In this document: positions 1-64,000 of the stretch, piece by piece
Numbering within the stretch: the stretch's first letter is position 1
Layout: every line of letters begins with the position of its first letter
NCBI RefSeq assembly: GCF_000317575.1
Contig: NC_019765.1
Location: 62,001 to 126,000, forward strand
Direction: 5' to 3'
DNA length: 64,000 nt
DNA from: Stanieria cyanosphaera PCC 7437
Lineage (GTDB): Bacteria; Cyanobacteriota; Cyanobacteriia; Cyanobacteriales; Xenococcaceae
Notes under the pieces: model-generated
Database searches by the model: none
What the model was told of the DNA's origin: nothing
What the model saw: the letters and a program-made list of their open reading frames with translations, nothing else
Position numbers and translations under genes: made by a program

Positions 1-1289
1 GTAATGTTGTTGGTGTAACTGATGAGTTGGGACGTACTACTGAATTTGGTTATAACGAGCGCAATGAGCAAACTTCAGTAACAAACGCCTTGGGATATAC
101 TACCAAATCCGAATATGATTCGGCAGGTAATCTAATCTCCGTCACCGATGCGAGAGGCAATACCACCAGCTACGAATACGATAAATTAAATCGTTTAATA
201 TCTGAAATCGATGCCAATAATCAAGATGTTAATTATCAATACGACGGGGCGAGTCAGTTAAAGTCTGCATTTGACCCTGATTCGGCTTATAGTTATCAGT
301 ACGATCTCGCTGGAAGATTAACTCAGGTTGATAATGTAAGTACGACTAATGTTCCTAATGTAGTGTTTAACTACACCTATGACCCCGTTGATAATCTGAC
401 TCAAGTTACGGACAGCATCGATGGAGTCGAGCGAGGAATTGAAACTTTCGCCTACGACGAACTAGACCGCGTTACTTCTATTACTCAGTCTGGAAATGGG
501 GTAGAAGATAAACGAGTTGATTATACCTATGATGCTGCTTCTCAGATGACGCAAGTATCTCGTTATAAGGATTTAGCGGGTACTCAACCTGTAGCTGAAT
601 CTAATTATAAGTTTGATGAAGCTGGAAGTCTTACTGAGTTAACTCACAATAGCGATGGAGAAACTATTTCTGCCTACGAATGGGCTTATGACCAGGCTAA
701 TCGGATTACTCAGGCTACTTCACCTGATGGGACTTCTGATTATAACTATGATAAGACTGACCAGTTAACTGATGCGGAGCATAGTTATCAAGAGGATGAA
801 TCGTATACTTATGACGAGAATGGTAATCGTAAGGGTTATGGTTATGTAACTGGTGAGAATAATCAATTACTCTCGGATGGTAAGTATAACTATGAATATG
901 ACTCCGAAGGTAACAGAACTAAGAGGACATCTATTGCTACTGGTGAGGTAACGAACTATTCTTGGGATTATCGTAATCGTCTAACTGGAGTTGTAACGAA
1001 AGATAGTGGTGGTAATGTTATTAAACAAGCTGACTATACCTATGATGTCTTTGATAGAAGGATAGGTAAATCAGTAGATAGTAATGGGGATGGTGTAGCG
1101 GAGAAGGTAGAGAAGTTTGTTTATGACGGCGACCATATTGCGTTAGTCTTTGATGGCGAGGGGAATCAAATCGAAAGATTCTTCCACGGTACTGGGGTAG
1201 ATTCGGTTATCGCACAGGAGAATGCTTCGGGTAAGGTGCTTTGGGCATTGACCGATAATCAGGGTTCGGTCAGGGCGATCCGATCTTAG
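1..1289 (+). pseudogene. RHS/YD-repeat protein, upstream part (5' end outside window, frameshifted)
   Basis: The reading frame is open from base 1, so the true start lies outside the window. It encodes tandem YD repeats (many YDxxGNL, YEYDxLNR and YDxASQ units), the beta-shell of RHS polymorphic toxins that encapsulates a C-terminal toxin and helps deliver it. It ends abruptly after TDNQGSVRAIRS, which is in the RHS core motif normally reading GSVRDLxDxxGN. The core then continues in another frame, open from base 1259, so a one-base deletion (or equivalent +2 insertion) lies between 1259 and 1289. As read, the shell is cut from its toxin tip. This may be a real mutation or a sequencing error. 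Confidence 0.85.
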
Positions 1290-2575
1290 ATAATGATGGC
1301 AATGTTGTCAATCATATTACTTATGACAGTTTTGGAAATATTACCCTCCAGACTAATGCTGGTACTAATTTCCGCTTCTTCTATACGGGAAGGGAATTAG
1401 ACCCTGAAACTGGTAATTATTACTATCGAACTCGACCCTACGATCCGAACACGGGTCGATTTATTAATGAGGATACCATTGGTTTTGCTGGTGGGGATAG
1501 TAACTTATATCGTTATGTAGTTAATAGTCCAGTTAACTATATCGATCCTTTTGGATTGAGAGGCTACAGTGGAGCTAATAAGTATGTAGCTGACGGACCT
1601 CTTTACGGAGCGGGAGCAGGAAGTGGTGGTTTCAATCTTGGCGGAGCAAGAGGTAGTGGAACAATTGGTAGTGCTGGTTATAAAGGTGTAGGTCTTCAAA
1701 ATGGAGGATTGCCTAATACTGTTCCGACTCCTAATTCCACTCCTAGTGTTCAGCCTAATAATTTTCCTTTGATTCCCAATTTATTTGAAGCAGCAAAAGA
1801 ACTTCTTCAAGATATCTTTGGCAACGATGATGAAGATTTCGATTCAGACCCTCTCAAAATTAATCCCGAACCAGATAATGATGATTTCTTCAATCCCGAC
1901 GAGCCTGATAGTTGGTTTGACAAACAAAAAGAACTGACTGAAGAAATAAATGAAGAAAACAAGAAGAAGGAGAAAGAGCAAAATAGAGATAATAATTCCG
2001 ATAGTTGCGGTTGGGGTGATAGGGATAAATATTTACCTCCAACTAACAGTAGTCAGAATAATGATAATGATGACAACAATCCTGATCCACAGGGGAGTCA
2101 GAATAATGATGCTCCTGGAGATTTTCATGATTCAGCACGTCCTCTAACTCAAGAAGAAGCATTATCTCAAGGTTTAGATATTTTCAATAGACAACAAATA
2201 TCTAGTGATGATATTAAAGGTGCGTTTCCTCCTCCAGGAGGTTCAGCAGGACACGCAAGAAGTAAGCATAATTTTTCTAAAGATCTTCAAGCCGAGATAA
2301 TTAATAATCCAGATCGTATATTTGCTGGAATCAATGATAATGGTCGGCAAGTTACCGTCTTTTATAAAGATCATAATGTAGTAATAACACAAAACAATGA
2401 CCATACACGTGTTATTACTGCTTATGGAAAAGATGGAATAGGCAGAAATGCTAAAGGCCAGCCAGTTCCTGGAAAGCCCGTAGACCTAAGCAAATGGTCA
2501 AATAACAGTAACTATGTTGAAATAAAGGGCAACCAAAATACATCAGAATCAAGACCTATCATTTTGGGAGAGTAA
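1259..2575 (+). pseudogene. RHS core C-terminus plus polymorphic toxin tip (downstream part)
   Basis: This frame resumes the RHS core (DNDGNVVNHITYDSFGN, YYRTRPYDPNTGRF) up to the pre-toxin boundary NYIDPFGL, which ends near base 1559. A Gly-rich then Asp/Asn/Pro-rich linker of about 220 residues follows. The last roughly 110 residues form a compact domain with GHARSKHNF, VTVFYKDHNVVI and HTRVITAYGK. Conserved His/Lys and a closing Thr-Tyr-type strand recall BECR-fold RNase toxins of CDI/RHS systems; that assignment is tentative. A TTG at 1556 could start a separate product, but homology clearly runs upstream through it. The next gene follows after 3 nt, as expected for an immunity gene. Confidence 0.75.
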
Positions 2576-2578
2576 ACA

Positions 2579-3115
2579 ATGGATTACGATCTTGAGCAGA
2601 AATTGTGGAATGCAGGTCAAACAGACCAGATATACAAGAAAGAAATATGGTTGAAAATTGTATATTCTTTGTTAAGTGATTTTCAGAAATTCATTGGACA
2701 AAGTTTTGAAAAAGATGAAGAAATAAATATGGATATTAATAATCCATTTTCTCCTTCATTTGGAATATGGATTTGGAAAGATGGAGAGAACTTATACGAA
2801 GGGAAATCAAACATTATCGATAGTTCAATTGAAACCAATAACAAAAAATTTCTTTTGCCTTCAATAACCTGGTCTGGTGTAATGGGTGGTGATATGATTG
2901 GAAGCAAAGAAAATGACAAAACTCAAGAAATTTTTTCAGTAAGTCTTACGCTATTTCTTTTTGATTCTATAAATAAAGAACGTATTCGTCTTGATACTGG
3001 AGAAAGCATTATTGAATTTGTTTATAAGAAGCATTCTAATGGCCACGGAAATTGGATTAGCTTAGGTTGGCATAAAGACATATATGGAGAATGGGAAGAT
3101 ATCCAATATGAGTAA
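2579..3115 (+). CDS. putative immunity protein for the RHS toxin
   Basis: The product is 178 aa, soluble and acidic, with no signal peptide or membrane segment. I do not recognise the family. The start codon lies 3 nt after the stop of the toxin-bearing RHS frame, and a GGGAG stretch in the end of that gene could serve as ribosome-binding site. In RHS/CDI loci the gene directly after the toxin tip normally encodes the cognate immunity protein, so the role is inferred from position and size. If the upstream frameshift is real, this gene may now be an orphan that still protects against sibling toxin. Confidence 0.6.
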   Translation: MDYDLEQKLWNAGQTDQIYKKEIWLKIVYSLLSDFQKFIGQSFEKDEEINMDINNPFSPSFGIWIWKDGENLYEGKSNIIDSSIETNNKKFLLPSITWSGVMGGDMIGSKENDKTQEIFSVSLTLFLFDSINKERIRLDTGESIIEFVYKKHSNGHGNWISLGWHKDIYGEWEDIQYE

Positions 3116-3187
3116 AATATTTGGATATTTGGATAACAAACTTTTAAAAAAGCACGATCGCTCTCCTGTAGTACGATCGCATCGTAG

Positions 3188-3243
3188 GGTGGGCAAATTA
3201 CCAAGATCGAGAAAGGATTTGAATTAGATAGGGCTTGCCCACC
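3188..3243. repeat. inverted repeat GGTGGGCAA ... TTGCCCACC
   Basis: Nine-base perfect arms (3188-3196 and 3235-3243) enclose about 38 nt. The segment lies in non-coding DNA downstream of the immunity gene. It resembles the GGGTGGGCAAT-type intergenic repeats common in cyanobacterial genomes. It could fold into a hairpin in RNA, but has no T-run to make a convincing terminator. Confidence 0.5.
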
Positions 3244-3349
3244 ATAAATAATGCTGGTACTGTAGGTCAACAAACCCCCAAACCCAACTCAGAGAAGACA
3301 GGAGTCGGAGCGTGATCGCCGTTCGCCTAGGTTTGGTGAAGCCAAGCGC

Positions 3350-3436
3350 AACCCAACATCATCCCTTCTGCAATCAAGCGGTTTCTGCTGTCGTAGATAT
3401 TTTGACTTTATCGACTCATTGGTATTATGTTGGGTT
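3350..3436. repeat. inverted repeat AACCCAACAT ... ATGTTGGGTT
   Basis: Ten-base perfect arms (3350-3359 and 3427-3436) flank 67 nt. A second TTGGGTTTCACTACGTTC-type tract follows, with its own internal complement (TACCCAACC). Such GTTGGGTTTC elements occur in many copies in cyanobacterial intergenic DNA and behave like small non-autonomous repeats. No coding potential was seen. Confidence 0.5.
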
Positions 3437-3474
3437 TCACTACGTTCTACCCAACCTACTAGCTTGAATGAGAT

Positions 3475-3639
3475 TTACTCTTTTAATGTCTTACAATCGC
3501 TCTGAAGAACATGGGTTGAAATCTCTGCCAGTCGCGAATAGCTCTCTATGTCGATAAATCCGCTGTCTTCCCGCTCTTGATTGGATTCTATATAATTCAG
3601 TAGCTCGTCTATTTCTGTCTTGACTACCTGAAGATTCAT
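3475..3639 (-). CDS. small hypothetical protein, 54 aa
   Basis: The frame could start at 3666, but the ATG at 3639 has a TAGGGA Shine-Dalgarno-like tract about 8 nt upstream and begins MNLQVVKTEIDELLNYIE. The product is acidic and predicted helical, with no membrane segment. I do not recognise it. Short helical proteins beginning this way are often antitoxin-like or accessory to Uma2/PIN genes in cyanobacteria, but no partner is visible here. The neighbourhood is otherwise repeat-rich and non-coding, so this could be a relic. Confidence 0.4.
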   Translation of the reverse strand: MNLQVVKTEIDELLNYIESNQEREDSGFIDIESYSRLAEISTHVLQSDCKTLKE

Positions 3640-3879
3640 TTTAATCCCTACATATTTTAAATCCATTACTTTTTTCTCTCTCTCAAAATTTGTAGTATCT
3701 CTTCAACTGGTGCTTTCTCATTATTCATCTTTTCAATGAGCGATCGCAGTTCGCATAGTCATTAAATCTTGACAATAAAAGTGCTCCCGATATGTAGTAA
3801 TTTTACTTATGCCGATTATAGCTTTTCTGTGATCTCTTGACGGACGAATTCTTGCCAGTCTTCTAGTTGTTGAAAAAAT

Positions 3880-4128
3880 GATAATTACCAATTAATAATT
3901 AAGAATTAATAATTCTCCATTTTGGATTTAAAATACCTCTTTTTAAAGAATAATTATTTTTTTTATTTTTCGCTATAAGCAAAAAATAATTATTTTAAAA
4001 TTAGTTTTTGTAAAAATATACCTATTTAAATATATATTTAAATATTATTCAAAACTTTTTATTACTTATTAATAACTAGTATAAAAATCATTTTATTTAA
4101 AAAAATATTAAACAAAATTATATAAAAA
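3880..4128. other. very AT-rich non-coding segment
   Basis: About 250 nt of nearly pure A/T (long TTTATT, AAATAAT and TATTTAAATATATATTTAAATATT tracts) with no ORF precede the uracil-DNA glycosylase gene. Such a region can serve as an easily melted promoter, a curved DNA element or the unwinding part of an origin. No iterons or DnaA boxes were identified by eye, so the role stays open. Confidence 0.35.
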
Positions 4129-4143
4129 CCTAACGATTTATAG
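4129..4143 (+). promoter_or_regulatory. shared upstream motif, copy A (CCTAACGATTTATAG)
   Basis: The weakest member of a six-copy motif family with consensus about GCTAWCGCC-N-TTTWTAG. Here CTAACG is followed by TTTATAG, and the glycosylase start codon comes 43 nt later. The 3' half resembles a -10 box. Confidence 0.4.
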
Positions 4144-4186
4144 TAACTGCAAAAAGCTATAAATTTTAAAATATTAATGGTTTTAT

Positions 4187-4837
4187 ATGATTAAACAAAC
4201 TCAATTGTTTGAATTACAGTCAGAAAAATCAACTCAAAAATTAACTTTTTATTCTTCCTTAGAAAAACTAAATCGAGTCTGTCTAAAATGCGATCGCTGT
4301 CCTTTAAGTCAACAACGCAAACGAGTAGTAATTGGAAGAGGCAAGATTAGACCCGATCTGGCAGTTATTGGTGAAGCTCCAGGCAAACTAGAAGATAAGG
4401 TAGGACAACCTTTTGTTGGTGATTCGGGTAAATTTTTATTAAAAATGCTTCAAGCGGTACAACTCGATTCTAATGTTTACTTTACTAATGTAGTTCGTTG
4501 CCGTCCTCCAGATAACCGCAAACCCAGTGCAGAAGAGATTAAAGCTTGTAAACCCTACTTAATCGATGAACTCAGACTGATCGAACCGAAAATAATTATC
4601 TGTGCTGGAGCAACTGCCGTAGCTGGATTGACAGGTAAAAGAGAAAGTATCACTTCATTACGTGGTAAATGGCTCGATTGGGAAGGTATTTCTGTTATAC
4701 CTATCTTTCACCCTGCTTATCTATTACGCAATCCTTCTCTTCAAAAAGACAGTCCTAAATGGCAGACTTGGCAGGATTTGATAGCCGTTAAGCTTAAGTT
4801 AGAAAGAATTTCTGCTTTAAACAGTCATCGCAGTTAA
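4187..4837 (+). CDS. family 4 uracil-DNA glycosylase
   Basis: Removes uracil from DNA, the first step of base excision repair. The family-4/5 signature is complete: GEAPGKLEDKVGQPFVGDSG (about residues 63-82) for the water-activating and uracil-binding loops, and the C-terminal HPAYLLRNPS motif. Cysteines in CLKCDRCPLSQQ near the N-terminus plus later Cys residues fit the 4Fe-4S cluster of this family. The length of 216 aa is typical. It is the first gene of the replication block and carries one copy of the shared motif upstream, so it probably serves repair during replication of this element. Some phages carry related enzymes. Confidence 0.92.
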   Translation: MIKQTQLFELQSEKSTQKLTFYSSLEKLNRVCLKCDRCPLSQQRKRVVIGRGKIRPDLAVIGEAPGKLEDKVGQPFVGDSGKFLLKMLQAVQLDSNVYFTNVVRCRPPDNRKPSAEEIKACKPYLIDELRLIEPKIIICAGATAVAGLTGKRESITSLRGKWLDWEGISVIPIFHPAYLLRNPSLQKDSPKWQTWQDLIAVKLKLERISALNSHRS

Positions 4838-4858
4838 AAATTATCGCTTCCTTTTACA

Positions 4859-4886
4859 TTTATTATTACATCGATGTAATAATAAA
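4859..4886. promoter_or_regulatory. 28-bp perfect palindrome, likely toxin-antitoxin operator
   Basis: The half-site TTTATTATTACATC is followed exactly by its reverse complement. It ends 3 nt before the start codon of the HigB-like gene and occupies the place where a ribosome-binding site would be. This fits an autorepression site bound by the XRE antitoxin encoded two genes on, although that binding is inferred. Confidence 0.7.
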
Positions 4887-4889
4887 GCT

Positions 4890-5249
4890 ATGGCAATAAA
4901 TATTGAATATACCGATGAATTTGGTCAATGGTGGTCGGATTTAACCGTTAGCCAACAAAATGATGTTGCTGTTGTAATAATGCTTTTAGAAGAAAGAGGA
5001 GTTAGTTTGGGGTTTCCTTATTCTTCTAAAATTAATGGTTCTCGGCATTCGGGGATGCGAGAGCTACGAATTCAATCTCAAGGAAACCCAATTAGAATTT
5101 TCTATATGTTTGACCCCAGACGTACTGCAATTTTACTAATCGGTGGTGACAAGACTGGAGATAATCGTTTCTATGAAAGTTTTATTCCAATAGCAGATAA
5201 ACTTTACGACATTTATTTAGAAGAAATTAAACGGGAGGGTTTAATATGA
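4890..5249 (+). CDS. HigB/RelE-family (phage Gp49-like) toxin
   Basis: The 119-aa product matches the Gp49-like HigB pattern: a leading strand (INIEYTDEFGQWW), the helix SQQNDVAVVIMLLEERG, then GSRHSGMRELRIQ and a strand pair NPIRIFYMFDPRRTAILLIGGDKT. These are the Arg/Lys-rich features of RelE-type ribosome-dependent mRNA interferases. The gene overlaps the antitoxin gene by 4 nt (ATGA), in the toxin-first order typical of higBA. A perfect palindrome takes the place of a Shine-Dalgarno site, so expression is probably tightly self-regulated. Likely role: stabilising the replicon. Confidence 0.9.
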   Translation: MAINIEYTDEFGQWWSDLTVSQQNDVAVVIMLLEERGVSLGFPYSSKINGSRHSGMRELRIQSQGNPIRIFYMFDPRRTAILLIGGDKTGDNRFYESFIPIADKLYDIYLEEIKREGLI

Positions 5250-5590
5250 GCGGACATCACTCTTTCAATAAACTAACGGCTGAATTTACTGCCGAACGCA
5301 GAGCAGAAATAGCTAATAGAGCATCAAAATTGAAAACGGAAATGGCTTTAAACGAATTGCGTCAAGCTTTCCAACTCTCTCAATCAGAATTAGCTTCAAA
5401 GCTTAACGTCAAACAACCAGCGATTTCTCGTCTCGAACAACGTACTGATATGTATGTTTCTCACCTACGTCAAATTATTGAGGCTATGGGAGGTCAGTTA
5501 GATATAGTAGCTCGTTTTCCTGATGGTGAAGTCAAGATTACCAATTTTGATTTTACCAATTCTTCTTCAAGTAATTCTCCTTCTAATTAA
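5246..5590 (+). CDS. HigA-like XRE-family antitoxin
   Basis: The 114-aa product carries a helix-turn-helix of the XRE/Cro type: LRQAFQLSQSELASKLNVKQPAISRLEQRTD (about residues 38-68, shown in part). It should neutralise the HigB toxin and repress the operon through the upstream palindrome. GGGAGG lies 8 nt before the ATG, inside the toxin's last codons, and the 4-nt overlap indicates translational coupling. A Ser/Asn-rich tail ends the protein. Confidence 0.9.
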   Translation: MSGHHSFNKLTAEFTAERRAEIANRASKLKTEMALNELRQAFQLSQSELASKLNVKQPAISRLEQRTDMYVSHLRQIIEAMGGQLDIVARFPDGEVKITNFDFTNSSSSNSPSN

Positions 5591-5619
5591 AAATAGATTC
5601 AAACTTTTTCTATTCATAA

Positions 5620-5634
5620 GCTAACGCCCTTTTA
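5620..5634 (+). promoter_or_regulatory. shared upstream motif, copy B (GCTAACGCCCTTTTAG)
   Basis: A good match to the six-copy motif. The distance to the first ATG at 5701 is 66 nt, the longest of the set. A later in-frame ATG lies at 5719. Confidence 0.5.
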
Positions 5635-5700
5635 GTTGGATGAATTGTCAAACTCATCATAATCAGAACATGGTCTTTGCCATTTTTTACTCAGTAGAAA

Positions 5701-6864
5701 ATGGCTTTTTTATTAGTGATGAAAATTGTAGAAAAAGTTATCTATCCAATTATTACTAAACCTGAATCAATAGCAGAATTTTCTCTCAATGCGATCGCCC
5801 GCCAGCGCAACCATTACGGCATAGTTACAAATATCAACTCTGATAGTTATAGACCGATTACTATTAACTGGGATAAAAATGAACCATTTGCCTACACCGA
5901 AGACGAAATAAGAGTATTAAAAATTAAAATTGTCGAACAATTATTACCCCAGGAAACTATCGTATCTATGCCTCCTGGTACCACAGTTCTTTTAGAAAAT
6001 GGAGAGCAAATTAAATTTGATTACCGACAAAAGTTTTTAGTTGAAAATAACAGCGATCGCCTAATCATAATTCAAAATATAGATACAAAAGAAACCTATC
6101 AATTTCAATTAGATTATTTTCCAGGTCAAGTATTTGTCCACTTTATCGAACCTGCAACAGTAACTCCTCTTGAAAATTTGCCGCTAACTCAACATGAACT
6201 CAAATACAAAGCTGAGATTTGGCTATTATTGGAATTCAATTGTCTCTTACTCAATAATTTAACACCGACGATCGAGCAACAACAAAAACAAAAATGGTTA
6301 CAAAATCTAGATCGCCCTTTTAATCCAGATGAATTAGATGCTGCTTGGCAGATATCATTTAGTCAGTTTTTGCAAACTCAAGCTGAAAAAGTAGGTTTAT
6401 ACGGACTAAAAATAAGTACGAAAATACTCAAACAAACTGTCGATAATCAATTTGTATTTGGACATATTAGCGATATCGATTTTTATCAATCTAGCTTTTT
6501 ACTTCAGTGGGATGATGGCGAAAAAATTAGTCTTTCGTACTTGGAAATGAAGGCACTTGCTATTTCTCTGGTAAGCTTAGTAAAACTTTCAGATCGCGTA
6601 GCTTACGAAATTAGTAGCGAGCGAGAATTATTAAAAGCTTATATTGGCTTTAGAACTAAAAAGTTAGCACAAGCATGGCTCAAACTGTTAAAACAGATTG
6701 TAGGAAGATTGAGTAATTTAAAAGATTGTCGTAGAGAAGAAAAACGTCATTTTTTAGAAAAAAGATGGCAATATTCTGTTGAAAAATTTCGTCACAAAAA
6801 GATATCGAGACGTTTGCAAGATTTAGAAATAATCGCTCGTCTAGACTTAGAAAAACCACCTTAA
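5701..6864 (+). CDS. hypothetical protein of the replication block, 387 aa
   Basis: I do not recognise the family. The N-terminal half is strand-rich, with short modules such as GTTVLLENGEQIKFDYRQKF. The middle contains FGHISDIDFYQSS and LLQWDDGEKISLSYLEM. The last 80 residues are strongly basic and helical (KKLAQAWLKLLKQIVG, RRLQDLEIIARLDLE), which suggests nucleic-acid binding. No Walker or nuclease motif was found. The start may instead be the ATG at 5719 (MKIVEK). A copy of the shared motif lies upstream and the next gene, a helicase, has one too, so it probably belongs to the same regulon. Confidence 0.75.
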   Translation: MAFLLVMKIVEKVIYPIITKPESIAEFSLNAIARQRNHYGIVTNINSDSYRPITINWDKNEPFAYTEDEIRVLKIKIVEQLLPQETIVSMPPGTTVLLENGEQIKFDYRQKFLVENNSDRLIIIQNIDTKETYQFQLDYFPGQVFVHFIEPATVTPLENLPLTQHELKYKAEIWLLLEFNCLLLNNLTPTIEQQQKQKWLQNLDRPFNPDELDAAWQISFSQFLQTQAEKVGLYGLKISTKILKQTVDNQFVFGHISDIDFYQSSFLLQWDDGEKISLSYLEMKALAISLVSLVKLSDRVAYEISSERELLKAYIGFRTKKLAQAWLKLLKQIVGRLSNLKDCRREEKRHFLEKRWQYSVEKFRHKKISRRLQDLEIIARLDLEKPP

Positions 6865-6890
6865 AAATCATATCTAAAAAATAATATTTG

Positions 6891-6904
6891 GCTAACGCTT
6901 TTAG
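6891..6904 (+). promoter_or_regulatory. shared upstream motif, copy C (GCTAACGCTTTTAG)
   Basis: Matches the six-copy motif with two bases fewer between the GCTAACGC part and TTTTAG. It is 31 nt before the start codon of the helicase gene, in the short gap after the preceding ORF. Confidence 0.5.
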
Positions 6905-6935
6905 ATCGAAAATTATTTCTTAGCACTAAAAGCGT

Positions 6936-8363
6936 ATGCATAATATTAATTTAACTGAAGTACCTACTGTATCCAACCTCGACAATCTAAAATCAAATAA
7001 CTTAAGTTTTCAACTTCAAGAGCGATTACAATCTCTAATTTCATCTTTTGAACTCGACCTAACAGCAAGTCAACAAAAAGCAATAACTAAACTATGGCAG
7101 TTTATTCATTCTCCCGACCATTTTTTTCTCTTAGCTGGTTATGCAGGTACGGGTAAATCTACCATTGTTTTTGCCGTCATCAAAGAATTAATCCGCTTGG
7201 GTAAAAGAGTTGCTCTTACTGCTCCTACTAATAAAGCAGTAGAAGTAATCAGAAATATCGCCATCAAACAAGGTCTTGCAGTAGATTGTTTTACTATTCA
7301 CCAGTTGCTGGGTTTATCTATCGTGGATAATCTAGGTAAGCGCAGTCTAGAACAAATTACTCCCAACAAAGTATTTTTCTACGATCTGGTATTTCTCGAC
7401 GAATGTTCGATGGTGGGAAAAAAGTTGTGGAATTCGATTACCGACCAATTTTTTGACCGCAATCTTTTACTATCTAATCGTAAATTAATCCTCATGGGCG
7501 ACCCCGCACAACTATACCCAGTCGGTGAAGGTTTGTCTCCTACTTTTAAAATCAAGAATAAAATAGTAATGAAAGAAGTAGTCAGACAGACTGGAGATAG
7601 TCCCCTACTGGATTTTGTTACTGCTACTAGAGCTGCAATTAAATTCAAATCGCAAATATTTTATCCCCAATCTTGTTTTAATTTTGGCGATAAGACTAAC
7701 GGTGCGTTTAAAGTTAGCAGAAAAACATTAATTAACTATGCTTTAAAACAAATTCAAGCTAACTTTGAGCGTGACCCTGATTGTTTTAGAATCCTCTGCT
7801 ATACCAATAAGCAAGTTAACTATTACAATCAAATTATTCGTCAAGAAATTTATGGCGTAGATAGCCCTCGCTATACTATTGGCGAACGCTTGATTGCTAA
7901 AAAAGCTATCTTTAATCCAGAAGGTAAAGTTATTACAATTTCTACTTCTACTGAATTTATTGTTCTCGATGCAGTTGAAACCAAATACTTTAACTATCGG
8001 GCTTATCGTTTGAAAATTAGTGATGGTAAATCGATCGAACAAATATATGTTTTACACGAATCGGAACAAAAAAGATTTCAAATTGACTTAGAAGCTAAAC
8101 TAAATCTTGCTAAGGAAAAACCTTTTTTTTGGCATAGATACTATCAGTTTAGAGATAAAATATTTGCTGGAGTTGATAACTGTTACTCTCTTACAGTACA
8201 CAATTCTCAAGGTAGTACCTTTGAGCAGGGGGTAATTGATAGTAAAGATTTAATCAAACGCTTGTATGTCGGTGATGAATCGGAACAAAAAAAGCTCAAG
8301 GAATATCATCGTCTATGGTATGTAGGAAGTTCGAGAATGCAGAATAAATTGTTGTTTACTTAA
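6936..8363 (+). CDS. RecD/Dda-like superfamily 1B DNA helicase
   Basis: The 475-aa product shows SF1B helicase motifs in order: Walker A GYAGTGKST (about residues 69-77), motif Ia LTAPTNKAVEVI, Walker B LVFLDECSMVG, motif III MGDPAQLYPVGEG, and the C-terminal UvrD_C_2 motifs YSLTVHNSQGSTFEQ and LWYVGSSRM. It resembles phage T4 Dda and RecD2 in size and lacks RecBCD-type extra domains. Expected activity is 5'-3' ATP-driven unwinding, for example fork restart or displacing bound proteins. The shared motif 31 nt upstream links it to the glycosylase and clamp genes. Confidence 0.9.
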   Translation: MHNINLTEVPTVSNLDNLKSNNLSFQLQERLQSLISSFELDLTASQQKAITKLWQFIHSPDHFFLLAGYAGTGKSTIVFAVIKELIRLGKRVALTAPTNKAVEVIRNIAIKQGLAVDCFTIHQLLGLSIVDNLGKRSLEQITPNKVFFYDLVFLDECSMVGKKLWNSITDQFFDRNLLLSNRKLILMGDPAQLYPVGEGLSPTFKIKNKIVMKEVVRQTGDSPLLDFVTATRAAIKFKSQIFYPQSCFNFGDKTNGAFKVSRKTLINYALKQIQANFERDPDCFRILCYTNKQVNYYNQIIRQEIYGVDSPRYTIGERLIAKKAIFNPEGKVITISTSTEFIVLDAVETKYFNYRAYRLKISDGKSIEQIYVLHESEQKRFQIDLEAKLNLAKEKPFFWHRYYQFRDKIFAGVDNCYSLTVHNSQGSTFEQGVIDSKDLIKRLYVGDESEQKKLKEYHRLWYVGSSRMQNKLLFT

Positions 8364-8428
8364 CTTTTTAAACATTGCTGAATATTCTCTAATACATGTG
8401 ATACAAGTAAAATAAAACCCATAAATAA

Positions 8429-8554
8429 TATGCCCAACTAGTATTCTTTAAAAGTCATGGAGTAGAGATTGAATGGGTCAAAGAATCTTTACCCAAAAGT
8501 TATGAAAACGAATTAGTAAAAGATTTGATATTCATTATGTTTTCATTCTCAGCG
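8429..8554 (+). pseudogene. IS607-type serine recombinase relic (TnpA C-terminal part)
   Basis: Translation gives YAQLVFFKSHGVEIEW followed by NELVKDLIFIMFSFSA, ending at TGA. This matches the C-terminal part of the IS607 TnpA catalytic domain (pattern FFxSHGVE ... ELVEDLIAIVxSFSARLYG), truncated at the 5' side and just before the RLYG step. It is too short to act and lies directly before a TnpB relic, as in the normal tnpA-tnpB order of IS607 elements. Confidence 0.6.
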
Positions 8555-8557
8555 TGA

Positions 8558-8731
8558 CGTAGAGTAAAACGCGGTCTATTCAAAACTGCCAATGGTCAGG
8601 TTATTAACTCAGACATTAATGGCAGTTTGAACATCATTAGAATGTATTCCCCAGAGGCATTTACTGTCGAGGAGATAGTGAGTTGTGGCGTTCAACCACT
8701 AAAGGTTAATCCTTTAGGAAGAGTTGGATAG
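8558..8731 (+). pseudogene. TnpB relic of an IS607-type element (C-terminal part)
   Basis: Translation from base 8558 gives RRVKRGLFKTANGQVINSD then INGSLNIIRMYSPEAF and a short tail to TAG. This is the classic TnpB C-terminal signature, including the third RuvC-like acidic residue (SDINGSLNI corresponds to ADVNGAxNI). The zinc finger and earlier catalytic blocks are missing. Together with the recombinase relic it records an IS607-family insertion that lost its centre by internal deletion. Confidence 0.75.
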
Positions 8732-8763
8732 ATTTAAGTACCTTTGTCTATTTTAACTTTAAC

Positions 8764-8779
8764 GCTATCGCCTTATTAG
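8764..8779 (+). promoter_or_regulatory. shared upstream motif, copy D (GCTATCGCCTTATTAG)
   Basis: A strong match with T in place of A at position 5, as in copy F. It is 24 nt before the beta-clamp start codon, the shortest distance of the set. Confidence 0.5.
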
Positions 8780-8803
8780 CAATAAGATCGACTAATAAAA
8801 ATT

Positions 8804-10192
8804 ATGACCGAAACTATCATTACTAAAGAAAGAAAACGTAGAACAACCTCTACAATAAGTTCTAGAAAAAAAACGACAAACTCTACAACTAAAGCCAGCA
8901 AAACCGAGCCAGCTAGATCCGAAAGTAGTGAATCGACTAGAACCGAAATAGAATTATCTTGCGCTCGCACAGACTTGGAAACTGCACTAACCTATGTTAG
9001 AAAAGGCGTACCTCAAAATCCCCACCATCCTCTACTCCATCATGTATCTTTAGTTGCCGATTCAGAGAGTAATACTTTGGAATTAACTACTAACAGTCTC
9101 GACTTCGGGATGAATACCAAAATTAAAGCCAAAGTCAGTCAAGCTGGTCGATTAACCGTCTCTTTAGAAGTTTTAGATAAGCTGATTAAAAAGTTTCCCC
9201 AAGGTCAAATTAAACTTACAGCAATAGTAACGGAAGTCACAAAAGAAAAGGATTCAAATTGGCAGGGGGACTCTTGCCAACTTATTTTAGCCCCCGATAA
9301 CGAGGATGCCCAATTCGAGTTAGAAGCTTGTCTGGGTGATGAATTTCCCACACTACCTCAAGTCACCAGCAGGTTGCTGACCATTCCTGCTAGTATCTTG
9401 CTCAAACAGATATCCAGTGCCTTAATTAGCGTTGCCACCAAACAGGATAACAAAATGCTAACTGGAGTTCGGTTTAAGTTTACTGTTGATGCCAAGAACT
9501 TGGCTAGAATTGACACCATTTCTACCGATAGCAGCAGACTGACTTTTACCACTTCCCTTCAACCTATGAATAAAGTGAAACTGACTACTGATACTAGTTT
9601 TACTCTATCTGCTAAGGTACTCAAAGAACTGAAAAACAATTTGACTGCCACTTCATCCGAACAGCAAATTAGAGTTTACTACGATGAATTGGAATCTTCT
9701 GAAGAATCTCAAGCAAAAAGTGCTGCGATAATGTTCGCTTGGGACGATAAGCGCATTGTTGCCCTTGTCATGCAGGGTGATTATCCCGACCTTTCAGCAG
9801 TAAGGGAAATGGTCGATAAAAATGACAAAATAGCTGTATTTAATAGACTTACTTTACTTCAAAGTTTACAGAGATTGGCAGTACTTAGCGAAGGTAAAAA
9901 TAAAATACTGCATATATCTTTAGCTGATGAGCGGGCAAATTTCAAGGTGCAGCGTAGTGGCATCGGTAAAGGTCGAGAAAGTCATTCGATTGTCATGTCG
10001 GGAGAAGCAGCATCAATTCATTTTAATATCAAAAATCTGATCGATATCGTCAGCACGATTGAATCTGATGAGGTTTGCCTGAAGTTGCTAGATAGTCAAA
10101 GTCCCTGTTTGATAGAAGCTTACGGTACTTACGAGTCATCAACTATCCCAGTCAAAGTAGAACATATTATCGCACCTTTATTGGTGGAGTAA
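8804..10192 (+). CDS. dnaN: DNA polymerase III beta subunit (sliding clamp)
   Basis: The 462-aa product has an N-terminal Lys/Thr/Ser-rich extension of about 50 residues, then three clamp-type domains. Recognisable elements are DLETALTYVRKGVPQNPHHPLLHHVSL, LTTNSLDFGM, LTVSLEVLDKLIKKFPQG, SVATKQDNKMLTGVRF (second-domain landmark), LVMQGDYPD and a C-terminal STIPVKVEHIIAPLLVE in place of the usual xYLIMPM/VRL end (sequences abbreviated). The clamp tethers polymerases to DNA. The extra tail is not typical of chromosomal DnaN. With DnaX, HolA and a polymerase in the same block, it suggests a replicon-specific replisome. Confidence 0.9.
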   Translation: MTETIITKERKRRTTSTISSRKKTTNSTTKASKTEPARSESSESTRTEIELSCARTDLETALTYVRKGVPQNPHHPLLHHVSLVADSESNTLELTTNSLDFGMNTKIKAKVSQAGRLTVSLEVLDKLIKKFPQGQIKLTAIVTEVTKEKDSNWQGDSCQLILAPDNEDAQFELEACLGDEFPTLPQVTSRLLTIPASILLKQISSALISVATKQDNKMLTGVRFKFTVDAKNLARIDTISTDSSRLTFTTSLQPMNKVKLTTDTSFTLSAKVLKELKNNLTATSSEQQIRVYYDELESSEESQAKSAAIMFAWDDKRIVALVMQGDYPDLSAVREMVDKNDKIAVFNRLTLLQSLQRLAVLSEGKNKILHISLADERANFKVQRSGIGKGRESHSIVMSGEAASIHFNIKNLIDIVSTIESDEVCLKLLDSQSPCLIEAYGTYESSTIPVKVEHIIAPLLVE

Positions 10193-10196
10193 GCTA

Positions 10197-10715
10197 CTAA
10201 ATATTTAAACTCTGACATAATTCTCGAATCGATTGCATGGGAAAATAGAGTTTCATCGGACTATTTACAAAGGAACGAAAACCGTATTTACGATAGAAAT
10301 AGACTGCTTTTTCATCTATAGCTTCGGCAATCACTGCAAGAGAAGCTACTTTTTCTGTTGCTTCTAACGATTTTTTGAGAGCATCAACCAATATTAATTC
10401 TTCTAAATGCTGACCTCGATATCTATTATCTACTGCCAGACGACCCAACAAAGTAGCAGGTAGAAGGGGATAGCGTGGCAAACGTTTGGCTAAGGAATTA
10501 TCTATTTCTGTTATTTCGACGGTATAGGAAGAGAGAGTGTAGTATGCCATGATATTAGTATCGGGAGCATCGATTAAAACAAATACCGTTGCAATCTTTT
10601 TTTTCAAGTCTTGATTGGCTTGAGAGCGTATATAGCGATCTAGACTTTCTACTCCACAACTAAATTTTGAACGATTGTGTTGCTTGCAATCAAAAGGTTC
10701 AATCTGTAATACCAT
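10197..10715 (-). CDS. GNAT acetyltransferase, TacT-like toxin
   Basis: The 172-aa product has the compact GNAT fold of TacT/AtaT toxins: the N-terminal FSCGVESLDRYIRSQANQD, YYTLSSYTVEI, the acetyl-CoA loop LGRLAVDNRYRGQHL, and YFYRKYGFRSF near the C-terminus. Such toxins acetylate aminoacyl-tRNA and stop translation. They normally follow a DUF1778 antitoxin gene directly. Here the gene just upstream is an unrelated 49-aa ORF, while a DUF1778 gene lies 7 kb away on the same strand. The 3' end is convergent with dnaN, separated by 4 nt. Confidence 0.85.
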   Translation of the reverse strand: MVLQIEPFDCKQHNRSKFSCGVESLDRYIRSQANQDLKKKIATVFVLIDAPDTNIMAYYTLSSYTVEITEIDNSLAKRLPRYPLLPATLLGRLAVDNRYRGQHLEELILVDALKKSLEATEKVASLAVIAEAIDEKAVYFYRKYGFRSFVNSPMKLYFPMQSIRELCQSLNI

Positions 10716-10725
10716 TGACTATGAA

Positions 10726-10875
10726 CTACTCATGTCTACTTCGTTGAGCCATGAGTTTCTGACGTTTCAACTGAGTCAGTTGCTGAAAACCTCCGCAGTG
10801 TTTAACTTTGGGATTTTCAGTAGAGCTAGACCCATCTACGTCTAGAGAGGACAGTTCCTGCCTTATCACACCCAT
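10726..10875 (-). CDS. small ORF of unknown function ahead of the acetyltransferase, 49 aa
   Basis: The frame starts MGVIRQELSSLDVDGSS and ends QLKRQKLMAQRSRHE, 10 nt before the acetyltransferase start. It is basic at the C-terminus. I do not recognise it and it is not a DUF1778 antitoxin. The composition and the KRQK tail recall C-terminal ends of cyanobacterial IS200/IS605 TnpB proteins, so a transposase fragment is as likely as a gene. Its position would let it be co-transcribed with the toxin. Confidence 0.3.
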   Translation of the reverse strand: MGVIRQELSSLDVDGSSSTENPKVKHCGGFQQLTQLKRQKLMAQRSRHE

Positions 10876-10969
10876 AACGCCTATAAAGCTTGCTGATTAT
10901 AAGCTTTAGTGTTGTGAATATTTTATGCAAAGCTAGAGTAGTTAGTCAAATTATATAACGCTAACCATT

Positions 10970-12283
10970 CTAGCTTGTATAGTCACAAAAAGCTCCGACT
11001 GATGGGTCGAATAAAACCTTACAAGTCCCAGTAGCACCATTGCGATTCTTCCCTACAATTACTTCCATCACTCCATTATCCTCAGTGTCCGACTTGTAAT
11101 ATTCATCTCGATAAAGCATTAAAAGAAGATCGCCGTCTTGTTCAATATCTCCACTGTCTTTCAAGGAAGCCATAGCAGGACGCTTATTACTTTGAGATTC
11201 AACACCTCGGTTAATTTGAGCTAAGACAACAAATGGTACGTTAAACTGTTTGGCAATATCCTTACAAGCCCCACTATATTTGCCGATAACTTGCGCTCTA
11301 TTCCCTGCTGCTCTGTCTCCTAGTTTCTGAATGTAGTCCAGTACAACTAATCCTAGTTCTCCTCTTTTCGATTGGATTTTCCTCAACTCAGAACGAATTT
11401 TAGCAGGGGTTAATTGTTCGGCTGGAGTGTCATTAATCTCGATGGGTAATTCAGCTAAATTACTCAAACCATTAACTAAAGAATCCATCTCATCTTCATA
11501 GATGACATTGTTCATTAATCTTTGAGAGTCAATGCCCGTGTGCATCGCTAGAAATCTCTTAGTCAACTGTTTTCTGGACATTTCAGCAGAAAAGAAGACT
11601 ACTGGCTTTTTCTCTTTAATAGCAATGTGATTAGCCAGGTAACAAGCAAACCAAGACTTCCCCATACTCGGACGTGCTGCAACAATAATTAAATCCTGTT
11701 TAGTTAAACCACCAATTAAAGAATCCAAGTCGGTTAAACCAGTAGAAAAAAGAGGTAATGAACCTTGTTCTAATTCATTGAAGATATCAGCTAGACAGTC
11801 ATTAATTGGTTCAGTAGTAAACTTATCTTTCTTATCAGTAGTTAGAGCGAAGAGCTTGGATTCAGCGAAGTCAAAGACTGTTTCTAATTCTATTGCTGTA
11901 TCGTATCCTAAATCGACTATTTCATGACCAGCAGCAATTAAACGACGACGCTGATACTTATCTAAAACCAAGAGACTGTAGCGGTCAATATTAACGGCTG
12001 ATACAGTACGATTTAACAGTTGTGCTAATTTAGTTGTACCTCCAACTTTTTCCAGTAATTTATGGTCTGATAGCCAAGTAGAAACAGTCATCAAATCTAC
12101 TTGCTTATCTTTGTGATGTAACAAGAGTGCTGCTTTGTATATCTGTTGATGAGTAGAAATAGAAAAAGCTTCTACTGGTAGAATATCAGCAACAATGGTA
12201 ATTGCCTTTGGGTCGAGTAATATTCCTCCTAAGATAGCTTCTTCAGCTTCAATGTTAGTGGGAGGTAAATGATTATCATTCAT
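10970..12283 (-). CDS. dnaB: replicative DNA helicase DnaB
   Basis: The 437-aa product has the DnaB N-terminal domain (PPTNIEAEEAILGGILLDP) and the RecA-like C-terminal domain: FSTGLTDLDSLIGGLTKQDL, Walker A AARPSMGKSW (about 205-214), VVFFSAEMSRKQLTKRFL, Walker B LGLVVLDYIQKL, VLAQINRGVE and DSGDIEQDGDLLLMLYRDEYY. No intein is present, unlike several cyanobacterial DnaB proteins. It unwinds DNA at forks. The start overlaps the upstream accessory gene by 8 nt, so it is translationally coupled to the recombinase operon, which is unusual. Confidence 0.95.
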   Translation of the reverse strand: MNDNHLPPTNIEAEEAILGGILLDPKAITIVADILPVEAFSISTHQQIYKAALLLHHKDKQVDLMTVSTWLSDHKLLEKVGGTTKLAQLLNRTVSAVNIDRYSLLVLDKYQRRRLIAAGHEIVDLGYDTAIELETVFDFAESKLFALTTDKKDKFTTEPINDCLADIFNELEQGSLPLFSTGLTDLDSLIGGLTKQDLIIVAARPSMGKSWFACYLANHIAIKEKKPVVFFSAEMSRKQLTKRFLAMHTGIDSQRLMNNVIYEDEMDSLVNGLSNLAELPIEINDTPAEQLTPAKIRSELRKIQSKRGELGLVVLDYIQKLGDRAAGNRAQVIGKYSGACKDIAKQFNVPFVVLAQINRGVESQSNKRPAMASLKDSGDIEQDGDLLLMLYRDEYYKSDTEDNGVMEVIVGKNRNGATGTCKVLFDPSVGAFCDYTS

Positions 12284-13112
12284 CTTTGTTAAAAATACTG
12301 CTTAGTTTCTTAAGTTGAGTCAAACTAACTTGTTCTTTTTGTGGTTTGTCGCCAGCCTTAACTATCTTTTGTTCGGGTTGATTTGGTTGTTGATGAATAG
12401 TTTCAGATTTAGTCCAACCTTCTTGAATTGCCTTATTCAACCAACCACCAGCATTAGGAATATCTTGTTTAGTAAGTTGGTCTTTTAAAGCTTCAATCGC
12501 ATCTAATACTATTTCATCTGAAGCTGTATGAATAGTCTTAGTCAGGGTAGGATTTAACTTAACTCCTACCACTTGTAATTGAGTCAGAATATTGGAGCTA
12601 ATATCACTCTGTTTTTTCTGATTAATTGGCGTGACTTTGGCATTAGTTAAAGATTGTTCTAACTCTTTTATTCTTGCCTTTAGGCGATTATTTTCTGCTT
12701 CTACTTGACGCAGTTCGATAACTTTACCTTGAGCTATTTCAATATGTTTTTTCAAGTCTTCGTTTTCATTACGTAACCGACGATTTTCTTGTCGTAATTT
12801 ACTAATAATTACCGCTTTAGACTTGTCTGTAGCTGGTTGAAACTGAGGAGTTTTATTTACTATTCCTCCAATAGCTGCTTTTTGTTGGTTGCGTAGTTCG
12901 GCAAGACGATTTTTAATCTCAGGATATTTATAGAGGTAGCTAACAGATAATCCTGCTGCTTCTGCTATGGCGTTAAAAGTAATAGTTTCTCCAGAATCTA
13001 AGACTTGTTGAATCGCTTTTTCCAGTCTTTCTTCTGCATCTTTTTTCTTAGCTGCTGCTGCTTTGACTAATAGCTCTGGATTGCCTTTAGAGTTGTTACT
13101 AGGGCGAGACAT
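12276..13112 (-). CDS. DUF6262/TnpC-like transposition accessory protein
   Basis: The frame is open to 13130, but ATG at 13112 has GGAGG 8-9 nt upstream and overlaps the previous stop (TAATG). The product is 278 aa. It has an N-terminal TetR-like helix-turn-helix (ITFNAIAEAAGLSVSYLYKY, about 46-65) followed by a long coiled coil (LRQENRRLRNENEDLKKHIE and EAENNRLKARIKELEQSL), then a looser tail. HTH plus coiled coil directly after two tyrosine recombinases is the TnpC pattern of Tn554-type elements, where TnpC influences orientation and efficiency of integration. The C-terminal third looks unlike typical TnpC and may contact DnaB; that is speculation. Confidence 0.75.
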   Translation of the reverse strand: MSRPSNNSKGNPELLVKAAAAKKKDAEERLEKAIQQVLDSGETITFNAIAEAAGLSVSYLYKYPEIKNRLAELRNQQKAAIGGIVNKTPQFQPATDKSKAVIISKLRQENRRLRNENEDLKKHIEIAQGKVIELRQVEAENNRLKARIKELEQSLTNAKVTPINQKKQSDISSNILTQLQVVGVKLNPTLTKTIHTASDEIVLDAIEALKDQLTKQDIPNAGGWLNKAIQEGWTKSETIHQQPNQPEQKIVKAGDKPQKEQVSLTQLKKLSSIFNKDE

Positions 13113-14785
13113 TATTCTTTCTCCTCCCATTCATTATGACCAAGACCTCTCATGGTTTTGTGTTTTTCCATTCCAGAGATAATTCTCTTGAGTCTTTCCG
13201 CTCTGGGAACGTTCTTTTCTATCTGTCTTTGATAGCCTTTTTGACGAGCATTTTCGATAATTTTTTCTGTCTCTTTTAATTCCTGTTTATGGCTATCTAA
13301 GAAGTCTAAAGTTGTTACCCAACTACCACAGCTTTTACAAGGTAAATCTTGATGGGGACAAGTCTGTGTCCAGAGTAAAGTACAGTAACCATTATCTGTA
13401 GTTTGTACTCCCATTCCTTTCTTTATCCATTGCATTTCTGCTGTGTCTAAATCAGGATTAACAGGTGCTACTATTTCACCTTCCATGTTGAAGTGGGTAT
13501 TGTCCCACACTTCTTTCATTTTCTTTTTCTGGTCGTCATTAGTCAGGTGAATATAGTGCATAGACATCGAAGGAGAAGCATGACCGCCACGCTGCATAAT
13601 GTGAGCGATGCCCATACCTTTTCTAGCTAAATCTGTTAGATGAGTATGACGAAATCTGTGGCACTTCCAAACAGGATATATTTCACCAGAAATATCAGTA
13701 ATGTTATGTTCGTGAGCCAATTGATGAAGATATCCTCTTATTAAAGGTTGTTTGATAAGTTTTTTAACAGGAATAAAATGAGAAAGTTCTCTTTTTACAC
13801 TTGCCCTTCTTTTTGGGGTATTAGTATAGGATGCAAACCATCCACTACCTTCTGTGCTGCAAAACAAATAGCTAAAATCTCTTCCTAAGTTATTTTTAAT
13901 AAACTCTTGCTGTTGTAAAATACTTTGAGCTAATTCTTTACTAATAAATAATCTGTCTTCTTTTTTAAGCTTTATTCTATATAAACTAACCCACCAATCT
14001 CCATCTGAATCTTGGCTAATACAATTTAGCTTTAAACTACATACTTCTGATATTCTCATTCCCGTTTCAATAAGAATACTAATTGCTATTTTTATTGGTT
14101 TTGGAAGAGAATCAAGATGTTGACGTATCTGTTTAATGACATCAGAAGGAATTTCTTTAATTATTTTTCTTTCAGCTTTAGGATAATCAGATTCAAAAAT
14201 TAATTGTTTACTGCTAATCTCTATGAGATTGTTAGAATTACAAAATTCAAAAAAATACTTTAATGTAGTGATAAAGATAGATAATGATTTAGATACTTTT
14301 AAGTCTTGAGAAGCATAATTAATTGCTTCAATCACTAATAATCTATCTATATCCTGCGGTTTTACTGTCGCTCTTTTTTCGGTTAAATATCGTGAAAAAC
14401 GTCTAAACTCTGTTAATTTTCTTAAAAGCTCGCTGGTGCTATATTGCGAAGAATTATACCAGATATAATCTTTCACAGTTTTTTTAAACCATTCAGGATT
14501 AATCATTGAGAAATTAGCTGTATATAAACCTCCAGTAGTTGCTTCTTTCCCAAAAACTCTTAAGTCCCATATATCATATATTCGCATTTCTTTGGGAGTA
14601 ATATCCGAAGGTAATATATCTTTAGCAGACTGTAATTTTGGATTTTTATAGAAGAAACGACCACAATCATCACATTTATATTGTTGTCTTGCTTTCGATT
14701 TTGCCCAAGTTTTTACTTTTATACTGCAACATCTAGGACAAACTATTTCTTTGTCTTTAGACTTTGATATCGATATTTTTTGCAT
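13112..14785 (-). CDS. Tn554 TnpB-like tyrosine recombinase with zinc ribbon
   Basis: The 557-aa product starts with a zinc ribbon (CPRCCSIKVKTW ... CDDCGRFF, about 17-43). It then has a SAM-like core-binding domain and a tyrosine-recombinase catalytic domain: ETGMRISEVCSLKL (first catalytic Arg), HRFRHTHLTDLARKG (HxxR), GGHASPSMSMHYIHLT (H and nucleophile Tyr). A second Cys cluster (CTLLWTQTCPHQDLPCKSCG) near the C-terminus is typical of the TnpB partner in Tn554-like triple recombinases. ATG follows the TnpA stop directly (TAAATG). It should act with TnpA in site-specific integration and excision. Confidence 0.88.
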   Translation of the reverse strand: MQKISISKSKDKEIVCPRCCSIKVKTWAKSKARQQYKCDDCGRFFYKNPKLQSAKDILPSDITPKEMRIYDIWDLRVFGKEATTGGLYTANFSMINPEWFKKTVKDYIWYNSSQYSTSELLRKLTEFRRFSRYLTEKRATVKPQDIDRLLVIEAINYASQDLKVSKSLSIFITTLKYFFEFCNSNNLIEISSKQLIFESDYPKAERKIIKEIPSDVIKQIRQHLDSLPKPIKIAISILIETGMRISEVCSLKLNCISQDSDGDWWVSLYRIKLKKEDRLFISKELAQSILQQQEFIKNNLGRDFSYLFCSTEGSGWFASYTNTPKRRASVKRELSHFIPVKKLIKQPLIRGYLHQLAHEHNITDISGEIYPVWKCHRFRHTHLTDLARKGMGIAHIMQRGGHASPSMSMHYIHLTNDDQKKKMKEVWDNTHFNMEGEIVAPVNPDLDTAEMQWIKKGMGVQTTDNGYCTLLWTQTCPHQDLPCKSCGSWVTTLDFLDSHKQELKETEKIIENARQKGYQRQIEKNVPRAERLKRIISGMEKHKTMRGLGHNEWEEKE

Positions 14786-15880
14786 TTAATCTTCCTCGCA
14801 CTTAGCTAAATACTGTTTGTAAGCAGCTTTTTGGTCTTTGTTTAACAAATGCACATAAGTATCAATTGTGGTTTGGATACTGGCATGACCTAAGCGTTCT
14901 TGAACATAAATTAAATCCATTCCTGCTCTAATTAATTCTGTAGCGTGGGTATGTCTTAATAAATGTGCTGTGGCTTCAATTCCTGTTTTTTCACTCAACC
15001 TTCTAAATAAACTTTGAGCAGTAGAATATCTCATGGGCGAACCGATTTCATTACGCCACATATTGATAAAGACATAATCAGAATCTACATCAGGAAAATC
15101 ATCATCTAAAACGTAATTTTCATAAGCTTGAATTGTTTGTCTTGGTACGCTAATAATTCTTGTTTCACCATCTTTGACTCTGGCATCATTGAGATTATCA
15201 TCACGGGGAATTACATGGATTTCATTCAATCCCATTTCACTGTGAATATCACTATGGCGTAACCCCAAAGCTTCCCCAATTCTCATACCTGAGTGATAGA
15301 GAAGTACAATTAAAAACTTGTCCCGAAGATTGGCACAATTATCAACTAAAGTTTGGACTTCTTCTTTAGTTAAACACCCAGGAAAAGTTCTAGGTTCTTT
15401 GACTTTTAATCTCTTAGTTTTTACCCTCTTATCTTTCTTCATCTCATAGAGAAGTGACTTATACCTTCTCTGGACTGGGTAGCTAGTTTGATACAGTTCT
15501 CGGCTTTCTATCCTCTGATTTCGGGCGTGAAACTCGTAAAACTGATAAATCACACTCATCATGATATTGACTGTCTTTTCCGTCCTTTTTGCCGTTTGTG
15601 GGGCAATAGAAGGAACACCAGGAATAGAATCGGGTAATTGTAGCCAGAGCATAAATTCCGCTAACTCTTTCTCCCAACATTGTGTCCAGTCGAGACTGTA
15701 AGCTTCCAAGTACTCAAAGAATAATTTCAAGTGGTGGGCGTAGTTCTTCAGCGTGTTTGGTGCTTTGCCTAACGCCATCAGGTGTTGCAGATAATCTGTG
15801 ACTGGTTCGATAGGAAGATAGTCATCACTAAGTAAAACCCAACTGGTTTGACCTCGAATATTGACCTTCTGAACTCTCAT
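14786..15880 (-). CDS. Tn554 TnpA-like tyrosine recombinase
   Basis: The frame is open to 15937, but ATG at 15880 (MRVQKVNIRGQTSW) best fits the family start. The product has a core-binding domain (YLQHLMALGKAPNTLKNYAHHL) and catalytic blocks YHSGMRIGEALGLRHSD (Arg), HLLRHTHATELIRAG (HxxR) and LGHASIQTTIDTYVHL (His and nucleophile Tyr). It is the first gene of a four-gene operon of two recombinases, a coiled-coil accessory protein and dnaB. A 9-bp inverted repeat just upstream could be an operator or part of the crossover site. Confidence 0.88.
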   Translation of the reverse strand: MRVQKVNIRGQTSWVLLSDDYLPIEPVTDYLQHLMALGKAPNTLKNYAHHLKLFFEYLEAYSLDWTQCWEKELAEFMLWLQLPDSIPGVPSIAPQTAKRTEKTVNIMMSVIYQFYEFHARNQRIESRELYQTSYPVQRRYKSLLYEMKKDKRVKTKRLKVKEPRTFPGCLTKEEVQTLVDNCANLRDKFLIVLLYHSGMRIGEALGLRHSDIHSEMGLNEIHVIPRDDNLNDARVKDGETRIISVPRQTIQAYENYVLDDDFPDVDSDYVFINMWRNEIGSPMRYSTAQSLFRRLSEKTGIEATAHLLRHTHATELIRAGMDLIYVQERLGHASIQTTIDTYVHLLNKDQKAAYKQYLAKCEED

Positions 15881-15887
15881 TATATGC

Positions 15888-15921
15888 TTTGTGTAATTAT
15901 CAAGATTTATATTTACACAAA
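15888..15921. promoter_or_regulatory. inverted repeat TTTGTGTAA ... TTACACAAA upstream of the recombinase operon
   Basis: Perfect 9-bp arms (15888-15896 and 15913-15921) flank 16 nt, starting 7 nt upstream of the recombinase start codon. Either an operator or a recombinase-binding site at the element end is possible. The spacing is longer than the 6-8 bp between core arms of classic tyrosine-recombinase sites, so an operator is slightly favoured. Confidence 0.4.
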
Positions 15922-15923
15922 AC

Positions 15924-15950
15924 GTTAAAAAAGGCAATTATCTTGCCTTT
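15924..15950 (-). terminator. rho-independent terminator after IS605 tnpB
   Basis: On the minus strand AAAGGCAA-GATAA-TTGCCTTT forms an 8-bp stem with a 5-nt loop, followed by a T-run. It sits just past the tnpB stop and would keep IS transcription from entering the recombinase operon. It may also be the right-end hairpin of the IS. Confidence 0.6.
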
Positions 15951-15974
15951 GTTGTTGTTGTTTAATATATTAAA

Positions 15975-17141
15975 TTAATGTTGTATAACCTGCCCCCTTG
16001 CCCAAGCTAAACATACTTGGGCTGCGTTAATATCTCGATCTTCAGTGTGCCGACAACTTTGATTAGAACAAACGTGAAGTCTATCACTTAAGCTTTTTTT
16101 GGTTAATTCCCAACATTTAACGCATCGCTGTGTTGGTTTTAAACTTTGAGTAGGAGCTTCGAGAAATACTCCACCAGCTTCTTTGACTTTATAAGCGATG
16201 GCATCTCTAAGCATACCTATTCCGACATCAAGCATAGAACGATTAAGACCAGTCTTCTGTCTTTTTCTTTTGCTACCAGAGGACGCTTTTCTAGTCATGT
16301 TTTTGATTTTAAGTTTCTCTGTGACAATGAGGGAATTACTCCGAACAATATCTACTGCCACTTGATGTACCCAGTTTTTACGGCGATTGGCTACTCTTTT
16401 CTTAAGTCGAGAAATTTTAGCCTGTATTTTTTTCCATCTGCTAGAGGCTTTACACTTTTTCTTTTCGGGCTTACGTTTTCTCCTTAGTTGCTTAGATAAT
16501 CGGTTTATTTGATTTTGGGTATTAGTCAAAAATTTTGATGGTTCAACCAGAATGCCGTTGCTCATAGCAACAGCCGTTTTACAACCAAAATCTATTCCAA
16601 TACTACCTTTTGCTGTTTCTCTAGTTGGCAAGCATTTAACTGTAACGCTGGCATACCATCTGCTATTGCGGTAGACAATCGTACAAGTAGTAGGTTGACC
16701 CCAAATACGAGCTTGTCCTCTCATTTGAATAATGATACCCAAGTCTCTTAATTCTAGATAACCATTTTTGCCACTGCTATGAACTTTAAAACCTTGACGA
16801 GCATCAGGGTATGTCCATCCAGAATAAGCTTTAAATGGCTTAAACTTAGGATATTTAGCTAATCCTTGAAAGAATCTAACAAAAGCAAAATCGACACGCT
16901 TTAATGTCGCTTGCAAAGAACCAGCATTTAACTCTTTGTACTCAATCCAAGTTTCTTTGAAGCCTGGTAATGATGCCTGTTGCTCAAAGTAATCTACTGA
17001 ATGAGCAAATTTTTGATATTGAGTTTTGCGGTTAGCTACTGCTGCATTATACAAGTAGGCGTGCATTCTTCTTGCCCAGAACATTTTTTGTTCTTGAGCA
17101 GTAGAAGGATAAAGCCTAAATGTAATGCGCCGTGTTAACAT
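15975..17141 (-). CDS. tnpB: IS605-type TnpB, RNA-guided nuclease
   Basis: The 388-aa product is full-length for TnpB, the ancestor-like relative of Cas12. RuvC-like residues are visible: D in SIGIDFGCKTAVAMS, E in LIVTEKLKIKNM, and D in TEDRDINAAQV. The zinc finger CVKCWELTKKS ... CSNQSC lies before the last block. The N-terminal helix MLTRRITFRLYPSTAQEQKM is typical. TnpB uses a right-end RNA (omega/reRNA) to cut the donor site and preserve the element. All key residues are present, so activity is plausible. Confidence 0.93.
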   Translation of the reverse strand: MLTRRITFRLYPSTAQEQKMFWARRMHAYLYNAAVANRKTQYQKFAHSVDYFEQQASLPGFKETWIEYKELNAGSLQATLKRVDFAFVRFFQGLAKYPKFKPFKAYSGWTYPDARQGFKVHSSGKNGYLELRDLGIIIQMRGQARIWGQPTTCTIVYRNSRWYASVTVKCLPTRETAKGSIGIDFGCKTAVAMSNGILVEPSKFLTNTQNQINRLSKQLRRKRKPEKKKCKASSRWKKIQAKISRLKKRVANRRKNWVHQVAVDIVRSNSLIVTEKLKIKNMTRKASSGSKRKRQKTGLNRSMLDVGIGMLRDAIAYKVKEAGGVFLEAPTQSLKPTQRCVKCWELTKKSLSDRLHVCSNQSCRHTEDRDINAAQVCLAWARGQVIQH

Positions 17142-17172
17142 AGTTACCCAACTGACCTGTAGCTAGTATAAC

Positions 17173-17580
17173 ATGAGACCTAACAAGGGTTCGCATTCGG
17201 TTTATTCAATTCATTTGCACTTAGTTCTAGTGACTAAATATCGTCGTAAGGTAATTACTTCTGCGATGATTGCTCGAATGACTGAAGTGTTTCAAAACAT
17301 CTGCAAGAAGAAAAAAAGCTTGATGCTTCAGTTCGATGGAGAATCAGATCACGTGCATCTTTTAATCGATCTTCACCCCGACAACAATATCTCTCAACTG
17401 GTAGCTAGTCTCAAAAGCGCATCTAGTAGAATAATTAGAAAAGAATTTGAAACTGAAGTCTCGAAAACCTATTCCAAACCTGTATTTTGGTCTGGCTCGT
17501 ACTATGTCGCTTCCTGTGGTGGCGTAACGATAGAAAGACTGAGGAAGTATATCGATGAACAAGATACTCCCTTAGACTAA
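17173..17580 (+). CDS. tnpA: IS200/IS605 Y1 transposase TnpA
   Basis: The 135-aa product contains the HUH motif (HVHLLIDLHP) and a C-terminal helix with the nucleophile Tyr in the ERLRKYIDEQ region or in SGSYYVASCGG; the former helix matches the usual Y-x3-Q-like position. Family length is about 130-155 aa, so it is complete. It catalyses single-strand peel-and-paste transposition. It diverges from tnpB, with 31 nt holding both start regions. Confidence 0.92.
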   Translation: MRPNKGSHSVYSIHLHLVLVTKYRRKVITSAMIARMTEVFQNICKKKKSLMLQFDGESDHVHLLIDLHPDNNISQLVASLKSASSRIIRKEFETEVSKTYSKPVFWSGSYYVASCGGVTIERLRKYIDEQDTPLD

Positions 17581-17628
17581 TTCTCGGGCATCGAGCCGTC
17601 GAATTAGTTCGCTATTCCGAGGGGCTGT

Positions 17629-17692
17629 GGGCTGAATTCACTTCAGCCCTTTATAAGCCCCGTTCCCTACCCTACTTCGTTGAGGGTAGGGA
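17629..17692. repeat. subterminal hairpins of the IS605-type element
   Basis: Two hairpins lie downstream of tnpA: GGGCTGAA ... TTCAGCCC (17629-17649) and TCCCTACCC ... GGGTAGGGA (17664-17692, 9-bp arms). Imperfect hairpins next to the ends are what Y1 transposases recognise. They mark the left end of the IS. Confidence 0.55.
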
Positions 17693-17746
17693 CACTCGCG
17701 AGAAAGTTGTATTTTTTGTCGTAATGCGCGTTCGCGATTCGGATTT

Positions 17747-18037
17747 TTAATCCGCAGAGTCGCATTGCTTCTTGTAACGAAGAGCTGCTATTTTTAAAGC
17801 TTCTGATAGCTGCGGTGGTTCGAGCAAAGCTGCGACAAAAGCTTCGCTGTCTTCACGATTTAGTTTTAGTGTTTGATGGCGTTGAATAACTTCAAATGCT
17901 GCCTCTTGTACGCTAGCAATCACAAAGTCGGTTAGAGTCCGTCCCTCTAAATCGGCTGCTTTTTGCCACAATGCTTTTACCTCTGGCGAGACACGGGCTT
18001 CTAATCTAGCTGAAGATTTGTTTGTTGACTTAGCCAT
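17747..18037 (-). CDS. DUF1778 (TacA-like) antitoxin
   Basis: ATG at 18037 is preferred over a TTG at 18046. The 96-aa product has the ribbon-helix-helix and helical pattern of DUF1778: SSARLEARVSPEVKALWQKA, GRTLTDFVIASVQEAA and the toxin-wrapping tail ending LREDSEAFVAALLEPP-like (here LNREDSEAFVAALLEPP). These antitoxins neutralise GNAT toxins encoded directly downstream. No GNAT gene follows here; the IS605 element does. The nearest GNAT toxin gene is 7 kb further along the same strand, so the pair may have been split by insertions. Confidence 0.88.
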   Translation of the reverse strand: MAKSTNKSSARLEARVSPEVKALWQKAADLEGRTLTDFVIASVQEAAFEVIQRHQTLKLNREDSEAFVAALLEPPQLSEALKIAALRYKKQCDSAD

Positions 18038-18071
18038 ACCAAGCAAAACGTAAATAAGTTATTTATTATTT

Positions 18072-18653
18072 TTATTGTACGGCATTTTGACGTATTATCT
18101 TGAGTAGAATAAAAGTTGGCTTGAGAAAAATCAGTAACAATCTCTTGAGATGGAGTAATGCAAACAGACAAAGCTGGGGATTCAACTCTGTTGGAGCAAT
18201 CACAGCCGTAGGCTTTAACTGCTGCCAATACTCCCTGGCGATCCGAGTAAAGCGATCTCGAAGAGATCCGCTTCGCGGTGCGCGCGTAAGCAAATCGCTC
18301 GATTGCCTCTTCTGATGGAAAAGGGGAGCATCTGGATGTTCGCGCTTGATTAGCTCTCGATAGTTGGCTTCTAATTCGGTTAAAGTTTTGGGTTCTCCCA
18401 AAATTCTCATAGCCGGGCTTTCTTCCGTACCATTGAGAGGCTATCCTGCTGGTAACAAACGATTGGTTAAAAGTAATACGGAAAAGTTTTTAAATTCTTC
18501 CAGTTTTTGTTTTTTCTGCTCTAATTGCCGTTCTTTTTCTTGCAATTGTGATTCCAATTTTTCGATCTGCAATAAAAAAAGTGGAAAAATTTCTTCCCTA
18601 ACGGGATTGCACTCAACAGGTCGATTGGATATGCGTTGTCTTTCCGAAAACAT
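18072..18653 (-). pseudogene. coiled-coil / J-domain-like protein, disrupted
   Basis: Two fragments share one frame and are separated by an in-frame TAG at 18441. The upstream part is a coiled coil (IEKLESQLQEKERQLEQKKQ). The downstream part reads ILGEPKTLTELEANYRELIK then REHPDAP, which carries the HPD signature of J domains, and later RFTRIAREYWQQL. Between them a cyanobacterial palindromic repeat adds the foreign segment RAPRSGSLRD. A J-domain co-chaperone role was possible for the ancestor. Both the stop codon and the inserted repeat argue that it is no longer functional. It diverges from dnaX with 43 nt between starts. Confidence 0.6.
18249..18303. repeat. palindromic repeat inserted in the J-domain relic
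   Basis: A GC-rich segment containing AGCGATCTCGAAGAGATC, CGCTTCGCGG and TAAGCAAATCGCTC forms overlapping short palindromes. It is a member of the short repeats that insert in-frame in cyanobacterial genes and encode RSGSLRD-like peptides. It explains the aberrant stretch in the surrounding reading frame. Confidence 0.6.
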
Positions 18654-18695
18654 CCCTCAACCTCAAAATTTAGTTTCACTTCATATAACAAAGTA

Positions 18696-20081
18696 ATGAA
18701 ATCTCTCCCTCTTAAATACAGACCGCAACAACTAGAAGACTTAATCGGACAGGAGTTTATTAAAACCACTCTCAAAAATGCCCTGTCAGCCAAAAAAATC
18801 GCACCAGCATATTTATTTTCAGGACCAAGAGGAACGGGTAAAACCTCTACCGCCCGAATCTTAGCCAAATCCCTCAATTGTTTGGCAGTCGAACAGCCTA
18901 CAATCAAACCCTGTGGAGAATGCAGTTCTTGTCGCAGTATCGAACGCAGTAATGCTATTGATGTCACTGAAATTGATGCTGCATCCCATAATGGGGTAGA
19001 CAATGCTAGAGAATTGATTGAGTTAAGTCACCTCGCTCCCGCTCAAGTTCGCTACAAAGTGTTTATCTTGGATGAGTCACAAATGCTCACCTCAGCAGCG
19101 CAAAATACCTTACTCAAGCTGTTGGAAGAGCCTCCAGAGAGAACCATTTTTATTTTATGCACTACAGAACTGCATAAGATTTTGCCAACAATCGTTTCTC
19201 GCTGTCAGCTATTTAACTTTAAATCCCTCTCCCAAACGGCTGTAATAGACTATTTAAGTCAGATAGCTACTACTGAAGAAATCGATCTCACTCCTGAAGC
19301 GATCGCTGCTATTTCAAAATCGGGTTTGGGTAGTCTCAGAGATTCCCTACAATTATTGTCTCAACTTCAAGTGTTACGGCAACAAATTACCTTAGACAAC
19401 GTAATTGAAGCTGTTGGTGGCATTAGTTCACAACAAATGTGGAAATTGATGACGAACTTAGTTAAAGAAGATGTCCTCAACGTCCTACTAATAGCCAGAA
19501 ATCTCATCCAAATGGGAAAGTCACCCCAATTAATCCTCCAAGATTTACTCAATTGTCATCGAGATTTATTGTTAGTTAAAGCAACTCAAAAAGATGGCAA
19601 ATCCTTGCTTTCTAGTAATCTCGAATATAGTAAACTGGACCAATTAGCCAGCAAAATTAGTTGGCATCACATCGAGCGCAATCTCGAACAACTCCAAAAA
19701 AGAGAACAGCAGCTTCGATTTAGTATTAACAATGCCGTTTGGTTGGAAACTTGTCTGTTAAATATGATGGACTCTACCAGCATTAATGAAACTCAAACAC
19801 TTCTAAATAATCGACAACACCGAACCAAAACCCAAAAATCGACTGCCAATCTGGGTCAATTGTGGGCAAAGATCGTTAACAGTACCGAGTTATCTAACCA
19901 AAAAATGCTGTCTCATGCCAGTTTAATCGACTTAGATCGAGAGTTAAATTTTGCCGTACTAGCAGTAGAATCCAAGTACGTAGCTAAGTTCCAGAAAAAC
20001 GTTACTCACCTCTCTCGTATCATAACCCACAGTTTGAGGCAGCAGCAGCCTATTAAAGTCATTATTGAGGAGCAGCAATGA
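18696..20081 (+). CDS. dnaX: DNA polymerase III gamma/tau subunit
   Basis: The frame is open from 18636, but ATG at 18696 gives MKSLPLKYRPQQLEDLIGQE, matching the family start HRKYRPxxFxxLVGQ. The 461-aa product has Walker A LFSGPRGTGKTSTARILA, the four-Cys zinc module (CLAVEQ ... CGECSSC), Walker B FILDESQMLT, sensor TTELHKILPTIVSRCQLF, and the lid/collar domains. It drives the clamp loader that opens the beta clamp. There is no long tau-type extension, so it may act as a gamma-like form. It overlaps holA by 4 nt. Confidence 0.94.
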   Translation: MKSLPLKYRPQQLEDLIGQEFIKTTLKNALSAKKIAPAYLFSGPRGTGKTSTARILAKSLNCLAVEQPTIKPCGECSSCRSIERSNAIDVTEIDAASHNGVDNARELIELSHLAPAQVRYKVFILDESQMLTSAAQNTLLKLLEEPPERTIFILCTTELHKILPTIVSRCQLFNFKSLSQTAVIDYLSQIATTEEIDLTPEAIAAISKSGLGSLRDSLQLLSQLQVLRQQITLDNVIEAVGGISSQQMWKLMTNLVKEDVLNVLLIARNLIQMGKSPQLILQDLLNCHRDLLLVKATQKDGKSLLSSNLEYSKLDQLASKISWHHIERNLEQLQKREQQLRFSINNAVWLETCLLNMMDSTSINETQTLLNNRQHRTKTQKSTANLGQLWAKIVNSTELSNQKMLSHASLIDLDRELNFAVLAVESKYVAKFQKNVTHLSRIITHSLRQQQPIKVIIEEQQ

Positions 20082-21043
20082 TACTAATATTAGTAGGAGA
20101 AGACCGCCACGGTATCGAACAGGAGATAAATAAGTACAAGCATCAAATTCCCCAACAGTGGCAAACCCTCAACTACAAGCGTTATGGTTGCGAGCAATTG
20201 TCAGAAGCGATTATGGATGCAGTTAGTTTCAGTTTCGGTGACTGTCAGAAAGTAGTAGTGATTGAGAATTGTAACTTTAGAGAGTTCGGAATCGCTGGTT
20301 TAGAACTGCTACAATCCATTGCCAAATTACCCGAATCTACTGATTTAATCTTTACTGCTAGCTCGATAGATCGGCGACTGAAAGTAGCTAAATTCCTGCT
20401 CGAACGAGGAAAAGTCGTCGAACACAAACTAATTCCACCTTGGCGAGAGGATTTACTCATCAAAGCTGTAGAAACTGAAGCCAAAGACATTGGATTAAAG
20501 CTCACCAAGGATGCTGTTCGATATTTAGCTAATGCCATTGGCAATGATTCAGAACGCAGGAGTAAAGAGTTAGAAAAGGTAGGAATCTACGCTCTCGATT
20601 CTAAATTAAACAAATCTCAAGTAGCTAATTTTGTGCCAATTAATACTCAAACTAGCTTGCAGTTGGCTGCTGCGATTAAAGCAGGACAGGCTTTATTGGT
20701 TGCCCAACTGACTGAAGAACTTTTAGCTAAAGGCGAACCTCAATTGAAGATTATTGCGACTCTCATTACTCAATTTAGGACTTGGTTGTGGACGAAATTG
20801 GCAATTGCTTCTGGAATTAAAACTAATGCTGACATTGCCAAGGTGGCTAATGTGGAAAATGTCAATCGAGTTTACTATCTGCGTCAGGAAGTAGCTAAAT
20901 GTTCCCTCTCAAGTCTGGCTCGTACTGTGGTTCTTTTGTTCGAGCTACAAATTGCTTGTCAACAGGGGATGAAAACAGATTGCTTGCAGTCAAAATTGTT
21001 ACTGGTTTGCGAACGATTTCAACCTCGAGATAAATACAGGTGA
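20078..21043 (+). CDS. holA: DNA polymerase III delta subunit
   Basis: The 321-aa product follows dnaX with an ATGA overlap. It matches HolA in length and pattern: MILILVGEDRHGIEQEI, the VVIENCNF strand in the Walker-B-like position without a functional ATPase site, TDLIFTASSIDRRLKVAKFL, WREDLLIKAVETEAKDIG, YLANAIGNDSERRSKELEKV and a C-terminal collar domain. Delta is the clamp-opening wrench of the clamp loader. Linkage of dnaX and holA is unusual on cyanobacterial chromosomes and points to a compact, replicon-borne clamp loader. Confidence 0.88.
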   Translation: MILILVGEDRHGIEQEINKYKHQIPQQWQTLNYKRYGCEQLSEAIMDAVSFSFGDCQKVVVIENCNFREFGIAGLELLQSIAKLPESTDLIFTASSIDRRLKVAKFLLERGKVVEHKLIPPWREDLLIKAVETEAKDIGLKLTKDAVRYLANAIGNDSERRSKELEKVGIYALDSKLNKSQVANFVPINTQTSLQLAAAIKAGQALLVAQLTEELLAKGEPQLKIIATLITQFRTWLWTKLAIASGIKTNADIAKVANVENVNRVYYLRQEVAKCSLSSLARTVVLLFELQIACQQGMKTDCLQSKLLLVCERFQPRDKYR

Positions 21044-21089
21044 ACTCTATCGCTCGTCCAAGTCGCTACTCCTGCACGAGACATCCTCA

Positions 21090-21224
21090 CTATTTCTGTT
21101 GACGTAGCTGGCGAAACTCCTCGACCAGTTCTTCTTCGCTAATTCCTTTCTCCTCTAGTAAGCCATCCAAATGAGCGTTGTTTTCCCGTTGGTTTTTCGT
21201 TAGTATTGAATCAGGAGGTTTAAA
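21090..21224 (-). pseudogene. C-terminal gene fragment (44 codons, no start)
   Basis: The minus strand reads DSILTKNQRENNAHLDGLLE then EKGISEEELVEEFRQLRQQK and a stop. The sequence is strongly helical and protein-like, but there is no start codon, and a stop lies just upstream within the ribosome-binding site of the next gene. It looks like the tail of a lost gene rather than a functional ORF. Confidence 0.4.
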
Positions 21225-21226
21225 TT

Positions 21227-21697
21227 ATGTTACAAGCCAACCGTAAACCTGGATTATTTAGCTTGCGCCTCGGTCAAACTTGGAAATCATTTGAAAAGTT
21301 CCGCACCGAAGGAGCAAAAGCATTATCGACCATTAAAGATGGTGCAGTTGCTACTCTGACGACAAAAACAGGACAATACCGCATTATAGAAGAACGCGAT
21401 TTCCAACAGATGTATGGTTTAGCACGTGATGTAGATCGGCTTCGTGGTGGATTGAGAATGGTTACAGTAGCCGTTAAAGCTGCTCAAAAACATCCCGACC
21501 GTGAAAACCTGGAGGTATTAGCCGAGGCGGTTGCCATGTTAGGAGAGTTGCCAGAACTCCCTACCAGAGATAGTTTTGAATCTTTGATGCCTGAAAATAC
21601 AGATTTTGATGACGATGATGATGTCATGCTCGATTCCAATCAAATCGAGCGTCCTTTCAGCAATGCAACTCCTATCTTGGAGGATAAATTCGATTGA
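21227..21697 (+). CDS. hypothetical protein, 156 aa, with acidic tail
   Basis: An AGGAGG ribosome-binding site lies 8 nt upstream, giving a strong start. The first half is basic (LFSLRLGQTWKSFEKFRTEG, GQYRIIEERDFQQMYG) and contains a strand-turn module. The centre is helical (DVDRLRGGLRMVTVAVKAA), and the end is acidic with DFDDDDDVMLDS. I do not recognise the family. It overlaps the next gene by 4 nt, so the two are coupled. The acidic tail could mimic DNA or contact a replication partner; that is inference only. Confidence 0.7.
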   Translation: MLQANRKPGLFSLRLGQTWKSFEKFRTEGAKALSTIKDGAVATLTTKTGQYRIIEERDFQQMYGLARDVDRLRGGLRMVTVAVKAAQKHPDRENLEVLAEAVAMLGELPELPTRDSFESLMPENTDFDDDDDVMLDSNQIERPFSNATPILEDKFD

Positions 21698-22362
21698 ATG
21701 CAGCAGCTAAAACTCCAGAGAGTTTAAAAGAATTAGAGATAAGTCTTCAAAACCTTTCCCATGACCTTCAATCTCTCACGATTATCCAATCTTTTGCTCA
21801 AAAAATCGGTAAAACTAAAGCACGACAAAAACTTTTTAATACCAATGGTGCATTAGTACGACCTCCCATAGAATATCAAGTGTTCATAGATAAAGGTTTA
21901 ATCTCTCCAGAAGAAGACCCCTTTATCTTGTTGCAAGGAGATATTATCAGTTCTGATGCTGCTTACTTTATGGGAGAGCGCATTACAGGTATGAAGTTTG
22001 CCATTGCTAGTTCTACCTGCGACCTCGTACCCAATCGCCGCCAGTACGCTACCTTGCTACGACTACAGCCAATTACCGTCGATAATCCTTATGCCAAGCA
22101 GCTTCTAGGGGAGATGCTTAAGTTTACTTCGACTCAAAGAATGTATCTTCCACCATTACCAGGTGATAGGGATACCGTTTTAGCCAATGCCATACTCTTC
22201 GATGGATTAGTTCAAATAAGACTGGAAGATTTATTGATGTCGACACGCCATGCCAGCTTAAGTTTGGTGGGATGGCGTATTTTTGGTTCTCTCGTGCGTA
22301 CCATCATGGTTAGAGCGGGAGAAAGTGAGGTGAAAATGAGAACTAGTCTTCAAACAGAATAA
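21694..22362 (+). CDS. hypothetical protein, 222 aa, with GD-I ... STCDLV motif
   Basis: The start is TTG, overlapping the previous stop by 4 nt (TTGA), with GGAGG 10 nt upstream; the nearby ATG is out of frame. The central part LLQGDIISSD ... FAIASSTCDLVPNRRQYATL recalls the GDI ... SQTCDLV ... RR pattern of a poorly characterised phage and genomic-island family whose function I cannot state. The C-terminal part is helical with ARHASLSLVGWRIFG-like text (TRHASLSLVGWRIFG). It is probably co-translated with the acidic-tail protein before it. Confidence 0.7.
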   Translation: MNAAAKTPESLKELEISLQNLSHDLQSLTIIQSFAQKIGKTKARQKLFNTNGALVRPPIEYQVFIDKGLISPEEDPFILLQGDIISSDAAYFMGERITGMKFAIASSTCDLVPNRRQYATLLRLQPITVDNPYAKQLLGEMLKFTSTQRMYLPPLPGDRDTVLANAILFDGLVQIRLEDLLMSTRHASLSLVGWRIFGSLVRTIMVRAGESEVKMRTSLQTE

Positions 22363-22411
22363 AGTAATAAATTTATTTGTTGCAATAATTCGTATTTACT
22401 CCAATTTCTTA

Positions 22412-22428
22412 GCTAACGCCATTTATAG
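22412..22428 (+). promoter_or_regulatory. shared upstream motif, copy E (GCTAACGCCATTTATAG)
   Basis: The closest match to the consensus, 27 nt before the start of a 211-aa gene, in a gap that contains nothing else. Confidence 0.55.
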
Positions 22429-22455
22429 CTAAAAAATCAAGACTTACAACTATTA

Positions 22456-23091
22456 ATGGCAGTTATTACTTTAAAAGAGCTAGTTTCTCTCAATCGACAA
22501 CATTCTTCTCCTCTAGCTAACTTTCAAACTTCAAAGCAAACAATACAACAACAGCAGTTTCAATTACTAGTCAGACAAAAGCGAATGGGTTTAAACATCA
22601 AACCCTTACTCAATCCTCAGCTTGCTCTTTGGCTCGAACAGCTTGAAAGTTTTATTCCTGGAATATTTGAGTCGCGTAAAAAAATTTATCTCGACAGTAG
22701 ATGGAAAGCCCAACTTAAAATAGATGAAGCCAATTACTGGCTTGAAGTTCCGATTAATGCTGGAGTAGTTAAGACCAAAGTTCGGCTTTATGAATGGAGA
22801 ATTGGCAGTGCCAAACTCAACTGGAGCGACAGGGTCAAGCTTTGGGTAGCCTGCCGATATCTTCATCTTCAATATCAACCCGAAGATTTATGGATGGTTA
22901 TTTGTGCTTTTTCATCCCAACATAATAGTTATATTCAAAAACTATGCTGGAATCAAAAAGATGACCGTACCATCGAACGAGAACTAATATCCTTACTTTC
23001 AGAAGATACTTTAAAAAGTCCTCCCCAGCAAGTAGATAAATATTGCCAATACTTAACTAATTTCGATGAAATCGAAGAAATAAAGTTGTGA
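22456..23091 (+). CDS. hypothetical protein, 211 aa
   Basis: I do not recognise the family. The N-terminal 60 residues are Gln-rich and basic (SKQTIQQQQFQLLVRQKRMG). The centre contains an alpha/beta segment with Trp-rich text (EWRIGSAKLNWSDRVKLWVA), and the C-terminus is acidic. Alternating strands and charged residues are compatible with a nucleic-acid-processing domain, but no catalytic motif is clear. It carries a copy of the shared motif, so it probably belongs with the helicase, clamp and glycosylase genes. Confidence 0.7.
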   Translation: MAVITLKELVSLNRQHSSPLANFQTSKQTIQQQQFQLLVRQKRMGLNIKPLLNPQLALWLEQLESFIPGIFESRKKIYLDSRWKAQLKIDEANYWLEVPINAGVVKTKVRLYEWRIGSAKLNWSDRVKLWVACRYLHLQYQPEDLWMVICAFSSQHNSYIQKLCWNQKDDRTIERELISLLSEDTLKSPPQQVDKYCQYLTNFDEIEEIKL

Positions 23092-23094
23092 CAA

Positions 23095-23245
23095 ACCCAC
23101 AGGGTAAACCCGTGTAGGCTTCCTACTTCGACGATACTTGACTAGACATAGCTATTGCCGTATCCCCGTCAGCGGTATCTCCATAGGCTAACACCGCCCG
23201 TCCCGTCGCCTAAAGGCAAGACGAGTATTCTCACTCGCAGATATA
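23095..23245 (+). ncRNA. structured RNA relic resembling a HEARO/omega RNA
   Basis: The segment between two ORFs is GC-richer than its surroundings and folds well by eye: CACAGGGT-AA-ACCCGTG, then GGCTTCCTACTTCGACG, then CGTC-GCCT-AA-AGGC-AA-GACG near the 3' end, followed by CTCACTCGCAG. From memory this resembles the HEARO RNAs found upstream of IscB-like genes, or other IS200/IS605-superfamily guide RNAs, in cyanobacteria. No IscB or TnpB gene follows, so it would be an orphan left after loss of the nuclease. The family call needs a covariance search. Confidence 0.5.
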
Positions 23246-23397
23246 AAAAAGCATTTTTCTTTTACAGCAATTTAGATCGATGTCACAGCTATCAAATACT
23301 CGATCTAGTTAGATAGGAATTGTAACTTGGCGAGCGATAAAGCTATGTCGAACGAGCTTCTCGTCAGAAACGTCTATTGCCCACGCTAAACACCACA

Positions 23398-23880
23398 ATG
23401 AATTTACCACAAGATAAATACGTCTACTCTGGAAAAGCTGCCGCTCTTCTTGAGGTTAGTAATAAAACCTTAATTAAATGGGTCAAACAAGGACATATAA
23501 ATTGCCTCAGACAGGGAAAAAATCGCAAGTTTTCCCTAGCAGAAATAGAAAAGTTTAAACAAAGTTCTTTCTACCGCAGTCGAAATCCAAAGTTTACCTT
23601 GATTTATGTTCGTGCCGAAAACAGTTTAGAAAGGAGAAATTTAGTAGAAAAAGCTAGAGATTATTGTCAACGAAATAGCTGGACGGAAATAGCTATCTCT
23701 GAATCAACTCAACCCCAAAATTGTCTGAATACTCTATATTTTCAACAAGCTTTCAACTATTTCTTTGAAAGAAAAATAGAAAGACTAATATGTTGTAAAA
23801 ACCAGGATGAAGTCAGTCGTTTTTTTAGCACTTTAGTCAAACATCGAGGTATAGAGGTTTTAGATTTACTTAATCTTTAA
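23398..23880 (+). CDS. IS607 TnpA-like protein with MerR-type HTH, probably catalytically dead
   Basis: ATG at 23398 (MNLPQDKYVYSGKAA) fits best. Residues 10-50 form the MerR/excisionase HTH of IS607 recombinases (AALLEVSNKTLIKWVKQGHI, KFSLAEIEKF). A resolvase-like domain follows, where the usual IYARVSSxxQ reads IYVRAENSLERRNLVEKARD: the catalytic Ser in its standard position is replaced. The length of 160 aa is also short. It may be a decayed transposase or a repurposed DNA-binding regulator. It lies just after the orphan structured RNA, suggesting a shared mobile-element past. Confidence 0.65.
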   Translation: MNLPQDKYVYSGKAAALLEVSNKTLIKWVKQGHINCLRQGKNRKFSLAEIEKFKQSSFYRSRNPKFTLIYVRAENSLERRNLVEKARDYCQRNSWTEIAISESTQPQNCLNTLYFQQAFNYFFERKIERLICCKNQDEVSRFFSTLVKHRGIEVLDLLNL

Positions 23881-24009
23881 TGGTTTTAGATAAAGCTATT
23901 ATGAAGAGTTCCAGAACGAGGTAAGTATTTTTAACAATAACTAGCCAAATTAAGCGTCCCATGAATTAAAAATTATATAGATGTAAATAAATAAAATACG
24001 GAATTAATC

Positions 24010-24687
24010 ATGTTGAAAACAAAAGTTCTTCTGATTGAAACTGACCCAGCTATTGCTTTAGGCTTGCCAGAATTAATCCATCAAAAAGTTCAATCGGAAA
24101 TAGTCGTTGATGTTTCCACTAATCATGAAGATGGTCTATCAAAAGCACTTAGCTTAAAACCAGACTTAATTTTGATGGACTTGAATCATGGCAAAGGTTT
24201 GACTTTAGCAGAACAAATTAAAAATGTTCTTCCCGAAATAAAAATTCTATTTCTTTCAGCTACTTTGAGCAATCAACAAGATTTAATTTGCCTCATAGCA
24301 GATGGCTATAATGGCTTTTGTCTTAAAGGTATGGAAGTTGATGAGTTAATTGAAGCAATTCGAGTTACTCAAAAAAATGAAGATAGTATTTATTTAGATG
24401 CCAGAATCGTTAGCGATTTGAGAAAACAAATTAGTCGTTTAAAGTATGTTACTGACGAAACTAATGAAGAAATTACTCATCTGTTGGCAGAATTTACAAC
24501 CAGACAAAAAGACGTACTCAAGTTACTTTTACAGGGAAAAGATGAAACTGAAATTAGCAAACTACTGGAAATTTCTTACTATACGGTTCGCTCTCATTTA
24601 AATGCGATTAGAAACAAGTTAGTCGCAAAAAGCAAATCGGAAGTGATTGCTAAATGCTGGAGTATGGGTTTAGCTTATGCACTGTGA
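24010..24687 (+). CDS. NarL/LuxR-family response regulator
   Basis: The 225-aa product has a receiver domain with the acidic pair in VLLIETDPA, phospho-acceptor Asp in LILMDLNHG (about residue 57), Thr/Ser in ILFLSATLS and Lys in FCLKGMEV. It ends in a LuxR-type HTH (FTTRQKDVLKLLLQGKDETE, ISYYTVRSHLNAIRNKL). It should bind DNA on phosphorylation. No histidine kinase is nearby, so it may take signals from chromosomal kinases. It is a possible regulator of the shared-motif genes, but nothing in the sequence proves this. Confidence 0.93.
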   Translation: MLKTKVLLIETDPAIALGLPELIHQKVQSEIVVDVSTNHEDGLSKALSLKPDLILMDLNHGKGLTLAEQIKNVLPEIKILFLSATLSNQQDLICLIADGYNGFCLKGMEVDELIEAIRVTQKNEDSIYLDARIVSDLRKQISRLKYVTDETNEEITHLLAEFTTRQKDVLKLLLQGKDETEISKLLEISYYTVRSHLNAIRNKLVAKSKSEVIAKCWSMGLAYAL

Positions 24688-24710
24688 CTAGGGACCTCAA
24701 TTCCACGAAT

Positions 24711-26645
24711 TTAACTCTTTTGTACTGATTTTGCCTTGCGACGACTAGAAAGAGCGATCGCTCTACCCGCTTGATTCAATTCTTCGATTAACTTCTGGGT
24801 TTGAGGTTGTGCCGCTACTGCCAATGAATCAGTTAGTTCTTCTGGTAATGGTAATAACCTGGCTGCTGCTTCAATTCTTTTATTTAACTCATTAGTAATC
24901 CAATCTCGCTCTTCAGTTACTTCTAATTCCTCGGTATTCGAGTGAGCAATTTTTTCTTGCTGTCGCTCGCACCGCGCAATTAGTTGAGCTTTAATAGATT
25001 TATCCCATAGTTGTTCTGACTGTTTTGCCCTCTGTTTATCTTGCTTGGAAATAGGTATTTTCAACAGGTTCGGAAATAAAGCTTCTCTGCCATTACCATA
25101 GGCAGGAGAGGTAATAACACATTTTCCTTCGGGGAAGCGGAGAATTTCATCGGCAGTTATCAAGGGTTTTTTATGGATTTGTTCGCTCCAGTTAACCGAA
25201 CGAGAGCCATGTCTGCCCATCGATCTTCCCGTAGAACGGTTTTTAATTAAAACTTCAGTTTCTCCATAACGCTTGGAATAACTATCGGCAGTTTCTACAT
25301 CCCCTGGATTAAATAATACGTGAGTTGAGAGGGCGGAAGCGATCGCTTTTCCTTTTTGATTTCCGTAGGTTTCATAGAGTTGATTGAGACTTTGAATGCC
25401 GATTATCGGTACTCCCCCGTTACTGCGATATTCGTTAACGTAGTTTACCGTGCGGTCTAAGTAAATTGAGGGAAATTCATCGAGGGAGTAGACATAGGGA
25501 CAATCTCTTTTTTCTGATAAGTTTTCAACTATACACAGGTGAATGTTAGTAGCTAATAAAGGTGCGAGGATCGACCTGCGTTTATCATCCAGTTTGAATA
25601 TCGTTAGCTGCTTTCTCTTCTGTTTGAGGGGAATGGTACTCCTGCCAATAAAAGCTCGCAGCAAATCTTTCTGGATAAAAGCACTGTAGGTAGTCTCGGC
25701 AGTAGCTTTAATACCCGCTACCGTTTTTTCCGCATCCTTGCTCGATAGAAATGTAGCGAAGGTAGAAGCAATCCATGGATCTAAGCGATGTTCGTCTTCT
25801 CGATATACCGCATATTCTAATCTCTGAATAAATTGAGGCAGGCGAGCTAGAGCATAAACCATAGCTAAGTCTGGATATTTACTCGATTTAGCTAGCTGTA
25901 GCAATCCTTTGGCTAGCATTGCCCCATTGAGCTGAAAAAATGAGTCTCCTTTGCTATTTTTAACCCCAGGTGAATTTTGGATAATTATCTGTCCGATTTC
26001 CCCTGCCATAGTTGCATCTTGGGGACTGTCCATAAAGTCGAGAGGATTGATTACTCCACTGTAGGGTTCCCCTGGAGCAAATACCCGAACGCTATAACCG
26101 TAGCGAGTAGCTAAAGCTGCGTGTAGCTCCATCTGGTCGCCCTTTTTATCATAGATCGTGACGGGCAATCCCTGTTGATAGGCACTTTCGATGACGCGAT
26201 CGATTACTGAAAAAGTTTTACCAGAACCAGGTGCGCCAATTACTAAAATACCCCGTTCGGCATGGGGAAACCAAACAGTCGGAGAAGCACCCAAGATTGT
26301 CTGCCAACTCGCACCGATTCCCCTTAACTTTCCTTTGAACCAATAATTAGGAGTACCACTCCAAAGAGTACAGGGTTGACATTGACCTTGTTTGACGCTT
26401 TCTATCTGCTTAATAGCTTTCTTAGTCGCCTGTAGCTTGTCACCATTGTTGGCAAACCTACCGCTAGTTATCTTATTGGTTTTCTTTCCTAAAAATAGAG
26501 ATACAACTAATAAGCCAGCCAAAATACCCAACATTGTCAGAGTATCTGAATTATTTAATCCAGTTAAAACTTCATCAAAACTATTAGAAGTAGTTGCCGT
26601 TTTAGTAGTAGCTATAATTATATTCTGCTGATTAATATCATTCAT
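24711..26645 (-). CDS. VirD4/TraG-like type IV coupling protein
   Basis: ATG at 26645 (MNDINQQN) is preferred over 26708. The product is about 644 aa. It has an N-terminal membrane segment (TMLGILAGLLVVSLFLG), Walker A VIGAPGSGKTFSVIDR, Walker B CPYVYSLDEFPSIYL, and the TraG/VirD4 landmark NYVNEYRSNGGVPIIGIQSL. These inner-membrane hexameric ATPases bring the relaxase-DNA complex to a type IV channel, so the replicon is or was conjugative or mobilisable. No relaxase is visible in this window. It diverges from the next gene across one copy of the shared motif. Confidence 0.9.
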   Translation of the reverse strand: MNDINQQNIIIATTKTATTSNSFDEVLTGLNNSDTLTMLGILAGLLVVSLFLGKKTNKITSGRFANNGDKLQATKKAIKQIESVKQGQCQPCTLWSGTPNYWFKGKLRGIGASWQTILGASPTVWFPHAERGILVIGAPGSGKTFSVIDRVIESAYQQGLPVTIYDKKGDQMELHAALATRYGYSVRVFAPGEPYSGVINPLDFMDSPQDATMAGEIGQIIIQNSPGVKNSKGDSFFQLNGAMLAKGLLQLAKSSKYPDLAMVYALARLPQFIQRLEYAVYREDEHRLDPWIASTFATFLSSKDAEKTVAGIKATAETTYSAFIQKDLLRAFIGRSTIPLKQKRKQLTIFKLDDKRRSILAPLLATNIHLCIVENLSEKRDCPYVYSLDEFPSIYLDRTVNYVNEYRSNGGVPIIGIQSLNQLYETYGNQKGKAIASALSTHVLFNPGDVETADSYSKRYGETEVLIKNRSTGRSMGRHGSRSVNWSEQIHKKPLITADEILRFPEGKCVITSPAYGNGREALFPNLLKIPISKQDKQRAKQSEQLWDKSIKAQLIARCERQQEKIAHSNTEELEVTEERDWITNELNKRIEAAARLLPLPEELTDSLAVAAQPQTQKLIEELNQAGRAIALSSRRKAKSVQKS

Positions 26646-26724
26646 TTCTATCTTTTTAAAAAGGCTAGGTTCCCTACACCATGCATTCACCAAATATCTG
26701 GTCTTCAAATAATTCTTAAAGCAG

Positions 26725-26740
26725 GCTATCGCCTTTTTAG
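26725..26740 (+). promoter_or_regulatory. shared upstream motif, copy F (GCTATCGCCTTTTTAG)
   Basis: Lies 33 nt before the start of the acidic-tailed 310-aa gene, in the divergent gap with the coupling-protein gene. Same T variant as copy D. Confidence 0.5.
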
Positions 26741-26773
26741 TTTGGTAATTTTAGGCTAATTTTTAACAAAAAA

Positions 26774-27706
26774 ATGGTTGAATCTAAAACCAACAAAAGT
26801 AAAAAAGCTGCAATTGATTCTGAGTTAGAAATTGATGAAGAATTACTAGATACTCAATACAATGAAGCTCGTCCTCCTTCTCTACCCTATGGCATTGTCA
26901 TCAACGACCGCCCTGCGGGAATTTTAATTCCAGAAGACCAGTTAGAAAGAGCTAATTGGTATCAAAAAGAGCTCGACTTAACTACAGTCGATTTAACCGA
27001 ACCAGTAACGGGGTTACTATTAGATCGAGTTCGTTTATTGGTATTAGCAACCACTCCCGAATACGTGCGTTGGAAAAACGATGAAGATAACCTGGGTGAA
27101 AAGGCTGGTACTTTAGTCGCTCTTTATGAAGAATATCGTTCTAAACTCAATAAGAAGACTCAGGATGTTTGCTCCAAGCATGCCATGATGTTTCTCGACA
27201 AAAACAATCAACCCCTACACGAAATTCCTATTGTCGTTACCTTTAAAAATGTCGCTTTATGGTCGTTTAAATCAGCCAAAGAAGAACATTATCGCAAACT
27301 AGAAAAAGTCTTTGCCCAATATACCAATCAACCTTATAGCAATAAAAACGATAAATGGCGTTCTTTAGGGGTACTTTACACCAAGTTTAAAGCAGTTAAA
27401 GAAGGCAAAGGTAGCAACAAATCTTTCTGTTGTAAAACCGATCGAATTGTCGAACCAACTATTAGTAATTTTTCCCTTCTCTTCTTGGGTAAACCCGAAC
27501 GCAAACAGCAAGTCTGGCAGATACATGAAACCATTACTGGATTTGAATCTAGCGATAAACTGTTAGCTGCTGGTGATGAAGACGCTTCTGTTGAAATATT
27601 ACCTCCTGCTAGCAATCCTAAAACTCGCAAGATCGAACAGATAGAGGACGAAGACGATTTTGAGTTAGATGAGGATGATTACCTCAATGATGATTTCGAC
27701 GACTAA
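26774..27706 (+). CDS. DUF5895-like plasmid protein, possible ssDNA-binding protein
   Basis: The 310-aa product has SLPYGIVINDRPAGILIPED followed by VTGLLLDRVRLLVLATTPEY, a pattern I associate, tentatively, with DUF5895 of cyanobacterial phages and plasmids. The C-terminal 40 residues are extremely acidic (EDEDDFELDEDDYLNDDFDD). Acidic tails of this kind occur in SSB and T7 gp2.5, where they recruit replication proteins. Together with the position next to the polymerase gene and the shared motif upstream, a single-strand-binding role is a reasonable guess, but no OB fold has been shown. Confidence 0.6.
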   Translation: MVESKTNKSKKAAIDSELEIDEELLDTQYNEARPPSLPYGIVINDRPAGILIPEDQLERANWYQKELDLTTVDLTEPVTGLLLDRVRLLVLATTPEYVRWKNDEDNLGEKAGTLVALYEEYRSKLNKKTQDVCSKHAMMFLDKNNQPLHEIPIVVTFKNVALWSFKSAKEEHYRKLEKVFAQYTNQPYSNKNDKWRSLGVLYTKFKAVKEGKGSNKSFCCKTDRIVEPTISNFSLLFLGKPERKQQVWQIHETITGFESSDKLLAAGDEDASVEILPPASNPKTRKIEQIEDEDDFELDEDDYLNDDFDD

Positions 27707-27750
27707 AAATTGTTATCCCAACCAAGAAAATATTTTTCTCGTATTAGTAA

Positions 27751-27900
27751 TTAAGACCAGATTTGCCAAATGATTCCAGTTATTAGTTGAAACAGAGAAG
27801 GTAGAGCCAGTAATCCAATTATCCCCACTCTGAACCAATTAGCAAAAATAGCTAGTTTTCGCTCGGGTCGGGGGATGTTTTTCTTGTCTGTAGTTTTCAT
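27751..27900 (-). CDS. small single-span membrane protein, 49 aa
   Basis: MKTTDKKNIPRPERKLAIFA is followed by NWFRVGIIGLLALPSLFQLI and a short WQIWS end: a basic N-terminus, then one hydrophobic span. The ribosome-binding site is weak. The frame is intact and protein-like, in the 338-nt gap between the acidic-tail protein and the polymerase gene. I cannot assign a role. Small basic-plus-span proteins can be toxins or plasmid membrane factors. Confidence 0.45.
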   Translation of the reverse strand: MKTTDKKNIPRPERKLAIFANWFRVGIIGLLALPSLFQLITGIIWQIWS

Positions 27901-28044
27901 GTCTGATTAATACTTGATTGATTATCTAAAGATTACAACTCAATTAAGTCTTATCCAATTGCTTTATCTACCCAATCTCCTCGTCAAAACTAATCATTTA
28001 ATTTAACTAGCTTATTTCCCCAATTGTCATGAATATTAATTTAA

Positions 28045-29970
28045 ATGAATAGTCAACCAATAGCGATCGCTGCTAACAAGATTATCTGTAAATATCGCTC
28101 GCACGATAAAAAAGACAGTGCTGATGCTTTTTATAGCTCGAAAGAAACCGAGATTTTACTCAAACGATATCGGTTAAAACAACCCGCACGAGTTAAATCT
28201 ATTAATGCTAAATATCATTTAGTTACCAATGTCGAACAACTTAGAAAATTACTCGACCCTTTAATTGATACAATCGAAAAATTTGGCATCGATACTGAAA
28301 CCACTGGCTTAGACCCCCATACCAGTAAAGTCCGTTTGGTACAAATTGCTGTCTTGAAGCATCCTGTTTTGGTAATCGATTTAGCTGCCATCGACCAAAC
28401 TGGGTTGACTCCCCTCAAACAACTTTTAGCTAGCAACTGTCTCAAAATCGGACATAACTTAAAGTTCGATTTAATGATGCTGAAGAGTACGGGGTTTAAT
28501 CTCGAACCTCCTTATTTCGATACCTATCTAGAATACAAAGTTTTGACTGCGGGACTCAAAAGAAGTAATACCCTAGAAACGTTAGTTCAAAAGCTATTGC
28601 GAGTAAAGCTTAATAAATCCGCTCAGACTAGCGATTTTAGTCGCAGTCTCGGCAAGGAACAGTTACAGTATGCTGCCAATGATGCTGCTGTTTTATTGCC
28701 CCTGCATCGACAACTGACCCGCCACCTAAGCAAAGCCAAACTCACCGCTACGGCTCAAACTGAGTTTAACTGTCTTAGAGCAGTGGCACAGATGGAACTC
28801 AATGGTGTTAGGTTAGATTTAGATAAGTGGCAGTTACTCAAACAGGATTTACTGCAACAACAAGCTCGGTTAGAAGAAAAATTGCAGGCACATCTGGTAA
28901 CTCGCAATTGCTCGACTGACACTTTACTAGCTGAGTTGGGTATCCGAGTTAATCTCTCTTCCCCCAAGCAAGTAGTAGCTGCATTTAACCGATTGGGAAT
29001 TGATGTGAAATCGACTAGTGTTAGGGAGTTAATTCCTTTAGCTCAAGATTATCCCGTCATTAGATGGTTGCTTGAATATCGCAGTCTGACAACTAAAATT
29101 AATACTTTCAGTGTGGGTTTACCTCAATTTATCCATCCAGTAACGGAGAGGATTCAAGGTCATTGGTGGCAAATGGGAGCAAGGTCGGGGAGATTTAGCT
29201 GTCGAGAACCCAATCTAACCAATATTCCTCGCGATATCTTTACTAGAAGATGTTTTACTGCTGCTCCTGGCAATGTCATCATTAAAGCCGATTACAGTCA
29301 GATCGAACTGCGATTGATGGCTAAAGCTAGTGGCGATCGCCGTATGATTGCAGCCTATCGCCACGGAGAAGACTTGCATCGGTTAACTGCTTCATTTTTA
29401 TTCGATAAGCTAATTGAAAACATTGTTGATGAGGAACGTAAATTAGGTAAAATTGTCAATTTTGGCTTAATTTATGGCATGGGAGTGGCAAAGTTTTGTC
29501 TGACTACTGCTAAAAAGCACGACATCTATTTATCTAAATTTCAAGCCAGTCAATTTCGTCAGAAGTTTTTTTTACTGTATGAAGGAGTTGCTGCTTATCA
29601 TCAGCGAATTCGACGGGAATGGCAAGCAGGTACTAGAATCAGTTACAGTCTCGACGGTAGGCGTAGAGTCTGGAGCAAGCGCACTAGACCGACTCTCAAC
29701 GAACTTCTCAATCATCCCATTCAGGGTACAAATGCCACTATTATCAAACGGGCGATCGCTCTATTGGATTCTACTTTACTGGCAAAAGTCCCCCAGGTTA
29801 AGTTGATTCTGGTGGTACACGATGAAATTGTCCTGGAAGTGCCTCGCTCTTTAGCCGATAGAGTAGCGAGGTGTTTGTCCGATTGTGCTATTCGTGCCGC
29901 CAAACCGATTCTCGCTCCGATTCCTGTTGAAGTTGAGGTCAAGGTTTTAGATAGTTGGGGCGATCGCTAA
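28045..29970 (+). CDS. polA: family A DNA polymerase without 5' nuclease domain
   Basis: The 641-aa product has a DnaQ-like 3'-5' exonuclease domain with FGIDTETTGLDPH (DxE), IGHNLKFDLMML and a YAANDAAVLLPL end motif, then a family A polymerase domain: motif A ADYSQIELRLMAKASGD, O-helix motif B RKLGKIVNFGLIYGMG and motif C LILVVHDEIVLEVP. Chromosomal PolA is about 950 aa because it also has a 5' nuclease; its absence here is phage-like. It could be the fork polymerase or a gap filler working with the local clamp and clamp loader. Confidence 0.95.
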   Translation: MNSQPIAIAANKIICKYRSHDKKDSADAFYSSKETEILLKRYRLKQPARVKSINAKYHLVTNVEQLRKLLDPLIDTIEKFGIDTETTGLDPHTSKVRLVQIAVLKHPVLVIDLAAIDQTGLTPLKQLLASNCLKIGHNLKFDLMMLKSTGFNLEPPYFDTYLEYKVLTAGLKRSNTLETLVQKLLRVKLNKSAQTSDFSRSLGKEQLQYAANDAAVLLPLHRQLTRHLSKAKLTATAQTEFNCLRAVAQMELNGVRLDLDKWQLLKQDLLQQQARLEEKLQAHLVTRNCSTDTLLAELGIRVNLSSPKQVVAAFNRLGIDVKSTSVRELIPLAQDYPVIRWLLEYRSLTTKINTFSVGLPQFIHPVTERIQGHWWQMGARSGRFSCREPNLTNIPRDIFTRRCFTAAPGNVIIKADYSQIELRLMAKASGDRRMIAAYRHGEDLHRLTASFLFDKLIENIVDEERKLGKIVNFGLIYGMGVAKFCLTTAKKHDIYLSKFQASQFRQKFFLLYEGVAAYHQRIRREWQAGTRISYSLDGRRRVWSKRTRPTLNELLNHPIQGTNATIIKRAIALLDSTLLAKVPQVKLILVVHDEIVLEVPRSLADRVARCLSDCAIRAAKPILAPIPVEVEVKVLDSWGDR

Positions 29971-30011
29971 ATTTAAAACTTAATTCAATAATGTCGTTAG
30001 GCATTTCCCTT

Positions 30012-30039
30012 TTAAATCGTACTAAATAGTATGATTTAA
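30012..30039. promoter_or_regulatory. 28-bp imperfect palindrome upstream of mazEF-like genes
   Basis: Arms TTAAATCGTACTA and TAGTATGATTTAA match as inverted repeats except for one position and the AA centre. It lies 24 nt before the antitoxin start and overlaps a TATGAT-like -10. It is a likely autoregulatory operator. Confidence 0.55.
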
Positions 30040-30063
30040 TATATGATTAAGGAGGTTACTATT

Positions 30064-30330
30064 ATGACCCATCGTGCAACTATTACTCTAGATGATGATG
30101 CCTACGCCTTTTTAGAAGCTTCAGCGGGGAATAATCGTAGTGCTTATATCAATAAGCTGCTTAAAGAAGAAAAACAACGAGTATTGGCAAAACAGATAAT
30201 GAGAGCCAATCAAGAAGAAGCTTCTGACCTTGCTTATCAAGAAGAGCTAATGAATTGGGATGTAACATTGTCTGATGGATTGAACGAGAGGGACACTGCG
30301 GTTTCCGCAGCTTGTCCAATCGAGTTATAA
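30064..30330 (+). CDS. ribbon-helix-helix antitoxin of a MazEF-like pair
   Basis: An earlier frame start exists at 30043, but ATG at 30064 follows GGAGG with proper spacing and gives MTHRATITLDDDAYAFLEAS. The N-terminal strand plus two helices (NNRSAYINKLLKEEKQR) fit a ribbon-helix-helix dimer, and the acidic, flexible C-terminus would block the toxin. 88 aa. The toxin gene starts 4 nt after the stop, so the two are translated together. The upstream palindrome is the probable operator. Confidence 0.85.
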   Translation: MTHRATITLDDDAYAFLEASAGNNRSAYINKLLKEEKQRVLAKQIMRANQEEASDLAYQEELMNWDVTLSDGLNERDTAVSAACPIEL

Positions 30331-30334
30331 GTTG

Positions 30335-30682
30335 ATGAGTTCTCCTGTTTATCGGCAATTGGAAATAAGATGGATCGATCTCGAGCCGACAAGGGGTGCT
30401 GAAACTCAAAAAAAAAGACCATGCGTTATTATCCAAGCCGACATTGTTAACCAGGGGTCGAAGACAATTATTATTGCTCCTATTCTTCCAGGACATAAAA
30501 ATTGGCCTTTTGCAGTCAATGTCAAACCTAGCAAGAGTAACGGATTAGATAAAGAACGACATATCAACCTCAAACAGATGAGAGCAGTTGATGTTTCCCG
30601 CATCCAAAATCGCCAAGGAATTCTGGAACAGCAATATTTGAAACCGCTTCAGGAAGCTATTAAGATAATTTTCGCGCTCTAG
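30335..30682 (+). CDS. MazF/PemK-family mRNA interferase toxin
   Basis: ATG at 30335 follows an in-frame TTG. The 115-aa product has the MazF fold landmarks: RQLEIRWIDLEPTRGAETQKKRPCVIIQ (abbreviated: GAETQKKRPCVIIQAD), IAPILPGHKNWPFAV and LKQMRAVDVSRI with the catalytic Arg/Thr region, then IQNRQGILEQ. These enzymes cut mRNA at short sequences. It works with the ribbon-helix-helix antitoxin before it, and probably serves to stabilise the replicon. Confidence 0.92.
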   Translation: MSSPVYRQLEIRWIDLEPTRGAETQKKRPCVIIQADIVNQGSKTIIIAPILPGHKNWPFAVNVKPSKSNGLDKERHINLKQMRAVDVSRIQNRQGILEQQYLKPLQEAIKIIFAL

Positions 30683-30708
30683 GCAAAAGGGAAGGCTATG
30701 GCATTAAT

Positions 30709-31617
30709 TTACCGAACATCAGAACTTTCATAAACTTCGTCTAATAACCTTTGAATCGCTCCATCTAACGTTGCCGTACCCACGAGTTGGGCATACTTAT
30801 TTAGTTTTTCCCAAGTCTCTTGAGATAGTCGCACGTTATATTCAATGCCTAGCCCTGGTGTATATGCTAATCCCTCTGGCGGAAGTTCTTTAATTGACGA
30901 GTCTAATTCCATTTCTAAATATTCTTGAGAGATCGACTCAGTTTTACCATTACTAAGTTCCACAATTGCATCCTTTTTATTCGGTATCTGTTTAATTCTG
31001 CCAGATCGCTCTGGAAATAGAGGATGTGTCCTAGAAACAATTACTTTCTGTCCTACCGTTAATTTCTTGGACACCTTATCTTTTTTCGGTTTGATTTCGG
31101 ACACAAGCTCGGATACAATTTTACCCGATGGTACTTTATTACCAGCTAACTCTATTGCTCTAGCCCATATTTCTCTCTGTTGGCGAGGTTCGAGCTTCGT
31201 TAAAGACCTAATTTGCCATTCTGAAGTAGGTATTATTTCTAAGGTTTTATTAGCGTCAGATGTATCCGAGCCATTTTGTGTCCGAATCGGACACATTTGC
31301 AGAATATTATCTACAACAGCAGCAGCATCAATTAAACGATAAGGATGACGCCGTTGCATTCCAAACCTGTCTTGGCAATATTTTTCAAACGTCTCGTGAG
31401 TAGAACGATACAAACGACGATCTCTTAATTCTTTTAGTGCAATTCCCGCTTGATAAAATGCTCGTTCTACCTGCCTCTCCAGCCTCAATCTGTCTCGTTC
31501 TTCTTCAAAACTTAATTCTTCATCACTGACTATACGGACATCTCGAGGTGCGAAGGCAACCTCCGCACCCGTGTCCTCTTCAATTTGAGTTTTTTCTGGT
31601 TTTATCAAGTCAACCAT
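30709..31617 (-). CDS. plasmid regulator/partition-like DNA-binding protein, copy 1
   Basis: The frame extends to 31845, but the first 76 codons run through repeat DNA. ATG at 31617 gives MVDLIKPEKTQ, matching the paralogue near the window end (MVDSREL). The product is about 302 aa. It shares with that paralogue LERQVERAFYQAGIALKELR, DRRLYRSTHETFEKYCQDRF, RSLTKLEPRQQREIWARAIE, GKVPSGKIVSELV and a C-terminal RLSQETWEKLNKYAQLVGTA block. The middle resembles the helical DNA-binding part of ParB/KorB-like proteins. A KOW-like insert (VGQKVIVSRTHPLFPERSGR) is unique to this copy. Function is inferred, not known. Confidence 0.7.
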   Translation of the reverse strand: MVDLIKPEKTQIEEDTGAEVAFAPRDVRIVSDEELSFEEERDRLRLERQVERAFYQAGIALKELRDRRLYRSTHETFEKYCQDRFGMQRRHPYRLIDAAAVVDNILQMCPIRTQNGSDTSDANKTLEIIPTSEWQIRSLTKLEPRQQREIWARAIELAGNKVPSGKIVSELVSEIKPKKDKVSKKLTVGQKVIVSRTHPLFPERSGRIKQIPNKKDAIVELSNGKTESISQEYLEMELDSSIKELPPEGLAYTPGLGIEYNVRLSQETWEKLNKYAQLVGTATLDGAIQRLLDEVYESSDVR

Positions 31618-31636
31618 CTTCTTAAGCATAAATAGC

Positions 31637-31705
31637 GATTGAGCGAAGCCCGCTGCCAGAGGCAATCGCACGCTTTGGCTATTAACCATGTAAAGCGATC
31701 GCTCA
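31637..31705. repeat. cyanobacterial palindromic repeat in the leader of the regulator gene
   Basis: Contains GCGATTGAGCGAAGCCCGCT, AGAGGCAATCGC and GCGATCGCTCAATC, which pair with one another. It reads through in-frame as an apparent N-terminal extension of the downstream protein, which is why the later ATG was chosen. Similar GTAGCGAAGC repeats lie upstream of the paralogue. Confidence 0.5.
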
Positions 31706-31717
31706 ATCCTAATTATC

Positions 31718-31741
31718 CTCATTATATATGTATATAATGAG
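31718..31741. promoter_or_regulatory. 24-bp palindrome between divergent regulator genes
   Basis: Arms CTCATTATATA and TATATAATGAG are perfect inverted repeats around a central TG. The position between the regulator gene and the divergent GGRP gene is ideal for an operator controlling both. It also contains TATAAT-like -10 sequences. Confidence 0.6.
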
Positions 31742-31812
31742 AAAATAAAGCTCACTTTCAGTTTTTGATAGATAATATTAGGTGTGATAGTAAGGCAGTT
31801 TGTAATCCTGAA

Positions 31813-32046
31813 ATGACAGATAACAACTATTCTCATGGCAAGCATCCCAATAGTTTGGCGAACTTAAACTACCGTGGCGGTAGACCAAAAACTTTTGATT
31901 CGTCTAAAAAAAGAAGAAGTGTATCTGTTACTGAAGAAGGATGGGAAGGATTACAGCCAGTTATTGAAGAGTTAGGCTGCAAGAGCGTTTCCGATTTTCT
32001 AGAAAAAGTTGGTAGAGGATTGGTAAAAATTGATGTTTCAGCTTAA
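31813..32046 (+). CDS. small GGRP-motif DNA-binding-like protein, 77 aa
   Basis: ATG at 31813 is preferred to an earlier frame start. The product reads MTDNNYSHGKHPNSLANLNY then RGGRPKTFDSSKKRRSVSV, with an AT-hook-like GGRPK turn and basic segment, followed by a helical part (EEGWEGLQPVIEELG, VSDFLEKVGRGL) like a ribbon-helix-helix. It is divergent from the larger regulator across a palindrome. A similar arrangement exists at the window's right end. It is probably a plasmid copy or partition regulator; unproven. Confidence 0.65.
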   Translation: MTDNNYSHGKHPNSLANLNYRGGRPKTFDSSKKRRSVSVTEEGWEGLQPVIEELGCKSVSDFLEKVGRGLVKIDVSA

Positions 32047-32273
32047 AATTAGTGGCTCAATTATTGTACTAAACTCAATTTTCAAAGAAAAATCAAGCCA
32101 TTATCGATTACAAATTCAGCCTTACTTTAGCAAGATTAAATACCTGCAAAACTTTCAGTTATCTTGCACTGCCAGTAATGTGTAATTTTTACTCTATTTA
32201 AAGGTGCTTGTCCGATCCAATTGTGCTGTTGACGCTGCAAACCCTTTTATTTCCCACATTTGACTCGCTCCCT

Positions 32274-32930
32274 CTATAAATTTTCGCAGTCGATATTAAT
32301 TGATTCCAACAATTGTTTGAGACTATTTGTGGTTACTGTACTATTAACTTCTAAACCAGCAATCAACAGTTTATCTTTTAATTGAGATAGAGTTTGATAA
32401 ATTTCTTGTAACTGAGACTGCTTTAATTGCAAATGTTGAGTAATTTGTTGTGAACTAGCACTGGTTTTAACCTTTTTTAGAGCAACAAGAGAATTAGCTA
32501 TCTCTCGACAAAGATGAAGAACAAAATGAAGGATTTCTAATAGTTCTGGTAACAAAATGCGATCGCTTTGGTGAATATCTCGAGCTAAAACATGAATTTC
32601 TCTAACTGAAGATAATGTAGCTTGCCATTGAGAAAAAACCCGATCTTTTCCCAGTAGGCGATCGCATCGTGCTAATTCATTTTCAAAGTTTTTGGGAATC
32701 AAGAGATCGGCTTGGTTTTGTGCGTTAAATCGAGTAATTTTGGCTGGAATAATTACGCTCCAGATTACCAAAGTTAATAGCGCGATCGCCAATCCTACGA
32801 TCAAAGCTAGAGGATGAAAACCCAGAGAGAAAATAAAAATAACATAACTCAAACTAAGAACCGCAATTAAAACATAAGTTTGATTGAAAGGCTTAATTTG
32901 TTGCCAATTTGCTAAAAAAAAAGAAATCAT
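32274..32930 (-). CDS. hypothetical two-span membrane protein, 218 aa
   Basis: Two adjacent hydrophobic spans near the N-terminus (TYVLIAVLSLSYVIFIFSLG, LALIVGLAIALLTLVIWSVI) are followed by a 150-residue helical cytoplasmic part with coiled-coil tendency (LQLKQSQLQEIYQTLSQLKD). I do not recognise the family. It lies downstream of the vWA lipoprotein and a small membrane protein on the same strand, but a terminator hairpin separates it from them, so it is at most partly co-transcribed. Confidence 0.7.
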   Translation of the reverse strand: MISFFLANWQQIKPFNQTYVLIAVLSLSYVIFIFSLGFHPLALIVGLAIALLTLVIWSVIIPAKITRFNAQNQADLLIPKNFENELARCDRLLGKDRVFSQWQATLSSVREIHVLARDIHQSDRILLPELLEILHFVLHLCREIANSLVALKKVKTSASSQQITQHLQLKQSQLQEIYQTLSQLKDKLLIAGLEVNSTVTTNSLKQLLESINIDCENL

Positions 32931-32966
32931 CAGTTATTTGCCTCATTTTGAACACTGCATAGATGA

Positions 32967-33002
32967 CAAAAAAGCAGGATTTTAATAGTGTTAGCTCCTG
33001 CC
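32967..33002 (-). terminator. rho-independent terminator after the small membrane protein gene
   Basis: On the minus strand GCAGGA ... TCCTGC pairs around a 16-nt loop and is followed by TTTTTT. It ends the vWA operon before the 218-aa gene. Confidence 0.6.
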
Positions 33003-33019
33003 TTTTGTTTGTTTTGAGT

Positions 33020-33400
33020 TTAGTTACAACTCAAAATCTGAAAGGAATCGTATTTGGCTTCAAGCTGTTGGCGCAATTGCTGGTTTTGTCTGCCAAAAGT
33101 TGCTAAAGTTTCGATCTTGTGTGGTGAGGGAATTTGGGGAAAGCTTTCTATTCCCCAGTCGCTAAAAGAAACTACGCGCTCGATTTTTAAACGAGAAGGA
33201 TGTTGGTTATAAAGCCGTTCGTAAGCCTTGACTACTTGTTCTTGCCATTGCTGGGGTTGGCAATAGCTACGGTCGATAATGATAGTAACTTGGGGAACAA
33301 TTAACCAATTAAATAGTAACCAAGTTAAAACGAAAGCAGTACAACTTCCAGCTATAAGCATCGACAACTCTCGATTCAACGATTTATTGAAAATATTCAT
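33020..33400 (-). CDS. membrane-anchored hypothetical protein, 126 aa
   Basis: One N-terminal span (MLIAGSCTAFVLTWLLFNWL) is followed by a small soluble domain (VTIIIDRSYCQPQQWQEQVV, FSDWGIESFPQIPSPHKIET), probably facing the periplasm. The start follows the vWA gene stop by one nucleotide, so the two are almost certainly translated together and work together. The family is not recognised. The Cys-pair (SYC ... LSC) could form a disulfide outside the cytoplasm. Confidence 0.75.
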   Translation of the reverse strand: MNIFNKSLNRELSMLIAGSCTAFVLTWLLFNWLIVPQVTIIIDRSYCQPQQWQEQVVKAYERLYNQHPSRLKIERVVSFSDWGIESFPQIPSPHKIETLATFGRQNQQLRQQLEAKYDSFQILSCN

Positions 33401-33401
33401 A

Positions 33402-35150
33402 CTACATTTGAGTTTGAAAAATTTGATGCATGAGTTCTTTGACGTTATCTGGATTACCGTCTTTGACAGTAGTTTCGCTAAAAGCTGCGATCGCTTCTAG
33501 TTCTTGGTAATTGACTTCGCCGTAAGCAATTGGTAAGATTCTGACTCCCGCATTAGCCACGACATCCCGAATTCGGTCGAATTCCAAACCCGTAGTGCGA
33601 TCGCCGTCGCTGAGAAGTAGTAGATAGAAGATCCCATTGGGATCGCGTTCTTTTTTGGCTAGTAAATCTGCCAAACCCACGACCAAACCGTCATAGATTG
33701 CCGTACTACCCACTGCTTGAAGGCTATCGATCCCTGCTAAAAGTCGTTGCTGTTGATTTTGGTCAAAGGCATTCAAATCGACGATGCGAGTAGGTGTATC
33801 GGCAAAGGAAATTAATCCAATTTCGTTACCTGGATTAATTTCTGTCGTAGCTACTCGTAAAGCTTCTTTGAGAGAGTTAATTGGTTCGCCTTCTAGAGAG
33901 CCAGATACATCGACGACCAATTCCATATAAACGGTTCTACCCAAATCCTTACGTTGTTTCCAGTATTTTTGTGCTGCTAGTAAAATTTCTCCATTAGGTT
34001 GGGGAGGAGAATCTGTCGCTGCATTTTGTACGGGAACAAAGCTATCTTTAGTTGCCAGTTGCTGCATTTTTGTGGAAAGAACAAATTGAGTAAATTTAGT
34101 CAACGCAGCTTCTTGTTCGGGACTATTCCAACTAAAAGTGACTAGAGGATTATCGTGAGCTACACCAAAGCTGACAAAGTGAAGGTTTTTAAATTCTGGC
34201 TGTTGTTTGAGATTGAGGTAATTTTGGTACTCCAAAGGGAAAGCATCTAATTTATCGGGTTCGCGCTGATAGATTTCGAGCAAGTCTAGAGTTGTCGTAG
34301 TCGTTACTAACACGCGATTTTGAAACGTCTCGAAGACAGAATTAACTGGCTGAGAATTGAGATCGCTTTTAGTTAGAGGTTTACCATCGAGATGATGCCC
34401 CGCACCACGCCAAAAAGTAGAATAGAGTAAATTAATTGCCGTAGAACTTTCATAGGGGTTGGCATAGCCGACAGTTAAATTACCCGCTAAAATCCCATCT
34501 AAAACGCGATCAAAGGTTACTTCTCCGTCTTTGGCTAGTTTTTGATAGGCTGATTCGGAAAGTACCAAACCCGCAGTATTAGGAACGAGTTGAGGTGCGA
34601 TCGTCTTAAAATCAATTCCTTGGGCTTGTAGCATCGATAGCCAAAGACTATTAGAAGGACTATAGGCGTTAGGTTTAGTCGCTCCTGCTGCAATTAATCT
34701 CGCTCCCGCACCAGAGGGAATTGAACGAATGCTTACCTCTATTTTCTGACCATCAATAGTTTGGTTTTGAGCATTAAATTCATCTACAGCTTCAATCAGG
34801 AAATCTTCAGTAGAAGAGTCTGGATTGGCTTTTTCTGGTGAACTATAAATTTCTAAAGGGATGACATCAACATTGTTGGTGTTTTTTGCTCCATAAACGG
34901 GATAATTTTCTAGGTTAGGAATCGGTTCGGTAATTGCTGGAGTGTCAGATATCGGAAGTATCTCAGGTAAAGGACTGGGATTTACCGTAATATTATCGAC
35001 CAGTTTGTTTATTTGGGTTATTGTATCCGATGGCGATAGTAATACTTGCTTTGTATCTGGGCTACAAGCCCATAAAGACGATAGACACAGCAATAAAGTA
35101 ACTACAAAATATAATAACCATCGAGTTATCTTAAGATGTTTTTTGTTCAT
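33402..35150 (-). CDS. lipoprotein with solute-binding and von Willebrand A domains
   Basis: The 582-aa product begins with a lipoprotein signal peptide (LLLCLSSLWACSPD, lipobox LWAC, Cys at about residue 29). An extracellular solute-binding domain of the type II periplasmic class follows (FLIEAVDEFNAQNQTIDGQK, YANPYESSTAINLLYSTFWR). Then comes a vWA domain with an intact MIDAS: DVSGSLEGEP (DxSxS), Thr in VGSTAIYDGL and Asp in LLLSDGDRTTG. Binding a ligand and a metal-dependent protein partner outside the inner membrane is expected. The next gene abuts it. Such SBP-vWA proteins occur in cyanobacterial envelope or conflict loci, with unknown signal. Confidence 0.88.
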   Translation of the reverse strand: MNKKHLKITRWLLYFVVTLLLCLSSLWACSPDTKQVLLSPSDTITQINKLVDNITVNPSPLPEILPISDTPAITEPIPNLENYPVYGAKNTNNVDVIPLEIYSSPEKANPDSSTEDFLIEAVDEFNAQNQTIDGQKIEVSIRSIPSGAGARLIAAGATKPNAYSPSNSLWLSMLQAQGIDFKTIAPQLVPNTAGLVLSESAYQKLAKDGEVTFDRVLDGILAGNLTVGYANPYESSTAINLLYSTFWRGAGHHLDGKPLTKSDLNSQPVNSVFETFQNRVLVTTTTTLDLLEIYQREPDKLDAFPLEYQNYLNLKQQPEFKNLHFVSFGVAHDNPLVTFSWNSPEQEAALTKFTQFVLSTKMQQLATKDSFVPVQNAATDSPPQPNGEILLAAQKYWKQRKDLGRTVYMELVVDVSGSLEGEPINSLKEALRVATTEINPGNEIGLISFADTPTRIVDLNAFDQNQQQRLLAGIDSLQAVGSTAIYDGLVVGLADLLAKKERDPNGIFYLLLLSDGDRTTGLEFDRIRDVVANAGVRILPIAYGEVNYQELEAIAAFSETTVKDGNPDNVKELMHQIFQTQM

Positions 35151-35279
35151 TTATTTATCGATTAAGAACTAAATTATTCAACAACTCGGTCGAAAATCGC
35201 GAGGAAATCTCGCCATTATTCGCATCTAATTTATTAATCGGTGTAAAAAACTAATTTGTTGCATCGATGCAAGCAAATT

Positions 35280-35636
35280 TTAAGGACAACTAACTTCTGT
35301 GTCGTAAGACCAAATATAATCATTTTGTCGAAGTAATTGAAAAATGATTGCCCACAGACTTACCCTAGCCATGATTTCACAATCTTTTTGGTAATTGATA
35401 AATTCTGGGGTAAAGAGCGTGTAAACATTAAAATTGTCTCTTTCTAAAATGACAATCTGTTCTCCTTGATAGTCGATAAATTGAGTAGTGCCAGTTAGAG
35501 GAACAATTTTTGGCGCGCCAAACTCAACTCCCAATCCAATTCCTACTGCACCTGGCGGTACATCTGGAGCTTTGCATTGAATGGGAAATAACATCATAAG
35601 TAGGGCAAATAAGACAAAATATCCGAGCTTTTTCAT
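35280..35636 (-). CDS. small secreted or lipoprotein-like hypothetical protein, 118 aa
   Basis: A signal-like N-terminus (YFVLFALLMMLFPIQCKAPD) with a Cys after the hydrophobic core suggests a lipoprotein, though FPIQC is a loose lipobox. The mature part has FGAPKIVPLTGTTQFIDYQG and Cys residues near the C-terminus, and its central section recalls the start of SPFH domains (GxGIGLGVEFGAPKIV). A slipin gene lies just upstream on the same strand, separated by a terminator. Confidence 0.65.
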   Translation of the reverse strand: MKKLGYFVLFALLMMLFPIQCKAPDVPPGAVGIGLGVEFGAPKIVPLTGTTQFIDYQGEQIVILERDNFNVYTLFTPEFINYQKDCEIMARVSLWAIIFQLLRQNDYIWSYDTEVSCP

Positions 35637-35766
35637 GTTTCATTGCACCTTCAGTAAATTATTGTTTTAGTAATAGCGATCGCTCTAAAAGCGAATTGCT
35701 AGACTCTCTTTAATTACTTCGGTGTTGAAGACTTGAAAGTTGTAATTTTTGTCTTGATTTTTTCCT

Positions 35767-35793
35767 AAAAAAAAGTTCGGTCTTTAACCGAAC
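35767..35793 (-). terminator. rho-independent terminator after the slipin gene
   Basis: On the minus strand GTTCGGT-TAAAG-ACCGAAC (perfect 7-bp stem) is followed by eight T. It lies 28 nt past the slipin stop codon. Confidence 0.85.
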
Positions 35794-35820
35794 CTGCTGG
35801 CAATTATTTAAGGGCAATAT

Positions 35821-36618
35821 TTACTTTGAATGACTACGTTCTAGCCAAGTATCGATACTTTCAATTCCTAAAGGGGTAGGCATAGCAGTACCAGAATTAT
35901 TAGTAGGAACGAATAACATCGTTGATTTGCCCTCCATGCACATTTCGTATAGCATATTCATCGCACGTAACTGTAATGAAACGGGGTTTTTTGCATATTT
36001 TTCGGCAGCTTTGGCAATCGCATCGACTGTTAGTTCTTCTGCTTCTGCTAGTTTAACTCTGGCTCTTTTTTCTCGTTCTGCTGCTGCTTCACGGGAGATA
36101 GCTTCTTCTAATTCTTTGGAAACTATCACATCTTTAATTTCTACGCCGACAATTAAGATTCCCCACTGACAGACAAATTCAGCGATGTGTTCCATCACGA
36201 TATCGCCAATTTTATCTCTTTGGGATAGTAATTCATCTAAACTCGATTTACCTACCATATCTCTAATCGAAGAACGAACCGCTAGTTGAGTAGCTTGATG
36301 ATAGTTATCGACATTTAAAACTGCTACTTTAGAATCCCGAACTTTATAAAATAAAATGGCATCAACTTCTACAGGAATATTGTCTCTAGTTAATCCTTTT
36401 TGTAGCGGTACGGTGTATGTAATTGTTCTTTTGTCTACCTTTTGTGCTGTCTGAATAATTGGGAAACAGAGATACATTCCAGGTTTAGCTGTTTTAGATA
36501 ACCGTCCTAAAGTAAAGATTAAAATATCTTCCCATTGGTTACAAATTCTGATGGATAATAGTATTATTACTATTGCCACAATTATAATAATAAATAGCAT
36601 TTCCATTGTTTTCTCCAA
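35821..36618 (-). CDS. SPFH/band 7 protein, slipin-like
   Basis: The 265-aa product has one N-terminal membrane segment (MLFIIIIVAIVIILLSI) and an SPFH domain: GRLSKTAKPGMYLCFPIIQT, VDKRTITYTVPLQKGLTRDN, VEVDAILFYKVRDSKVAVLN, SSIRDMVGKSSLDELLSQRD, GVEIKDVIVSKELEEAISRE, then the Ala/Glu-rich coiled coil. This is the slipin/stomatin architecture, which forms ring-like membrane scaffolds that organise proteases and stress responses. The nearby serine proteases and vWA lipoprotein are consistent with such a role. A good terminator follows. A second ATG 12 nt downstream could also start it. Confidence 0.92.
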   Translation of the reverse strand: MEKTMEMLFIIIIVAIVIILLSIRICNQWEDILIFTLGRLSKTAKPGMYLCFPIIQTAQKVDKRTITYTVPLQKGLTRDNIPVEVDAILFYKVRDSKVAVLNVDNYHQATQLAVRSSIRDMVGKSSLDELLSQRDKIGDIVMEHIAEFVCQWGILIVGVEIKDVIVSKELEEAISREAAAEREKRARVKLAEAEELTVDAIAKAAEKYAKNPVSLQLRAMNMLYEMCMEGKSTMLFVPTNNSGTAMPTPLGIESIDTWLERSHSK

Positions 36619-36726
36619 TTAAAATGGTGTTTGTAAGCGATGCATTGATTTTAAAAAAGATGAAGTTGCAAAAACAAGAGGGGTAAATTTTTAGTATACG
36701 AGACTAAAAAATCACTACCCTAAGAT

Positions 36727-37515
36727 TTAGTTGAAACATATTTTAGAAACTACAAAAGGATTGACAAATATTTCTATTTTTTCCAAAGAAACAGCGTGAT
36801 TGAGTCCAGCTTCCGATTTGCCACTGTTTACTCCAATTACGCGTCCTTGAAAATTTAGTAAAGGACTACCAGAGCTATCAAGATGAGTGATAAATGCATC
36901 GTGTAATATACCCAATTCTGGATCGATACTAGAAATAGTTCCTGCTGCAAAAGAATTACTCGTTTTTTCAGATGAATAGATAGTATATACAGGTTCGCCT
37001 ACTCTAGCATAATTGAAAAACATAAAAGGGAAAAATAATGTATCTAAAGTAGGTAAAGATTTTTTTTGAGCCAGAAAAGATGGTAATAGTGGCAGTTTGA
37101 AAGAAATAGCTGCTAAATCAGCTTGTTCATCTGTTTTAAAAACATATCCAGAGTATTCTTCTCCATTAGCAAGAATCACTTTGATTTTCCAGTTATCTTC
37201 GACAATATGATTGTTAGTAATTACTGCAAACTCTGAATGATCACAAGATCTTCCTGCTTCGACAATGAAACCTTTACCAATATTATTATCTGTTTTGATG
37301 GTAACTATTGCTTTGTTGGCTTTTTCATAGATTTCTTGAGGAGTTTTTTCTTGATTATTAGCCATCTCAAAATTACTTTTTATTTTAAGATAACTGTTAT
37401 TCAAATTTTGAGCTAGAGTATAATTAATCGTTACTAAAACTACTAGCATTATAATAACTATATGTCCTATAAAGCTCTTTTTTGATTTAGATTTTTTGTT
37501 TTTTTTCTCATACAT
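36727..37515 (-). CDS. membrane-anchored trypsin-like serine protease
   Basis: The frame runs up to 37617 through a repeat, but ATG at 37515 (MYEKKNKKSKSKKS) gives a normal start: basic residues then one span (HIVIIMLVVLVTINYTLAQ). The protease domain keeps His in VITNNHIVED, Asp in EQADLAAISF and Ser in LDSSGSPLLN, where the usual GNSGGP is changed to DSSGSP. The oxyanion region is therefore altered, and activity may be low or specialised. It belongs to the same S1 class as two other proteases in this island. It diverges from the kinase-GUN4 gene. Confidence 0.82.
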   Translation of the reverse strand: MYEKKNKKSKSKKSFIGHIVIIMLVVLVTINYTLAQNLNNSYLKIKSNFEMANNQEKTPQEIYEKANKAIVTIKTDNNIGKGFIVEAGRSCDHSEFAVITNNHIVEDNWKIKVILANGEEYSGYVFKTDEQADLAAISFKLPLLPSFLAQKKSLPTLDTLFFPFMFFNYARVGEPVYTIYSSEKTSNSFAAGTISSIDPELGILHDAFITHLDSSGSPLLNFQGRVIGVNSGKSEAGLNHAVSLEKIEIFVNPFVVSKICFN

Positions 37516-37556
37516 TACTCTTGTTATTACAATTAACTGTACTAAAATTAATTTAA

Positions 37557-37590
37557 GAGCGATCGCACCTCGCCTTCGGCAAGATCGTAA
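37557..37590. repeat. short palindromic repeat with HIP1 site
   Basis: GAGCGATCGCACCTCGCCTT then CGGCAAGATCG: a HIP1 octamer followed by a GCC-TTCG-GGC-like hairpin. It lies in the leader between the divergent protease and kinase genes and accounts for the spurious N-terminal extension of the protease frame. Confidence 0.4.
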
Positions 37591-37818
37591 TACTTGCATT
37601 AATCTTTTTTCATTCATCTGGCAATTTCTTTTTACTAATACCTATCTCTCTTATCGGTACGATTTAAGAAAATGTTGCATAATCGCAGAAATAATTTTAC
37701 GATTGCGATCGCGAAACTTTATTCCAAAAATTATAAGACCAATCTAAAATATGATGAAGCTGCAAAACACTAACTTTTAGTTACACGCTCAAAAATCTCT
37801 TAGTTTTTGAATAATTTA

Positions 37819-39204
37819 ATGCTAGTCGGTAAAGTTTTATTTAAACAATACAAGGTTATTGAACAAATCGATAAAGGTGGTTTTGGTCATACCTATATCG
37901 TTATCGATCTTGCCTTTCCTGGCAAACCCCGTCGGCTTCTCAAACATTTATATCCCATAAATAGAGATGCTGCGAGTTTAGCCAAAGCTAAAAAATTATT
38001 TGAAATTGAAGCAATCGTTTTATCTCGCTTAGGAGAACACGATCGCATTCCCCGTCTTTTTTCTCATTTTGAGGAAGATGGAGAGTTTTTTTTAGTGCAG
38101 GAATTAATTGAAGGTCGAAATTTAACTTCTGAATTTAAGTTAGGTAAAAGATGGGGTGAAACCGAAACGATTGAGTTTCTTCGAGAACTTTTAGCAATTT
38201 TGTCTTTAGTCCATCAAGAAAATACGATACACCGCGATATTAAACCCGCCAATATCATGCGTCGTCAAAAGGATGGCAAATTAGTTCTCATTGATTTCGG
38301 TGCGGTAAAAGAAATTTTAACCGTAAATCAACACGGAAGTACTAATATATCTTTACTATCGGATGGTATTGGTACCCCTGCTTATATGCCACCAGAACAA
38401 GCAATGGGAAAACCTGGAAAGTATAGTGACATCTATGCAGTAGGATTATTGGGTATTCAGGCTGTCACTGGTTTATCGCCTACAAAAATACCTCAAAATT
38501 CCGAAGAGTTGGAAACAATGTGGAATAAACTTAACCTCAAAATCAATCCACGATTCAAGAGTCTTTTAAATAGGATGGTTAGTTTTCAATACAAACAAAG
38601 ATTTTCCGATGCTGATGAAGCTTTAGAGGCACTCAATCTAATTCAAAAAATCCCATCAAAAGTAAAACTACTATCGCTTTTATTAGGAGCTATAGGACTG
38701 ACTGGTGCGGGGATTTCTGTTTTGACTTTTATGAATAAGCCTAACTATACTGGCTTGGCAACATATTTACAAAACGAGCAATGGCAACAAGCTAATACAG
38801 AAACAGATAACCTTATTCTCAAAATTGCAGGAGAACAGAGTACTTTAGATGCCGAATCAATTCAAAAATTCCCTTGTAACTCACTGCAAAAAATCGATGA
38901 ATTGTGGATGCAGAATAGTAATGGACGCTTTGGTTATACTCCCCAAAAAAAAGCTTATTTAGAAACAGGAAATGAATTCGATCGCTATATCGAATCTACT
39001 TATGAAACATTTGGCAATGAAGTTGGTTGGAGAATTTTTGGTACTTGGAAAAGATACAACGACTTTAATTTCAATCAGATCGATACGACCATAACCCCAT
39101 CGGGTTTTCTTCCTACTCCAGGTAAAGTAGCCGATAACAAACAAGATTTACGTATTCGCGAACGGGAAATGTTATTGTCGCGGTTCGATGCTTGTGGATT
39201 TTAA
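37819..39204 (+). CDS. Ser/Thr protein kinase with C-terminal GUN4 domain
   Basis: ATG at 37819 is chosen over an upstream TTG. The 461-aa product has a Hanks-type kinase domain: glycine loop IDKGGFGHTYIV, catalytic loop IHRDIKPANIM, LIDFGAVKEI (DFG) and GTPAYMPPEQAMGKPG. The usual beta-3 Lys region reads PRRLLKHLYP. One membrane span (VKLLSLLLGAIGLTGAGISV) separates it from a GUN4-like domain outside or across the membrane (LQKIDELWMQNSNGRFGYTP, EVGWRIFGTWKRYNDFNF). GUN4 binds tetrapyrroles in chlorophyll synthesis; fused copies probably act as sensors. The FHA regulator nearby is a possible reader of its phosphorylation. Confidence 0.9.
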   Translation: MLVGKVLFKQYKVIEQIDKGGFGHTYIVIDLAFPGKPRRLLKHLYPINRDAASLAKAKKLFEIEAIVLSRLGEHDRIPRLFSHFEEDGEFFLVQELIEGRNLTSEFKLGKRWGETETIEFLRELLAILSLVHQENTIHRDIKPANIMRRQKDGKLVLIDFGAVKEILTVNQHGSTNISLLSDGIGTPAYMPPEQAMGKPGKYSDIYAVGLLGIQAVTGLSPTKIPQNSEELETMWNKLNLKINPRFKSLLNRMVSFQYKQRFSDADEALEALNLIQKIPSKVKLLSLLLGAIGLTGAGISVLTFMNKPNYTGLATYLQNEQWQQANTETDNLILKIAGEQSTLDAESIQKFPCNSLQKIDELWMQNSNGRFGYTPQKKAYLETGNEFDRYIESTYETFGNEVGWRIFGTWKRYNDFNFNQIDTTITPSGFLPTPGKVADNKQDLRIREREMLLSRFDACGF

Positions 39205-39205
39205 T

Positions 39206-39763
39206 TTAAAACACATCTTCGTAAAGATTTGCCATTGTTAAACTCAATCCAACTGAAGTTAGGTGTAAATTGTCGCTTTTGCCTAAAGTTTCTACTGTCC
39301 AGTTATCCTGGTTGTCTCGACGATAAACTTCGACTTTCATCTCATCTTGAGCAATTAAGACATATTCTTCTAAACTCTCCAGAGTTTGATAATTGATTCT
39401 TTTTTCTCTGCGATCTGTAGTAGCGGTAGACTCAGAAAGGACTTCTACAATTAGTTTGGGACTGGTTTTAAAATACTTGGCACTATCATTGGGATCGCAG
39501 GTGACTAAGAGATCGGGATAATAAAATATGTCGGCTGTTGGCAATTTAACTTTTACTTTCATATCGGAAACAAAGGCGCGACAAGAACTCCCTCTTAAGT
39601 GAGGACGTAATAAGGATATAAAATTTGTAACAATCAAATTATGTTCTTCGCTAGCACCAGCCATTGCAAAGATTTGTCCCGCTACGTATTCATGACGAAT
39701 TTCAGCATTTTGCTCTAATTTGAAGTATTCTTCTACAGTGAGTAAGTTTACAGAAGAGTGCAT
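39206..39763 (-). CDS. Uma2-family (DUF820) putative endonuclease
   Basis: The 185-aa product shows the Uma2 restriction-endonuclease-like fold: LTVEEYFKLEQNAEIRHEYV, GQIFAMAGASEEHNLIVTNF, DMKVKVKLPTADIFYYPDLL (PD motif), PKLIVEVLSESTATTDRREK (E-x-S/K part) and LEEYVLIAQDEMKVEVYRR. PD-(D/E)xK residues are intact. Cyanobacteria carry dozens of such genes; their biological role is unknown and many spread with repeats and IS elements. It is convergent with the kinase gene. Confidence 0.92.
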   Translation of the reverse strand: MHSSVNLLTVEEYFKLEQNAEIRHEYVAGQIFAMAGASEEHNLIVTNFISLLRPHLRGSSCRAFVSDMKVKVKLPTADIFYYPDLLVTCDPNDSAKYFKTSPKLIVEVLSESTATTDRREKRINYQTLESLEEYVLIAQDEMKVEVYRRDNQDNWTVETLGKSDNLHLTSVGLSLTMANLYEDVF

Positions 39764-39797
39764 TGTTTTATCTGTGTTTTTTTAAAACTCTTATGGA

Positions 39798-39842
39798 TTG
39801 ACATCCTCACCGCCCTAGAAGTGCGGTGATTCCCAAACATCA
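39798..39842 (-). ncRNA. putative omega/reRNA 3' end of the solo tnpB element
   Basis: The tnpB right end contains the CACCGC/GCGGTG hairpin and ends GAGGATGTCAA. By analogy with TnpB systems the scaffold RNA ends here and the following host bases (TCCATAAGAGTTTTAA on the minus strand) would be the guide. The assignment rests on position and hairpin only. Confidence 0.45.
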
Positions 39843-41075
39843 CTATTTGGGTTTCTGTTTCTTTCTCTTTCGAGTTTTCCGCAACTGCCCACGCGAAAGG
39901 CGAGTGGGGGAAACCCCCAAGACCGCACTCGCTCCTTTAACACTATGGTTATCAGGTCTTATGTCCGCTCCACAGACGATCACTGCGAGTCCCGCAGCGA
40001 GTATGTTTTTTGCAGCGTTGATGTCCCTGTCAATGCCTATTGTCATACAGCTAGGGCAGTCCCAACTGCGAACATTCAAAGGCAATTTTTCAATTACGAA
40101 ACCGCATTGACATCGTTTGCTGCTTGGAAAAAAGCGGTCAATCTTGACCAGTTTTCGTCCGTACCACTCGCACTTATATTCCAGTTGCGCTCGCATCTCA
40201 CCCCAAGCTGCATCGCTAATCGAACGAGCCAGCTTACGGTTTTTGACCATGTTTCTAACTGCCAAGTCTTCAATAGCTATCAGGCTATTAGACTGAACCA
40301 AGCGAGTAGTCAATTTGTGCAGAAAATCAGTACGAGCATCTTTTATTTTGGCGTGTATTCGAGCTACTTTAAGTCGCGCTTTTTCTCGGTTTCTAGAGCC
40401 TTTGGTTTTCCGACTCAGTTCCTTTTGCGCTGCTTTGAGCTTTTTATACAGCCGATTAAAATGTTTTGGGTTAACTATCTTCTCACCATCGCTGGTACTG
40501 ACAAGACTGGTAACTCCAGCATCCAACCCAATCTTTTTGTCTGTTGGTGGAAGTACCTCTACGGTATAGTCATCAACCAACAAAGATACGAACCATCTAC
40601 CAGAGGGTTCGAGTTTAACAGTAACAGTCGAAGGTTCACATCCTTGAGGAATATACCTCGACCAAACTATATTCAATGGTTCTTCGCATTTAGCTAACCA
40701 AAGCTTACCTTCCTTGTAGCGAAAAGCTGCTTTGGTAAACTCTGCCGAACCACCGTTACGTTTTTTCTTGAACCGAGGGTAATTAGCTCTTTTACTCCAA
40801 AAGTTAGAAAAAGCTTTTTGCAAATGTCTCAAACATTGCTGCAAAGGTACACTGCTAACTTCATTAAGAAACTGCAAGTCTTCGGTTTTCTTCCAGTTAG
40901 TCAGCAAGCCAGAGGTTTGCTTATAGTCAACCCTTTCTTGTTTGCTATACCAAGCTTCGGTTCTTGCAGCCAGAGCTTTGTTATAGACCAAACGAACACA
41001 ACCCATTGTCCGTCGCAGGAGATTTTCTTGCTCGGCAGTTGGGTAAAATCGGTATTTGAAAGCACGTTCGGTCAT
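39843..41075 (-). CDS. tnpB: TnpB, RNA-guided nuclease (IS1341/IS605 type)
   Basis: The 410-aa product is complete. It shows the N-terminal MTERAFKYRFYPTAEQENLL, RuvC-like D in KIGLDAGVTSLVSTSDG, E in LIAIEDLAVRNMVKN, the zinc finger CQCGFVIEKLPLN ... CPSC, and the last D in IGIDRDINAAKNI. An Arg/Lys-rich tail ends it. The nuclease would use the right-end RNA to cut empty donor sites. It is unlike the other TnpB in this window (388 aa) at the residue level, so the two are separate arrivals. Confidence 0.93.
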   Translation of the reverse strand: MTERAFKYRFYPTAEQENLLRRTMGCVRLVYNKALAARTEAWYSKQERVDYKQTSGLLTNWKKTEDLQFLNEVSSVPLQQCLRHLQKAFSNFWSKRANYPRFKKKRNGGSAEFTKAAFRYKEGKLWLAKCEEPLNIVWSRYIPQGCEPSTVTVKLEPSGRWFVSLLVDDYTVEVLPPTDKKIGLDAGVTSLVSTSDGEKIVNPKHFNRLYKKLKAAQKELSRKTKGSRNREKARLKVARIHAKIKDARTDFLHKLTTRLVQSNSLIAIEDLAVRNMVKNRKLARSISDAAWGEMRAQLEYKCEWYGRKLVKIDRFFPSSKRCQCGFVIEKLPLNVRSWDCPSCMTIGIDRDINAAKNILAAGLAVIVCGADIRPDNHSVKGASAVLGVSPTRLSRGQLRKTRKRKKQKPK

Positions 41076-41124
41076 GCTTACATATTATCACAAATTCTGT
41101 AAAGCCGTGCTGAAGCACGAGGTC

Positions 41125-41889
41125 TTAAACCCAATTTTTTTCGATAATTTTAATATCCAAAGAATAGCCCCTACCTTTGACGGTTTTAAGGAATTGAGGT
41201 TCTCCCGAATCTAGTTCGATTTTGTCTCTAATTCGCCAAACCAAGTGGTTGATATGGCTTCTATTTCTGCCGAAACTATCTTCATTCCAAATTGCTTCGA
41301 TCAATTCATCATACTCACAGATTGAGGGGCGATCGCTATTCTGATGATTTTTGCGACTCATATAATCGATTAAACAACGTTCTTGTTCCCCTAAAGATAT
41401 AGAATCTCGACGACGGGCAAGATTACGAAACAAAGTTTTTTGGCTGAGGCTGTATTCGATACTGTGGATGGTTTCCCTACTCGATATCTGGCTGGTTTCT
41501 CCAGGATCGATAAATTCCAACCGCCAGAAAATAGGTTGTTCCGACGGACTGAGTTCTCCCAAAATCAAGATATAGTCGCCACTTCTCAGGGAAATTTTGT
41601 CTTCAGAACGCACATCGATTTCTGGTCGGTCTATTTCTCGTTGCAGAAAAGTTCCGTTAGAACTACCTTCGTCTACGATCCACCAGCGATTGTTTTTGTA
41701 TTGGAAAGAACAGTGATTTCTAGATATTGTTTTGTGGGGGTCGGGTAGAACGATATGATTGTTACTTTGTCTGCCAAGAGAAATATAAATTTCGGCTGTT
41801 GTTTGCTTGGTAATAATATTTTCTAGCTCGATTGTGTATTGCGAGCCATCTGGTTTGGTAACTTCTAAAAAAGGATATTCGGAATTCAT
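41125..41889 (-). CDS. FHA domain / winged-helix transcription regulator
   Basis: The 254-aa product has an N-terminal FHA domain (YISLGRQSNNHIVLPDPHKT, ISRNHCSFQY, DEGSSNGTFL with the GR, SRxH and SNGT signatures), which binds phosphothreonine. A C-terminal OmpR-type winged helix follows (YDELIEAIWNEDSFGRNRSH, FLKTVKGRGYSLD). A Ser/Thr kinase lies 2 kb away, so kinase-FHA signalling to transcription is an attractive reading. The stop codon coincides with the left end of the adjacent TnpB element, and the last few residues may be IS-derived. Confidence 0.9.
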   Translation of the reverse strand: MNSEYPFLEVTKPDGSQYTIELENIITKQTTAEIYISLGRQSNNHIVLPDPHKTISRNHCSFQYKNNRWWIVDEGSSNGTFLQREIDRPEIDVRSEDKISLRSGDYILILGELSPSEQPIFWRLEFIDPGETSQISSRETIHSIEYSLSQKTLFRNLARRRDSISLGEQERCLIDYMSRKNHQNSDRPSICEYDELIEAIWNEDSFGRNRSHINHLVWRIRDKIELDSGEPQFLKTVKGRGYSLDIKIIEKNWV

Positions 41890-42158
41890 ATTATCGTGCT
41901 ATAGACAAGAATATTAATTTTTTTTTAATACTTATTTCAAAAAAGTTAATGAATAAACCAATAAATTTATTCATCAAATCGAATCTATCATTTATAGACC
42001 CCAGGCAAGATTGAAACAATATTTAATCTTTATTTAGTCAGATTTAAGTTGATTGTAATTAGATGGTAAAAGCTGTATTATCACGATTACTGAGATTTCA
42101 TTAGAAATACATCCGAATAATAATTTCATCTATAAGTGAAAAACTTACTAGAGCGAAA

Positions 42159-43289
42159 ATGCAAGATATTAAAATTTTTAAATTAGGAGCTTTGGTACTT
42201 TTAACTACTGGAACTTTATTGGGAGACTACAGGGTAGAAAAATCAAAGTTTCTGCCAAGTATGCTCGAAAATGTTTCTCAATCTGTCTTAGCACAAAATA
42301 GTCCATCTAAAGATGCCAGTCAAATTTTTGAAGAAGTCAATCCCGCTGTGGTGACTATCAAAACTGGTTCGGCAATTGGTAGTGGATTTATTTACAGCGA
42401 AGATGGTTTGATTTTTACCAATGCTCACGTAGTCGAAGACGCTCCGAAGGTGGTAACGGTAGTGTTTGCCGATGGTAGTCAAGCTTCGGCGGATGTGGTT
42501 GGTTTTGCCAAAGGAGGATTAGATTTAGCTGCTTTGCAAGTTTATCAATCAAAAAAATTACCCACCGTTACTCTAGCACAGCCTAATTCTGTTAGAGTGG
42601 GCGAACCTGTTTTTGCGATCGGTACTCCGTTAGATTCTCAATTTCAAAATTCGTTTACCCAAGGCAACGTGACTAAGATCGACCGAGATAAATTTGACCA
42701 TATACAACACGATGCTGCTATTTTTGGTGGTAATTCTGGAGGACCTTTGCTCAATGATAGAGGAGAAGTCATTGGTGTCAACTCTGAAGGAATAGTACAA
42801 ACTGGAAAGCTTAATACAGGAATGAATTTTGCTATCCCCGTCGATAAATTAATTTCTTTTATCACCGCAGTAAAACAAGACAATATTTCTCCCGTATCTA
42901 CTCGACCAACAGGAAAAAGTGAAACAAACTTTAGAGAAATTACTTTGAACGGTCAAACAATTTCAGATAGTTTATCCGAAGAAAATCGAGCTTCTTATTA
43001 CATTTTTGAAGGGCGTGCGGGTCAACAAGTCACTATCGATATGGTTAGCGAAGAAATTAATTCGGCTTTAGTGCTGGTTAAAGCGCAGATATCTCCCAAA
43101 GGAGAAATAGAGCCAGAATATAAAGTTGATGAAAATGATGATTTTAATCCAGGAAGTTTGAACGCCAGGATTGAAACTACTCTAAAAGAAGACGGTTTTT
43201 ATGTAATTATTGCTCAATCTCCCTACAACGGAGAATACGGCACTTACAATTTGCAAGCCCTTTCTAATGACACTTCTTCGGAGTTTTGA
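42159..43289 (+). CDS. secreted trypsin-like serine protease with PPC domain
   Basis: The 376-aa product has a signal-like N-terminus (FKLGALVLLTTGTLLGDYRV) and an S1C-type protease domain with all three catalytic residues: His in LIFTNAHVVEDA, Asp in GGLDLAALQVY and Ser in FGGNSGGPLLNDRGEVIGVN. Residues from about 250 on form a PPC-like beta domain (EENRASYYIFEGRAGQQVTI, YVIIAQSPYNGEYGTYNLQA) common at the C-terminus of exported proteases. No PDZ domain is present, so it is not a standard DegP. The COP23 gene follows after 33 nt and may be co-transcribed. Confidence 0.92.
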   Translation: MQDIKIFKLGALVLLTTGTLLGDYRVEKSKFLPSMLENVSQSVLAQNSPSKDASQIFEEVNPAVVTIKTGSAIGSGFIYSEDGLIFTNAHVVEDAPKVVTVVFADGSQASADVVGFAKGGLDLAALQVYQSKKLPTVTLAQPNSVRVGEPVFAIGTPLDSQFQNSFTQGNVTKIDRDKFDHIQHDAAIFGGNSGGPLLNDRGEVIGVNSEGIVQTGKLNTGMNFAIPVDKLISFITAVKQDNISPVSTRPTGKSETNFREITLNGQTISDSLSEENRASYYIFEGRAGQQVTIDMVSEEINSALVLVKAQISPKGEIEPEYKVDENDDFNPGSLNARIETTLKEDGFYVIIAQSPYNGEYGTYNLQALSNDTSSEF

Positions 43290-43322
43290 AGCAAATTTTA
43301 TTAATTAATACTAAGAAAAAAA

Positions 43323-43880
43323 ATGATGAAACTCAAACCTGTTTTGGGCATTGCCCTAGCAACTGCTATTATTACTGCTGCCATTCCTAGTTTTAGTCAA
43401 TCTGCTTCTGAAGATCGAGTAAGCTTTTTTTGTAAAGCTATGTTTGATAGTGCTGCTGGCTCAGAGATTCCCGCCACTATAGCCTGGGTTCCCCAGCGAA
43501 ATCAAAATGTCCCGATTATTTATTGGAAATCTGCTCATTTTGAAGAAGCTGGTTGGGATGGTCAAAGACGGTGCGAAGAAGTAACCCCCAAATTTCAAAC
43601 TTTTCTTGATAATAACCGCCTTAATTATTTAACTCATGGTAAAGTCGGTGCTTATCCTGTGATTTGTGCCGTAGGAACCCAAAATGGGGAGACTTGTAAC
43701 GCAGAAAATCAATTGTTTCAACTCAAACGGGAAGCAGATGGGGATGATGCGCTCAAAAGTTTGATGGATATTTTGGAAAGAAGAGGAGGAGATGCACCTC
43801 CTTTATATCAAAGTTCGGGATCGCAGATTTACGTTCCCATGAATGAGTTTTTGTTAAATGCTCCCGCAGTAGAGGATTGA
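43323..43880 (+). CDS. COP23-domain secreted protein
   Basis: The 185-aa product has a signal peptide (LKPVLGIALATAIITAAIPS, cleavage after SFSQSA-like residues) and the COP23 pattern: VSFFCKAMF, IIYWKSAHFEEAGWDGQRRC, LTHGKVGAYPVICAV and CNAENQLFQLK, with conserved cysteines. COP23 was first described as a circadian-oscillating, membrane-associated protein of a cyanobacterium; its molecular role is not known to me. Close spacing after a protease gene, and another protease gene downstream, suggests a shared extracytoplasmic process. Confidence 0.88.
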   Translation: MMKLKPVLGIALATAIITAAIPSFSQSASEDRVSFFCKAMFDSAAGSEIPATIAWVPQRNQNVPIIYWKSAHFEEAGWDGQRRCEEVTPKFQTFLDNNRLNYLTHGKVGAYPVICAVGTQNGETCNAENQLFQLKREADGDDALKSLMDILERRGGDAPPLYQSSGSQIYVPMNEFLLNAPAVED

Positions 43881-44098
43881 ATAATGTCGTAATTTTTATA
43901 TTCTGTTGTGTCAAATAATGCAAATTAACTTTAGTCCCCCGACCTCCAAATTTGGGGGCAGTTAATCAGTACAAGAATATTAACTTACCATTTTAGTCTA
44001 GGCACGCCACTACAAAACAATTAAGTTTATTCAGACATAGTTAGCTTTTCCACACTTCTGTTTGTTTATCGAGTGATTTTATTAAGATAAAAATTTTT

Positions 44099-47000
44099 AT
44101 GAAACGTTCTTTTGCTTTAATTGGCTTTTTTCTATTACCCACATCGGTTTTCACGGTAAGTGCTTGTTCGTATTTAGGTATCAATACATCGGGTGCTGAA
44201 GATTTGACAGCAAAATCGGTTCTTACTCAAAGTTCGGGTCAACAGTTGGCACAATCAAACGAAGTTGCTCAGGCATTTTCTCCCGAAGCAGAAAAAGATC
44301 TTACAGAATTAGCTAGAGCCATTACCGTTAAAATCAGCACTAAAGACAATGGTGGTTCGGGGGTTTTGATTGGTAAGCAAGGCAATAACTATCTGATTCT
44401 CACTAACGCTCATGTAGTTCGTGGTGGTAAAACTTTTGAAGTTAAAACTGAAGACGGTCAAACTCACCAAGCCAATCTAGTTTCTAACTCTATCAGTTCC
44501 GCTTACGATCGGGCATTGCTTCAATTTAGTAGTAACCACACTTACAAAATAGCTACCCTTAGTAAATTACCTGCCGAACCAGAACTACCTACTTTTGCAG
44601 CAGGTTATTCTCGCCAAACTGGGAAATTTGTCACTACAAGTGGTCAAGTTACTCAAATTTCCGACCGACTTCTGAAAAAAGGTTATCAAATTGGCTACAC
44701 CAACGAGATCGAATCAGGCATGAGTGGTGGACCAATTCTCGATGGGGATATGAAGTTACTGGGAATTAACGGTCAACTAAAATTTCCTATCATCAATACT
44801 GTCTATGTCTATCAAGATGGCACACAACCCAAGCCAGAAGAAATTGAAGCAATGAGGCAGTTAAGTTGGGGCATTCCCATCGATACGGTGTTGGGAGAAT
44901 TAAATTCCAATATTGTGACTGCTTACAATTTACCTCAACCAGAAATTGCAGAAGCCAACACACCTGCTCTAACGGAATGGTTGGGCGAGTTAGAAGCCGA
45001 AGCAAAGCAATTTACCGTCAAAATTGATAATACTAATGGCTTGAGTAATGGTTCGGGAGTGATTGTAGCTAAAGAAAACAATACTTATGCCGTTTTGACT
45101 GCGGATCATGTAATTTGCGAAAGGGACAACGCCACCCAACCCTGTCGCGACTTTGTTTATGAAATAGTGACTCATGACGGTCAACGTCACCAAATAGAAG
45201 CTGACAAGACTCGAAGACAAGAGGGGGTAGATTTAGCGGTAGTTAAATTTACCAGTGATGAAAATTATCAAGTAGCTCAGTTAGCTAATTATCCTTTAAC
45301 ACAAGGCGATGCGGTATTTGTGGCAGGGTATCCCAAGCTAGATAACAATAAACCAGCCCCGTGGTTGTTTAGTTTGGGTTATGGTTTTGAGCGAGAACAG
45401 GGATTATTAGAGGTTAAAGATAGTTCTTTGACTACCGATAATTTTGGTTTGATTAGCAGTCAGGGTAGTTTAGCTGGTGGTTATGAAATGGTTTATAGCA
45501 GCATCACCTATGGAGGAATGAGTGGTGGTGCGGTATTAGATCGAGATGGCAGAGTTATTGGCATTCATGGGTTGGCAGAAGGAGAAGAAGTTTTAGACAG
45601 TCAAAGCAGTGACAAAAAGCAGGTGCAGTCAGGTTTTAGTTTAGGAATTCCCATTAATACATTTGTCGGTTTAACAAATATATTAAAGGTTAACTCCACA
45701 TTAGCGATACAAGATAACAAACCGAAAAAATTAAACACGTCAGAAACCCAAGCTTTTCAAGATGCTATTTTAGGTACAGAAATACCTCAAAGTAATGCTA
45801 CAGCAGAAAAATGGATTGAAAGGGGAAATAAACTATGGCGGTTAAGGCGCAATTCTGAAGCAGTGGAGGCGTTCGATAAAGCAATTGAACTTAAACCTGA
45901 ATTTATTCATTTGGCTTACTATGGCAAGGGTTTGGCTTTAGGGTATGAACGTAAATATGAAGCAGCATTAAAAAGTTTGGAACTAGCTACAGAAACCGAA
46001 CCTAGTTTTGCAGCAGCTTTCCTGACTAAAGTTGTGTTTTTACAACAATTAAATCGATTAGAAGAAGCACTATCAGTTACCGAAACAGCAAGTTCACTGC
46101 AACCAAACAATGCCAATTTATACAACCAAAAAGGTAATATCTTATTCGATCTAGAACGTTATTCAGAAGCTAAACTGGCTTATAACCAGGCAATTAAACT
46201 TAATCCTCGCTCTACTTTTTACTACAATAGAGGTAATGTTTACGATCAACAAAACAAACCAGATTTGGCCATAGTCGACTTCAATAAAGCGATTTCGATT
46301 AATTCTAACGATGCTAAAGTTTACATTAATCGAGGTTTATTTTACATTCGACAAGACAAACCAGATTTGGCCATAGCCGACCTTAATAAGGCGATTTCGA
46401 TTAATTCTGATTATACTAAAGCTTATTACAATCGGGGTGTTGTTTATGATCAACAAGGCAAACTAGATTTGGCCATAGCCGACCTTAATAAGGCGATTTC
46501 GATTGATCGTGAATTTGCTCTAGCTTACCTTAATCGGGGTGCTGTTTACGCCGACCAAGGCAAACTAGATTTGGCCATAGCTGATTACAATCAAGTAATC
46601 GACCTCAATTTTGATGATGGCATAGTTTACTACAATCGGGGTAATCTTTACGCTCAGCAAGGCAAACTAGATTTAGCCCTCTCCGACTACGATAAAGCGA
46701 TTGCTATTAATTCTAACTATACTGGGGCTTATTTCAATGCTAAGGTTTATTACAATCGAGGTACTATTTACGCTCAGCAAGGCAAACTAGATTTAGCCCT
46801 CTCCGACTACGATAAAGCGATTGCTATTAATTCTAACTATGCTGAAGTTTACGCCGATCGGGGTAGTATTTACGCCAGGCAAGGCAATCCAGATTTGGCT
46901 TTAAATGACTTCAATCAAGCGATTGACCTTAATCATAATGATGGTGATGCTTACTACGGTAGGGGTACTATCTACGTAACACAAGGTCAATTAGATTTGG

Positions 47001-47302
47001 CTCTAAATGACTTCAATCAAGCGATTGACATCAATCATAATGATGGTGATGCTTACTACGGTAGGGGTACTATCTACTTGTACCAAAACAAACTAGATCT
47101 AGCTCTCGCTGACTTTAATCAAGCCATCCTGATTAATCCCGATGATGCTAAAGCTTATGGTAACTTGGCTTTGGTGTATCAAAAAAAAGGAGCTATTGAA
47201 GCAGCGCGAGCTAATCTTCAAAAAGCCCAAAAATTATTCATTGCTCAAGGTAACACTGTTTTAGCCGAACAAGCAGCTAGTTTATTGCAACAATTACCTT
47301 AA
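44099..47302 (+). CDS. lipoprotein with two trypsin-like domains and TPR array
   Basis: The 1067-aa product has a lipoprotein signal (STSVFTVSACS-like; TSVFTVSACSYLG, Cys at about 24). A first protease domain has LTNAHVVRGGK, YDRALLQF and ESGMSGGPILDGD. A second has LTADHVICERDN, GVDLAVVKFT and YGGMSGGAVLDRDG; both retain His, Asp and Ser. From about residue 570 run roughly 13 TPR units (YYNRGxxYxQQGKLDLAxxDxNKAI). Some repeats are nearly identical at DNA level, so the array expanded recently. It likely docks partner proteins to an envelope-anchored double protease. It is the largest gene of the signalling island. Confidence 0.92.
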   Translation: MKRSFALIGFFLLPTSVFTVSACSYLGINTSGAEDLTAKSVLTQSSGQQLAQSNEVAQAFSPEAEKDLTELARAITVKISTKDNGGSGVLIGKQGNNYLILTNAHVVRGGKTFEVKTEDGQTHQANLVSNSISSAYDRALLQFSSNHTYKIATLSKLPAEPELPTFAAGYSRQTGKFVTTSGQVTQISDRLLKKGYQIGYTNEIESGMSGGPILDGDMKLLGINGQLKFPIINTVYVYQDGTQPKPEEIEAMRQLSWGIPIDTVLGELNSNIVTAYNLPQPEIAEANTPALTEWLGELEAEAKQFTVKIDNTNGLSNGSGVIVAKENNTYAVLTADHVICERDNATQPCRDFVYEIVTHDGQRHQIEADKTRRQEGVDLAVVKFTSDENYQVAQLANYPLTQGDAVFVAGYPKLDNNKPAPWLFSLGYGFEREQGLLEVKDSSLTTDNFGLISSQGSLAGGYEMVYSSITYGGMSGGAVLDRDGRVIGIHGLAEGEEVLDSQSSDKKQVQSGFSLGIPINTFVGLTNILKVNSTLAIQDNKPKKLNTSETQAFQDAILGTEIPQSNATAEKWIERGNKLWRLRRNSEAVEAFDKAIELKPEFIHLAYYGKGLALGYERKYEAALKSLELATETEPSFAAAFLTKVVFLQQLNRLEEALSVTETASSLQPNNANLYNQKGNILFDLERYSEAKLAYNQAIKLNPRSTFYYNRGNVYDQQNKPDLAIVDFNKAISINSNDAKVYINRGLFYIRQDKPDLAIADLNKAISINSDYTKAYYNRGVVYDQQGKLDLAIADLNKAISIDREFALAYLNRGAVYADQGKLDLAIADYNQVIDLNFDDGIVYYNRGNLYAQQGKLDLALSDYDKAIAINSNYTGAYFNAKVYYNRGTIYAQQGKLDLALSDYDKAIAINSNYAEVYADRGSIYARQGNPDLALNDFNQAIDLNHNDGDAYYGRGTIYVTQGQLDLALNDFNQAIDINHNDGDAYYGRGTIYLYQNKLDLALADFNQAILINPDDAKAYGNLALVYQKKGAIEAARANLQKAQKLFIAQGNTVLAEQAASLLQQLP
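46648..47077 (+). repeat. recently duplicated TPR-coding units
   Basis: A 73-nt stretch starting TTTACGCTCAGCAAGGCAAA is identical at 46648-46720 and 46768-46840 (120-nt period). Another of about 45 nt is identical at 46931-46975 and 47033-47077 (102-nt period, one TPR). Identity at synonymous sites indicates recent unequal exchange. Confidence 0.75.
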
Positions 47303-47536
47303 ACAAACATAGAAAAAACCTACTAGCTCGATTCAATTTTTGAAACCGTAAAACAAACCAAAATAATTGTTAAGATCAAATATTTTAAAATATCTGTTTA
47401 AGGAAAAATGTAAATTCTTCTTTTTCCTCAAGCAGAGAAACTTTTTCGTTACAATAGGCAGAAATATAAATTCCTCAATTTTAAAATTAGCTAAGAGGAA
47501 GATGTAAAATATCAAATTAAATTTAAACGCCAAGCA

Positions 47537-47752
47537 GTGAAAGATTTAAAAGCCTTATCTCCCAATTTAAGAGAAAAAATTTTACTTAAAATTGAAGCTA
47601 TGGAGAATAATCTACAAGGAGATATTAAAAAGCTCACTAATTTTACTCCAGAATATAGATTAAGAGTTGGAACATATAGAATTTTATTTAAAATTGATGG
47701 TGAAATTTTAAGGATTCACCGAGTCAAACATAGAAAAGACGCTTACCAATAA
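47537..47752 (+). CDS. RelE/ParE-family toxin with displaced start
   Basis: The 71-aa frame begins with GTG (VKDLKALSPNLREK read with initiator Met) and has GDIKKLTNFTPEYRLRVGTY then RILFKIDGEILRIHRVKHRK, the classic RelE/ParE core and C-terminal Arg/Lys/His cluster. The usual first strand is encoded just upstream in frame (KYQIKFKRQ) but lacks ATG/GTG. The ATG with GAGGA nearby is one base out of frame, so a one-base deletion may have damaged the start. The antitoxin gene follows 19 nt later. The toxin may be attenuated. Confidence 0.8.
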   Translation: MKDLKALSPNLREKILLKIEAMENNLQGDIKKLTNFTPEYRLRVGTYRILFKIDGEILRIHRVKHRKDAYQ

Positions 47753-47771
47753 TAAAAACCAAGTAAATACA

Positions 47772-47969
47772 ATGATTGAATTACATCCCGAATTTATAAC
47801 CAAAAATGGTCAAAAAGAGTTTGCCGTACTTCCTTATGAAGAATTTCTAAAACTACAAGAGATACTAGAAGATTTAGAAGACTTACGAGATTTAAGATCG
47901 GCTGAAGAAGAAGATAAAGACAGTCCCGAATATTCTTTACAAGAAGTTAAGCAAATGCTTGAAATGTAA
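47772..47969 (+). CDS. Phd/YefM-like antitoxin
   Basis: The 65-aa product begins MIELHPEFITKNGQKEFAVL then PYEEFLKLQEILEDLEDLRD, a short Phd-type N-terminal module (xxFxxLxxxL with FAVLPYEEF) followed by an acidic helix. These proteins pair with RelE/ParE toxins and repress their operon. The toxin-first order with 19-nt spacing is common in cyanobacteria. The ATG follows an A-rich leader without a clear Shine-Dalgarno site. Confidence 0.82.
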   Translation: MIELHPEFITKNGQKEFAVLPYEEFLKLQEILEDLEDLRDLRSAEEEDKDSPEYSLQEVKQMLEM

Positions 47970-48055
47970 AAAGTCTGTAGAGATAGATTGAGTTTAATTC
48001 ATGTTTAACAGCATCCGCAAATTAATAAAAATGACCATAAAACAATACGACAAAT

Positions 48056-48240
48056 TTAGATTTTTTGTGCTGTTTTAATGCCTTTAGGAGATTTTTTCTA
48101 AAAAGCATGAAGCACATAAATATGTTTACCTATTTGTACAGCATAAATTGTTCTATAAGTGTCAGAGTCAAATCGAGTAACAATCTCAAAAATACCACTG
48201 CCAATTCCTTTAAATGTTAAACCATTTAAAAGTAGGATAG
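48056..48240 (-). pseudogene. Gp49-like (COG4679) toxin remnant with in-frame stop
   Basis: The minus-strand frame reads GIGSGIFEIVTRFDSDTYRT then IYAVQIGKHIYVLHAF, TAG, KKSPKGIKTAQKI, TAA. Intact relatives read VLHAFQKKSKKGIKTP, so the TAG most simply replaces a Gln codon. The N-terminal third of the toxin is also missing: upstream sequence does not match. Both defects indicate a dead gene. An XRE antitoxin, its normal partner, is not seen next to it. Confidence 0.7.
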
Positions 48241-48273
48241 ATGAAAGTAAATAAGATAAAAAGCTCGACAAAA

Positions 48274-48585
48274 ATGAAAACTCCTTTAGCATTACCAATT
48301 AAAATACCTATTGTAAAACTAAAAGATTTTTGTCAGCGAAATGAGATCGATAAATTATCGTTATTTGGTTCGGTATTAAGAGAGGATTTTACCCCCGAAA
48401 GTGATGTAGATCTATTAGTAGAGTTTGCCAAAGGAAAAACACCAGGGTTAGCAATTGTAGATCTACAAGATGAATTATCGCAAATGCTAGGGCGAGAAGT
48501 AGATTTAAGAACACCAGCAGAATTAAGTCACTTTTTTCGCGAAAGAGTATTAAGTGAAGCCGTAATAATTTATGCCAAAAATTGA
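48274..48585 (+). CDS. MntA-like nucleotidyltransferase antitoxin
   Basis: ATG at 48274 is preferred to the one at 48241, which falls in the toxin relic on the other strand. The 103-aa product has the minimal nucleotidyltransferase signature LSLFGSVLREDFTPESDVDL (GS ... DxD) and DLQDELSQMLGREVDLRTPA. MntA antitoxins AMPylate HepT toxins. The partner gene begins inside its 3' end but is cut to 21 codons, so this antitoxin appears orphaned. Confidence 0.88.
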   Translation: MKTPLALPIKIPIVKLKDFCQRNEIDKLSLFGSVLREDFTPESDVDLLVEFAKGKTPGLAIVDLQDELSQMLGREVDLRTPAELSHFFRERVLSEAVIIYAKN

Positions 48586-48637
48586 CGATCTTACTCGCCT
48601 AAAACACATCAAAAAAATCAATAATAAACCATCTTAA
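48572..48637 (+). pseudogene. HepT-like (HEPN) toxin, truncated after 21 codons
   Basis: The frame starts 14 nt before the MntA stop and reads MPKIDDLTRLKHIKKINNKP, then stops. The first 12 residues match the HepT start (MPxDDLxRLxHMLxA). The RxxxxH active site is absent. The remaining DNA is occupied by the convergent pentapeptide-repeat gene, so a deletion fused the two regions. Confidence 0.65.
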
Positions 48638-49283
48638 ATCCAACAGGTAATCGCGCTGCTGCTAATGCCGTTCCTTTTAGCTGGCTATAGGCGAGATCCG
48701 AACCGCTTAAATCTGCACCAGTTAGATTTGCCCAATTGAGTTTGGTATGGATTAAATTACTATTGCGGAGATTTACCCAGGCTAGATTTGCTCCTGATAA
48801 ATTTGCTCCACTGAAATTGGTTTTTTCTAGTTCTGCCTGACTCAAATTCGCGCCATTTAAGTTAGTTTTCTCTAGCTGCGCTCCGATTAAATTAGCGCGA
48901 TGGAGATTGACTCTAACCAGTCTTGCTTGACTTAAATTTGCTCCTGCTAAGTTTGCCCCTGCTAGATTGGCGTGACGTAAATTAGCTCCCGTTAGATTTG
49001 CCTGACGTAAATCTCTACCGCTCAAATCCTGTCCGCATAGATTGGCACGACGCAGGTTAATCCCAGTCAAATTATGAGGTAATCTGCCAAAATAACGTAA
49101 ATCAGACCCCTGCCAATCAATATTTAAAAATTCTGCTCCATCTATAGTTATATTGAGCAACCGCTTTTTAGCAAACTGACGCTCTCCTTCTCGGTAGCGT
49201 TGCTGAAATTCTTGATCGCCGATAATTTCAATTCTCAACCAGGAGGGAAATAGATCGTATATGGTATCGGGTAAGATAAACAT
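48618..49283 (-). CDS. pentapeptide-repeat protein
   Basis: The 221-aa product begins with a short non-repeat head (MFILPDTIYDLFPSWLRIEI), which recurs in cyanobacterial pentapeptide proteins. About 25 A(D/N)LxX repeats follow (LCGQDLSGRDLRQANLTGAN, LRHANLAGANLAGANLSQAR), forming a right-handed quadrilateral beta-helix. The role is unknown. Its 3' end overlaps the HepT relic region. It follows the 218-aa gene by 7 nt and a membrane-protein gene before that, so it is the last gene of a three-gene operon. Confidence 0.92.
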   Translation of the reverse strand: MFILPDTIYDLFPSWLRIEIIGDQEFQQRYREGERQFAKKRLLNITIDGAEFLNIDWQGSDLRYFGRLPHNLTGINLRRANLCGQDLSGRDLRQANLTGANLRHANLAGANLAGANLSQARLVRVNLHRANLIGAQLEKTNLNGANLSQAELEKTNFSGANLSGANLAWVNLRNSNLIHTKLNWANLTGADLSGSDLAYSQLKGTALAAARLPVGFKMVYY

Positions 49284-49290
49284 AGTTTTT

Positions 49291-49947
49291 TCAATTGATG
49301 TTAGTCGGTCTTTTATCTAGAGAAGTAGGAGAATACAGAGGGATACGTAACTTACCCCTGCGATAACTGTTTTGAATTTTGATTTGCAACCACTGAGCTA
49401 AATGCAGACTGGAGATAGGCAATTGCTGTAGATAAAGCTGCAAACGCTGACAATGAGTTTCAGTCCATTCCGCACTCGGATAAGTCAATCCCGATAGTTG
49501 CCAGAAATTGTAGATATAGCTAACATTTCGCCAACACTCCTCCAAACTATCTCGTTCGGAAAAGTAATTTCTATCGAGTCCTAGTTTGCGCCACCAAGAA
49601 CCAGTAAACCAATCTTTAATTAGCTTGCGCCAATACTGGCGATCAATTCCCGTCACAAACAATAAATAATGAGTTCCATAAAGAAGGCGACTCATCGCCG
49701 TTTGCCATTGCGAATAGGAAATCTCATCGAACTTTTTTTCCGACAGCAAATAACTCAAGCGATCGCATTCCTCGCGGATATCTTCCAAAGCAGCCTCTAC
49801 AGAACCTAAAGCTTCAGCTAACGGGCGATCGCGCTCCTTAAGGTAAGCTTCTCGAACGTATTCGAGTAATTTTGGTTCGTCATCGCCAACCAGTTCGGAT
49901 TCTTCTGGTGTTAAAAGTAATAGCTTTGGTTCTGCGAGGGTTTGCAT
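49291..49947 (-). CDS. hypothetical protein of the pentapeptide operon, 218 aa
   Basis: The product starts MQTLAEPKLLLLTPEESELV, is acidic at the N-terminus and then Trp/Tyr-rich and helical (QWQTAMSRLLYGTHYLLFVT, DWFTGSWWRKLGLDRNYFSE). There is no signal or clear transmembrane span. I do not recognise the family. It sits between a multi-span membrane protein and a pentapeptide protein with small gaps (7 nt downstream, 70 nt upstream), indicating joint expression. It may be a peripheral partner of the membrane protein. Confidence 0.75.
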   Translation of the reverse strand: MQTLAEPKLLLLTPEESELVGDDEPKLLEYVREAYLKERDRPLAEALGSVEAALEDIREECDRLSYLLSEKKFDEISYSQWQTAMSRLLYGTHYLLFVTGIDRQYWRKLIKDWFTGSWWRKLGLDRNYFSERDSLEECWRNVSYIYNFWQLSGLTYPSAEWTETHCQRLQLYLQQLPISSLHLAQWLQIKIQNSYRRGKLRIPLYSPTSLDKRPTNIN

Positions 49948-50017
49948 GGATAAATTTAGAGTGGTTTATCTGGTTATTGTTCTTGTTGTAAACTTTGATG
50001 CGGATCGCTAAAATTTA

Positions 50018-51253
50018 CTACTGTTGAGAATCGGATTTACCATTAAAAGAGTAATTATGGCGATCGCTAGAAGTAAGAATGATATCTTTCTGACTATTCA
50101 CCCTATCAAGTTCAAACGCTCGTTCTTGTCGTTTCTGTTTGAGAAATTCGATAAAAGCCTCTGCTGCTGCTTCACTCCAAGACATCTGTACGTCTTCCCG
50201 TCGAGCGTGTGTCGCAATTAAACCTACAGCAATTCCAGAAGTAACCACAGAAAGGATAAATACATATAAACTAAGACCGAGCATTGCCCATTCGCCATTT
50301 TTCAAGCGACTGAAGAACAAATCGAGGGCGATCGCCATTGCTCTCATGCTAGATTTTATTTCGTCATTTTCATTAAAGTTTTGAGCATAGACATCAAATA
50401 GAGTCGAATGTAGATAATTTAGATTACCCAGGCTTGCGATTTCTGCCTTGAGTTTTTCTAACTCTTCTTCTGCTCTTGTTAAATTCTCGGCATAAATTTC
50501 CGTTAGTCTACTACTTTTAGGACACCAGGGCCACTGAGCAACGGGAGAGGTAGAATAACTACGCTGGGGTAGGGGTAAATTGTAGTCTTGCCACGAACCA
50601 TAAGCTTGAGGAAATAAAGAACCTCGTTCGGGACTATTGGGTAGAGTTCGTGCCAATCGAGCTTCTAGGTTTTGACACTGGTTTTTAGCCTCAGTTAGTT
50701 GTTGAGGTTCGATTTGTAAAGCCTCTATTTTTTTCTCTTGAGGAACGATAACTCGCTCTTGAATTAATTGTTCGCTCAAGCGATCGCTCAAACTCGGTCG
50801 ATCTAACAGAATCAGCGTTCCCACTCCTCCGACAAAAGACTGGACGATATTAATTAAAACAACCCCTGCCAAACCGATACCGTTCCAATTTTTGTGTCGG
50901 GCTTCATAGGCGATCGCTACAACTCCCGTCCAATTACTAAATTTAATCAAACCGAGTTCTATGGCGATCGCTAATAGCCAACCAAAGATACCAAAGTCAA
51001 TCAAAGTTAATAACAGCAGGGGAAAACTGCTAGCAGCATTGATTAAATTAGTAACGGTTAAAATACCTGCAACCCAATCTGACTGTCGGGCTAACTTTTT
51101 AGTGACAATAGCATCGCCGTACAGTTCGGAAGCAGTAACGATCAGCAAATCTCGAACTAGATGACAAAGCCATCGGTAGGAAAATACCGAGTTGTAAGCA
51201 GTTGGTATTTGAGAGTTAGGCGATCGCTTTTGATAACGATTAGTGGGAGTCAT
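50018..51253 (-). CDS. multi-span membrane protein with coiled coil, 411 aa
   Basis: Hydrophobic spans lie near residues 60-110 (LLLLTLIDFGIFGWLLAIAI), 130-160 (IGLAGVVLINIVQSFVGGVG) and 320-350 (LGLSLYVFILSVVTSGIAVG). Between the second and third is a long soluble loop with coiled-coil stretches (LTEAKNQCQNLEARLARTLP, LTRAEEELEKLKAEIASLGN), probably periplasmic. The C-terminus is charged and cytoplasmic (AAAEAFIEFLKQKRQERAFE). Family not recognised. It is first in the three-gene operon with a 218-aa protein and a pentapeptide protein. Confidence 0.78.
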   Translation of the reverse strand: MTPTNRYQKRSPNSQIPTAYNSVFSYRWLCHLVRDLLIVTASELYGDAIVTKKLARQSDWVAGILTVTNLINAASSFPLLLLTLIDFGIFGWLLAIAIELGLIKFSNWTGVVAIAYEARHKNWNGIGLAGVVLINIVQSFVGGVGTLILLDRPSLSDRLSEQLIQERVIVPQEKKIEALQIEPQQLTEAKNQCQNLEARLARTLPNSPERGSLFPQAYGSWQDYNLPLPQRSYSTSPVAQWPWCPKSSRLTEIYAENLTRAEEELEKLKAEIASLGNLNYLHSTLFDVYAQNFNENDEIKSSMRAMAIALDLFFSRLKNGEWAMLGLSLYVFILSVVTSGIAVGLIATHARREDVQMSWSEAAAEAFIEFLKQKRQERAFELDRVNSQKDIILTSSDRHNYSFNGKSDSQQ

Positions 51254-51724
51254 AACGATACATTTTGCTTGAGGAGGATAAGTTAGTTAATCTGATAAAA
51301 AAGGCATATTGATGCAGCTATCCTTTGAAGACGGGAATTTTTTCTAATTCGATAGGAACATCTAAATATTGACTTAGACGCGGTGAAAACTTAAGGGTTT
51401 ATTTTTCTGTATTGTTTAAGACTCTCGACCAATTAGGAAATGCTTGCAATAGCGTGTTTTTTTCTGATTCAAAACTTGAATTTGATTGTGCAAAAAGTTT
51501 GAGAGCGATCGCAGCGTTATCGATAATAATATTAAGCCTAAAACTGTAGTCGAAGTTTTTTTCACCTTTTAATTCCTCTTACATCTATCTATTAGTACCT
51601 TCGGTAGATTCAGGCTCATTGTTGCAGAGATGAAGGAAATAAATTTGCAAGGTGAAGCTAGTAATGCCGAATATAAAGCATTTTTATCTGAAAAATTAAA
51701 TAATATGTTTTTCCGTAGTAACTA
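51254..51724. other. intergenic region without a supported gene
   Basis: About 470 nt. It holds one HIP1 site and a short ORF (51630-51740) starting MKEINLQGEASNAEYKAFLS that ends in the NADAR gene's 3' region. That ORF has no ribosome-binding site and no recognised family, so it is not called. No hairpin terminator stood out. Confidence 0.4.
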
Positions 51725-52246
51725 CTACAACCACCACCTATAACTAGCACCAGAATGATTTTTTAAGCGGTCTGTTTTCTTTTGTAAAATATCTCTAACC
51801 GACATCAAAATTTCACCTAGTTTATTATCACCAGTACCATCTTCTCCAAAACCCCAGTAATAATCTGAAGGAGAATTATAAATGATCGCTTTTTTTCCCG
51901 TACTGAGTAATATTTTTCTTATATCCCTATGCCAATCAAATTTTTTAAATACCGCTTGATACATCATTTGGTCTTTTACTTCTTCCCAGTCACTACGCCA
52001 AAATTGCCGATAATTCTCAGCTAAAGCAATTGCTACTTCTGGCGTTTTTGCTGCTAGTATTTCTTTTAATAACAAATTATTACGCTTTGCTTCACGCTCT
52101 GTTAAAGAGTTTCCCTCGAATTTTTGTGCTTGAAAATAGTGTTCGCTAGTTCTGCATTGAAATATATCTAATCTAACACCATAAAAGGCAGAATTTGAAA
52201 AGCATCCATAAGGATTTTCACTTGCATCGCAGAAGTAAATATTCAT
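51725..52246 (-). CDS. NADAR-family protein (YbiA-like)
   Basis: The 173-aa product matches NADAR/YbiA: MNIYFCDASENPYGCFSNSA, CRTSEHYFQAQKFEG, RSDWEEVKDQMMYQAVFKKF and SPSDYYWGFGEDGTGDNKLG. Members remove ADP-ribose adducts, for example as antitoxins to DarT-type guanosine ADP-ribosylation, or act on riboflavin intermediates. No DarT toxin is visible nearby, so the substrate here is open. It may counter phage- or plasmid-borne ADP-ribosyltransferases. Confidence 0.93.
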   Translation of the reverse strand: MNIYFCDASENPYGCFSNSAFYGVRLDIFQCRTSEHYFQAQKFEGNSLTEREAKRNNLLLKEILAAKTPEVAIALAENYRQFWRSDWEEVKDQMMYQAVFKKFDWHRDIRKILLSTGKKAIIYNSPSDYYWGFGEDGTGDNKLGEILMSVRDILQKKTDRLKNHSGASYRWWL

Positions 52247-52354
52247 AGTAGTTCACAAATGTTTTAATTCAGCTATTGTCAGTATCGTCAGCAGAGATTA
52301 AAGTTATGTACCAGTAAGACTAAAATATAATTCTACTCGCTGACGGTCTGACGA

Positions 52355-53791
52355 TTAAGGAGCGATCTTTTCAATCTTAATTACACGAATACCAGACTTT
52401 CCCTGACGCTCGAAATTGACTTCTACGCCTACAGCACGCAATCCTGGGTTGATTTTTCGTAGCTTTTGGCTAAGTTTATTGGCAGCCTTGGGTAAGTCAT
52501 GGGTTGAATATTCATGTTCTTCTGCATACCCCTCAATAAACTTCAATAACTCGGTTGCCGTTCCCTGCCAGCAAGACTCTCTTTCTAATAAAGATTGAAT
52601 TGCTAGTGTTTCAATAGAATCTTCAACCGTCAGTCGTTGAGATTGTTCGCGGTTGGTTTGATAGGCTTGGAGAAAAGTACCTGATTCAAAACCCAAAGCT
52701 GGTTCGGCTGCCGTTACCCACTCGGCAAAATCTGCCATACGGGGAGATTCTTCTAAATTAACTCTTTCTCGATTGGCTAAAGCCTGACTGACGGCAGTGC
52801 AAAATAATCCTAAAATTCTTGGTTTTAACTGTTCAAAGCGAAGGTTAATTTCTGTTTCCGAACGTCTTTGCTGTGGGTGAATCGGGTCGAGATGAATGCA
52901 AATCGAACGGTCTAGTAAGTCTCCATTAGTTATTGTATCTGCAATACTAGTAATAATTACAGGTCGTGCTGCTTCGATTACCGTTTGTTCTCTATCACTG
53001 TAAAGCTTTCGGTCTACATAACTATTACCCGTACTGAGTCGGCACAAACCGTCAGAAAGAGATTGAGAGAGTTTTGATAAATTATCGAAGCATAATACCC
53101 AAGCATTCATTGCTGCAACCATCAGACTGCGTTCGTCTTTGGGTTGCGATCGCAAGACTCCTTTGCCAGGATCGATTAGTTGTTTGAGCATTTTTGCCAA
53201 ACTAGATTTACCAGAACCTTGTTCGCCAGTAATAATTAACAGAGGATAAGGAGGATTGGGACTAAGCGTACCTAATAACCAACCTGCTACTAAAATCAGT
53301 TGTTCGGGATTGAGATTGGTAAACTCTAACAAGTCTTCAATTTTGCCTCCCCTGACTGGAAAGGGTAGGGGTTCGATAAATTGGGAAGTTTTAAATCGAA
53401 CGGGAGGATTGTTGATAATATACCAGTTTTGCTTATTTATGGCGATCGCGTTTCCCTTGTCATCCCCTACGTTAATATAGATAGTTCCTTTGTATTGAAT
53501 GACGCGATTATGGTAAATTTCGGCTTTCGGTTTGAATAAAGCTTCTGTTTCTAATTGTTCTATCAGTAAATTAACTTCTTTTGGAGTTAAGAATTTGTTG
53601 TATTTGTCTCTGGCATAGGCTTTCAGCCATTGTTTGAATTTCGCGCTATTGACTGGATATGTCTGACGAAGTTGATATCTATAGACATCGATGTATGCCG
53701 TATCATCGGGGGTATGGAATAAACCCGAACTGAGTATTGTAAAAATTGCCTCTAAAATTGTCGTTATTACCGTTTTAATCGGTTTAATCAT
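52355..53791 (-). CDS. phage/plasmid primase-helicase-like P-loop ATPase
   Basis: ATG at 53791 (MIKPIKTVITTILEA) is preferred over 53806. The 478-aa product has an N-terminal part similar to D5/primase-associated modules (FKQWLKAYARDKYNKFLTPK), a central ATPase core with Walker A LLIITGEQGSGKSSLAKML and Walker B NAWVLCFDNLSKL, sensor-like ARPVIITSIAD and DRSICIHLDPI. A C-terminal winged-helix tail follows. This is the layout of SF3-like helicases from mobile elements. It may help start replication of the replicon or of an integrated element. No primase active site was recognised. Confidence 0.8.
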   Translation of the reverse strand: MIKPIKTVITTILEAIFTILSSGLFHTPDDTAYIDVYRYQLRQTYPVNSAKFKQWLKAYARDKYNKFLTPKEVNLLIEQLETEALFKPKAEIYHNRVIQYKGTIYINVGDDKGNAIAINKQNWYIINNPPVRFKTSQFIEPLPFPVRGGKIEDLLEFTNLNPEQLILVAGWLLGTLSPNPPYPLLIITGEQGSGKSSLAKMLKQLIDPGKGVLRSQPKDERSLMVAAMNAWVLCFDNLSKLSQSLSDGLCRLSTGNSYVDRKLYSDREQTVIEAARPVIITSIADTITNGDLLDRSICIHLDPIHPQQRRSETEINLRFEQLKPRILGLFCTAVSQALANRERVNLEESPRMADFAEWVTAAEPALGFESGTFLQAYQTNREQSQRLTVEDSIETLAIQSLLERESCWQGTATELLKFIEGYAEEHEYSTHDLPKAANKLSQKLRKINPGLRAVGVEVNFERQGKSGIRVIKIEKIAP

Positions 53792-54000
53792 AGTAGGCGA
53801 TCGCATTTATTGGACTTCCTACTAGATATATCGATCGATTTACTTCAAATGTTGGAATAATTCAAAGCATTGCTTAATAGTTATTAATATCACATTTTTT
53901 TTAAGTATATTTACAGAGATTACTCGTTCATCTTACAATAATACGCATATTTTATTTTGACTAATTACATTAATTTCAAAATTCAAGTATTTTTTGATAT

Positions 54001-55572
54001 ATGAACCGAAGAATATTTATTTTAGTTTTAATTGGTTTAATATTGACTTTCTCTTCGTTGCTTTCGCGTATTCTAGATTTGTTCAACGATCGCTCTGTCA
54101 TAAAGGCCAAATTAATATGTCAATTTGATAAAAATTCTGAACTTGAAAAATCAATAAGCTATGGAGAAAAAAATTTAAATATCGATTTATCTGAATCGGA
54201 TAAAAATGTAACTTTTACAGAGCATAAAGAAACAGGAAACCAATTATTTTTGTCAGGAGAGTATAATAAAGCATTTAACGAATTTAAAAAAGCTTTAATT
54301 GTTAAAAGAAATGCTCCAGAAACCTCTATTTATTACTACAATAGTCTTATTAACAATGATATTATTAAAAATCAAAATTCATTTACTGTTGCAGTTATCG
54401 TTCCTGGAAAGTATAAACAAATAGATTCAAAGTCAATGCTACAAGGTTTTGCTCAAGCACAACAAGAACTTTATGAAGCAGGTGGCATTAACGGCAAATA
54501 CTTAAAGATAGCTATTTTTATAGATAATGATAAAAGAGAAAAAGCACAACAAATTGCTTGTTACATTGCTGAAGATTCAAATATTTTAGCAGTTACTGGA
54601 CACTGGACATCTGATGTAAGTTTAGCAGCAGTACCAATATATAACGCTAATAAGATTCTATACATTTCCCCAATTAGTACCACAATAAAACTTTCAGGAT
54701 ATGGCGATTATATTTATAGAACAAACATTACAAATAAATCAGGAAGTGCTAATTTGGCGAACTATATGAAAACCAAGCTTCAAAAAACCAAAGTAGCTAT
54801 TTTTTATGTTAAAGGTGTTAGTTATAGTGAAGAAATTAGGAGTGAATTTAAAAAAGCTTTAGGAGTAAATATTTTTAATAAGACATATAAAATAGCAGAG
54901 TTTGATTATCAACATCTTTTTGAAGATGTTGAATCTAAGGCAGACGAGGTAGCACAAGAATTTATTGCCAAAGCTAAAAATAAAGGAGCAGAAGTTATTT
55001 TGCTTGCAACTGATAACGCTCGCGCTGAGGTAGCTAGACAAATTATCCAAGCAAATGCTGCAAATAATAATGAAAAATTAGAAATAATAGGAGATTTAGC
55101 TAACTTATATCAGAGCAGTACTTTAGATCTTAAAAAAGATGCAGAAGGTTTAGTATTAGCAGTTTCTTGGCATAACAATATCGACCGTTGTGAAAAAAGC
55201 GATTGCGATTCAAACGGAGCAAACCAAAATTGTTCAGATTTTCCTAACAAAGCAGTATGTCTTTGGGGCGGAGATGTAAACTTTAAAGCAGCAATGTGTT
55301 ATGACGCGATGAAGGTAATTATTGAAGCTATTAAAAAAATTGAAGCTGAAAATAAAGAAATTGACCGTCAGCAAATTGCTAAAGAATTGAAAAACAATTT
55401 CTTGAAAAACAATTTCTCTGCTAAAGGAGCTTTAGGAGAAATAACATTTTCATCGAATGGCGATCGTAAATTGAAGCCTTATTTAGTTAAAGTAGAATAT
55501 AAGGGAAATGAAGCTCAACACGAAAGTGGTTATGATTTTGTTCCAATTGAATCGTCAAGCTCAGTAAACTAA
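54001..55572 (+). CDS. periplasmic-binding receptor-like protein with TPR-like segment
   Basis: The 523-aa product has an N-terminal membrane span (FILVLIGLILTFSSLLSRIL), a short TPR-like helical repeat (GNQLFLSGEYNKAFNEFKKA) and a type I periplasmic-binding (Leu/Ile/Val-type) domain: VAVIVPGKYKQIDSKSMLQG, YEAGGINGKYLKIAIFIDND, ILAVTGHWTSDVSLAAVPIY and GDLANLYQSSTLDLKKDAEG. There is no linked permease, so it is likely a sensor rather than a transporter part. It is convergent with the CHAT gene, 3 nt between stops. Base composition is strikingly AT-rich and lacks HIP1 sites. Confidence 0.85.
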   Translation: MNRRIFILVLIGLILTFSSLLSRILDLFNDRSVIKAKLICQFDKNSELEKSISYGEKNLNIDLSESDKNVTFTEHKETGNQLFLSGEYNKAFNEFKKALIVKRNAPETSIYYYNSLINNDIIKNQNSFTVAVIVPGKYKQIDSKSMLQGFAQAQQELYEAGGINGKYLKIAIFIDNDKREKAQQIACYIAEDSNILAVTGHWTSDVSLAAVPIYNANKILYISPISTTIKLSGYGDYIYRTNITNKSGSANLANYMKTKLQKTKVAIFYVKGVSYSEEIRSEFKKALGVNIFNKTYKIAEFDYQHLFEDVESKADEVAQEFIAKAKNKGAEVILLATDNARAEVARQIIQANAANNNEKLEIIGDLANLYQSSTLDLKKDAEGLVLAVSWHNNIDRCEKSDCDSNGANQNCSDFPNKAVCLWGGDVNFKAAMCYDAMKVIIEAIKKIEAENKEIDRQQIAKELKNNFLKNNFSAKGALGEITFSSNGDRKLKPYLVKVEYKGNEAQHESGYDFVPIESSSSVN

Positions 55573-55575
55573 AAA

Positions 55576-57327
55576 CTAATTAATCGCTCTAGACCTCAAA
55601 TTTTTTATCATAGCTGACAACATACCAAAAAATAATGTTGAAATAAAAACTTTAAATATTAATAAAATTAGTTCTACTCTATCTGGCTTTATTAAAAAGT
55701 GAACAAGAAAAATATTGATTATTACAAAAAAAATAATATTAAGAAAACGTAAATATTTATTTATATTTCGCCAGTTTGATCTAATAAAATAAGAAATAAA
55801 TAGTATAGCAGTAAAAATTATAAACAATAAAATAGTTTTAACTATAAACATTTGTTCTTCTAAATTAATTAACCGATCAACGAACATTAAACTAATAATA
55901 AAATACCCTCCCATTAATAATAATATCCAAATTGGAAAACTTGTATTAGTTAAGTTAATTATTCGATTGACAATTATATCAATCGGCTTTCTTCTCGTAT
56001 TTATATATACGAAAAACAATTTAATAAATGTTAATTTAAAAGCTTTATATTGTTGTATTTGATTATTATATTGTTGTATTTGGTTATTTATATTTATAGA
56101 AATTAAAGGTATTCCCTGTCCACCAGAATGACAAATTACTGGAAACCAAGCAGCATAAGCACCATCATTTTCTTCAGTTGGGAAAATCCGTAATTGTGTC
56201 TTCAACAGAGCCATGTTAAGGTTTTTATAATGTCTTAACTGTGTTAACAATTCTCTGAGAATATCTAAAGCAGTTATATCTGGAACAACTTCTTTATAAG
56301 CAATACAGGAAACATTATTAATTCCCAATGTTGATATTAAGTCTCTCGCAAAACCTAAACTTTGGCAAGAATTAAAAATAATTAATTTATGTTTACTCGG
56401 ATTTATTGTGTTTAATGCGTTTTCTAATTTTTTCAAAGTAAAACTTTCGTTAGATGAAAAATCGAATACTCCTATTGGATTTAAATTATTATTTGGATCG
56501 GGATTAATTGTACGACTATGCCCAATAAAAGCTAATATATCAAAATTATCCTGGCAAATTTTATCATATAATTCTTTAATCTTTTTAGGTCGATAGGCTA
56601 TTACATTTAACCATTCTCTATTATTTGACTTTAAACATTCTATCGTTGTATTTACTTTACTTTGGTCTATTTCAGAGCCTATAACTGTTAAAAGTCGAAC
56701 TGGCGTATTATTAAATTCTATTCGTTGAAATTGATTTATTAATCCAGAGTTGAACCTAGAAATAAAATTTACAGACAAATTTAAGTTAGATATATTTTGT
56801 CCCTGAGTGTAAGCCTCCTGTCTTATTAATTGTTTTATTGCTTGTTGCCAAGGTAATTGTCTCAAGTCAATACTATCAGTTTGTATATATATACAAAAAT
56901 TTCGATTGCGATCTTGTTGATAAGCCTGAATAATATCATCATATAAATATGATAAAATACTATTTAGATTACCAAAATGCCTGATCCAATTTAACATGCC
57001 ATTAATTAAATTGTGAGATGCTAGATTGACGGCATCAGCCATTTTCATAAGAGTATCTGAAGGAATTTGAGTACTTGTTACCGCTGCATAGCATTTACTA
57101 TCCTGGTGTCTTCTAAAGTTTTCTATAGCTTGTTTCCATTCTTGCAAGTAAGCAAAAAAACTTTTACTATTTGAGGACAATTGAAAATTTTTAGCTAATG
57201 TTCCTTTTTTAATTTCTTCCGAAATAGGAGATATTTTTTTTAGGCTAACTCTAAATACTTCTCCTTCTGGATAATTATGACCTGCTCTAAAACCGTCATC
57301 ATTACTAAATTCTAAAAAATACGACAT
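55576..57327 (-). CDS. CHAT-domain (caspase-like) protein with C-terminal membrane spans
   Basis: The 583-aa product has a CHAT protease domain with catalytic His in DILAFIGHSRT (about residue 275) and Cys in KLIIFNSCQSLGFARDL (about 325), plus ALLKTQLRIFPTEE downstream. Four C-terminal spans follow (FPIWILLLMGGYFIISLMFV, ILLFIIFTAILFISYFI, FLNIIFFVIINIFLVHFLI, LILLIFKVFISTLFFGML). The N-terminus (FSNDDGFRAGHNYPEGE) recurs in cyanobacterial relatives that often end in a CHASE2 sensor instead. Expected role: a membrane-tethered cysteine protease triggered by a signal. It is the last gene of the sigma-like/DUF1822/CHAT operon. Confidence 0.88.
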   Translation of the reverse strand: MSYFLEFSNDDGFRAGHNYPEGEVFRVSLKKISPISEEIKKGTLAKNFQLSSNSKSFFAYLQEWKQAIENFRRHQDSKCYAAVTSTQIPSDTLMKMADAVNLASHNLINGMLNWIRHFGNLNSILSYLYDDIIQAYQQDRNRNFCIYIQTDSIDLRQLPWQQAIKQLIRQEAYTQGQNISNLNLSVNFISRFNSGLINQFQRIEFNNTPVRLLTVIGSEIDQSKVNTTIECLKSNNREWLNVIAYRPKKIKELYDKICQDNFDILAFIGHSRTINPDPNNNLNPIGVFDFSSNESFTLKKLENALNTINPSKHKLIIFNSCQSLGFARDLISTLGINNVSCIAYKEVVPDITALDILRELLTQLRHYKNLNMALLKTQLRIFPTEENDGAYAAWFPVICHSGGQGIPLISININNQIQQYNNQIQQYKAFKLTFIKLFFVYINTRRKPIDIIVNRIINLTNTSFPIWILLLMGGYFIISLMFVDRLINLEEQMFIVKTILLFIIFTAILFISYFIRSNWRNINKYLRFLNIIFFVIINIFLVHFLIKPDRVELILLIFKVFISTLFFGMLSAMIKNLRSRAIN

Positions 57328-57338
57328 TTTTAACTCAA

Positions 57339-58535
57339 TTAAAAATAAAATTCTATTTTTTCAGTTATTTTATTCAAATTTATTTCTAATACATAACATT
57401 CGTCTTTTTTTATTTTCATTAAATCAAACTGGATACAACCAGTTGAATTAGTAACTATTTCTTCTTTTAAAATGTTTTTATATCGATCCATTATTATTAT
57501 TTTCAGTCCAATAGGTAAATCTATTGAGTTAGAATTAATTGAAGAGTATATTTTACATATCAAATCTAAGCTATTTTGTCGATCAATTTTAGTGCTTACC
57601 TCTAACGCCACTGAATTTTTACCAAGCTTCACAAGACGAGCTTTTGATATTTCATTATTTATAGTTACTGATGGGTTACTCTGTAGTTTATATGACCCAG
57701 ATGTTACCATTCGTAAAGAAGGATAAACAATATCACTGAGGGATTGCCAAAACTCTTCAAAAATTCCTTCGTACCATTTATTAATATTTATTCTCAGGGT
57801 AAAACATCTTTCTTCATATAATTCTTTTCGTTTATCAGTACTATCTATCAATGCACACCATTCTGAAAAATCCTTTACTGCATATCTAGGAGACAAAACT
57901 GTAGGATGTCCCAACTTTGTAATCATTTGTTTTTCTTTGCTTTCACTCAAAGGCTGAAGAGAATTAACCTTTGTTTTGTTTTCTGCATTGTATTCTCTAA
58001 CAATTAACATATTATCTATGTTCAAAAACATTTTTTTGGTATTTATATAATATTTACGAAGTATTTCATCGTATTTAGTTATTTTTGAGTTTTTAAGACA
58101 TTTGTGAGTAGTATATCCTTGAACTAGCAAAAACATATTATCCAAATCTACATATATCGGAATATAATAATCCGCTGTCCATTCGGGAATATCTATCCAT
58201 TCTGCATCTATTTCACATTCTTCATTTGAGCCTAATTGAGGAACTAAAACTAAACTTTTGTTTCCTAGTTTTATTTTTGTTCCATTTAAAAACTCCCAAT
58301 TAATATAAAAATTATTTTTATCCCAAACTTCTAAATTCTCATTTGCTTCTATTTCTTCTCTTAACCATGTCATAAAACCTTCTTGGCAAATAAAATTAAT
58401 TTTTGCATTACGGTATGTCGAATTACTAGAATATTCATTTCTTTTAAAGGGTATTTGTTCTATATCTTTATTATCGAAATAAATTATTAAGTTTGTCTGG
58501 TTGTTTTTCGCTAAACTATATTGATAATGAAACAT
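57339..58535 (-). CDS. DUF1822 family protein
   Basis: The 398-aa product carries the DUF1822 pattern: AKINFICQEGFMTWLREEIE, VLVPQLGSNEECEIDAEWID, PEWTADYYIPIYVDLDNMFL and VQGYTTHKCLKN. A beta-rich C-terminus follows (LKIIMDRYKNILKEEIVTNS). DUF1822 proteins occur almost only in cyanobacteria, typically between a sigma-70-like gene and a CHASE2/CHAT gene, as here. Their role is unknown to me; a regulator or substrate of the CHAT protease is plausible. It lies 11 nt before the CHAT gene. Confidence 0.9.
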   Translation of the reverse strand: MFHYQYSLAKNNQTNLIIYFDNKDIEQIPFKRNEYSSNSTYRNAKINFICQEGFMTWLREEIEANENLEVWDKNNFYINWEFLNGTKIKLGNKSLVLVPQLGSNEECEIDAEWIDIPEWTADYYIPIYVDLDNMFLLVQGYTTHKCLKNSKITKYDEILRKYYINTKKMFLNIDNMLIVREYNAENKTKVNSLQPLSESKEKQMITKLGHPTVLSPRYAVKDFSEWCALIDSTDKRKELYEERCFTLRININKWYEGIFEEFWQSLSDIVYPSLRMVTSGSYKLQSNPSVTINNEISKARLVKLGKNSVALEVSTKIDRQNSLDLICKIYSSINSNSIDLPIGLKIIIMDRYKNILKEEIVTNSTGCIQFDLMKIKKDECYVLEINLNKITEKIEFYF

Positions 58536-58614
58536 GAAATTTTCCTCAATTGATGTTTTAGTGTGTTTGATGTGTGGTGGATTTGAATAAGTAACAGTAA
58601 ATAAATTTTAAATT

Positions 58615-60159
58615 TTATAGATCATGCCATTGTTGAATTATGTGTTGCATATTTTCTCGAACAATATAAGAATATTTTTGAAATATTTCATAATTATATT
58701 TTGACTCGAATAATTTTAACTCTTGCATTAAAAAGTTTTCAATTTCATTAATAAGAAAATCTTGATCGCTTGTTATTACTGCTACATTATTATTTTGAAT
58801 GTTACTTAAAAATTTAAAAGTAAACTGCCTATAAGTTTCTGGTAAATTTTTCTTCAACTTCTCCCGTACTGTTTCAACTCTTTCTGACGTAACTTCTTGA
58901 GAATTCATTGTTTCATCTAATACTAAGTTTGCAATTATTTTTTTAACAATATTTTGCTCAAGTGTTTTTATTCTACTGATTACACCACCCCCTCCTAATC
59001 CAACAATTTTTCCAATTTGTTCTAGAGTATAATTATTTTGTGTATAACTAAATCCATAATACATATATGTTAAAACTTTATTTTTTCTAACTATAATCTT
59101 TTGGTTTTTTATGTTCGCTAAAGATTCCATTTTTTCTAATATTTGTAATATTAGAAAATGAATATTTTTTATATTATTATTTAGATCGATACTGTCTTCT
59201 ATTGATTCTATTGATGCCATGTCTTCATTTACTTGAATATTTCTTGACCTATTAGTATAATATGTTCTTAAATTTTCGTTTATTTCTTTAAGTTCAAATC
59301 TTATCCAGTTTGCATCTATTGTTAAATTATCTTCCAAATCAAAATTATATCCTCTAGATATTATTTCATTAAATTCTGATGCAATATTTTCTAATTCGGG
59401 ATTTGTCGGTTCTCTGTATCTTTGACCTGGTACTAATTTTGGCATTGTTCCATAGTGCAATTTAAAGAGATTTTGAATTGTTGAATATCTAATTGATGGT
59501 ACGCATCCTATTATTGCTGCTTCTTCTAAATCTGTTCTAGAACTCTTTTCCAATAGCCACCAACTCGAATGAAACATTATCCGAATAAGATCGGGATTAT
59601 TAATATCTCTTTTTACAGAATCCTGTATTTTTCCACTGATTGTGGTTTTTAAATAGGGTAAAATTTTAGATTCTGTATTTTTATAGTTAGGATCGTATCT
59701 CTCGATTAATTTATTAATAAATTCTTGAGAAAGATTTCTAGAATTTAGTTGATGTAAATTACTAACGTTTGTTACATCTAAAATTTTTAGTAAACATTCT
59801 TGGAACAATCTTTCTCGAACATCACCTCGCTCGAACCATTGACCGATTTCTTGAGGAAAATTTACTCTATAACCGTCAATTTGATTTCTTACACTAACTG
59901 CTCCGTAGTTGTATGCAATATTTTTACAAAATATTGTTAAAAGTCTTAAATATAAATATTCATAATCAGAACATCTATTGAATAATAAATGTCTAAATAC
60001 ATTGTCTTCATCTTCACCATATTCTGAAATCAAAGGAATTATCGCATTTTTTAACTCTTCTAGATCGCTGTTGTTGCGTCGAACTCTCAAACGTTCATTA
60101 TTTTGTTCGAGACGGGGTTCTCTTGTAAAATTGTCTATTAGTTGTTCATTGCACATCAT
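58615..60159 (-). CDS. sigma-70-like factor of a DUF1822/CHAT locus
   Basis: GAGGAG precedes tandem ATGs; the second (60156) has better spacing. The 514-aa product has a region-2-like segment (YEYLYLRLLTIFCKNIAYNY, WFERGDVRERLFQECLLKIL, YLKTTISGKIQDSVKR) and a region-4-like helix-turn-helix (YTLEQIGKIVGLGGGGVISR then IKTLEQNIVKKI). It is much longer than ECF sigma factors, with extended helical linkers. In cyanobacteria such genes are annotated as sigma-70 family and head DUF1822/CHAT operons. It may transcribe its own operon or act as a DNA-bound partner. Confidence 0.82.
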   Translation of the reverse strand: MMCNEQLIDNFTREPRLEQNNERLRVRRNNSDLEELKNAIIPLISEYGEDEDNVFRHLLFNRCSDYEYLYLRLLTIFCKNIAYNYGAVSVRNQIDGYRVNFPQEIGQWFERGDVRERLFQECLLKILDVTNVSNLHQLNSRNLSQEFINKLIERYDPNYKNTESKILPYLKTTISGKIQDSVKRDINNPDLIRIMFHSSWWLLEKSSRTDLEEAAIIGCVPSIRYSTIQNLFKLHYGTMPKLVPGQRYREPTNPELENIASEFNEIISRGYNFDLEDNLTIDANWIRFELKEINENLRTYYTNRSRNIQVNEDMASIESIEDSIDLNNNIKNIHFLILQILEKMESLANIKNQKIIVRKNKVLTYMYYGFSYTQNNYTLEQIGKIVGLGGGGVISRIKTLEQNIVKKIIANLVLDETMNSQEVTSERVETVREKLKKNLPETYRQFTFKFLSNIQNNNVAVITSDQDFLINEIENFLMQELKLFESKYNYEIFQKYSYIVRENMQHIIQQWHDL

Positions 60160-60326
60160 CCGCTCCTCATATTACGCAAAATACCAGATGTAGGTATATA
60201 AGACAAAGATTTTAAGCTTTTTTGACTCATGCAATCAATAGTCGGTTAGGAAGTTGGTTAATGTTGGATTTTTTAGAAAAATTTTCTCTGAAAAGATTTG
60301 AAGCGATCGCCTGTATTCAACCAAAC

Positions 60327-60644
60327 TCAAAAACTTCCCATCAGCTTAAAGATCGAAGCAGCACAGACTGAGGCAACAACAGCATAGAATGTAGGAAGCC
60401 TAGAAAGAGAAAAAAGTAATGCAACCATTCCTCCGATAATTCCCGTCCAAGAACTTTCTGGATCGGCAGATATTACTCCCGGAAAGATTAAAACACCTAA
60501 AGCTGCATAAGGAACTCCTTTTAACCATGATTCAAAAAATGGCGATAACTTTATTCTAGACACGATAGCTACAGGCAGTAGTCGAGAAAACCAAGTTGCC
60601 AGCAACATTCCGACAATCAGACATAAAATAGTTTTATCGTTCAT
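60327..60644 (-). CDS. azlD: AzlD-family branched-chain amino acid exporter subunit
   Basis: ATG at 60644 (MNDKTILCLIVGMLLATWFS) fits the AzlD start better than 60680. The 105-aa product has three to four spans (VPYAALGVLIFPGVI, IIGGMVALLFSLSR, FYAVVASVCAASIFKLM). With AzlC it exports branched-chain amino acids or analogues. The start lies 11 nt inside the azlC 3' end, so the two are translationally coupled. Confidence 0.92.
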   Translation of the reverse strand: MNDKTILCLIVGMLLATWFSRLLPVAIVSRIKLSPFFESWLKGVPYAALGVLIFPGVISADPESSWTGIIGGMVALLFSLSRLPTFYAVVASVCAASIFKLMGSF

Positions 60645-61359
60645 AGACAATACCCTTCCTCTCAACAAACGGAAATACAAACGAACCTAAAATCGTTGCG
60701 ATTACTAGCGACCATCCCAAAGAAAACGAGTTCTGTAGTAAAACTTTAGTTACTATTGCCACTCCTACAACCAAAAGACATTGAGGTTTTTGTTTCAAAG
60801 CTGGAACTAGCAAAGCAATAAACATTGCATAGAGAGCGACACTCACTCCTCCGCTAACTGTTTGAGGAATAAATTCTGCCAACCAAACTCCCAAAACCGT
60901 ACCGATAACCCACGCTAAAAATGCAGATATAACCAAGCCAGCCATCCCCGAAACACTACGAATATCGCTGTCTTTTGTCAGAGAGGCTACGGCAAAAGTT
61001 TCATCGGTTATACCCAAAGAAATCAAAGCTTTCTCACTACCAGACAGATTGTGAAGTTTTGGTAGCAACGAAAGATTCATTACAATATGGCGCAAGTTGA
61101 TAAATAAAGTAGCAATTACAATTTCTAAAATTGGTACACCTTTTGAGAGCATCGCAACCGCCATAAACTGACTTGCTGCTGCATGAACTGCTGCTGACAT
61201 CAAAACTGCTGAAATTTCTGATAAATTATTTTCAGTACTTACAATACCAAAAGATATAGCAGTAGGAATATAGCCAATGATAATCGGAATTGCTGCTTGA
61301 AACCCCTTACTAAATTGAATTAATGCTAAGTTAGAAAAATGTTTGTTTGACTGTTTCAT
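60634..61359 (-). CDS. azlC: AzlC-family branched-chain amino acid exporter
   Basis: The 241-aa product has the AzlC pattern: QAAIPIIIGYIPTAISFGIV, ISAVLMSAAVHAAASQFMAV, LFINLRHIVMNLSLLPKL and SLGITDETFAVASL, with about six to seven spans. It is the large subunit of a proton-driven exporter whose chromosomal relatives protect against toxic amino-acid analogues. It pairs with azlD downstream. The pair looks like ordinary metabolic cargo on the replicon. Confidence 0.94.
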   Translation of the reverse strand: MKQSNKHFSNLALIQFSKGFQAAIPIIIGYIPTAISFGIVSTENNLSEISAVLMSAAVHAAASQFMAVAMLSKGVPILEIVIATLFINLRHIVMNLSLLPKLHNLSGSEKALISLGITDETFAVASLTKDSDIRSVSGMAGLVISAFLAWVIGTVLGVWLAEFIPQTVSGGVSVALYAMFIALLVPALKQKPQCLLVVGVAIVTKVLLQNSFSLGWSLVIATILGSFVFPFVERKGIVYER

Positions 61360-61584
61360 CTAATACATCAAATTTTATTTAATTCTTCTAGCTTTCTATC
61401 GGTTGAGGTTTTGAGTTTTGTTGCAAATATTTTGAAAAAACTATGTTGCTTTAGCTTTTATGATGCGATCGCATTTGTTTGATTGTCCCACTCCAAGCCC
61501 CTACACTCCGACAAAACAGATAAATAATGGTGCAAAATTAATTGAATAATTGAAAAAGAGAGTAGGAGACAGGAGATTTTTTAT

Positions 61585-62022
61585 TTAAGCTTCCTCAGAA
61601 AGGATTGTTTTTAAACTAAGACAAAGAAAAATATAGACACAATTGAAAGAGATACTAATCACAGAAGTCCTATCGCCTTGAGATGGCGAGAAACGTTCCA
61701 TACTAAATGGAGTAAAATAAAGACCTATATTTATAGGTGAATCTAGTACGATTGGTGGCCAATAAAAAAAACTCGACTCTAAGACAATTTCAATATAGGG
61801 AATAGATGCAATCAATACAATCAATAACAACACGATCCCTATCTTTTTATTTAAAAAGACAAGTACACCACTAGAACAGAGAAGTACTCTAAACAAAAAA
61901 TCTACTGGAAATGGTAAAAGTGACTGCCCGAAAATTCCTCTACAAATCTGGTAAGCTGCAATAATTCTGAGCCACTTAATAGAATTTCGGTCTAGTAATA
62001 TTGTTCGATTTTTATTTTTCAT
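61585..62022 (-). CDS. small membrane protein, 145 aa
   Basis: ATG at 62022 is chosen because it overlaps the previous stop as ATGA. Spans include LCSSGVLVFLNKKIGIVLLL, IVLIASIPYIEIVLESSFFY and SFNCVYIFLCLSLKTIL. The N-terminal helix IKWLRIIAAYQICRGIFGQS resembles HTTM/DoxX-like membrane protein starts, but I do not assign a family. It is co-translated with the gene before it. Confidence 0.68.
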   Translation of the reverse strand: MKNKNRTILLDRNSIKWLRIIAAYQICRGIFGQSLLPFPVDFLFRVLLCSSGVLVFLNKKIGIVLLLIVLIASIPYIEIVLESSFFYWPPIVLDSPINIGLYFTPFSMERFSPSQGDRTSVISISFNCVYIFLCLSLKTILSEEA

Positions 62023-62279
62023 AAGAACCAATTGAAATTTATCTCAAAATATGGTGTTACTTCACTCTCTGTAATTACTTCGGCGTTAATAAGCCAAAAT
62101 TCAAATATGTATCTTTTCAATAGCGATCGCTTTGACCTGAGTAAGTAATCAAAACAACCAAAAATTGACCCCAAAATACCTGATAACCACATTTTTTTCT
62201 CGGCTAGATCTTGGAGTCGCAATAGTTCTTGACTATCTTGAAACTTTTGCCCAAATTCCTCTTGACTCTTTGTTTTCAT
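62019..62279 (-). CDS. small hypothetical protein, 86 aa
   Basis: ATG at 62279 (MKTKSQEEFGQKFQDSQELL) is favoured over 62318. A charged helical N-terminus is followed by a mildly hydrophobic stretch (WLSGILGSIFGCFDYLL) and a basic segment. I do not recognise it. The 4-nt overlap with the next gene indicates a two-gene operon. Pairs of this kind, with one soluble/amphipathic and one membrane partner, can be toxin-immunity or sensor pairs; there is no evidence for either here. Confidence 0.6.
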   Translation of the reverse strand: MKTKSQEEFGQKFQDSQELLRLQDLAEKKMWLSGILGSIFGCFDYLLRSKRSLLKRYIFEFWLINAEVITESEVTPYFEINFNWFL

Positions 62280-62481
62280 AACTTTTGTCCTACAGTAGAA
62301 GCGAATCAATCTTCTCAATTAGTTATTCGGTTGAAAGTTTGATTTTGTTGCAGGACAAAAGTAAAAATTTTTCAAATCCCCAAATACCTATACTCATAGA
62401 GTCGAGCGATAAATGCCCGATTTTAAAAAGCGATCTCCTTATAGTATTTGTGAAGATGATCTCGATTATCTTTTACTTTAT

Positions 62482-63168
62482 TCAGATAACACCATGATTG
62501 ACTTCGTTTAGTAATCTTGCCACCGCACCATTTAAAGTAGCCGTACCAATGTACTCAGCATATTTATTCAACTTCTCCCAAGTCTCCTGGCTAACTCGTA
62601 CATAAAACTCGCAACCCATTCCTTGCTTGTAATTTATTCCTTCGTTTAATTGTTTGTGGCTCTCATTTTTGGTGCCAGAACTAACTTGCTGTTGCTTTAA
62701 GTTAGACTTTCCCTGAATTTTAGCTACGAGATCGGCAACAACTTTACCCGATGGAACTTTTCCTTTAGAACTTTCTACCGCTTCACGCCAGATTTCTCTC
62801 TGTTGCTCTGGTTCGAGCTTTGTTAAAGGTCTACATTGTCTTTCTGAGGTAGGTAAAATGAGAACCAATGGTTCTCGTTTTGGTTTTGGTTCGCCAGACA
62901 AGTTATCAACAACTTCTGCTGCACCGATTAAATAATCACTTCTGCGACGAGTAAAGCCAAATCTATCTTGGCAGTATTCCTTAAAAGTCTTGTGAGTAGA
63001 GCGATACAATCTTCTATCCCGAAGTTCTTTTAAAGCACATCCTGCCCGATAAAATGCCCTTTCTACCTCGCGCTCTAACTTTAATTTATCTCGTTCATCT
63101 TCTAAACTTAATTCGTCTTCATCGACTATTTCAACTGGAGTATTCTTGAGTTCTCTTGAGTCTACCAT
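62482..63168 (-). CDS. plasmid regulator/partition-like DNA-binding protein, copy 2
   Basis: The 228-aa product is a clear paralogue of the regulator at about 31 kb. It begins MVDSRELKNTPVEIVDEDEL and shares LEREVERAFYRAGCALKELR, DRRLYRSTHKTFKEYCQDRF, RPLTKLEPEQQREIWREAVE, KVPSGKVVADLVAKIQG and the C-terminal RVSQETWEKLNKYAEYIGTA. It lacks the KOW-like insert of the other copy. A small ORF and a divergent GRP gene lie beyond its 5' end, repeating the module. The role is probably DNA binding in plasmid maintenance. Confidence 0.72.
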   Translation of the reverse strand: MVDSRELKNTPVEIVDEDELSLEDERDKLKLEREVERAFYRAGCALKELRDRRLYRSTHKTFKEYCQDRFGFTRRRSDYLIGAAEVVDNLSGEPKPKREPLVLILPTSERQCRPLTKLEPEQQREIWREAVESSKGKVPSGKVVADLVAKIQGKSNLKQQQVSSGTKNESHKQLNEGINYKQGMGCEFYVRVSQETWEKLNKYAEYIGTATLNGAVARLLNEVNHGVI

Positions 63169-63189
63169 AATCTTTTTTATATTTGATTA

Positions 63190-63222
63190 ATGCGTAGCGA
63201 AGCCATGCCGTAGGCTTATCGC
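63190..63222. repeat. short cyanobacterial repeat (GCGTAGCGAAGCC type)
   Basis: ATGCGTAGCGAAGCCATGCC then GTAGGCTTATCGCC can fold into a hairpin. This repeat type is frequent in cyanobacterial intergenic DNA. A related repeat lies in the leader of the paralogous regulator gene. Confidence 0.45.
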
Positions 63223-63367
63223 CAAAAAGCTACCATGATCGAACTGCCGAAAAGTAAATAAGACGCTCGCTCTAGTTTGCCAGAACGTTTCCAGCTATAT
63301 ATGGGATTGAACGTCTGAATATTTGCAGGTTAAATGTAAATCAACTTACAGTAGCTAATAACAGAAG

Positions 63368-63640
63368 CTAGGCAGATGGTTTCGATCCTGTACAATCGGA
63401 CTCAAAAGTTTCTATTTCTGGTATTTCTAAACCACGCAGTTTGCACCAATATTCCCGTTGACCTAACTGGTATCCCTGCCAGTATATATCAGGCGATCGA
63501 GGTTCTAACCCGCTAAGTCCATCGAGCCGACCCCCTGAATATAAATCTATGTAATTCTTTCCTTGCTGTTTAATTACTTCAAGTCCTTGTTTTTCTAGTT
63601 TTTCTTGCTTTACACTGATGTATGAATCAATCATGTTCAA
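63368..63640 (-). CDS. hypothetical protein, 90 aa
   Basis: The product reads MNMIDSYISVKQEKLEKQGL, then YIDLYSGGRLDGLSGLEPRS and YWQGYQLGQREYWCKLRGLE, with an acidic tail. It is compact, soluble and rich in Tyr/Gly/Arg. I do not recognise the family. It sits between the second plasmid regulator and the GRP gene, with an inverted repeat upstream. It has no counterpart in the first module. Confidence 0.6.
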   Translation of the reverse strand: MNMIDSYISVKQEKLEKQGLEVIKQQGKNYIDLYSGGRLDGLSGLEPRSPDIYWQGYQLGQREYWCKLRGLEIPEIETFESDCTGSKPSA

Positions 63641-63662
63641 TTTTTGCGTGAGTGGTTTCGAT

Positions 63663-63704
63663 TTAAAGGCGGTTAAAGTTTCTCAGGCTCAAAACCGTCT
63701 TTAA
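63663..63704. promoter_or_regulatory. inverted repeat TTAAAGGCGGTT ... AACCGTCTTTAA
   Basis: Twelve-base arms with one mismatch flank 18 nt, just upstream of the 90-aa gene start and between divergent genes. It could be an operator. No T-run supports a terminator. Confidence 0.45.
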
Positions 63705-63771
63705 TATTATTCTAACGTGTATACGTGCAAAAATCAATGATTAATACCAATTTATTTGTATGGCTACCTGC

Positions 63772-63777
63772 TATAAT
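63772..63777 (+). promoter_or_regulatory. TATAAT -10 box for the GRP gene
   Basis: A perfect TATAAT lies 30 nt before the start codon. No clear TTGACA-type -35 was found at 16-18 nt. Confidence 0.35.
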
Positions 63778-63807
63778 GAACCTGTGCCTACAAACTAAAA
63801 TTTCACT

Positions 63808-64000
63808 ATGCCAGGAACAAAAGCCAGTGGTCGTCCAGGGGGAAATCCAGATTTAAAAAAATATTGTTTTACAACAGATCGAAATGAACCCTTAAGAGAA
63901 AGATTGCAAATCAGAGTCTCCGCTTCCATGAAGAAAGAGTTGGAAGCTAGAGATAATTGGCAGGAATTTGTCAGAATCGCGATCGCCCAAAAGCTACAAT
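63808..64000 (+). CDS. small GRP-motif protein, partial at window end
   Basis: The frame starts MPGTKASGRPGGNPDLKKYC and continues LRERLQIRVSASMKKELEAR to the window edge without a stop. The GRPGGNP turn recalls the GGRPK protein of the first module, and the later helical part could be a ribbon-helix-helix. It diverges from the 90-aa gene and the second plasmid regulator. Probably a DNA-binding partner of the regulator; inference from the repeated gene layout. Confidence 0.65.
   Translation, partial: MPGTKASGRPGGNPDLKKYCFTTDRNEPLRERLQIRVSASMKKELEARDNWQEFVRIAIAQKLQ

Follow-up and report, generated by a model that had tools for sequence, protein, structure and literature searches.

The window analysed here (the whole 64,000-nt stretch, G000:C4:62001-126000) lies within a 309-kb contig of the Stanieria cyanosphaera PCC 7437 genome (5.54 Mb, six contigs) and encodes, among others, a conjugation coupling protein. 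A short element with a G+C content of 0.529, compared with 0.367 for the window, is situated between the ORFs at 22456-23091 and 23377-23880 and overlaps the former by that ORF's last 4 nt; equally GC-rich stretches of 155 nt numbered 25 among 12,769 (step 5, those overlapping the element counted). A first-pass annotation, made from the letters alone, had placed an orphan structured RNA at 23095-23245, with hairpins and without a nuclease gene after it. The GC-richer structured stretch is real (covariance E 2.2e-28), but the inserted unit runs from 23088 to 23242 and has its sense on the minus strand (Table 1). The lack of a nuclease ORF directly behind it was borne out, since the nearest TnpB genes of the window (15975-17141 and 39969-41066) are at least 6 kb off. 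A Stanieria plasmid, identical over 85 bp outside the element, was the sole PLSDB record matched at the DNA level by the neighbourhood, and no published title on the 155-bp element was found in the literature searched.

Table 1. Features at the locus, in window positions
Feature	Position	Strand	Basis or remark
Upstream ORF, 211 aa	22456..23091	+	homologues L091, L092
Putative 16-nt guide, AACTTTATTTCTTCGA	23072..23087	-	antisense to the end of ORF 22456-23091; placed by reRNA analogy
Whole inserted mini-element, 155 bp	23088..23242 (bounds +/-1 nt)	-	left end plus TnpB omega-RNA scaffold/right end
TnpB omega-RNA (reRNA) scaffold/right end, 116 nt	23088..23203	-	covariance model R1
Right-end hairpin, GCCTACACGGGTTTACCCTGTGGGTTT	23093..23119	-	arm-swap test
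Residual tnpB 3' coding end, 26 codons plus stop (GRAVLAYGDTADGDTAIAMSSQVSSK, then stop)	23123..23203	-	tblastn
Left end (LE), about 39 nt	23204..23242	-	GAATAC motif and hairpin; left-end comparison with TnpB elements
TTTAT, target/TAM-like pentamer	23243..23247	-	directly 5' of the left end; sequence

ORF 23377-23880 encodes an IS607-TnpA-like protein with HTH_17 (NF033518, E 2e-6, 27 bits against a cut-off of 110), in whose resolvase part, read by eye, the catalytic serine is apparently missing (YVRAEN; YVRGKN in L092). Its homologue follows the homologue of ORF 22456 in L092 and, in an interrupted form, in L091, so that it may be a domesticated, inactive recombinase. A block of about 7 kb (10754-17715) has ORFs for a DnaB-like helicase and a coiled-coil-like protein (read by eye), genes for two tyrosine recombinases, and a Y1 TnpA along with an IS605 TnpB. 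The genome contains two more near-complete copies of this block, at 98.8% and 97.6%; a third (97.4%) spans 10819-16375 only and has a different tnpB/tnpA end. The block has the appearance of a composite mobile element with an IS605 module that is carried along and exchanged. The 16-mer TCGCCTAAAGGCAAGA, shared with L003-L006, was rejected as a marker of further LE copies; its place, in the window at least, is within an ORF of the 7-kb repeat. The TnpB encoded at 39969-41066 (minus strand) is of the IS200 type, without inner stops, and its score equals that of C1:3918916-3920016. Elsewhere in the same genome, L002 1490-1985 (G000:C1:287541-288036) is a second, apparently tnpB-less LE-to-RE stretch, and parts near both of its ends match sequences that flank a TnpB fragment (C1:3613482-3614175) on the two sides.

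The bounds of the element were obtained by comparison with empty sites. Homologues of ORF 22456-23091 occur in three other genomes among 27. In two of these (L091 and L092) the gene end is unbroken, reading GTAAAGTTATAAAAAAGCAGG, whereas the window has the flanks AATAAAGTT and ATAAAAAAGCA, in which GTT is followed by 155 bp and then by ATAAAAAAGCA. The third genome (L090) diverges past the gene end and is uninformative, and plasmid homologues of the upstream gene (15 records, each below 60% identity) were left out of the comparison. Relative to the empty sites, the insert is without a target-site duplication; on the minus strand it follows TTTAT immediately, its position being ambiguous by 1 nt. 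The end of the ORF was turned by the insertion from TTA TAA into TTG TGA, and the protein end (Leu-stop) is the same. IS200/IS605 elements are likewise found 3' of a fixed short target without duplication; in addition, the presence of LE and RE hairpins in a unit too short for a transposase corresponds to an ends-only derivative (PATE). By analogy with the TTGAT pentamer described for ISDra2 (PMC8612924), we infer a role as TAM for TTTAT.

The block was detected by DNA search in 9 of 27 family genomes, the window's own counted, and an order-wide search gave matches in 14 of 291 genomes (E<=0.01, several of them short); the window's relatives are Xenococcaceae cyanobacteria. In L009, L010, L012, L021, L022 and L062, an open TnpB gene that reads in the window's minus sense ends in the block, and in the first five of these the open parent-type tnpB comprises 381-389 codons counted from RRAY; tnpB is truncated at the 5' end in L011, and in L008 the contig end is reached. 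In most relatives the C-terminus of TnpB reads SSQVSSK, followed after the stop by about 36 nt that contain a hairpin and end in GTCAC. A scan of named genomes, which was prefiltered by pattern and reaches mainly close relatives, returned 22 loci, those at 88-100% identity to the L010 protein being Xenococcaceae MAGs and Hyella patelloides; the next nearest were from Waterburya (68%, residues 2-303), a Shewanellaceae MAG (64%, in pieces) and Methylobacter (58%). In other genomes, tnpB-less copies (L061/L013, L024, L014 and L016) are 3' pieces of varying length, which fits decay. As for variants of the parent-type tnpB 3' end, L063, L066 and L023 share a short inserted sequence, GC-rich at its ends, that lies upstream of the block; it is preceded by a zinc-finger part in L063 and L066, L023 shows the right part only, and L066 has another palindrome within the right-end hairpin. 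For L065, the examination covered only the 300 nt upstream.

Read along the minus strand, the element starts with the LE hairpin and continues from 23203 with the final 116 nt of the parent type. The tnpB tail is retained in frame with its stop and is 77% identical to residues 352-381 of the L010 TnpB (tblastn, E 5e-8), the match reaching 23215 and crossing a stop in the left-end part; a genome search with the parent-type TnpB gave the remnant at 74% over residues 351-381. The tnpB stop is followed by the right-end hairpin and the terminal GTCAC. At the other end, the window has TTATA, 9 nt and GAGAATAC, a combination found at no other place in the window, and the pattern TTTAT-N10-GRGAATAC, sought on both strands of the 64 kb, matched this LE only. 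The same spacing is seen in L010, L012, L021 and L022, where TTATA and 9 nt precede GGGAATAC (GRGAATAC being the pattern common to them and the window), followed in the TnpB elements of L010, L012 and L021 by a hairpin. Among the six loci where a parent-type tnpB is open, four show motif and spacing; the motif was not found in L009 and lies at the locus edge in L062. Of the three strings quoted in the first-pass annotation, CACAGGGTAAACCCGTG proved to be the right-end hairpin and CGTCGCCTAAAGGCAAGACG the LE hairpin, both with their sense on the opposite strand, while the third forms no hairpin itself.

The LE hairpin (CTCGTC-TT-GCC-TTTA-GGC-GACGGG, its foot extending into the joint) has a near-identical counterpart, preceded by GAGAATTC, in L015 and L025 (84% over 48 nt for L015). 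These two are left ends of another TnpB family and came from the short matches (20-49 nt) of the order-wide DNA search (L015-L020 and L025), among which L016 is a 3' fragment and L017-L020 were left out of the follow-up. Because the LE of the window is nearest in sequence to that different family, a hybrid origin of the element is conceivable. It could even be supposed that two unrelated elements adjoin here, namely the LE of one IS605 family and the separately truncated RE of another, since the LE hairpin is nearer to the left ends of L015/L025 and L002 than to parent-type ones. This is unlikely, given that the empty sites define one unit of 155 bp, bordered by TTTAT on one side and by GTCAC on the other, and that the LE agrees with parent-type left ends in both its GAATAC motif and its 9-nt spacing. 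The LE and the 116-nt part join within GGGA/GGA, which is plausibly a short-repeat deletion joint.

A covariance model (R1), built without the window sequence, matched 23217-23088 on the minus strand with 120 bits (E 2.2e-28, 112 kb searched), and the element was recovered at E 1.1e-26 when the whole genome was searched. The folding z was -2.41 for the minus strand and -0.73 for the plus strand; folding by itself is weak evidence, in which the minus strand is favoured. An RNA from the plus strand was rejected, as its fold is weaker than that of the minus strand and the sense of the homologues is minus; folded as single-stranded DNA, the element is unexceptional (z -0.57). The decisive evidence for the predicted structured element is comparative. 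In the consensus fold of eight TnpB-linked copies, nine of 38 pairs are changed on both sides, a number matched by one of 500 shuffles, and the covariation score was matched by none of 500; paired cells amount to 95.4% versus 33-42% in slid versions. The number of further pair types, reached in 37 of 500 shuffles, is a weak control. The right-end hairpin accounts for six of the nine double changes, helix 4 for two and helix 3 for one, with none in helices 1 and 2, and the inner structure is therefore supported by few variable pairs.

Because the terminal hairpin was partly off by one alignment column, the right-end hairpin was tested separately by swapping arms among 17 copies; L066, whose hairpin carries an insert, was left out. 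Arms with their own partner gave a mean of -13.9 kcal/mol versus -7.9 kcal/mol when swapped (0 of 20,000 permutations, a figure that is not an exact probability because the copies are related), and two of the 17, L024 and L014, were exceptions without the usual hairpin fold. The pairing of the right-end hairpin is conserved across copies through compensatory change, as the first-pass annotation had surmised. In the window, by a hand-placed row, 35 of the 38 consensus pairs are retained, and the three lost ones all belong to helix 1, which is cut by the joint with its 5' arm deleted. The terminal GUC and the upstream GAC, which would be pseudoknot partners by analogy with ISDra2, are invariant in all eight TnpB-linked copies. 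As in a reRNA, the structured part overlaps the tnpB 3' end and the RE, and its structure is conserved.

Standalone omega RNAs for IscB exist in Ktedonobacter. A HEARO/IscB-type or IS605-type guide RNA, either a relic or acting in trans, had been proposed for the stretch at first pass, and the second assignment stood: the element is an IS605-type orphan scaffold whose relatives are TnpB-only. The reading as a HEARO (RF02033)/IscB omega RNA, relic or trans-acting, was rejected and deserves hardly any credence. It drew on the general look of the hairpins at first pass, the likeness being one of the OMEGA-type idea only, and the relatives encode TnpB and carry the RNA at the tnpB 3' end. The covariance search that had been suggested for HEARO gave no match in the window and none genome-wide at E<=1, although this genome search is without a strong positive control because the same search was over the cut-off in none of 14 control genomes. 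No Rfam family reached its gathering score over the window; at E<=10, two chance microRNA matches fell within 22900-23500, both outside the element, and Rfam gave one chance match only on L002, L009, L010, L012, L021, L022 and L025.

With respect to present activity, 48 matches to PF07282 (TnpB zinc-finger family) were found in the genome, 45 of them above the cut-off, together with 17 Y1 transposase matches. The parent-type TnpB matched 39 places at E<=1e-5, the window remnant among them; the best full-length resident TnpBs are 52% identical, and a higher value, 57%, comes from a 106-residue piece of an interrupted gene. The resident right ends, fetched for 30 of the 48 places, belong to other types, among which TAGGAAGCCC-hairpin-GGGTACTTCAC, ending in GTCAA, comes nearest. 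R1 had one strong match in the genome, the element itself, and weak ones (E 0.02 and 0.07) beside stop-interrupted tnpB genes. A cognate TnpB was not found in the genome, where full-length identity is at most 52%, the right end differs and there is no close RNA. A search of both strands over 22950-23550 gave no sigma-70-like promoter (mean of 1.1 in shuffles), and the LE hairpin scores as one terminator-like site on the minus strand. The only exact genome copy of the putative 16-nt guide is its own flank; matches elsewhere have two mismatches and stay below the control level, 15 in all with its own flank included versus 33 for the reversed pattern.

These results bear on a reading that shares the anatomy given above and differs in present activity only, in which the remnant is a working guide-RNA parasite, its omega RNA being used by a TnpB in trans to cut plasmids without the insertion and so to keep itself. 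The 116 nt retained equal the scaffold length in the ISDra2 structure, whose 5'-trimmed form is reported to be still active (PMC10097598); 35 of 38 pairs survive, guide and TTTAT match the empty site, and TnpB-family genes are plentiful in the genome. However, the nearest full-length resident TnpBs (52%) have a different right end, the RNA relatives are weak and stand beside stop-interrupted genes, a promoter-like site is absent, and the other orphans retain pieces of varying, often shorter length. We consider such a parasite improbable. There is likewise little chance that a nuclease-less mini-element, with a complete scaffold between TnpA-recognised ends, maintains itself on the conjugation-gene plasmid with a borrowed TnpB, which would come from another replicon or be met at conjugation and would cut element-less copies. 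Trans action with a resident TnpB is possible and unsupported. The element, which occurs once in its genome, is held to be a relic because there is no close TnpB or RNA, guide target or promoter, and because the pieces elsewhere resemble decay. Of the two fates offered at first pass, relic is thus the probable one, and the trans role found no support, as a cognate TnpB was not detected in the genome.

The element is, in all probability, a PATE-like derivative that arose by internal deletion from a TnpB-only (IS1341-type) member of the IS200/IS605 superfamily. The orphan is the fused ends of a small IS605-type element, from which the nuclease gene was deleted and the guide-RNA scaffold was left. 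Its 155 bp interrupt the end of a conserved gene just 3' of TTTAT, with no target sequence duplicated, and consist of the LE hairpin and, fused to it, the last 116 nt of tnpB/right end. The parent element would have moved as single-stranded DNA by a Y1 TnpA in trans, and tnpB may have been lost, before or after landing, through deletion between the short GGGA/GGA repeats. If the minus strand is transcribed, the remnant would be a TnpB omega RNA with a guide matching the donor joint (the empty site). Since no cognate TnpB was detected in the genome, the remnant is most likely without effect at present, apart from possible passive mobilisation, which would proceed via the two end hairpins; it is possibly still excisable by a Y1 transposase, and guide activity in trans has a small chance. 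The mini-element, as a single copy in its genome, gives no sign of mobility of its own, and the nearness of the LE to the L015/L025 family, the lack of a promoter-like site and the LE motif in only four of six parent loci are counter-points to the derivation as a whole. The case illustrates how empty sites can delimit such an orphan "structured RNA" to the nucleotide, and how the TnpB family behind it can be recognised. A natural minimal test object (LE, 116-nt scaffold and RE) is thereby available for whether TnpB guide RNAs serve nuclease-less elements in trans, although as matters stand it is an explained relic.

The element is a known kind of genomic relic and not a new RNA class, though an unusually clean case. 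An ends-only IS605 element of 271 nt, present in one copy, was described in Halanaerobium hydrogeniformans, consisting of a 28-nt LE hairpin, the last 58 nt of tnpB and a complete RE (PMC7290912). The two are alike in copy number, in the order of LE, tnpB end and RE, and in the absence of tnpA and most of tnpB. They differ in host and family, in that the piece is not presented as a guide RNA in that paper's description of the element, and in that the bounds in the window are fixed by empty sites. In Haloquadratum walsbyi, some PATEs were reported to derive from IS605-type elements by repeat-mediated deletion of the core; those PATEs are multi-copy, whereas the element of the window is single-copy in its genome (PMC3119063). 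The reRNA of ISDra2 TnpB is formed from the tnpB 3' end and the RE, its guide is flanking DNA, and a TTGAT pentamer lies 5' of the target, and a model of donor-joint cutting was proposed (PMC8612924); the scaffold in the structure measures 116 nt, and a 5'-trimmed form was active (PMC10097598). In lengths and positions, the remnant appears to resemble this system in its tnpB 3' end plus RE, its putative flank guide, its pentamer 5' of the target and its 116-nt scaffold, and it differs in lacking tnpB and in having TTTAT instead of TTGAT.
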